A stretch of DNA of 38,618 nucleotides from Ectocarpus siliculosus (Eukaryota > Sar > Phaeophyceae > Ectocarpales > Ectocarpaceae), in NCBI GenBank assembly GCA_000310025.1, contig FN649726.1, positions 3,048,967 through 3,087,584 on the forward strand, in the 5' to 3' direction. The notes beneath the pieces are model-generated. The model worked only from the letters and a program-made list of their open reading frames with translations, did no database searches and was not told where the DNA came from. The position numbers and the translations under genes are program-made. Below, one piece after another: positions 1 to 38,618 of this stretch (position 1 is the first letter of the stretch; every line of letters begins with the position of its first letter).

Positions 1-51
1 TTTGGGGGGGGGGGGGGGTCCCGTCGCCTCGTGGTGAACACACAGCCATAC

Positions 52-1880
52 CTAGTCTGCGGGATTTTGAGGTTCAGCGCCCGCTTGATGGAGATGCTGT
101 ACGAGGCTGTGAAGAAGTCGTTCGTCAGGACCAGCAAGTACCCCTGAAGCTCGAACTTGAGGTCGAAATACGCGGCGAGGATGGATCCGCCGATCATCAT
201 GGCCACAGAAAGCTGCCGTTGCCCCGCGAGAGATGTTATTTGGCGGTCGTGACGGACGGATGGTGGCATGTGCGTGTTCCAGAAAAAGTGCAGCATGGTA
301 CCACCCGCGTATATTTTCCAGTCACGGGGTCAGCAGCAGCAGCAGCAACAGAGAAGGCGAAGGCGTACAAACCGGTAGTGAGAGCCGGGACGAGCAAGAA
401 AACGCATAGCACTCTAGGCTTGTGCACGAAAAAATTAAACCAACACATATTGAATTAAGGTCAGTGCAGTCCGCCCTGGGTCAATACTCAAGAAGATGAC
501 GGAAGCCACGTGTTGATCAAAACAAGAAGGAGTCACGGAGCCCCCCTTTTCGTTCTGGACGTAGGGGTCGGGAGGAACAAGATCTCCTTTCCCTGTCACT
601 TCTGTGTTCCTTGGCGAACGACACGTGACCGCGCTTTGCTTCCGTTTCACAGAAGATATTTTCTTGTCATCGTCCACGCAACTACGGTAAACTGCCGACG
701 CGCCGTCTGCTCACCTGCACCGTTCTAGACGTCACCGTGTTCAAAATGTACCTCTCCATGATCATGGTCATGAGGATGCTGAAACGCCTGAGGGCCGTGA
801 ACATCTGAATGCCCACAGGGGGAGGATAGCGGGCGGGTGGGTGGGTAGGGAAGGGAGCAGGAACAGGAACAGGAACAGGAACAGGAACACGCGATATATT
901 AGTCGCGACAAATCGCAAGGTCACCTTTCTGAAAACTTGACCCGTCTTCGCGTTTTTCGGAAGGAAAAAAAAGAGAAAGAAAATTAGCTTAGCTTCACAC
1001 CACTCGTAGCTCGTTCGTCCGCATGAATGTTTCTGCCAAACGCTGCTGATTCAACCGCCGCACTTTCCAAGGGTTCTGTCTCAACTGCAAGACACCAACC
1101 CCAACCAATGCCGTCTAAAGAGGCATGTTGTACACACCCTGTCTCAAGCAACCTCTTGGGGGTCCAATGCACGAACAAACTAAACCATAAAGTGGACCGA
1201 TCGCACCCCGCGTATGTAGGCTGCCATTTTTTAAGTTCTCCAGACCATGACGTCTAAACGGTGGTCTGAACAGCGAAGAAGCTGGTCGGCCCTGCTCTTT
1301 ACAAAACAAGGAGCAGGAGGCTCGCCTGCACCATTCCCCCTTTCGTTTTCGTTTGGGTTTTAGAGGCAGCAACGGGCAGAACTTCAAAAGTGGCCAGACA
1401 TATGCATGTTGTAGCACCGGGAAAAACATCAACTCCCCTCCACATCTGAAGAAGTGGGTTCAATACGTCTCCATTTATTAGGTACTATCACGGAACAAGT
1501 CGCCTTCGGATGCATTGCTGTCGGTAGAAGGCGTTCGCGAGAGCCAGCGATCGTAGGATACGATGAAAAAACTTTGGTGCATGCCCCCCCCATTTCCTAC
1601 AAAAGCAGCACATCAACATTGTCCATCGTTGTCATTGCGTTGGAAGCTGACGCCTCGTCTCGTTTGCTTCGAAGGTCTGAGTGTGTTTGGGGTGCTCAGC
1701 AGGATACTGATATACGGGGCCTCCGGGGGTTACGTGGATGATGTTTGTGTATGATGGACATGATACGTGCGGGGCCCCTCGTGCCTCCGCCGTGCATGCC
1801 ACTTCTCTAATCAACCAAAGGTCTTGAGTCAACCTTCTTTCTCTTTCGGCCTCTGACGGGCTACCGCACCCAAACAGAGT

Positions 1881-1924
<44 letters not shown>

Positions 1925-4900
1925 TCTCTCCTCCTACCACACCTCACAGCCTTCAAAATCAAACTCACGTGGATCCCCAACCAAGTTCTTGGGACGGTTG
2001 GTTGTAGTTCCCAACTTCCTAGCACATTTCTCATTCTTCTCTCACCGGGAGGCTAATTCGTTTCGTGCCGCCCAGCCCGGAAACGGTGTTGAGAAGAAAG
2101 ATAACCATGAGCGGCGCGACGGCCTCCGCAGTTGCCCTGTCAAACCTAGCAAGCTGTTGCGTTGGAGAGAAAGGAGAGAGACGGGGGGCAGAGACGGAGG
2201 TGTTTACTCGAGAGAAGGAGGGGGGCGCGCCGGCGCGGCGATGGTGGTGTGCAAGAGTTGAACGTACTTCGGCACACAGCCAGAAATACACATGAAAAAC
2301 TTCACATACGAATACCGCCGTACCTAAGGGGGGGCGTCGTAATGTCTACCCCGTGTTTCGTCGACGGAATTTGCTTCGCTACCGCTGCTCTCGTGAGACC
2401 ACTCCCACTCCGCATATCCCGATCTCGGCCGACCAGCGGCTCGCAGATCGCTGCATGGGCTACCGGTGCATGGTCCGTAAAGTTCTGCGCCTACCTACTA
2501 CTATCTTGTACACTCAACCGCAAACTGCTTTGGCGCCCACCTGTACGTGCCCCGTGAGGCGTAGCACGTTCACGACGAGGCATGTGGACGTGAATTGGGA
2601 GATGGCGATGAAGAAAAAACTCGGAAACCCTTTGCTCGTCAGGACCAGCTGTGTATCGCGTAACGTCGCCCGGCACGGGGCAAGGGGCGGCACGGCGGCA
2701 CGAGCACGAACCGAAAAGAGGGGTCGCAGATTGGGATGGGCAAGGGCAACGGGGGGGGTCGTGCAAACGTCTGCCGTCCGACCGTCATACTTTTTTACAT
2801 GGAACAAGATCGACAGCCTCACGACGACATCATCGGGGGGTATTGTATGTATGCATACGGGAGAAACGTTCGGGCTGCTGTCAAACGAACTTTAACGTTG
2901 GCTCTCAACGGGGAGGGAGAGGAGAGTATTATGTTTGTGGGTCATTGGCCGCTGCTTGTTTCAAAGCCGTACTGAATACAAGCTGGGCCAGCCAAGACGC
3001 CTACAAAATGGTTGAAAACGATTTACATCACGATTTTTACGAGTTAGAATCTGAAATTTTGACACGTGGTCGGTGTTAGTGAAACGAAGACCTTGACTGG
3101 CCGTACTTTTTTTTTTTTTTCACGAGGTAGCCCTATTAAAGGGAAAATGGCGTATTGATTGGTCGCGATAGGGGGACTAAAAAAAAAAAAAAAAAGTACG
3201 GCCAGTCAAGGTCTTCGTTATACTATAACACCGACCACGTGTCAAAATTTCAGATTCTAACTCGTGACAATCGTGGTGTAAATAGAAAATTGCTTACTGG
3301 CCTCTACACCTGGGCGCAAGGACGAAAATATATATAGGAATATACAGGAAAATGTTGTATTGTAGAGCATATTTTACGAGGCCATAACTTTCGATGGAAG
3401 ATGACCTGAGCCTTGTAACTACCATCATTGTTCTCGCAATGCTCCCAGGTAAGTGCACACCAAATTTCGGCTTAATCTGTAAAAACGTTTTTTATACTGA
3501 TTTCAGTACCGGAAGCATCCCCCACTACACCGCCAATTGAGCATTTAATACCCAAATCAACTCAGATTCGAAAAATTCTGGCACCGGCGCATCCTCGATG
3601 GTCTTCTAAGTGTAGGCACAAAATTTCAGGCCAAAACTCGTGGAATTGGCAGCGTGAGACGCGAAACAACGAAAGTGAGCTTCTTGGCTGGCCCAGCTTG
3701 TATGTAGGGCGGGGGAATGAGCCGCGGGATGGCGACTCAATACCTTGCAGTAGTCATGTCTGCAATGCTTACAAGCATGGTGCACGAATGCCGACAAACA
3801 GCAGCGTGAATCGTTTGTGGTGCGGCTACGTGCACGAGAGGGACAGGGGTGCGACGGGCGCGACGAGGTTGTATGTGTGGCCCGTTCAAAAAATTGCACT
3901 TTACGTGCGGCAGTTTCTTTTCCGTTGATGGACCTAATGCACATGCACACACCCGCGAAGAACCAAAATATGAAGTCTTCCCGCTGTGGGGACGCAAAAG
4001 ACGCACACCTGGAAGAGGCACGCATGCGGTATATACCTGGCGGCGAGCGTATCACACATATGCATACGTGACATTGCCGAGGAGCACGAGCGGCAGCGTA
4101 GACATAGGATTGTGACAGGCAGATGCGTGACAGACACATGACAAATATTGCGCCAGGCTCACAACTTATCCGCCATCACATTCGTCTCAAGCCTTCTGAA
4201 TTTCCCGCAAAAGTGAAAGCACGCAATCATAACACATACATGCACCGGAGCCGTTGATGGCCATGACTTTGATGCGAGAGACCCAGCAGCAGCAACAGCA
4301 GGCAGGGCACGGCTTTTGCGAAGCCAGTCAGTAGCGCGGCGCAAGTACGAAACCTGAAACCGATCCCGAGAAACCATCCTAATAACGCACAGCAGTAGAC
4401 CCTCACGCCCTCGACGGTTTCTCTCGATAGTAGGTAGGTGTGATTTGGACTCGGGGGAAGGTGTGTTTGTGATCATCGGTCTCCTGTTTATTGAGCAGTC
4501 GGTATGCTAGGACCCACTCAACATCAAAAAACACCCCCGCCAGGTTTCACATGACGCATGACTATACCCACGGCGCGCACGTCGTACAGGCTCGGCCCCT
4601 CCTCGTTTTTCATAGCTGGTCTCGGATCAGCGCCCCAGCGGTGATGCGTTTTTTTGTGGTGTTGTTGCGTCTCTGCTTCTGTTTCTTCTGGTTTCACGCG
4701 TGCGCGCGCGCGATCTCCGTTTTTGTGTTCCCCTTTTCGCGGAGAACCGGCGGGGTTGAGGACAACGATTTCCTACGAGTTTAGGGCACAAACGCTTGTG
4801 TGGTACGGCCATCTGCTATCGGAGCACGACCAAAACAGTGTGACGAAGAGCCCGCTATATCTTCTTCCTCAGAAGCGAACAGATCGTCAATGGGTGCCCT

Positions 4901-5689
4901 ATAGATCTCGTTCTGGTTCCAAAAGGTGGGTTGGTCATATCGGCTTCCCGGGGCCCCCGTATCGCGGGCGCAGCTTTGGCCGATACTTAGAGTCTGTTTT
5001 TCTCTCCTGGGATGGAGGGAAAAGAACGGTCGCGCTCTGCGCTCCGCGGCTCATTATAACATTATAATAGCTGCCGATCCATCCTGGATCATATCCATGT
5101 ATGTACCCGTACCCCCGTTGGATGAGATACTACACATACAGCATGCAGTCTACACTCGTAACGTTTACATAGAGCAGCAGCGGGGGGGCCGGTTTAGCGA
5201 CCACAAAACCACGTCGCACCGACGCACCCCGGTAGTAAAACTGCCATATAATTGATAGTTCGGTGTAGCGACCTGCCCTGAATATTGGCCACGTTTCGTC
5301 GTGAAACTAGGGGTCGCTAATCCGGGTCCCCTACTCTGTACTCCGTAGATGTAACGACACACACCCATGATTACAACAAACGCATACACTGCGGTGTGCA
5401 TACGTATCCGCACCTTATTCACGAAAATCACCAACAGGCTCGCTGCGGCATAGAACAATGCCGCCGCAGCCTGCTCCACGAGCGTGGGCGGCGGCACCGA
5501 CGCCTCCTCCCCGGCGGCACCGTTTGCGAGGGCGTCCTTCGTGGTCGAGGGCCGCAGATATTGCTGGCCTTTCAGATCCTCGTCGGAGAAGTGTCTCGTG
5601 GAACGGTACACAACCTCCGTGTTCCGACGAGGGGAAGCCTCTTGGGGGAGAATGAGCGCCTTGCTGTCCTCCCGTTCGATGTCCTTCAT
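52..5689 (-). CDS. SLC35D-type nucleotide-sugar transporter, 3' part beyond window
   Basis: Exons on the minus strand: 5689-5414 (92 codons), 2648-2541 (36), 2153-2046 (36), 804-715 (30) and 212-52 (53 codons plus 2 nt, then donor GTATGG). All four complete introns are phase 0 with GT..AG ends. The 248 visible residues follow the UDP-/GDP-sugar transporter pattern in order: a hydrophobic segment ending LLVIFVNK (73-92), LTSKGFPSFFF, a GLGGTKRISLP block matching the family's GLSSTSKLSLP, MFTALRRFSILMTM (165-178), and FELQGYLLVLTNDFFTAS. Such proteins are multi-pass Golgi or ER antiporters that exchange nucleotide sugars for the nucleotide monophosphate. In a brown alga a role in cell-wall or glycoprotein sugar supply is plausible, but the substrate cannot be read because the C-terminal helices lie off the left edge. 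The first ATG of the exon is at 5689; the open frame extends upstream to 5797 without an ATG. Exons 2 and 3 are both exactly 108 bp. Confidence 0.88.
855..890. repeat. (GAACAG)n hexanucleotide microsatellite
   Basis: About five and a half copies of GAACAG occur in a row, with the last copy changed to GAACAC. On the transporter's coding strand this reads (CTGTTC)n, about 50 bp upstream of the acceptor of the 804-715 exon, so it contributes to the pyrimidine-rich tract in front of that splice site. Confidence 0.9.
1884..1920. repeat. (CT)n dinucleotide microsatellite
   Basis: An almost pure CT run of about 37 bp lies inside the intron between the 2153-2046 and 804-715 exons of the minus-strand transporter. 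On the coding strand it reads as GA. No function is apparent. Confidence 0.9.
2976..3703. mobile_element. Non-autonomous TIR element (MITE-like) in intron 1 of the transporter
   Basis: Identical 22-bp terminal inverted repeats bound the element: ATACAAGCTGGGCC... at 2976-2997 and its reverse complement at 3682-3703. If the outer TA at each end is read as the target duplication, the inverted repeat proper begins CAAGCTGGGCC. The 728-bp interior is AT-rich compared with its surroundings and carries no long open frame that could be a transposase, so it would be non-autonomous. It also contains a strong internal palindrome (3026-3278). The superfamily is not determined. A TA flank would fit Tc1/mariner-type insertion, but a TA pair inside an inverted repeat is not proof of a duplication. 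Confidence 0.65.
3026..3278. repeat. Long imperfect palindrome inside the TIR element
   Basis: The left arm (3026-3120) and right arm (3179-3278) are reverse complements over about 95 bp. The only differences seen are a few substitutions and a small indel near GTGTTAGTGAAACG / GTGTTATAGTATAACG. Each arm ends inward in a T or A run of about 15 bases, leaving a spacer of about 58 bp. Transcribed RNA could fold into a long hairpin. Confidence 0.85.
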
Positions 5690-6633
5690 GGCTCTAGCAG
5701 CACCAGTAGCAGCAGAGGAGACGCCGGGCACCACCCCCACCCTCTCGCTTTTCTGTACTACTGCCGTACCCCTCGAAGACCCTTGTTGTGGGAACAAACG
5801 GGTTGGTTGGTTGCTGCGACTGCGAACTGCGAGCTAGGAGAACGTTGCTTCTGAGGGGATAGTGCAGAGCAGAGTGCGTTTCACAAAGATGCCAGCGGGA
5901 TGGACGAACAGTATCGACAGCAGTGGTTGGGTCGGCAAGACAGACCAGCGTGCTGTGCGTGCTTGTGGGTAACAAACGCACAGCTCACCAGCAGCAGCAG
6001 CACAGAGCGGGCAGGCGGGCCGGCGAAATACCAGAAAATCCGGTAGCGGCGGATCTCCTATCGTTTGGAAAAAATACATTCTGCAGAGCCCCCCCCTGTG
6101 TTGCTTGTTTGGCGGACACAGAGCTAGCACGCTCACTGATTAAACACGACGTGCTTATGTAGACACTATAAATCTAACACGTTCACATAATTCTTGTGAT
6201 TGAACGGTTGGCATCGAACGGTTGTGCCAAGCGGTGCTCCATGGTAGCAGATAGAGGAGGGGGTACGCAAGATGAACGAACCAAAATTTTACGTACCCGA
6301 TGGTATCTTGTTGGGAGACCCCCCAGCATTGAAAGGAGACCGTCGCCAAAAAAGGAGGCGGCCCAGCCGCCTTGGTGGGGCTCTTCAATTGCCGCTCACG
6401 TAGAACAACGGTTGTAAATACCCGCCTCCATCGCACCACATTTGCCGCTGCGTTGGTGTTCGCGGGCACCTAAACCACACTTGCTTCCCGTGGCATCCTT
6501 TATAGTTTTTGCTCTTTGGCGCAGCGTTGCCCCAGCTGTGTTGTCACGATTGCTTCGTCACAGCAGCAAGCAAGGCGGGTTGTTCTGCCCCTGTTCTCGC
6601 CGAGCGGCCGCGGCGGCATTCCTGTAGGACACG
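5690..6633. promoter_or_regulatory. Shared divergent intergenic region between transporter and SH2 gene
   Basis: The 944 bp between the start codons of two outward-facing genes should contain both promoters and 5' UTRs. No reliable core element was found. A TATAAAT lies at 6167-6173, about 460 bp before the SH2 start codon, which is far unless the 5' UTR is long. The first 108 bp next to the transporter are an in-frame extension of its first exon without ATG, probably 5' UTR. The regulatory role is inferred from gene orientation alone. Confidence 0.35.
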
Positions 6634-9600
6634 ATGGAGGACGACGAGGCCGACACGAGGGCGTTCTGGGACTTGATGCAACGCACGACGGGCGCCCGCT
6701 CTGCGTCCTGGGACACTTTTTCGGCTACATTTGAGGTTTGTTATGCGCACAAAGTCTTGGTGAAAGTTGACGAGTTGTTGTTGTTGTTCGAGTTGGATCA
6801 GCATGGTTACATTAGCTGGCAGACACCAATCTCTTGTCCTGTGAGCGCCCCAACTATGGTGCTCATGCAGCTGCTCTCCGTTGTTTCTGCTCTGCGATTT
6901 CGTAACTGTTCTTCCCCCAGAGCAGGGTATTGCGTTTGTTTAGTTGGATAGCTCGAAGAACAGCGAGAGGATTAGAGTCTGCATCTATGGTCAGCTTCGA
7001 CCAGCTTGCCACCGCAACGGAGCAAACATACATGTACGTAGTTGTGCCGCATTCCCGCCGCGACAGAGCCAAGAGAACGCGGCAAGCAATTGCCAACCTA
7101 CGCTCCCTGTCTCCAAAAAAGTCGCGAGAGAGAGGGGGGGTGCTCCTGCTGCAGCCGCGACGGCCACGTCGACATGCATCACAACACATTTCCGCTTCAA
7201 CGGAGCGGGGGATCTGACCACAGACAGAGGCGCCCCTGCCTCCCCAAACAAACTTCGCGCTGATGACGCCGCCGACGGCCGACGCTGTTTCTCTCGCCTT
7301 CTTGCTCTGCTAATCCCATTAGACTTACTTGCGGAGATACTACGCGGCGGAGATGTCGCAGCTGCCCAGGGCCACCCGGGCGGAGGCGGAGATGGTCCTG
7401 AGGTACGCGTTCGACAGGGGGAGCCCCGCGCGGGCGGCTGCGGGAGAGCGCGTAGCGCCCAAGCACCTGGCGCTGTTCCTGACCAGATTCGGCCCCATGA
7501 GGTCTTGCCTTATCAAGGCTGCAAGGTGATATGGCCAAGCGGCATTACTTTGATTGTGTTCCGTTTCGAAAGGTTACGGGCGCGTCGTAAAACCATAGTT
7601 GTCCGCTGGGTAAAATGACTAAAGTGGTATACATGCTCGTCTACTGCTGACTGCTGTAGACTGATGTTCCGAACGCTTTTACCGCTCTGAGTGCCCTTTG
7701 CAAAGATCCCCGCCAATGCGCTTGCAAACTGCTCGCGCAGTAGTCATCCAAATCATCGGCATTGTAGGAACGGCGGCGAAATACAGAATGGCCACAAAGT
7801 TTCAAAATGTTTTGCCGTCTCAAAGGGAGCAACACACGCGAACAACAAAACAGAGACAACCACGGCCGTCCGTCAAGATCGAGGCCTGAAGAAAAACAAT
7901 TTTCACCGTCTAACATGCTGAGCGGGACGATGTCACGCCACTGATGCTGATGCTGCACGAGCGATGTCACATGTTTTTTGGTTCCATTCTCTTCGGGCAT
8001 GGCATCTATGATGATACACGGGCGGAATTTGGTGGTATGTATACTTGACCTTTGTACATTGGGTTGGAATATACTTCTTAGTTTTGGCGCCCCCGTCCCC
8101 CTCGCACACCTTTTCCCCACGGGAGGAAGCCAAACCCTGACGCGAACTATGTGTAATGATACCAGCAGAAGCAGCGATAGCGGCGGCTTCGTTGCTGGGA
8201 CGACACAACGGTTCGAGACGTAGGAGGAGGTAGCCGTGCTGGCATAGCAGCCCCCCCCCCCCCCCTCCTCTTTCCGACACAAGTGTCAGCGGAACGGAAG
8301 GGGCATGAGCCGTCACGTTATTTCCCGCCTTCCGCCTCTCGCTTCGCGTGCTGGTCGGCTTCGCAGGGTCGTGGTTCGATAGACGCCGCAGCACCAAGTG
8401 TTCCAAAAGCACGACGGTACCTCCCCGCTGCAACCACTCGTTTATTCGTTTACGGAGCTATCTTCGTCCTGCATTGGTCTTGTGTATTGCAAGTACAGCT
8501 CAGGTAGCCCCGGTTGGCGCTACTGCGCTTACCCCAATGTCTGGTGCTTTCTTGTCTTGTGGGACCGTTGTATCCGCTTCCCCCTGTTGTCTTCGATTGA
8601 ACTCTCTAGTATGCCAGCCCGTGTTTACCGCACACTAACGAACAGAGCGGGTTCCGCCGCCGCCGCCGCCAACCCCACCCCCCCCTGTCGCCCGGGGTGA
8701 TTCCAGATCACTTTTTGACGAATCCGGCTGCCTGGTGCCTTGGTTCCATGGCAAGTTGTCGCGAGACGAGGCTCGGCGTGCTATCGAGGAGTGGGAGGCG
8801 TCTCGCGGCAACGGGCGGGAACAACGGGGCGTGTTCCTCTTCCGCTACAGCGACTGGCATGTGCGTGTGTAGTGTGCGAGGTAGTTGGTAACAGTTGTCG
8901 AACATCACCAGGCTATTTTGCTGGTTCGGCTATTTAGCTGGTTCCAACACGCAGTCATCCATTGTCGTCTTCCGATTCGCCAGGTTGGTGTGGACGCACG
9001 AGTTGTGTACTACTGGTTCTCGCCAACACGTGTAGGTAAAACCGTTCCTCAAGATCAAGTCTAGTTGTGGGCGGAGGCTCCGTGCACTGCTCTGAGTGCG
9101 TGTTACCAGGAAGAAGCAGGGGAGCGCTCTTATAGGGCCGTCAGCATTACTCCATGCTTGTAGTTGCAGGTCTCCAACAGGTTGGCTACAAGTCGTTTTT
9201 TTTTTGTTCTTTTCGTTATAAAGAAGTGCGGTCTGGTGCGTGGTTGGTCCTTTGCATGCGCGACGGCGACGGCCTGTTGTAAAATGTTTCCCCACGCCAC
9301 CTCGGCGGTGCGCGCAGGTGGGTAAGAGCTCCCCTCTCCCCCCTGCTATCCAGCCCCCACTATGTCCGCATGCCCAGCTTGCGTTTATATGTATATCCAT
9401 GACTACCCTTTTCCCACGGTCCCATGCGCGCAACCCGTTCTTGTGCGGTATTGAACGACGCCAAGAATTGGGAGGGTGATTGCATGCTTTGTTGCGTTAT
9501 TGAACGACGCCCCCTTCTCCCCGTTGCGTGGCCATAGGCCCGATGCGTTCGTTGCCTGACCCACCCTTGCCCCTATCGTATGCTTGCTGCCCTTCTCCCC

Positions 9601-12600
9601 CCTGCGCGCCCCCCCGGCGTCGCTCCGCAGTCGACCATCTGCTTCTCCTTCCGGCGGAAGAGGGGCGAGAGGAGGCTGGTGACCTGCCTCATCAACAACG
9701 AGGGCAGTAGGGGTTACACGCTTCCCGACACGAGCGGCGACGGCTGCTGGCGAGACCTCCGGGAGTTCGTGGCGGAGCAGAGGAGAGGAGACTTCCAGCA
9801 ACCGGTGCCGTCGGCGCTGCACCGGGAGTGCGTGGAGGAGATTGAGGCACGACGGCGAGCTGAGCAGGTAAGGTGGTGGGGGGGGTGGGGGTGGGTGGGC
9901 GGGGGAGCTTACCTAACCGTAGCCCTAATTTCGAAGTACATACCAGCGGTTGACAGTGTCGAGATGGACGGTACAGGCGGCCGCGGCCGTAGAGACACCG
10001 CCAACGTTCGGATGGCCTCAGCCCGTTCCGCTTTCATGACAAGAAACTCGTCAACATGCGCGCGCGCTCTGTAGTGCCCATGGGTGAGGGCACCTTTTGT
10101 GTTCACTTGCATCGATTTGTCTTGGTGGGAACGGCATCCCCTCCCTCGCCCAGCCCGCCGCAGCGGAAGTATGCGCGGCTGCTGTGTGTCCCGTTTTGTA
10201 TCTTGACGCCGTCATCCCCACAAGCAAGAAGTGTTGCCGATGCGCTTATGATTTTTTTTCTGGCTCTTGGCTCTGTCGGTCACTCTCTACCTCTGGCTCG
10301 CTCTCTCTCTCTCTCCTTGCTTGCGTCTGTCTCCATCTGTGCCTCTCCGCTGCGTATCATTGACATCTCCGCGCCCAAGTTCGTACCAACGCCGGAGAAC
10401 CAAATCGCCTACGCTCGACAACTGTTCGGAGAAGCGCAGGTGAGCCACCGTCATGTGTTTATTTCGATGGCGAAGACCGCACGTGACCCCTGTCAACAAA
10501 CGAAAGAAGACGTCAGCCTCTCAGCGGCAGCACAAAATCTGTGAACAATCTTTCTTTCTAGGTTTCCGGGCTCCCCCGAAAGTAGTAGAGCCGCGGATGA
10601 GAAGTGGGGCGGGTGCGTTTGTGTGTGTTTACCGTCGTACGCCTGTGTGCCCATGTTGAGTTTCGCGGGTAAAGTGGCTGTTGACCTATACGGTGCGGTG
10701 ATAGGCGTATCTAGATCGTCCGTTTTCGTCCTTTGTGGAGAGGACTGATGGCGGTTTTGTCCGAATCGCCTCGCGGAGTCGGGCCTTACTCCCCCCCGCC
10801 TCGCTGCCCGACCCGCCATCTACTTTGCACAGACGATGGTGTACAGCAGAGACATGAAGGCGGGGTTCGAGGCCACGAGGATACTGCAGGAGGCCTTAGG
10901 CTTGGTCGAGAAGGTGAAGCAATCAAGTCACGGGCCGGACTGATGTAGCCCCCCCCACGGGGTCCGATGGCATGGTTGCGGTCGGCCTGCTACCACCCGT
11001 GGCTTATATCATCACGCAACGGCAGCGTTTAATTATAGTGCCAGACCCCCCCCCCCCCCCTCGTAACTCCTTTCTCGCCTGCGCGCCCACGCGCGTCTTG
11101 GTCCTCCGTCGTGCCTGAAGCCAAGCGCAACAGCAGTAGCGGGGGTAGTTCGGAGTGCAAACGGAAACTTGCGCTGCTTTCCCACCGACCACCCCCCCCT
11201 GTATCCGGATGATAACACTGACATCCACGTCCATATTTGCCACCTGTCTCCTAGTTCCCACGTGCTTCAAAGTGGTCATGCGCGTCTATTGTGTTGTTTT
11301 GTCGGCGTCGCGGTTGGTTCTCAAAATGTGCGTTTCGTGCAGCGACGAACGGTTATCACACACAGCGCCAGGGGGGGGGGGGGGTATCGGTCTTTACATG
11401 GTTCGACCCTCCTCCCTCCTATTTTTCGTTTTGTTTGCTCAACGAATCGTCGTGCGCCAAAACGAAACAGGTGGAGCATATATTGCTAGAGCTGGAGCAG
11501 GGCCAGGGGGATCCCCAGCTGCAGGCAAAGGCGCTAAGGCTGGGGGGGGATATCCTGTGGAAGCTGCACCGGGAGGAAAAGGGGGTGGCGAGCTACCTGC
11601 GGTGCCTGAACGTTGTGTCGGAAGCGGAAAAAGTCCAGGGCGCGAGTGACCATGGCAGGTGAGGAGGGCGAGGATAAAGGCCGGAGGGGGGGGGGGTCCT
11701 GATCCGGGCGTTCTCCTTCGTTGCGTACAACGATTTGTTTTGTATCCCCTTGCTGTTGGTCTTCTTGTGGCTGCCATATACCTGCGAGGATAGCTGTAAG
11801 TAACGTTGATTCACGACTGGGTCCGCTTGCTTGTTGGAATCCCTCACAACAGTGAAAAATGTACAGCCNNNNNNNNNNNNNNNNNNNNNNNNNNNNNNNN
11901 NNNNNNNNNNNNNNNNNNNNNNNNNNNNNNNNNNNNNNNNNNNNNNNNNNNNNNNNNNNNNNNNNNNNNNNNNNNNNNNNNNNNNNNNNNNNNNNNNNNN
12001 NNNNNNNNNNNNNNNNNNNNNNNNNNNNNNNNNNNNNNNNNNNNNNNNNNNNNNNNNNNNNNNNNNNNNNNNNNNNNNNNNNNNNNNNNNNNNNNNNNNN
12101 NNNNNNNNNNNNNNNNNNNNNNNNNNNNNNNNNNNNNNNNNNNNNNNNNNNNGAGGAGACAGGAGGCGCCCTTGGTCCCCCCTTTTAATTTTTAAATCCC
12201 CCCCCCCCCCGCCCCCCCCCACAAAAAATAAGAAGGAAAAACTGCTGTATCCCTCCCCTCACCACGTGTGCCGTACGTATCTCGAAAACAACGCGGATGC
12301 GACATCAACTAACGCGACGACAACCGCACAACGTATCGACCATGGCGAACGATCTCGGTGAACGTGAAAAAACCCCGAATGAAACACGGCGCACGAAGCC
12401 CTGTGGTGACCATCAGCGTGCTTAGCCACGTCCATCAGTTACTGGCCGAGTACTTTCTTTCGAGGGGGTCGCCGGGGAGGGGTCTGGACCACTTTAGCGA
12501 ACTGGTCGCCTGTACAACGGACGAGGTAAGAGCGAGAGAAAGAGGTGTTCGTGCGGGCGTTCCCAAAGGGATGTTGTACTGTAGCGGTAGCTGTCCCACT

Positions 12601-15600
12601 GTTGTGTACGATCGTGACTCCGATATACGAGGGTGGTGTGACGAAGGCCCTCGACCCTCTTATATCGGAGCCCCCTATTGTTCAGGAATAAGAAAGTACA
12701 TTTTACCTTATAGCGGGTCGAGTCCGTGGCAACCAATTTCGACCCTCTCATACCGGAGCCCCCCTGTAAAAGGTATATAGCCTCTTTTATGTCGAAGCCA
12801 CGAACGACTGTAACACAAGATGACGCGCGCCCAAAGAAGGTGGTAGCAGTATAGTAGCATCCACCACTGCTGTGTGTAGTGTACAGTGGCGTGCACAGCG
12901 CAGCGTGCGTTCCTCTGCCTGCTGGTAAGAGCCAGCCCCCCGGTGCTAAAGAGTGGCGCGGAGGAGAGGGCAGTGCGTGGTATTGGTGTTTCCGCTGCTG
13001 TCGGCGACATGTTTTTCTTCTTCGGGCTGCTCTAGTAGTGTGCATGTTTGAGTGAGGCAGGCCATGGCTACTTCGTGACGAGCGGACATGTGGGCGCCGT
13101 GACGCGTCTTTTGTCTGTAGTACGGACGAGAGTCGTGTAGGCACGATGGAGTCGAGGCCGCTGAGGGCAGAGAGGCGCCTAATTAAGGCTCTGTTGCACC
13201 AGGTTTTGGTACGCTCTCGTTCTGTGGTCGTGCCGACGTTCGTGCGTGAGCCGTCGATTTTGTGGAAAAGTCGCGCACCTTGCTTTTGTTTGCATTTGAT
13301 TTGGGTTATACCCTGCCACCCCCGCGATCACTTTGCACACAAACGGCGACGATTTTCTGCGTGTGATTGACGTTTTGATGTTGGTTGCGGTGTTGGTTCG
13401 TAGACATGTAGGCGGACAAACTGTTCTTGTTACCGTTGACGGGGGTTGGCACGCGAAGTCCTGTCAGCTCGGGAGGTGTGTTGAGTTGGTCGGTGCCTCG
13501 AGGAGGAGCGCGGCGTTTTGTTTTTGCGCGGGGTCCCACGAGCTTGCACGAGTCCCACGTCATGGTATGCATAGAGTTTTGGGGGGCTGATGAGCGGCGG
13601 GCTGATGAGCACGCCCTCCCACCTCAGATATCATCGATTGCGCACATTTCAGGCTTCTTTTTTGCACGACCACCCGCTCACAAGACATAGTGGCAACCCA
13701 GCTACCTACACACCTTCTGTTTGACCATCCGATCCTGCTGCGCGTGTTGCTGTCTTCCGATGCTGGTCTTGTACCCCCCTCCACCTCTCTCTGGGTGCAG
13801 GATGCGCGACGGCAGCTGGTGGACGACTTTCGAAGAAACGATGGCTTTCAGAGAGCGACGGCGGGCCTCACCCAGTCGAGTGTTCAGGAAATACTAGACG
13901 AGGTGCGTTTTTTTTTTCTGTAATCGATATTTTCGTAGACCGGAGAGTCTCTTCGTTACCTTGACAGGAGCACAGAAATAGGACAGGTGCGATGTACTTA
14001 TGAGATAAGAGAGGCGGTGGCGTTTTTGCTCATGCATACAGCCAAGAACAACAACCTTTCTTCTTTCTTTCGCGCGTTTTTCTATTTTATTTCTCACGTT
14101 TTGTTTGCTTTGTTCGCCTTTTTTGGTTTCTCGGGCAGGGCATCTCGTATTTCCGATGTCAAGACTACGGGCCTGCCGGCGTTAGGTTCGAGAAGGTGCT
14201 GCGCGACGCCAGGTGTATCGGGGAGGGGAGGATGGAGGCACGAGCGCTGGGGAACTTGGCAACGGTGAGGTTTCGCGACGGGAGGCGTTTTGCCGCGCGT
14301 GTAGAGAACGCCGCCCCTCTCGAACATGAGGTTGATTTCGGCGTTAAGACGAAGAACCGTGAGGTTCAGGGTGAGCTGTTCCAGAACCCCCCCCCCCCCC
14401 CCGCACGCGCCTTCCTCAAGGAGGCAAGGTTTCACGACGTTTGGCCTAGTTTGGTGTTTGTGAGTCGCCGAAGTGTGCTTTGCCGCGGCACCAACGAGCG
14501 CTATGTCCAAGACATCCTTCGTTCCCTTCGTTCTTATGAACAATGCATGCTCGCTGTATTGTACGGGGAACTGCTATGGAGGCTGATACCGACATGGGCT
14601 CGTCTGAAAGCTATCCAACAGCCTCCTCCCTTCTCTTTTCCCCTCTTATGTTCGCGAGCACGTACGTAGCACTCATGGTTTTGTAGGGATTGTCGCGACC
14701 CGCACCTGTGTTGCCTGCCGGTGGCACATGGGCGTTATGCACAAACAAGAAACCGTGACGGGTGCACCTGGGCGAGTATTCTTTACCTGCGCGTATTGCT
14801 GATTTTGCTCTGACGCTCGCACACTTGTTTGTTCCTCCACGTTGCTAGGCGCGGTTGTATCGTATCGGCCGCACAAGATTTGTTCTTACCCCCCGTTTAT
14901 ACTTTTTTGATGATGCCTCCCGGGCAGGTGGATTACAAGACGCACCGCATTCCGGCGGCGATCCGAAGGTACCGAACGTGCGTGCAGCTGCTGAGACAGC
15001 AGGGGAACCAGGCCACAGAACGGAAGATCCTGAACTACTTGGTGATGTGCTGCATCGAGGCGCAGAGGTGAGGGAGTCTGATTCGTAGACGGGTGTCCCG
15101 TCGGCTGGGGCTGAAGAGTTGGGACGTGTTCGTGCCCCTGAACCGCAATGCCTTCCTTTGCAGCCTGTTGCTGTCGACATTTGAGATTGAGTGCCGACCC
15201 GACCGGCCAGTCGACGGCGAGTACATGACCGCCCTCCCCGCCGTCCTTTTTTTGTTTGTTCATGGCTTAGTTGTTGTTTTTTTGTATGGTTGCGTTACAG
15301 CAGTTGGCTTTTGCTTTTTGGACTGCCTACGCTATCCGCCCTTGTGTCGCCAAACGGACCCCAAGTTTTACCCCAACCATGCGCTGTCGATTTCGACTGT
15401 CTGTTTCCTCGCTCCTTTCAGGTGGGCGCCCGCGAAGCTTTTTCACGAGCAGCTGTCGAAGCTGGCGGAGAGCGAGCAAAATGTCCAGCTCCTGGGGCGG
15501 CTGCAGGAAAGAATAGAGGAGGGGATGGCTTTGCAGGTGCGTCCGTCCGCCCTTAGTGAAGATGAATTACATGCATGTGTGTGTGTTCTGATGGTTGCAT

Positions 15601-17835
15601 CGACCGCGCTGACTGATAGATTACGTTCCGTCTTGTAAAAAGCGGGAGCAAAAAACGCCTTCTGGCCCACGGGCTCCCTTGAAAGGGGGCCTCGGGGAGG
15701 AGATTCGGACGACGGGGTCGTCTCTGTACCGAGGGTGCTTGAATTGAGGAGAAGGCGCGGCGACACCGCGAACTGCAGCACCCCGCTTGCGGTATCTATC
15801 TACTTCTCCCGCATTAGCATCCTCACCGTGCAGTCGATTAAGACCGAGCTCTATTCTCTCCGCTGGGCTCGGCACTAGCTTGAGCGTAGTCCCGGCTGCG
15901 GTAATTTCTGGACCTCTATTCGCTACCCTGCTTTGAAAGTCTATTCCTCGCGCGTCTTACGCCGTCGTTGCGTGATGACGGTTTTACATTGTGTGTGTGT
16001 CGCTCACTTCTATTCCATATAGACCGCGCGCGCGACCCGGCCGACCGATGAACGCACGACCTCGGCGAGAAGAATATTCGAAGATCGCTGATAAACCGGT
16101 AGGGTACGTGGCACATGACGTCCCCTTACGGACGGGGGCCCTGAGAGTAGCGTGGACAGATACTCGCGCGTGTGTAGCGAGGAGGAGGAGGAGGAGGAGG
16201 AGGAGGCCGCTGGCGAAGTTTTGTCGTCGGGGTTCGCTCCTGAGGCCCCCTCACAAGCGGACTGGCTCTTTGGTGGTCATGGAGGAAAAAGCGTGTTCGC
16301 ACGTTTCTGTTTTTATTTTGTTCGCTCGTTGCACTCCACTCTTCCCCCGAGCATCAGGTCGCGCCGTTTCGTTCGGCTCCGCGCTCTTGTTGCGGGTGCT
16401 GTGTTTTAGTGGCACGGCAGCCAGTTTAATTCATACACAACTATCGTGGCGTGTCCTCGTGCTTGGTTCGCAGGCACGGCAAGAAGGGGATGCTGCTCCG
16501 GCTAGTAGCGGCGGGGGCGGCGGCGGCGGTGGCGGGAGCGGGAACGGTAGCGGGTTCCCCTTGCGGCGAAGAGGGACCACACCGACAGGTGGCGGGCCGG
16601 GCGGTGGCGGCGGCGGCGGCGGCGGCGGCATGTATTCACCCTCGCGGCTCCAAGGGTCCGCGCCGGTTAGCAGCGGCAGTGGTGACGGTCACGGCGTCGG
16701 TAGTGTGCACATGCCCTCGCAGCAAGGCGAGACGACACCGACGAGAGACGGCGGCGGTGGCGGCAGCAGCGGGATGTACTTTCAAGGGGGGGCTGCACCG
16801 GCTAGCGGGGTTTGCGGCGGTGACAGCGATGATCTGTACTTACCCTTCCAGCTAGGAAGGATCACACCGCCTAACTCCGGTAGCGGTCGCGGCGGCAACG
16901 TGTACTCACACTCGCGGTTACCAGGGGCCTCGCCGGTTAGCGATGGTAGAAGTGCGCACTTCATGCACCAAGGGAGCACACCACCTGGCGGCGGCGGCCG
17001 CGGCGGCGGTGGGTACTCACCCTCGCAGCAAGGAGCGACCACACGGACTAGCGGCGGCAACAGTGGTCCCGGCGGCGTGCACTTGCCCTCGCGGATTCCT
17101 GGGGCAGCACCGACTAGCAGCGGTAGCGGTGAAGCGAGCGGTGTCGATGTTTCGCACTTACCCTTGCAGCAAGTAAGGATCACATCGCCGCGCGCCAGCA
17201 ACAGCGGTGGCAGCGACATGCACTTACCCTCGCCGTTACAAGGAGCGCCGGCTAGCGCCGGTAGCGGTGACGCGAGTGGCGTCGATGGTCTGTACTCAAC
17301 ACCGCGGCATGACGTGGCGGCACTGGGTAGAAGCCCGGGCGGCGTTGTTGGTTTACATGCCTATACTCAGCAAGCACCCATGACAGGCAGCGGTGTTGGT
17401 TTCCCCGGGCAGCAATGGGGAGCCCCGCCAGCAAGACGTGGCGGCCACGACGGCTTTTATATGCTACCCCAGCAGCCAGGGGCAGCGCCGGAGGGGACCC
17501 ATCGCATCGGTGGCGAAAAGTTGTACGTGCGCCCCCGGCAGCACGGGGCCACGCGGGAGGGGGTCCACGGTGGCGTGTCTATATCCCGCCAGCCGCAAGG
17601 AGTCGCGCCTGAGGGGGTCCGTGGCGTTGGCAGCAGGGCCAGGGGCGTGTGTATTAGCCCGGAGCGAGAAGGTCGGGCCTCGCCGGTCGGGAGGCGGGGC
17701 GATGGCCACCGCGGCAGCGACGGCGGCGTTGCCGGTGCCGGTGTTGGCCGGGTCAGGGACGACTACGTGATGGTGTCGCCGGATCGCCCGCCCCCGGTTC
17801 CTCAGCCTCATTACGGTCCATACAGCAGCCGATGA
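6634..17835 (+). CDS. EF-hand-like / SH2 / TPR-repeat protein with Gly-Tyr-rich tail (989 aa)
   Basis: Thirteen exons: 6634-6735, 7323-7525, 8707-8860, 9631-9867, 10380-10439, 10833-10913, 11471-11658, 12426-12525, 13801-13902, 14139-14264, 14928-15067, 15422-15536, 16474-17835. Phases agree throughout. An in-frame TAG lies just before the ATG. Residues 7-100 resemble the EF-hand-like module preceding SH2 in Cbl (FWDLMQ...WDTF; ALFLTRFGPMRSCL). The SH2 domain is about 114-213: WFHGKLSRDEA opens it and GVFLFRYSD holds the phosphotyrosine-binding arginine, R148. Residues 238-530 are amphipathic helical exons of TPR type (e.g. HQLLAEYFLSRGSPGRGLDHF; GISYFRCQDYGPAGVRFEKVL). Residues 537-989 are a Gly/Ser/Pro-rich tail with a recurring Y..P..QG unit. 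This suggests a phosphotyrosine-reading adaptor; no catalytic domain is seen. The gap at 11869-12152 lies in the intron between exons 7 and 8. Phase needs no exon there, but one cannot be excluded. Exon 8's acceptor has a weak pyrimidine tract. Confidence 0.82.
8249..8268. repeat. Poly-C run in SH2-gene intron
   Basis: A C homopolymer of about 17 bases lies in intron 2 of the SH2 gene. Similar C or G runs occur at about 4-18, 11048-11060, 12200-12220, 14388-14402 and 36430-36447. They are typical of this genome and are likely places for sequencing length errors. Confidence 0.8.
11869..12152. other. Assembly gap (284 N)
   Basis: Run of N bases inside the intron between exons 7 and 8 of the SH2/TPR gene. 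Its true length is unknown. Confidence 1.
12618..12764. repeat. Intronic hairpin with a second diverged copy of one arm
   Basis: CTCCGATATACGAGGGT (12618-12634) pairs with its near reverse complement ending at 12670 (CGACCCTCTTATATCGGAG), with one mismatch in the paired core and a loop of about 17 bases. The right arm plus its C-run is repeated directly about 88 bp downstream (12739-12764, TCGACCCTCTCATACCGGAG). The structure begins 93 bp after the donor of exon 8 of the SH2 gene. Confidence 0.7.
16178..16207. repeat. (GAG)n trinucleotide microsatellite in intron
   Basis: About nine tandem GAG triplets lie in the last intron of the SH2/TPR gene. An open frame crosses it (from 15991 into the final exon), but the acceptor CAG at 16471-16473 and phase show that this stretch is intronic. 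Confidence 0.75.
16500..17660 (+). repeat. Degenerate coding repeat, about 20-residue Y/P/QG/Gly unit
   Basis: The last exon of the SH2 gene encodes many diverged copies of a unit of the form (Y/H)-x-P-(S/x)-x-x-QG-x-x-P followed by a Gly/Ser linker. Examples are MYSPSRLQGSAP, DLYLPFQLGRITP, NVYSHSRLPGASP, GYSPSQQGATT, FYMLPQQPGAAP and LYVRPRQHGAT. About twelve tyrosines occur in the tail, most at the same place in a unit. The underlying DNA has long GGC/GGT runs around 16505-16630. Confidence 0.75.
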
Positions 17836-19906
17836 CAGGGCACTCGAGAGTAGGTGTCAAAGACGACGAGATATTCCGGCGGAGAGGGTGGGGTGGCATA
17901 GGGGCTTGTTTCGGTAGAGGTCTTGTTCTTATTTTTTTTAGCTCTCATGGAGAGTGCGCGCGCGTGGTGGGTGGGTTGTACTCTCTAACGCTTTCAAGTG
18001 ACGGGGGACGCGAGCAGTCGGAAGGGCGCTGGGGAGGCGGCGTACGCTTGAAATCCCTGCGCGAAAACAGAGGGGCAGTGGTTCGGTCGCCGTACTACGA
18101 ACACCGACTGCTGCACGGATTCTGTCGAGGAGGCGGTTTACATGATATTCTGACTACTTCCAAGGTATATATATTTTTTTGTGAGCGTCGTCCAGGTCTT
18201 TTTGTGTAATTTTGGGCGCCCTTATCGGCGGCGTTCTCTGAAGTTTTGTTTTCGCCAGGCGTCCGTGTGCTAATAATACATTATACATGAATCGTTGTTT
18301 TTCTCGGCGATAAGCTTGGTTGCCTGTAATTGTTGTAGAATTTTCCGGCGCATTGGTGGTAAGTTGGAACGCGCCTGCCGGCGATTCCCCCCGATAATTT
18401 ATACGTGTACGACGTTTGTTTTCGTGTGGGATTTTCGTTTTCGTTTTTTTATTTTTCGTGTTTTGTACAAGATCCCGGTTTTATAGACTTACTCGCAGCA
18501 ACAAGGTTTGTTTGTAGATCACAAGGTTGGCCTGATAATTGCCGTCGATCTAAGGCCCCATAAGTAGTGCGGGGCGACCTCCGCTTGTTGTGCGCCGCCT
18601 TTTTGGATTTTGTACTTGCCCTGCAAGCATCCATGTACTGCTGTGGTAGGTGGTTGTTTCGCGGCTAACCGTGCATCTTGGTGTGCTTGCCGCCCGTTTT
18701 ATTGAGGTAATCAGCTACGTGCACAGCGACGGGAAGAGGAAGACCAGGCGATCATTCTGTGAGGTCAATACGATGATGATAAATTTTTAGTATGAGAGAG
18801 GGGTTCGTTGCTCTACACCCGTAGCCCGTAGAGTCGTCTGCGTTCAGGACCTAACACCCACCTACACCATAGGTTGTTTTTGTGGTGCATCTTGCATTCA
18901 TTTGCCGTCGCCCAGGAAAGAAATCGATAAAGAGAGAGAGACGAAATGATGCTGCTGCACACTTACTTGCTGTTTGCGGCCCCCTTTTGTGGGGGCCGAA
19001 CGGCCGAACTCACAAGATACCAATTTCACGCGGAGATGGTGGTCTAGTATGAGGCGGTCAGCACGCGCGGGTTCGCGTGGCTTGCTGTCGTAGTGCCTGC
19101 TTACCTACCACATAATTCTTCATCAGTCGTTCGTGCGGTCCTTCGCCGATCGGGTTCAAGGGCCGCCGAAATGAGCCGAGCTCACGTGTGTGTATGTGCC
19201 GAGAAGAGACGGTGAAGAGGTTCCATTTCACAACGGATTGCCAAGTGATGTGCGGGAAAGCCAATGAGTAGAATCCGAAGCCCTCGCGTGTATTAGCTGC
19301 TCGGGCGTCTCGACATGCGTGTATCAACCAATCATTGTTCATTCACATCAACCCGTTTGGTGTGGGGAACATTCCGCCACCGTCCCGCGGCTTTTGGGAA
19401 AGGATCTCTTATAGCCATAACTCTTCTTCCAGGCCACACCGTCCGCAGCATGTGCAGGTACAGCCAAGATGATATGTACCCACAACTTGTTGCAGGATGA
19501 TTGTGGTTTGACACAACGGACGCTGCTGCTACATACACCGGCAACCGGACCAATTCGTTTGAAGGCAGAACTCTGCCTTTTTATCGTTTTCCCTCCAAGC
19601 CTCTGTCACAATGGGCGCTTCGTGAAACCGTTGTCGCCTTGCAGCGCGATGAAGGGGTTAATCGTCCAAACCTCTAGCCCATTCGGAAGTGGGCGTGGGC
19701 GTCGATGGCGGGAGAGTGCAGGAGTGGTAGGCGGCTGGTAGCACAGCAGTCAACAGTCACACGTCTTTTTCGAGAGTTGTAGGGGCTCCGGCGAAACGTA
19801 AACACGTACAGCAGTAGGCACCAGACCAGCGGATCCGGGCTGTGGGTTCCCCCGCAAAAGTTCACATGATGCCACACCATACGACGGACGCCGTGCGCTT
19901 TCCGCG
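17836..19906. other. Intergenic region, no gene recognised
   Basis: This 2.07-kb stretch holds the 3' UTR of the SH2 gene and presumably the promoter of the proteasome-like gene. Short open frames on both strands show no family resemblance. A perfect 7- to 8-bp hairpin, GGCCCCC..GGGGGCC, occurs at 18978-18997; no role is assigned. Confidence 0.6.
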
Positions 19907-22900
19907 ATGAGGTTTACGTTCGGCGTGCTGCTGCTGATTTCTCCAGGGGCCCTACGCGTTAGATCGGTGGCACATGTGTGAGTAATTTTTTCAAATTTCG
20001 ATTCGCTGGTGTCTCCTGTCTACTGATGACACACTACAATACAGCGCCGTAACATATCAGAATACCATACACCGTGGACCAATTCCAAAGCTCGATTACT
20101 CCACGACGAAGAGGATGCATACACCGAAGGATGCGTTTCCGGAAAGCACTCGACGGGACGGTTCCAACGCCGCCATTCTCGTCACCGCCACTTTTTTGAC
20201 TTCATAAAGCGATCAAGCTTGAAAATCGATCCAGGGGGCATGGTATCCTAAGCGACCAACGGCACAAACTCTCAACAGTTTAGTTTGTATGCATACATTG
20301 TTGTTGTTGTTGTCTTCACATTAAAAACCATTCCGGTCTCCGCTCAGTACCTTCTAATGTCCGTACTGGTCCAACTGACGCAATAATAGTACACGTACAT
20401 ATCAAGCATGTTGCATGCAAAACTGCTGGTCTCTCTCGATGACCCTCCCACCCGGCTGGCGAGGAGATCCGGAATCGCTCGCGACGCAGACCTCTCCCAA
20501 AAGTTCGAAAGAGACAAAAAAACTAGGCTCTCGGAGAGGAAGGTCTATTGCGGCAGCCTGGAACTGTTTTGGCCGGCTGCCATTGCCCGAACTGATGAGG
20601 TCCCAGTAACCTTGGCAGGGTTCCGCTATTAATTGTGCATTTTGGATAAAGCATGCAATCGGGGAAGTTCAGTTGGGTGAGGGCTAGGGATGGGGTCTGC
20701 GTGACAACCCCCTCCCTGTTCTCTGTCCTCAATGCACTTGTTCATATTTTCTCGCGAAGGCGGTCCCGGCATGAGGCAGCATGGCGCATCATCCCACAGG
20801 CCTCGATATAAGGCTCGGCGATCAATCACCTCCATCGTTACTTACACATGGACTTACCTGGTGCTGGAGATGGACCACTGAACAACGATGTCTGTGTCTC
20901 CTCTCTCTTGCGCGCTTTATGCAGGCGCCGAAAAGCTCCGGTTCGGGAAAAGAAGGCGTACGACACAAGCGTGAGAGCTTTCTCCCCGGACGGTTCCATC
21001 TATCAGGTACGTCAACGTTGGAAGAGCTGTGTTGATGCTCATGTATGGTAAACGCGGTGGCTGTTTTCAACCATAGAGCGATCTGATGCCAGAGCTTCCA
21101 GCACCGCAAGAAACATGCCACTATGGCACCCACGTCGACGCAGAGATGGAAACAAGGCAAGCAAAAGTTGATCAACGTAGAAGTACGGATAGACGGATAG
21201 ACAGGCACGCAGTCGGGCAGAGACAAGAGGCAACGAACTAGGTGAATAGAACTGCTGTAGCTGTAAACGGTTCCATATCAGCACATATGCACATGTTTTT
21301 GATGTATTTCTTTCCAGCTCGCTGCCGGCGCCAACGTAACCGACGGACACCAGAACCTCTTCCTGCGAAACTCGAAAGACATGTGAAGACGCCCAGACCC
21401 ACAAGACAATCACGCCCGCCCACCCCCCAGGTGGAGTACGCCGTCGAAGCCGCGGACAAGGGGGGCCTGACGATCGGCGTGCAGACGGACAAGGGCTTGG
21501 TGCTCGCGGCGCACGGGCGGCGGCGCTCGCCGCTCCTCAAGGCTTCCTCGGTGTCCAAGATTGCCGACGTGGACGACGGGCGCATGTGCTGCGCCATGTC
21601 CGGGCTGCTCCCGGACGGCCGCTTGCTGCTCGACTACGCGCGGTGAGATAGTTAGGCCTCGCAGCGACCCCTCGCACGCACAGCAGTATGTTTGAGGCCG
21701 CCGTGCCTTCTAACGGAGGCTACCGTGCCCACCCACGGTAGTATTGAGTATGTCTGGGGACTAGGTTAACCCAGGGCCGATGCAGATGATATACAGTAGA
21801 ACCTTGATTATCACACACCCCGGGCTCCTCCCAGCACAGTTCACAGTATTATATAGTGAACATAAACTGAACAAATGCGTGGCTCTCTCTCGCGAGGGGC
21901 CCCGCACTTGGACACCCAATAGCATACCCCCCTACACACGTACTCCCCAGATCGGATCTTGTATCCAAGTGCCCCAAACACCGTATACACAAACCTGTTC
22001 GGTTTGCTCATGTTTGAACCTGTTTCTTTCGACGTGCCCGGTATGTCTGTCGGCAGCCTCTCTCCGATGCCAACGTTTTTGCGAAACCAGGTCTTGACTG
22101 GAAGTGCGCCGACTGAGCGTGAAGATATGGAACGTATTTTTGCGCCTGTCACTCCCCCCCCCCCTCAGAAAGTGCTCCCCGTGTGAAGCTTTGTGGCACG
22201 ACCGTAAAAACAAACGTCCCACCCGCACTATCTATCCAACCGTCCGTCCTCCCGTCGGCCGGTCGTTTGCTTGTGTCTTGTCTGTCGGCGGAACAAACGC
22301 GCACACGGCATCACGAACCACAACCACACATGTATTCATAGCACGTGGGTCCAAGAGCACCGGTTCGAGTTTGACGAGGCTCCTAGCGTGGAGGCGGTGG
22401 CGTCCCAGCTCAGCCGCCTGGCGCTCAAGTTCAACGGCTACGACAAGGACGGGAAGGCCGGTAACGGCGGGCGGGAGGAAGAGGACGGCGGCGGCCCGGC
22501 CATGTCTCGGCCGGTGAGAGCTATGTAGCGAAGAACGGCCCGGCTGTTGTAGAAGCTCGAAGAACGTTGTACAGGGGGTTGGTATCGAATGCCCCCCTGT
22601 TGTAGCTTGGCGATGCCGTACACTTTTTTTTTACGCGATGAATGCATGCACGGGGTGTATGTAGCGCGGTGGTCTTTCTGACTTGCTGCTGGTACATTCA
22701 CTTGCTTATAGCCCGCTTGTGCACCACCGATCAAATCGCTGCTTGGTTATTTTTTCCTCGCCAGCATGAAACGATGGAAACTAAGGCAGAAAACCCGTTG
22801 TTGTGTGCGAACGCTTCTTCCCTTCTCGTTTGTTGTATTCTGGTGTCAGGTGGGCGTGGCCCTCCTCATGGCGGGAGTAGATCGCGGGGATCGGCCGGTG

Positions 22901-24110
22901 CTGTACCACTTGGATCCTTCCGGTGAGCAGCGGAGGAAATTTTTGCAGGGCAGGCTCACTTGTTGCATGCTTCGACGTCAGCGGATGTCTTTGAAGGGAG
23001 TGCCGCGAAGTGATGGCACACCGGGCAGCACCCGACGCCTTGAAGTACCGGGGTTGTACAGCAGGATGACTTCGTTGAGTTTTTTTTTGGGGGGGAAGGG
23101 AAATTGGAGGGGGCAGGAGTCGTTCTTTGCCTGCTTGCCTGAATGATAAAACGCGTTTTTTGCTACACCGAGGACGTGGCACCGCTTATATTCTCCCCTC
23201 AGGCACTTCCTTTCCAACATATCGGCGCTCATTCCATCGTCATGCTTTTTTGCACCCCACCTTGAAATGCCCTTGTTTTACTCGTCGCAGACTCCTCCTC
23301 CTTTGCTCTTTTGCCGTTGTGCGCTGAAAAGGCGGTCGGTAGCCGCCTCAACTATCGTGGCATCCCCAGCCTTGCCGCTTGCCGACCTATGGGCTTTCGT
23401 TGTCCTGTTTCCTCACTATTGGTCCCACCTTTCGTGCGTCTCGCGTAGGAGCCTACGTGCAGTGGAGGGCGAGAGCCATCGGCGACAAGGGTGCCGCCGC
23501 GGAAGCAAAGCTGGAGGGGGTTGGCCCCTTCGAGGGCATGAGCGTGCGGCGCGCGATGGCCGCTGTGCTCGGGGTGCTCCGGGAGGTGCTGGGTGACGAC
23601 GAGTTTTCCACGGACCGGCTGGAAATGGTGTGCGTGGACATGATGGGCGGCGGGCGTGGCAGCGGGGACGGGGGAGGGGGAGAGAGGGGGGTATGTTCGC
23701 CAGGCGCGGAGCACGGCGCGACAAGCGCCAGCGATCACGATAACGTTGGTGGTGGTGGTGATGGTGCTATTTCTGGGCCTCCTTTCGCTGGCGAGGGGTC
23801 GTCGGTTAGTGCTGCACCGCCTTCGTTGTCGGGAGGGGGGGTTAACGACGGGAGCGCTAGCGGTGTTCGCAATTTTGTCGGTCGAGATAGCGGCAGTAGT
23901 GGTGGTGGCGGCGTGCTAGAGGGGGGTGTTGAGGTTGGGCGGGAGGATGGGTCGTCGGCAGCATCTGGCGTTGGTCGTTCCTCCGCCGCTGCTTCTTTTG
24001 TGCCGCGCTACGGTTATTTTAGACGAGTGCCCAAAAGCGAGATGGATGAGCTGCTTGCTGGAAGCACCAGAGGTGACGGCGAAGAGTCGCCAACAGCAGC
24101 GAATGGCTAG
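19907..24110 (+). CDS. Divergent 20S proteasome alpha-5-like subunit with signal-peptide exon (423 aa)
   Basis: Exons: 19907-19977, 20925-21006, 21431-21642, 22342-22513, 22850-22922, 23449-24110 (1272 nt, phases 2,0,2,0,1, all consistent). Conserved alpha-subunit blocks: AYDTSVRAFSPDGSIYQ/VEYAVEA (N-terminal alpha signature), GVQTDKGLVLAAHGRR, SKIADVDDGRMCCAMSGLLPDGRLL, then MSRP/VGVALLMAGVDRGDRPVLYHLDPSG and YVQWRARAIGDKG. The MSRP-GVALL and LDPSG spacing fits alpha-5 (PSMA5) best. Alpha subunits form the gating outer rings of the 20S core and are not catalytic. Oddities: exon 1 encodes a hydrophobic leader (MRFTFGVLLLISPGAL...) followed by a basic stretch (RRKAPVREKK); GRL in the signature is GSI; and about 117 Gly/Ser-rich residues (270-386) separate the last helix from a terminal FRRVPKSEMDELL that resembles the normal alpha-5 end. 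Usual length is about 240 aa. An alternative start at 20848 is open in frame but would ignore a very good acceptor at 20924. Confidence 0.8.
21792..21861 (+). mobile_element. Possible pogo-like transposon end in proteasome intron
   Basis: TA followed by CAGTAGAACCTTGATTATC resembles the terminal repeat common to pogo/Fot-type elements. Just inside it, GTTCAC..(11 nt)..GTGAAC (21839-21861) is a short palindrome. No matching inverted end was found in the rest of the intron (21643-22341), so this may be a decayed or solo end. The call rests on recalled consensus and is weak. Confidence 0.3.
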
Positions 24111-24933
24111 GAAATTTGTTTACATAGTTCGGAATGATGCGGAGGCGTCATTTGTGTTGTATGTAGCTGTTGGGTGTTGTTAAAAATAGTGACGTGGTGC
24201 GAAAGATGTACTATAGAAGCAAGCGTGTCTCGTAGTGGTTTCGCGTTGTTGATGTGGCGTGTCCCACCTGAACATTTCACATTTAACATCAATGCGCGTT
24301 GTGGCGCAGAAGCTTTCCGGCTCAAAGATCGCACCGTCATGGATTGCGCGAAGTCCATGCATGTTGCACCTGAGATGTTCTCCCACCGCCTGTGTAGGTC
24401 TGTTTCTTGTGTGAGTGCGTTGCACCCTCGACGAGCTCACTTACTCCTACTCTAGTCCCACCTTTTGCTGACAGAAAGTTTCTGCTGATATGTACGCGTA
24501 TGACGCTGCCACGGAAGCTACCGAACGTCGGATGTATTCCCACGCGGGCACTGATTGGCGTTCCGTGCAGTGAAACCTAACTATTTCTTCGTACGAATTA
24601 TTGGGTGTGTTGTTTCCGGAAGAGACGTCTACACCCTCTGCCCTCTCCTCTTATTTTTAATCTCGCTATCGTCTGGGACCCCCACACTGCTCCACTGAAC
24701 GTAACAGGTAAGTGCCTGCACGTGTCGTTACTGCTGCTGGTACTGCGTATCGAACTGCCACTTCAAATTAAAAAATCACTAAGGGGCTCCGTGAATGTAC
24801 GCGGGGGCGCCGTGCGGTACGCCACGCCGCAGAGCCTTCATCATATGCGCACGACGTGTACACCCATAAGCGACGAGCACACCCACCACTTTCTTTGAGG
24901 GCGCGTTGTGTGGGTGTGTCACCTGTCGGCGAC
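24111..24933. other. Intergenic region, no gene recognised
   Basis: These 823 bp separate the stop of the proteasome-like gene from the start of the lipase gene in the same direction. They hold a 3' UTR and presumably the lipase promoter. No clear coding segment or core promoter was seen. Confidence 0.55.
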
Positions 24934-27900
24934 ATGAAGGTCTCAACGCCACGGTTGGCGCTCAACCACCTTGCCCTCTCGTTGCTCCTATTCTTTTCTC
25001 CAGCCTCCGCCGATCCCGCACCCGTGACCGATCTTACAACAACAGTTGCTGCATCGTCCGCCGGCGACGGTGGACTGGGCTTGAGCTACGACGAGGGCCT
25101 CGCGAGCGTGATCGTCCGCTTGACGGAAGCCGCGTACTGCACACCGCAGCTCGCGTCGTGGAGCTGCAAGGCCTGCCAGCACTTCCCGGGCATGAGGAAC
25201 GTCACCGTAATCAACGGCGAAAAGCGCAACGTTCGGGGCTTTGTGGGAGTCGACATCGGGGACGCCGAACCATCAAACCGGTACACTTCAACTACGCGCG
25301 GACCCGGCCCTGACGATCGACGACACCTCCGTGCTGCAGAGGGCGACGACAGGGACGCGGGCGGGGCTGCACAGTCCGGTAAAGCGCGCATCGTGATTAC
25401 CTTTTCGGGGACGGACCCGAGCAGCGTCAAGGTATGTTCGTTGGAGTGCAACATTCATATTGTGCACTACTCCGCTGCGCTGCTGGTTGGTGCCTTGGGG
25501 ATGATGAATCAGTTCCTGAGCGCGGGTGCTGCTCCAACCACCCACTCCAATGGAGGCGGGTTGAAGACCTCAAATCAGCAGTGTACAAGAGGATGAAGTT
25601 TTAGGACACCATCTCGTAGCAACTGCTTATTTAGTTCCACACACATGAGACATGAGACCGAAATGTAAGCAATTTTTCGAAACAAACGCGGCGAGAATTC
25701 TTTGGGGTGGCCAAAAAGAGGCAAGAAAAGGAAGGTTGTTGCAGCCGCCGGACCTCCCGTGAGCAGAGAGGCTTGTGGACGAGTAACACAACAATCTCTC
25801 GCGGTCCCTGTCCCCTGTCCTGTGTAGTTCCAGCAGTCTTAGTTGGCCCCAACCGACCGGCAGCAGCAGGTGGCAGCACAAACGATTGCATTACTGCAAC
25901 ACTCGCTGCTTTGTCACAAAGGGACCAGAGAAAAACGCCCAACCGGCGCGTGACGACCATTGCAGTAGTACGCCTACCGTAGACTCCTCCTTCGTGTCAC
26001 CTGACCACGTGCTGTCGTCCACCTACATCTGCGTTAATGTTGCTGTTGGTAACCTATCAACACTGTCTTTTACGCGTTAAGTCTACTCTTAAACCTACCG
26101 ACACTGTATACTGCTGGGTTTTTTTCGCGACGCAGAACTGGATCGACGACCTGGAAGCTACTACCGTCCCCAACACGTACGGGGGGTTGTGCGAGCAGTG
26201 CCAAGTCCACCGAGGCTTTCTAGCGGCATATGATCTGGTGAAAGACCAGGTATGTATAGTAGTGTACTGCTGTATATGCATGCAGACCCAGTGTCATAGT
26301 CGTCAAGTCCCTAAAGCCTACATACAATTTAGGTCAGCTCTGAAGGTCGTAGTGCGATGCGAAGCGGTACGGTATGCAAAGGTGATGCGGTGTATGAGTT
26401 GTCGGTAATGGGGGTCGCTGTCTGTGCGGAGAGGATCACAACACGCCTCTTTGAGTTTCCCGCGTTCCCCCTCCCTCTCCGTGCACGTTGTCGACTGCAT
26501 CGACCAAAGGTCCGCTACGCGATTGGGCAGCACATGCAATACAACCCGCACGTCCAGATCCTCATCACGGGCCACTCCTTAGGGGCGGCGCTGGCCGTGC
26601 TCTGCTTCTTGGACCTCCGGGTGAACAGGGGTCTCGGGCAGGGACCCAATTCGTCGGTCTCCTTCGCACCTATCTACCTCTTCGGCTCCCCGCGGGTACG
26701 TGGGTGTGGGGTGTTGGCAACCAAGCCAGGTCGTTGGTTTTATGTGTCATGCGCGAACAGCGCACGGCCGTCCACGCCCCGGTGCGAAAGAAACAATCGA
26801 CGCGTCGCTCGTGACCTAGTAGCTACGGGTTGCGTGGTGATTAGTTCGTTTCAGTCTTTTTGTCTGAAGCATGTGGTCGAGGGGAGATTTTGAGCCAAGC
26901 CTTTGGGAACGACCCGCTTGCTGGACGGCGCTACGCCGCTACTTCATCGATTGCACACACAGGTAAAACACAGCCGGGAGGCGCCCATTTTCTGTAGTCT
27001 TGTTCGATGACGTGGCTGACATCTGGTACTCTCCTACTACTGCGATTTGTCTGGCTGCTTTGTGTCTGTCTCGCATTGTTCCGCTTGTTGTTTTCCCGAC
27101 TGATGGAACGGGTTGTTCCGCGTGAGCCAAGGTCGGGAACGAAGCGTTCGCGACCTTGACGACCCGCCCGGGCGTTTCGATCTTCCGGCTGGTGCACCAC
27201 CGTGACCCGGTGCCGCACCTGCCGCTGGAGGCCTGGGGGTACCACCACCCGCCCACGGAGGTGTTCTACACCGAGGACCAGTCGAGCTACCAGGTCTGCA
27301 ACAACAGCGGGGAGGACGACAAGTGCTCGAACCAATTCTGGGTGAGTTTTGTGGAGTACCTTTGCCTTTTGTTGGTGCTGTTGTGTTTCGGCGATCAATG
27401 CTCTCGCGTTCGTGTGTGACTTGGGATTGCGATGTTTGTGGTTTAACGTGTGGGCGTGTAACTTTGTTGGGGTAAGTAGTGTGATCTGGTGGCTATGTGC
27501 GGACGGCGCGTGGTTGATGGTGATTTTGCGGGTCTCCTGTGCATCTTGTATCCTGGACCCATCAGCAGCAGCAGCAACAACAACAGCCTCAGCAGCAAAC
27601 GAAATTCAGACTTGGGCATTCGTGATTGAACATGTGTGTGCGTTGACGTGTATCTCGTTGTCGGTCAAATCGGACCAAAACGATGACGCTCAATGAATCC
27701 CTCTCCCCGCCGCACTTTTCGACGGCTGTATCCTGAGAACATAAACGCGATGACACCCGGTGAAACCAACGCCCTATACGCCCTTGGCACGCCACGCCAC
27801 ACCACAGGCGATTTTCGGCAATATTGAGGACCACCTGTGGTACCTGGTGGTGAATTACAGCACGGCTTACATGCAGTGCCAGCTCGACGGAGAATCGCGA

Positions 27901-27951
27901 GCGGACAGAGAGACGGCGCCGGCGCTTGCTCCGCCGGCTGCGGTCGCCTAA
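24934..27951 (+). CDS. Secreted class 3 (Lipase_3) triacylglycerol lipase-like protein (383 aa)
   Basis: Exons: 24934-25431, 26136-26249, 26510-26695, 27132-27341, 27808-27951; all four introns are phase 0 with GT..AG. Residues 1-26 form a typical signal peptide (LALSLLLFFSPASA then DPAP). The mature part has the family's AAYC...L.SWSCKAC start, ARIVITFSGTDPSSVKNWIDDL (oxyanion-loop strand and following helix), CQVHRGFLAAYD, the nucleophile elbow GHSLGAALA (Ser227), FGSPRVGNEAF, HHRDPVPHLP (Asp291) and IEDHLWYL (His345), so the catalytic triad is complete. Paired cysteines (CKAC, CEQC, VC..KC) suggest disulfides, consistent with secretion or an ER-derived compartment. The likely reaction is hydrolysis of acylglycerol or galactolipid esters; substrate is not predictable. 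The stretch at 260-320 of exon 1 (Arg/Gly/Asp-rich, about residues 110-150) is less conserved. An in-frame GTG upstream at 24856 is not needed. Confidence 0.88.
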
Positions 27952-28334
27952 GAACCGGGCCACAAGGGGTGTGATGTTTGTTTTTTGACGGACGACGGCG
28001 TGACGAGAGCACCCGTACGAACGGAGATGGGCGCAGGAGACCACATCGTTAATCTCACGGCAGAGGCAGGGGCCACTATCTACCTGCGTGTATTTGAACA
28101 GGCCGTCTTGCGTTCGACTCGCCCAGAGGGCTTAGGACCAAACGGAGGCGGAGGCTTGGGCAGCACGTAACGGACGCTGCGGTTGCGGCTGGGCTTCCGT
28201 CGCCTGCTGTGGCGACAGGGCCGTTGCTGTCGAGTACGGGCTATGGTTACAGGTGTTCTTGGGACCAGGAGGTTGCAAGCTCTTTATCCCGTCCTAATGG
28301 AACCCGGATTCTGCGCTCGTAGCGATTGGTAGAT

Positions 28335-28372
28335 TGGGGGGGGGGCGGGGCCGGGGCCGGGGCGGGGGGAGA
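28335..28372 (+). other. G-rich tract with G-quadruplex potential
   Basis: Runs of ten, four, four, four and six or more G separated by CC or C lie on the plus strand, easily satisfying a four-run G-quadruplex pattern. The tract is about 385 bp downstream of the lipase stop codon. Its biological role is unknown. Confidence 0.5.
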
Positions 28373-28720
28373 GAGCTAGATTCAGGTGATAACCCGAATG
28401 ACAAGAGAAGCGGCTCTCAAGGGCGGAGGCAGAAGGTTCAAAAGTTGCCGTCGACTGCTGAGGGCGTAGCCGCAGCCTTTGTGTCAGTATTCGGGGATGG
28501 TTTAGGTTTTATCATGCAGGGCCCCTTCAGTACCCAACCCTTGTTGATATTTTTTCCATTTTATTGTTGCTGGTTGGCACCCCCTCCTCCGGTAAGGTAT
28601 AGCAACCGGCGGCGCTCCAATTGTGCGCGCCCTGGTTGATAGCGGATTGTTTTTGGGGGACAGCCTGCCTACGAAACCTGGTGGAGGAGTGGGGATGCCA
28701 TGTCATCAGAGCAAGCAGTG

Positions 28721-28782
28721 GTAGGTGTGGTGCGGAAGACTGTAGGTGTGTGCCGAAGACTGTAGGTGTGGTGCCGAAGCAC
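28721..28782 (+). repeat. Three-copy tandem repeat, 20-21 bp unit
   Basis: The unit TGTAGGTGTGGTGCCGAAGAC is repeated about three times with single-base changes (28721-28740, 28741-28760, 28761-28782). It lies in the intergenic region after the lipase gene, and no coding function is evident. Confidence 0.85.
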
Positions 28783-29486
28783 TGTGAAGGGAGTGCTAAT
28801 CTCACGCGTTGGGCAGTCCCTGTGCATGTTGGGCTGGTTGAGGAGTCGTGCAGGTTTGGGGCCGACAATGGCGCCTTCGAACCTCCTGTGGGTGTCTGTT
28901 GGGTCGGTGTTGCTAATGGTAACTCGAATCCCAGGAGAGGCCACCAGACTGTTAACAGTGTAGCGTCTCTGCAGCCGTAGGGTTGTGCCCCCCTTTGATG
29001 AATATCCAGCAACGAGTATTTCAGTTCGACAAAGCTTTTCTGAGTAAGAAGTTGTCCGCAGTTTTGTTGGGGGGGGGGGGTCGCATCCTTGCAGGGGATG
29101 TTGATTTGTCCATACATATTTGTCTGTAAAAATGGCGTCCGCATTTGCTCAGATTAGGAGTCACGCAGAAGAATTTCTAGCGGTGCATGCCTTATACGTC
29201 GCTTTCCAAATGGTGGGCGGGGTAGCATCTCGTACATCCGGTGAATCATCTGTACGAAGTAGTGCGTGATTGCCCGCTAAGCAACAAGCGGCAAGAACAA
29301 AGAGAATATCAGGGGCGGTGTTCGTTCGTTGTTCTTATTTGTCAAACGGTCACGCTCGGTTTGGAGGTGGCAAGGGAAAAAAAGCGGCGGGGTGTTTGTC
29401 CATCTTGCTAGGGGAGACCCCTTGAGGCACCCGGTAGTGAGTAAAAACAAGAGGATTTTTTGTGGACCTGACGGCCTATGCGTAAT

Positions 29487-29524
29487 GCCTAATTGCCTTC
29501 GGCAAGGTCCAGCGGAAATTAGGC
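29487..29524. repeat. Short perfect inverted repeat
   Basis: GCCTAATT at 29487-29494 pairs with AATTAGGC at 29517-29524, and an inner GCCTTCGGC adds a nested mini-hairpin. It is intergenic. It does not fit a tRNA cloverleaf. Confidence 0.5.
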
Positions 29525-29661
29525 GATCTGTTTTGCTCATCACACGAAACGACGAAGATTAACCCCCCATGCGCCCTGCAAACCATGCTATCCGTCGACC
29601 CCCGCTGTCAGAAAAGGGAGGCGGAAACGGGAACTTGCTCAAGACGAGAAAAAACGCACCT

Positions 29662-29940
29662 GACTACAAGTACCCCGGCAAACAACCGTGCTTTGAGATG
29701 AAACGATTTTATTCTGCTGACAAAAACGCAGCATTTGAAGACCAACTTCCGTGCCCGCTTTCGGTCGAGGTCGGCTTTTCTTTCGCTGTACTGCTGTAGG
29801 GCGGAATTACTCTGTCTGTTCACTTCCTTACAATTACCCCGGCAAACTGCTTGGAAACCAAACGATTTTTTCCGCTGATGAAAACGCAGCGTTTGTCAAC
29901 CGTGCCCGCCATTTGGCTGGGATCGGCTTCTCCTCTTTCA
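29662..29940 (+). repeat. Two diverged direct repeats of about 115 bp, period about 166 bp
   Basis: The copy at about 29662-29785 (TACAAGTACCCCGGCAAAC...) and the copy at about 29828-29940 (TACAATTACCCCGGCAAAC...) share ACGATTTT..CTGA.AAAACGCAGC.TTTG and a GTCGGCTTTTCTTTC-like end. In translation, in different plus frames, they share YPGK, F(Y)SA-D(K/E)NAAF and GF(S)SF. Neither frame is part of a recognisable gene. Confidence 0.65.
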
Positions 29941-30320
29941 CTGTCGGGGGGATTTCTCTGCTCCAAAAAGGGCAACGGCAACTACAGCGGTTATGCGTTT
30001 CACGCCGACGGCTGCAGTCATTCTTCAAGTTCATAGTTTAGCGCACAGACCAAACCGGGATTCAAGTAGAGAAAAAGAAAAATGCACTGCTTGTGGGCAC
30101 TACGAAGCGAGCGGTACGCCAAAATTGAGCCCAGCAGAAAACCTCCAACCTAGCTGTCTAATTAGTCGCTGACAAGTCACGCGAAAAAAATGTCCCAACC
30201 ATCATGGCGACCAAGTGATACAGCAAACAGCGACACCCTGGAACACTGTCACAATTGAGTGAGCTCGTCGAGAGCCTTCGAGGCTAAGCGCTGACGCAGA
30301 GAGACTCGGCAACTATATAC

Positions 30321-30364
30321 TCAGGGTAGCTCTGTAGGGCTGTCGAAGCACTCTCTACCCTGAG
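30321..30364. repeat. Hairpin with perfect 10-bp stem
   Basis: CTCAGGGTAG (30321-30330) and CTACCCTGAG (30355-30364) are exact reverse complements around a 24-nt loop that itself contains partly complementary segments. The position is intergenic. It could encode a structured RNA or be a transposon remnant; nothing decides between them. Confidence 0.5.
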
Positions 30365-31399
30365 CCCACCTGCACAAAGAAGGGGTGTGATTGTGCGGAA
30401 CCCCCCCCCCGATACTCAAATCCGATATCTCTCTTTCCATCTCTCTCTCCTCTCTAAAAGGTGTGGTCTCTTGGTAATTCAACACGCAGGCACCTCCGCA
30501 GGTTTTAAAAATGACTGTAACATAAAATCGTTTACAACACCCAAGCCTCCAAACTACCTACCTGTTGTTCATACGTCGCAACGCCGCCCGACTCGTGCCA
30601 GTCTCTGTCTTATTTTGTTGAGGCGATTACAACGCAGCACGGCCCCCAAAAACGGCCGTCAAAATCTGTCGTAACTGAGCGTAGCTAGCATAGCTGTAAA
30701 AATAAAATCGCGTCTTGCAAACAGATGCATGCGGAACGAATCCCTCTCTCTCACGCACACTCTTCCTGGTCATTCTTACTAGCCCTTGCTTCGCCGAAGA
30801 GCAAAAATCGGTCACAACGCTCGTAAGAAGAAGGCAACCGGATTCTCTCCAGCATCACGCACTGGCTGATTATCACCGAGAGAGCAGCACACACCTCTTC
30901 CCGTTACTACAGGCGAATACGTTCTTGCTTACATTACGAGAGTTTTGAAACCGTGCCAACCCGCCCGGCTCACAGCGCTGTTAATTCATTCGCAGGAACG
31001 CGCGTTGCTCATCTATCGACGACAGCAGAGGAACCGAAACGCCCTGCTCCACCCCTCCACCACCCGAGTTCTCCCGCCATAACGCCGGGCGCGAAGCAAC
31101 AGAGAAGGGCGGGTTGCCGTGTTTGCCAGTAGCTCTACCGCCCTCCGCATGCAAGCCCAACGCCGCGATCAAACCTAATCTGGGGAGCGGGTACACGAGA
31201 GGGTCGTGGAACGGGCACGGGCGAGCAAGTGAAGCTTAGGGGCGTCGAACCACCACAGAGCGTTCGTTGGCTGCAGTCAAGTCGCCTTCGGGTGGTGCCG
31301 ACGACTGCTGCCGGCTGCATCCCGAGCTCTCACACACCACGCGCGGAGCGTCAACTAGACCCGTGGGTTGTGATAGCTTTTGACCAGCTGTGACGATGC

Positions 31400-31636
31400 A
31401 TGGCACGCTCAACTGGATGCCTCTCTTTCTACGGCTCTGGGACCAAAACTCCCCAACCAAAGGGTCCCCAGAATGGACGTCGGTCTGGACATCTGACGCA
31501 GTTGAACTATGTACATGTAGATGCCATCAGTCAAACATTAGAGGAACTCGAACTGCTGCGAATGCCAGCGAAGAGATGGTGTGGTGGGGAGAATGTACAG
31601 AAAAACGTGGACCTAGAGGAGTGGGCTTTGAGCTAG
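31400..31636 (+). CDS. Uncertain small open frame, 78 codons
   Basis: This ATG-started frame stands alone between the lipase and carrier genes. Its second half (LNYVHVDAISQTLEELELL, then KRWCGGENVQKNVDLEEWAL) looks helix-like and protein-like in composition, whereas its first half does not. It could be an exon or a decayed mobile-element fragment. No family is recognised, and there is no clear splice acceptor with matching partner exons. Confidence 0.15.
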   Translation: MARSTGCLSFYGSGTKTPQPKGPQNGRRSGHLTQLNYVHVDAISQTLEELELLRMPAKRWCGGENVQKNVDLEEWALS

Positions 31637-31997
31637 AACTTTGAAAGTAAATGGGTAATGTACCTCAGTTCGCAACCAAGGCACCGCCGTACCGAACACC
31701 GAACGGTGGGAACATCCTGGGATGTCATACTTGCAAGTTGGTCTCTTGGAAGGTGACTGCGAGTGCAATGTTTATGTTTTTACTTCGAACGTAGAATAGC
31801 AGAGCGCGCTGCCGTTTTCGATTGCGTACTGCGGTAGCGATGACGTCAACAGGAACGCCTTCCTGAAGGAGCTCGAGAAGCCCGATGGCAAAAGTGGTAA
31901 CCATGTGTAGAACGAATGCTTTGCACGCAGAAAGCACACCCTCACACCCACACACACTAACCTGTCGATCTCCTAGAACATCCGCCTTTTCCTAGCC

Positions 31998-33002
31998 CTA
32001 TTTCTTCTTCCCGCTCGAAGCCGCCGCCGTGGCAGCGGTGGCCCTCTCCTCCATCTTGACCGAGATGATCGACTTGGCCGTCTCGTACGCGCCGAAGAAG
32101 ATGGCGCCGCCGAAGGCGATGGACGTCATCCTCGGCACCGACCCGGCGAACAGCGCCCCCGGCCCCTCCTCCTTCAGGATTGATCTCAAGCACCCGCCAA
32201 TGCCGGCGTACTGCCCGGGGCTCTGGGTCATGAGCCGCGTCTTGACGACGTCGAGCGGGGTCGTGAGCCCGGCGGCGATGCCCCCCGCGACCGACCCGCA
32301 CAGGGAGCCCTGCCAGGGCGCCAGCTTCTCCCCCTTGACCTTGGTCCACTCGCTCTTGAACCACTCGTAGAGGGGGAACTCGATGATGTCGAAGGGAAGG
32401 TCGCGCAGGGCCAGCGCGCCCCAGCCCCGGTAGAGGCCCCTGGGCCCCTGCGACTTCATGACGCTGGCGAGGGCGGCTCTCCCGGAGGCGTCCACGCCCG
32501 CCTGCACCCGCTGCTTGATGACCTCGAAGGGCACTCGGACGACGCTCTGGGCGAGGTCCGCGCCGGCCGCCGCCCCGGCGTGCGCGACGGAGGCGTAGTC
32601 TTCCGGCAGCTTCTCCGTGAGCACGCGCTTGAGGGAGTCGTAGGCGCCGAAGAACACGGCGGCACAGGGAGCGCTGGCGGCGATGGCGGGAGCGACGCCG
32701 TTGAAGAGCCCGCGGAACGTGTTCATGGAGAGCTTGGCCCCCGCGGTCGCCTGCAGGCGCGTCTTGACCGTGTCCAGAGGGTACAGGACAAGGTCCACGG
32801 TGGTCCCCGCCACGGCTCCGGAGAGGAGGCCGGTCACGAAGCTATCCTTCGTGCTCAGCTCCGGCAGCGCCTTGCTCTCTACTGCCGCTTTGCTCTTCTT
32901 GCCCTTCCCCGCCGGCAACTTGACAGTCCCCGCCTTCTGCGCGGCGTTGCTGGTCGGCAGCGCAAGGAGCACCATCGCGACGCATCCTGCCAGGACCCTC
33001 AT
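31998..33002 (-). CDS. SLC25-family carrier, S-adenosylmethionine carrier-like, with N-terminal leader (334 aa)
   Basis: A single uninterrupted exon encodes three tandem carrier repeats, each with the signature PX(D/E)XX(K/R): PLDTVK (75-80), PFEVIK (158-163) and PLDVVK (249-254), followed by the usual TRLQ, QRVQ and TRLM. RVPFEVIKQRVQ, the LYRGWGALALRDLPFDIIEFPLYE stretch, and GLFAGSVPRM-type endings (LFAGSVPRMTSIAFGGAIFFGAYE) fit the SAM-carrier subfamily (SLC25A26 / plant SAMC), which exchanges SAM for S-adenosylhomocysteine across an organelle membrane. Unlike typical mitochondrial members, it begins with a hydrophobic leader MRVLAGCVAMVLLALPTSNA and then a Lys-rich stretch (23-45). That suggests routing through the ER, possibly to plastid membranes. 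It has no introns, unlike its neighbours. The C-terminus is Ala/Ser/Lys-rich. SAM-carrier assignment is by recalled motif; a different SLC25 substrate is possible. Confidence 0.87.
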   Translation of the reverse strand: MRVLAGCVAMVLLALPTSNAAQKAGTVKLPAGKGKKSKAAVESKALPELSTKDSFVTGLLSGAVAGTTVDLVLYPLDTVKTRLQATAGAKLSMNTFRGLFNGVAPAIAASAPCAAVFFGAYDSLKRVLTEKLPEDYASVAHAGAAAGADLAQSVVRVPFEVIKQRVQAGVDASGRAALASVMKSQGPRGLYRGWGALALRDLPFDIIEFPLYEWFKSEWTKVKGEKLAPWQGSLCGSVAGGIAAGLTTPLDVVKTRLMTQSPGQYAGIGGCLRSILKEEGPGALFAGSVPRMTSIAFGGAIFFGAYETAKSIISVKMEERATAATAAASSGKKK

Positions 33003-33680
33003 CTGGCGTGCAGCTCAAGCTACAGTGGCAGCGACAAGCAGCGCCCTTTCTCTCTTCTCTGTCGGCCTTGTGCTGCTAACCCGTCCCTGGCTGCCTGGTT
33101 CATGTGTATGTGAGGACAGCAGAGGAGGCTCGACGGACCGGAGTACAAGGGGTGACCGCATTACTGCAGTCCAGTGAAACACGGAGCCCCAGACCGAGGA
33201 GAGAGGACGGACCACACCCGAGGACCCCGGTTTACCAATTGTTCTTTGAATTTCAATTTTTTCAGACTATTTTGTTGATTGATGTGAAGGACGCACATAT
33301 CTGGTCTGCCTGTGCGACAAGGAGTGGCGTGGGACACGGAAGGGAGTTACGGCACAACGGAGTCGCCGCGCTCTTGCTCTGAGGGAGGCATCCAGCCACG
33401 ACCAAGGGAACGCATCCAGGTACTCCGAGGTGGGGTGAAGGTTTTGAGTACTGCTGCATGCAGCTGCCTCTGCGAAAAGGCTCGGCTGGACGGATCCTTG
33501 GAGTACGTTTTACTTCGTGACCCCATTCGCAAACATTGCTCGCCTCTCATTTGCCGCGCTTTCTCTCTCTCGTGCCGTTCCATGCGTGACTCTGCCTCCC
33601 GGCAGGCAAGATAAGTGCCCACCCTGATCCAGCACAACCAGCCGCCGCCGTCGCGAGGGGCAGCACGACAACGAGAAGAT
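33003..33680. promoter_or_regulatory. Shared divergent intergenic region between carrier and PH-like gene
   Basis: These 678 bp lie between two outward-facing start codons and should contain both promoters. No TATA box or other element was identified with confidence. The role is inferred from orientation. Confidence 0.35.
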
Positions 33681-36600
33681 ATGTTCTCTTTCCTCAACCT
33701 TCAGAATTTTAACTTCGATTTTGTCGGAGACTCGATCCCCAACAGCGGGCGCACCGGCAAGAAGAAGACCAGCAGCAGCAATGGTAAGAGAGAGTCTGGC
33801 AAGCAGCTCTGGCTCTGGGAGTCGCACGGGTCCTCCTCCTCCTCGCCGACGGCCAACAGCACGGCCAACATGACCCCGAGGACCGAGCCCGTCGTCACCC
33901 CGCCGCCGAAGAGGGCGCCGTTGGATTGCCCCGCGGCTCGCCGCCCGGAGACGGAGAGGGCCAAGCGGCGCTCCTTGTCGCAGCAGAGCGCGGTGCGCAA
34001 CAACACCAACGAACACCGGCGCTCGTCCGTGTTCTTCAGGCTCCCGGACCTCGACAAGATCCTCAAGGGCGACAACGCCAACAGCAGCAGCTCAGCAGAG
34101 GCCGCCGCCGCCGGCAGGAAGAAGGATGGGCGCCGCGCCAGCAGAAGCGCCAACGGTGGCAAGGGTCACCACCAAGGCATGGGCGGCGACGGCGGGGACT
34201 TCGGGCACAGCCTCGCGGCCAAGCTCAGCCGGCCCGTTTCGGGCCGCAGGCGCGGCCGTCGGGCTTCCGTTGCGCCCGGCGGTTCCTCGCCCGGGCGTAC
34301 GAGAGCGGATCGCTTAGCAGCAGCGGAAGAGGAAGCAAGGAACGCCGCGGCGGCGGCGGCGGAGAAGTCAACGTGCGTGTTGGATGATGAAGAGTCTCAA
34401 GAAGGTTCGGCTGGTACCGCGCCTGCGGCTGCTGCGGCGGGGGGAGACGAAGGACCACCGTTCTTCGAATCGAAACGCGACAGCTTGCTGCTGACCGTTG
34501 GGGAGGAGGAGGAGGTGCTGGCGCCGGCTGCTGCAGCAGCAGCCGAAGGTGATGCTTTGCAGCAGCAGCAGCAGCAACAGGATGGTCGCTCGAGGGATCA
34601 AAAGCGGCCGTCCCCAAGATCTTCGCCGAGAGCTCTCAGCGCCGGCCACAGGTATTCGGATGATGTTTAGATTTTATGCATTCTATTATTCTATTCCACA
34701 AGTATGTGTCTCTCTGTTTTTTTTTTTTTATATGCGTCATATACTAGTAAATAGTCTAGCGTAGTCCCCCTGTCCGATGTTCGAGATCTTTCGTTTCTAC
34801 GAGCATGATGTATTGCGCATTTACACTTACGTCACCTCTCGGAATCTTGAATCTTGAAAGCGTACGATGGATGGATGCATGCATGCATGCACCCCCACTT
34901 ACTCGCCTATTGTGTACTGCTTATCTGCTTCAATTGGCCGTTGTTCCTTTCGTTGGTGATGGAGCTGACCTGCTGCAGTTGCAGTTTTGCGCTTTGGCTT
35001 TCTTCAAGATCGTTGGCCTGTACCTGTACATACCCACCCCATCAATGTTCGATTCCTTCGGAACAAAGATTTTTTTTTCAAATTTCAAACTTGCGTCTTC
35101 CCCGATGCTGGGTGACCGACCGACCTTGTCGTCCTCGCGTGCATGCACGCATGCATGTTGCATAACCTGTGAGAAAACGTCAAATTTGAGCGGACCTGTG
35201 CAGAACTGCTGCTGTGTACTGGACTTTGGTGTCGTGGCTCAGGGCTGTTGTTGCTGTAGGTGCAAGCAATACTAGCTATGCATACCATCAACAGGAAAAA
35301 TACCATCCACAGGAGTGAGTGTCGGTTGCACGCCTGCCTCTGACCAAGATTTTGCATGTGAAATCCCGTCGGCAAGAATCAAATGTTGTACAACCGGTCG
35401 TTGTTGCCTCGTCATGGACGAGTGGATGGATGATGGACCGGCCTTCCCCAACGTTCGAGATCGCGCTTTCATGTGTTCCATGCACATGATGTGCACAATA
35501 TCGAGCACGTATCTACTTGTTCATGCTTTTGTGTGAAGAATTGGTTCTTGCTTGAAAGAGGACGGCTGAACCCTAACCAGTCATTCTGGCGTAAGGCTCG
35601 CGCCTCGGACAAAAGTTCTTTTCGTGTGACCCTCCTGGATCGGAGATTTCGGTTACATCAGAGGCGATGGTGACATTTTCGATTTTCGACCTGGGGTAGG
35701 GTTGTTGATCCACCACCCCGCGGTGCTCGTCTTCACGTCGCTCCAGCTCCTCGGATAGGTAGCTCTTTCAGCTGAAGCCATGTAGCAACAACCGAAAGGA
35801 GCTTGACGAGAAGCTGGAGCAGCATCAAGACAGGCGCCGCGTAATCGGTGGATCAAAAATTAAATCCCAGATCAACGACCCAGGCCGCAAGGGTACAGCA
35901 GTACCAGTGGTAGTTGGTTTAACTTGGAGCGGTGTCAGTCAGCCTTCTGTCTTCTACATATGTACTCCTCCCACGATACCCAAGAGTCCGATACACAACA
36001 TGACCACCAAACCGTCTCGCGAGGTTGCTGCACAACAACCCAGCAGCGGAAAATGTGAATGCTGCTGTTAATACGCGAGCATCAGTAGAAACACGGGCGA
36101 AGCATAACGCGCTTTTGACCCCCATGCGGAGCTAGCTTTTCCTGAACGCTGTCTCTCTGTCTACGGATGATGGAGATGATTTCCATGATGTTTCTGGAAG
36201 GAAACTATGAGAACATTTGTGGTCGAGAAGAACACGCTGCTATTTATACAACATGATTCTTCCCTCGAAGAGTACAAACAAACCCTTACGCTACGCTACG
36301 ACCGTCGTCCTGAAGAGAGATTCCCTTCTGCTACACAACACAACGTTTCGATATTTCCCAACAATTGACTGAAACCACTAGTATGTAATTCTCTGGTAGC
36401 ATGCATTCCCTACTAACCCCGCCCCCCCAACCCCCCCCCCCCCCCCCAAACAAAAAAACGTTCTGAAGGCGCGAGTCCTGCCGCGACGGTCGAGTCATCA
36501 GCCGCACGCCCAAGGGCCTCTCCGCCGCGCGCCTGCTCGAAGACGCCCAGGACGTGGCCCGCATCCGCAGCCAGGCCGGCCTCCGCTCCAAGATGGAGGG

Positions 36601-37692
36601 GTTTTGTTGGATCGCGAGCAACTGGTGCGTGGGCGCCCTTAAGGGGTTCTTCAGCGCCAAGAGTTTCCTGTTCTTGTGCGACAACTTTTTTTGGGCCGAG
36701 TTGCGGAAAGCCGACCGCCGTTGCAGCATCGCGGCGGGCAGCTTTTTGAGCGGGGGGGGGGGGCAAGGCGGCACTACTCGCAAGCAAGGTACGTGTAGGG
36801 AAGAGGATTTCGGGGGGGGGCGGGCGTACTCATGTTGTTGCATGGCATGCCTTTTGAGCGGTGGTAGACCATACCCACGGGGAGGGGGGGGAGGGGTTAC
36901 GAAGAATCTGGTGCGTTGTGGGGGTGTTGGTTGTTTCTGGGGTGGAACTGATCCAGCCAGCGTGGGCGGGGGCAATACACGCTTTGGATGCCTGCGTGTA
37001 GTATGATGCTGCACTCACGCTTGAACATTTGCTTTCGGTTCCGCCTAGGAAATTCTGCCCCCCTTGCTGAAAGGTCCCATGCCTCTCGTCTAGGCGTGTA
37101 TCTGGTACATTCAATAGCCTACCAGCTTTGCATCGTAATATTTACTCGCGAGGAGCTTGCGGCAAGCACACTGCCTTCGAAGTCTCTCGAAACATTGAAC
37201 AAAAAGAGCAGCAGCGAAGCGTTGGGTTTGTATTCGTGGAAGTCCCCTCTTTAGAAGCTTGCTTTTCCTAAGGCAAAGTTTCTTGGAGTTGCCGGGAGAG
37301 TGGCTACGTCTGTCACCCCTCAAGCACCTCATCTTGCCACGCACAAATGAATCCAACGCTGGCATGGCACATTTATGTTTGTTTTCTCCGACGGCTCACT
37401 CACCCCTCCCCCCCCCCCCCCCTCCGCTCTCCCTTCACGTTCGAACCCAAAAAAACACCCCCATAAATACACAGCGGCCGGCTTCATGCCACTCATCGCC
37501 TTGGAAGGAGCCGCCATCCAGCACTGCGAGGTGGCTAACTCCAACAACGGGTGGATCATTGAGGTGGTCAACCCGAGCGAAAACGTTACCCTCTGGCTCG
37601 ATCCGGAGAACGCGACGGCCCTCCTGAGGTGGGGCTCCGTGCTGTGCCAGGCCCTCCAGACGGAGAGATACGACGGGGAAGAGGACGAGTAA
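33681..37692 (+). CDS. Disordered protein with C-terminal PH-like domain (502 aa)
   Basis: Exons: 33681-34651 (ends CACAG before GTATTC), 36469-36788 and 37475-37692. Phases 2 and 1 match exactly and the total is 1509 nt. An in-frame TAA lies at 33612. Residues 1-323 are low complexity: Ser-, Arg-, Ala-rich, with a Q7 run (294-300), acidic E-runs and basophilic-kinase-like RRxS sites at S116, S154 and S196. A conserved-looking segment follows (GRVISRTPKGLSAARLLEDAQDVARIRSQAG, 331-360). Residues 366-491 resemble a pleckstrin-homology fold: MEGF start, KSFLFLCDNFFWAEL strands, FMPLIALEGAAIQHCEV, GWIIEVVNPSENVTLWLD, then a C-terminal helix with the characteristic Trp (W483, LLRWGSVLCQAL). PH domains bind phosphoinositides or proteins, so a membrane-linked adaptor is plausible. 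Exon 1 alone would also read to a stop at 34670, so a separate one-exon gene is the main alternative. A G10 run in exon 2 could hide an indel. Confidence 0.62.
35705..35856. repeat. Long imperfect intronic hairpin, about 65-bp arms
   Basis: The left arm 35705-35770 (TTGATCCACC...GCTCCAGCTCCTCG...AGCTCTTTC) pairs with the right arm 35794-35856, which reads GAAAGGAGCTTGACGAG...GCTGGAGC...GGTGGATCAA. The loop is about 23 nt. The arms carry scattered mismatches. The structure sits in the 1.8-kb first intron of the PH-like gene. Confidence 0.75.
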
Positions 37693-37804
37693 CAAGAGTG
37701 GGGTGGTCGGTCAGTCAGGGAACAGACAGATGGGTGCCGTGTCCGGCGGGGGAGGGACGAGCGTCGGTCGAAATAGGGGAGGCCGAAATAACCGGTCGGT
37801 AGAG

Positions 37805-38062
37805 GACATGAGCAAGGAAGGAGGCTTTTTTCAAGTGGGGCGAAGAGGCAGAAAGGACCGGTCATGGTAGTGGACAACAGCACGGAGAGGAGGTTTGTGT
37901 CGAGGGGGGGGGGAGACGCAGCAAGTACGGGACGGGAGAGGACAAGGGCAAGGAAGGAGGCTTTCTGTCGAGTGGGGGAGGGAGAAGCGGTACGTCATAA
38001 GACAACGGCGACGAGAGGAGGCTTTTTTTGTCGAGGGCGGGGAGAGGCAGAAATTGGACTGC
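37805..38062 (+). repeat. Four-copy minisatellite, 60-68 bp unit, 3' of PH-like gene
   Basis: Diverged copies start at about 37805, 37873, 37941 and 38001. Each has GACAA/ATG.GCA.GGA then (A)GGAGGCTTT, TGTCGAGTGGGG or similar, and GAGAGGCAGAAA or similar. The array begins 113 bp after the stop codon, so it probably lies in or next to the 3' UTR. Strong purine bias (G/A) is on the plus strand. Confidence 0.75.
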
Positions 38063-38618
38063 CTGGTCCACGTACACGGCGGGAGGAAGTATATATAGAG
38101 TACTGTGGGTTTCGTACAGATCGCTTTCTCCAGTCTCAACAAGTGTTTTTTTTAGGACTCAAACCATCTTTTTATGGGTGTAGTTTTTTGGGGCGTAGAG
38201 GACTGCTGTGTTAAGCTGCAAATGCTTCCGGGGACATGAAGACCAAGTTGGCTCGTTCTCCGTTATCATTTCATAACCCGCCCCTCTTTTGAAACATTCT
38301 TCCGGGGGCATGGACGGAAGGGGCGGCAATCCTCTCTTGGTTGTCGTTCTTTAGTTTGTGGATTTTTCTGGTTAGTGTTACAATACGGCGTAGAATAAGT
38401 TGAGTAGTAAGTTTCAGGGAAACTCTCTCCTCTGTGTTTTTTGCATGTCATGATTATTGTGTGGTGTTACAATTTTTCAATGTGTTCGGTCGGTCAACCA
38501 GCTAGGAACGAGCCTACTACCCCTTGAGGGGGGAGTGCTGTTGCTATTGCTGTTCTTGTCCAATTTTCATGGGGTATGAGGTATGGGGTTGGCGGTGTGC
38601 TCCCAGAACTGCGGTGTG
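38063..38618. other. Terminal region, no gene recognised
   Basis: No coding segment, RNA gene or clear repeat was recognised between the minisatellite and the right edge. Short open frames here have no family resemblance. Confidence 0.5.

What the first reader, a model, noticed from the sequence alone, without database searches (positions are those of the whole stretch)
19907..21006. Signal-peptide exon on a proteasome alpha subunit: possible periplastid proteasome
Exon 1 (ATG 19907, donor GTGAGT at 19978) leaves two bases that exactly complete the codon at the very good acceptor before RRKAPVREKKAYDTSV. The result is a hydrophobic leader plus a basic stretch ahead of the alpha signature. 20S subunits normally have no leader. 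In algae with red-derived secondary plastids, a signal peptide followed by a basic transit-like region directs proteins to the plastid or periplastid compartment, where a ubiquitin/Cdc48 (SELMA) machinery operates. The core is also divergent, as expected of a compartment-specific paralogue rather than the cytosolic alpha-5. This could be part of a hidden symbiont proteasome.
Basis: partly seen in the sequence, partly recalled or inferred. Interest (0 to 1): 0.85.

Follow-up and report, generated by a model that had tools for sequence, protein, structure and literature searches.

The report
Second, secreted-type proteasome in an alga
This gene makes one part of a second protein-shredding machine whose parts mostly seem to carry an address tag for the secretory route, most likely for the leftover compartment around the alga's captured chloroplast; such a machine is already known from related algae.

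Summary
Alone it is only suggestive (11 of 200 shuffles score as well). The genome adds the weight: besides 13 ordinary 20S genes there is a divergent set of 13 (alpha-1' to -7', beta-1' to -6'), each falling in its own subunit class. All 7 second-set alphas have a signal-peptide-like leader candidate; 0 of 6 ordinary alphas do by the same procedure. Betas do not separate. beta-1', -2' and -5' keep the catalytic residues. Only six Rpt-type loci were found. Of two extra Cdc48 genes, one has a candidate leader and an HbYX tail; the other ends LFG.

This fits a cap-less periplastid 20S core, already described for plastid-bearing heterokonts (PMC5070193, PMC5756292). The compartment is inferred, not shown. 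New member of a known kind.

The parts
19907..19977 (+). exon 1 of alpha-5': signal-peptide-like leader MRFTFGVLLLISPGALRVRSVAHV
   Evidence: donor 6.7 bits; 11 of 200 shuffles as good
19978..20924 (+). intron 1 (GTGAGT...GCAG)
   Evidence: acceptor 8.7 bits; 57 of 10,700 AG sites reach 8.6
20925..21006 (+). exon 2: basic stretch RRKAPVREKK and alpha N-terminal signature AYDTSVRAFSPDGSIYQ
   Evidence: PF10584, E 2.4e-10 in the assembled protein
21431..21642 (+). exon 3: VEYAVEAADKGG...LLLDYAR; pocket lysine replaced by Gly (AAHGRRR)
22342..22513 (+). exon 4, with an acidic/Gly-rich insert before AMSRP
   Evidence: weakest acceptor of the gene, 1.9 bits
22850..22922 (+). exon 5: VGVALLMAGVDRGDRPVLYHLDPS
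23449..24110 (+). exon 6 to the stop codon; long Gly/Ser-rich insert, then YGYFRRVPKSEMDELL, which resembles the alpha-5 C-terminus by eye
   Evidence: the insert could hide an unrecognised intron
20848..20924 (+). rival in-frame start (MDLPGAGDG...) used only if intron 1 is not spliced
   Evidence: no signal-peptide character

Best explanation
The gene encodes alpha-5 of a second, complete or nearly complete 20S core proteasome, targeted by signal peptides into the secretory route and most likely on to the periplastid compartment (the former red-algal cytosol) of a secondary-plastid alga. Shown by sequence: a second set of 13 subunit genes including all seven alphas, signal-peptide-like leader candidates on all seven alphas, intact threonine active sites in beta-1', -2' and -5', and no second set of 19S ATPases detected. 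Inferred: the core works without a 19S cap and clears failed or spent proteins in that compartment, fed by the leader-bearing Cdc48 that still has the HbYX docking tail, while the Cdc48 that lost the tyrosine serves import. Also inferred: docking is restricted to part of the alpha ring, because the basic pocket residue is gone in alpha-2', -5' and -6'.
For: Second set: (57 PF00227 matches in 26 loci including the window: 25 20S genes and one HslV), plus the alpha-6' locus first seen. Class assignment: (trees), and 46, 66, 67 for three members against solved structures; 16 PF10584 matches, of which 13 are these alphas (6 ordinary, 7 second-set) and 3 are weak (E above 1). Leaders: one procedure for all 26 genes; best score 2.24-4.12 in 7 of 7 second-set alphas, at most 1.2 in 6 of 6 ordinary alphas. 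Catalytic positions T1, D17, R19, K33 and the S129, D166, S169 motif positions, with residue 45 as R/G/M in beta-1'/2'/5'. 19S base: 6 Rpt-type loci, 5 over the family's cut-off. Cdc48: 3 loci, 1 over the cut-off, all three confirmed by spliced alignment; the C11 gene's top leader candidate is MKNTVFAVVAAAAVDGASA and it ends DDLYG; C241 ends DLFG. Published: heterokont periplastid compartments hold only 20S subunits, host-encoded and carrying signal peptides, and usually two sCdc48, mostly one of them with HbYX (PMC5070193, section 16 read; PMC5756292, passages). The window gene's tree branch (1.12) lies in the second-set alpha range (0.86-2.02), not the ordinary one (0.27-0.51).
Against: No ordinary alpha-5 and no second beta-7 were found. 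For betas the leader test does not separate the sets: ordinary beta-2, -3 and -7 reach 2.75-3.18, beta-3' only 1.98, and beta-5' has no leader found. The same-exon test over all 26 genes is only borderline (8 of 13 against 3 of 13 at 1.5; Mann-Whitney p 0.09). Several leaders are short, without an obvious transit-peptide-like stretch (alpha-4', beta-1'), unlike the candidate leader of the C11 Cdc48. That Cdc48 leader is the best of 158 candidates, with a weak acceptor (3.0 bits) and no shuffle control. The second set is slightly closer to the host copy than to human in 10 of 12 classes. The signal-peptide score is home-made; no SignalP or ASAFind was available. ER-lumen residence is not excluded. 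No expression data.
Confidence: 0.84

Rival explanations
1. The second 20S set stays in the ER lumen or another part of the secretory pathway and is not passed on to the periplastid compartment.
For: Several leaders look like bare signal peptides followed at once by the mature domain (alpha-4' ...CMA-AVYDRA; beta-1' ...VDA-TTLVAA), whereas the candidate leader of the C11 Cdc48 has a long post-signal stretch. PPC and ER localisations have conflicted in some experiments (PMC12136025, passages).
Against: No ER-lumen proteasome is known (recalled). Heterokont 20S subunits with signal peptides are reported as periplastid. By eye, the residue after the likely cleavage site is mostly Ser, Arg or Gln and not Phe, which fits the published PPC rule. 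A lumenal core would lack the Cdc48 partner (inference).
Confidence: 0.08
2. The window gene is the only alpha-5 of the cell and is cytosolic, translated from 20848 without the leader; the leader exon is a chance match.
For: No other alpha-5 was found; an in-frame ATG at 20848 exists; 11 of 200 shuffles give an equally good leader.
Against: 44% identity to human against 54-63% for the six ordinary alphas; loss of the pocket lysine that is Lys or Arg in all six ordinary alphas; low-complexity inserts as in other second-set members such as alpha-3', alpha-6' and beta-5'; an acceptor in the top 0.5% of AG sites; leader candidates on all six other second-set alphas. Without this gene the second alpha ring would lack a subunit.
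Confidence: 0.05
3. The second set consists of paralogues of the host genes with a specialised role in the cytosol, and the leaders are over-read 5' regions.
For: Open frames upstream of ordinary genes occur here too (for example alpha-2 and beta-7), the beta leaders are not separable from the ordinary ones, the second set is slightly closer to the host copy than to human in 10 of 12 classes, and beta-6' groups with the host copy at 97/91.
Against: The difference is small (mean identity 0.42 to the host copy, 0.40 to human, while host-human is 0.58). In six classes the tree places the second-set row outside the host-human pair with support of at least 87/83 (long branches may contribute). The alpha leaders separate completely.
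Confidence: 0.03

Closest known systems
Periplastid (PPC) 20S proteasome of plastid-bearing heterokonts such as diatoms (Moog 2011, Stork 2012, Lau 2016; first two not held, third not looked up; all cited through PMC5070193, see also PMC5756292)
   Same: Host-encoded 20S subunits with signal peptides, no 19S set, two extra Cdc48 of which one keeps HbYX
   Different: Here all seven alphas and six betas are found with intact active sites, whereas a passage of PMC5756292 calls the heterokont version degenerate. beta-1' appears to have no propeptide. Whether these details differ from diatoms could not be compared.
Nucleomorph-encoded proteasome of cryptophytes (PMC5070193, section 16)
   Same: A proteasome in the former symbiont cytosol
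   Different: Encoded by the nucleomorph and including the regulatory part in G. theta; no signal peptide needed (inference)
Ordinary cytosolic alpha-5 (PSMA5, PUP2)
   Same: Domain, signature and class placement
   Different: Leader exon, 44% identity to human, lost pocket lysine, long inserts
SELMA import machinery (Cdc48-based)
   Same: Presumed same compartment and targeting route; candidate unfoldase partner
   Different: A translocation machine, not a protease

Membership tests
20S proteasome alpha-5 subunit | Pfam proteasome domain and alpha N-terminal signature | tested here: met
   PF00227 E 1.7e-31, PF10584 E 2.4e-10
20S proteasome alpha-5 subunit | Closer to alpha-5 than to other alphas | tested here: met
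   the best 11 solved-structure matches are named alpha type-5; clade 100/99
20S proteasome alpha-5 subunit | Basic residue in the activator-docking pocket (VEKR) | tested here: not met
   Gly at that column; I treat it as a mark of divergence, not as defining the class
Periplastid 20S proteasome of heterokonts | Host-encoded second set of 20S subunits | tested here: met
   13 second-set genes; a second beta-7 not found
Periplastid 20S proteasome of heterokonts | N-terminal signal peptides on the subunits | tested here: met
   candidates on 7 of 7 alphas; on 5 of 6 betas by inspection, but betas are not separable from ordinary ones by the uniform test
Periplastid 20S proteasome of heterokonts | Non-aromatic residue after the signal-peptide cleavage site | tested here: inconclusive
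   Read by eye with the -3,-1 rule from the peptides; for the window gene cleavage after PGA would leave Leu, after VRS Val
Periplastid 20S proteasome of heterokonts | No second 19S cap | tested here: met
   6 Rpt-type loci (5 over the cut-off); the search may miss weak matches, and the non-ATPase cap subunits were not searched
Periplastid 20S proteasome of heterokonts | Located in the periplastid compartment | not testable with these tools
   needs localisation
Periplastid 20S proteasome of heterokonts | Red-algal origin of the subunits | not testable with these tools
   no red-algal or nucleomorph sequences at hand; only argue against a recent host duplication
Catalytically competent 20S core | T1, D17, R19, K33, S129, D166, S169 in beta-1, -2, -5 | tested here: met
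   (alignment to recalled human sequences)

The most novel reading that the evidence does not exclude
The two proteasomes of this alga share two subunits. Twelve classes have a pair of genes, while alpha-5 (the window gene) and beta-7 were each found once, and each of these single genes offers two starts: one with a signal-peptide-like leader (exon 1 at 19907; MLAHLLSSAAFLLLSPL... ahead of beta-7) and one without (ATG 20848; MDGTRQ). Alternative starts would then supply one part to both the cytosolic and the periplastid particle, tying their stoichiometry together.
Probability: 0.05. Interest if true: 0.75.

Novelty: new member of a known kind. Interest (0 to 1): 0.42.

Why it matters
A 20S core with intact active sites but no 19S cap, in the remnant cytosol of a captured red alga, raises a testable question: how does a compartment that uses ubiquitin and Cdc48 for import avoid destroying what it imports, and what feeds the core? 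The census gives a near-complete parts list in one genome, a candidate unfoldase with its docking tail, and three alpha pockets that have lost their basic residue, so the docking model can be tested. It also suggests that beta-1' may have its catalytic threonine exposed by signal-peptide removal, because the leader ends directly at T1.

Tried and rejected
A start at 20848 without the leader: kept only as a rival. A second beta-7: two searches with the found beta-7 (20, 41), none. A relative in viral contigs: none (43). A leader for beta-5': none good with 4 kb more upstream DNA (49). A second UMP1 assembly factor: one gene only (33). Pfam scan of ten other window ORFs: a carrier and a lipase, nothing linked to proteasomes (70). 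Rfam on the window: 0 families at gathering score (71). Tandem repeats in 19000-24500: none (72). One search translated the wrong frame. My first exon 2 end was one base short and was corrected. In one search the frames of alpha-1' and beta-6' were set wrongly and the beta-4' acceptor fell under the cut-off; redone. Structure prediction was not run, because sequence homology settles the family. Papers sought but not held: Stork 2012 and Moog 2011, cited only through PMC5070193. Library searches: (one search listed 25 of 55 papers and one search listed 8 of 46); among the titles and abstracts listed I saw none describing this set in a brown alga, which does not show that none exists. From memory, not from a call: the rarity of leaders on 20S subunits, the absence of known ER-lumen proteasomes, beta-subunit specificities, and the organism as a probable brown alga.

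Full report
The window lies at C1:3048967-3087584 of a 189-Mb, 492-contig genome. It is probably a brown alga or near relative (inference from size, introns and the genes below; no name was available and none was tested). The gene in question is a proteasome alpha-5. Exons at 19907-19977, 20925-21006, 21431-21642, 22342-22513, 22850-22922 and 23449-24110 join to 423 aa. Pfam gives PF00227 at E 1.7e-31 and PF10584 at 2.4e-10. The best solved-structure matches are alpha type-5 chains, and the tree places it with human and Arabidopsis alpha-5 at 100/99.

The leader was tested alone. Splice matrices were made from 55 introns of ordinary 20S genes in the same genome, as placed by spliced alignment. 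The donor at 19978 scores 6.7 bits and the acceptor at 20925 scores 8.7; only 57 of 10,700 AG sites in the gene loci then held reach 8.6 (a few loci counted twice). Taken alone it is suggestive, not proof.

The genome supplies the rest. A Pfam proteasome search gave 57 exon matches in 26 loci, the window included: 25 20S genes and one HslV. One further gene (alpha-6') showed up. Spliced alignment, scores and trees sort the 26 20S genes into 13 ordinary ones (alpha-1, -2, -3, -4, -6, -7 and beta-1 to -7; 39-68% identical to human) and 13 divergent ones (alpha-1' to alpha-7', the window gene being alpha-5', and beta-1' to beta-6'; 29-57%). Every divergent gene falls in its own class; alpha-6' is the least sure, with support 82/87 and mixed structure matches, while alpha-7' is clear (where the class is called alpha type-3). 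A second probe, PF10584, gave 16 matches: 13 are exactly these alphas and 3 are weak.

Second-set members are almost equally far from the host's own copies and from human (mean identity 0.42 and 0.40 over 12 classes on shared columns; host-human 0.58), though slightly closer to the host copy in 10 of 12 classes. Of 12 classes, six place the second-set row outside the host-human pair with support of at least 87/83; beta-6' instead groups with the host copy (97/91), alpha-4' weakly with human (91/70), and four are unresolved. This argues against recent duplication in the host. Long branches may contribute, and red-algal origin itself could not be tested.

Leaders were searched in all 26 genes by one procedure with a home-made signal-peptide score. 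Alphas: the best score is 2.24-4.12 in 7 of 7 second-set genes and at most 1.2 in 6 of 6 ordinary ones. Five of the seven leaders (alpha-2', -3', -4', -6', -7') lie in the same exon as the conserved block and need no splice guess, for example MARRRKLPHAAIVSVLSAAACLLSAALGAQSADS-KYDSGTTMF. Alpha-1' and alpha-5' use a leader exon. Betas: beta-1', -2', -3', -4' and -6' have plausible leaders by inspection, beta-5' has none found, and the score does not separate betas: ordinary beta-2, -3 and -7 reach 2.75-3.18 while beta-3' reaches 1.98. A same-exon comparison over all 26 genes is borderline (8 of 13 against 3 of 13 at 1.5; Mann-Whitney p 0.09). The case therefore rests on the alphas. For beta-1' the leader ends directly at the catalytic threonine (...GLVDA-TTLVAARFDGG), so signal-peptide removal could expose it; this is inference.

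Is the second core active? beta-1', -2' and -5' keep T1, D17, R19, K33 and the S129, D166 and S169 motif positions, and residue 45 is R, G and M as in the caspase-, trypsin- and chymotrypsin-like subunits (the specificities are recalled knowledge). What feeds it? PF16450 finds six Rpt-type loci, five over the cut-off, so no second cap base was detected; other cap subunits were not searched. PF02359 finds three Cdc48 loci, one over the cut-off, and spliced alignment confirms all three. For the one on C11 the best of 158 leader candidates is MKNTVFAVVAAAAVDGASA followed by a long stretch (donor 8.8 bits, acceptor only 3.0, no shuffle control), and the protein ends DDVDDLYG, an HbYX tail. The one on C241 ends DEDLFG, the tyrosine lost; its N-terminus was not resolved. 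The basic residue of the activator pocket is lost in alpha-2' (Ser), alpha-5' (Gly) and alpha-6' (Asp), and is Lys or Arg in alpha-1', -3', -4' and -7' and in all six ordinary alphas. My reading: a cap-less core served by the HbYX-bearing Cdc48 at a subset of pockets. The parts are shown; the interaction is inferred.

Known background. PMC5070193 (section 16 and passages read) states that the periplastid compartment of plastid-bearing heterokonts holds only 20S core subunits, host-encoded and carried by a signal peptide, and that such algae usually have two sCdc48, mostly one with and one without HbYX. PMC5756292 (passages) says diatoms have periplastid 20S proteasomes without the 19S cap and elsewhere calls the heterokont one degenerate. 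PMC12136025 (passages) gives the rule that periplastid proteins lack the Phe-like residue after the cleavage site and warns that such classifications need caution. The finding is thus a new member of a known kind; what it adds is a near-complete parts list with intact active sites and the pocket pattern.

What does not fit. No ordinary alpha-5 was found by a Pfam family, two proteins, two patterns and the alpha signature, and no second beta-7. A cytosolic proteasome needs alpha-5 (recalled knowledge), so either it is missing from what could be searched (about 2.4% of the letters of L001-L031 are N) or the window gene serves both. The first is likelier: the window gene's identity (44%), branch length (1.12 against 0.27-0.51 for ordinary alphas and 0.86-2.02 for second-set alphas), inserts and lost pocket lysine place it in the second set. 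The single beta-7 could belong to either set: its 47% identity to human looks ordinary, but an in-frame signal-peptide-like stretch precedes its presumed start. That leaves open the bold reading given as the novel case.

Noticed in passing
32001-33014 (-): A mitochondrial-carrier protein (PF00153, E 1.9e-56) whose frame opens with a signal-peptide-like MRVLAGCVAMVLLALPTSNAAQKAG; such carriers usually have no leader (recalled), so it may sit in a plastid envelope membrane.
   Followed up: partly
24934-26890 (+): Downstream: a signal-peptide-like start MKVSTPRLALNHLALSLLLFFSPASA and, about 1.4 kb on, a Lipase_3 match in the frame 26333-26890 (E 3.8e-9); that they form one secreted lipase gene is inference.
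   Followed up: partly
15979-17835 (+): A 618-codon open frame rich in Gly and Ser with imperfect repeats; coding status unknown.
   Followed up: no
L025+L031 (beta-7 gene, C6:2618500-2624500, minus strand): In-frame MLAHLLSSAAFLLLSPLISSSML stretch ahead of the presumed beta-7 start MDGTRQ, possibly a second, targeted form.
   Followed up: partly
L017 (beta-1', C11:3662500-3669500, minus strand): Leader ends directly at the catalytic threonine with no propeptide (VDA-TTLVAA).
   Followed up: partly
L018 (C489:1460500-1466500, minus strand): An HslV-type protease subunit gene with introns (best reference match HslV).
   Followed up: no
L034+L040 and L035+L041+L042 (Cdc48 genes on C11 and C241): Two extra Cdc48: one with a candidate signal-peptide leader and LYG tail, one ending LFG.
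   Followed up: yes
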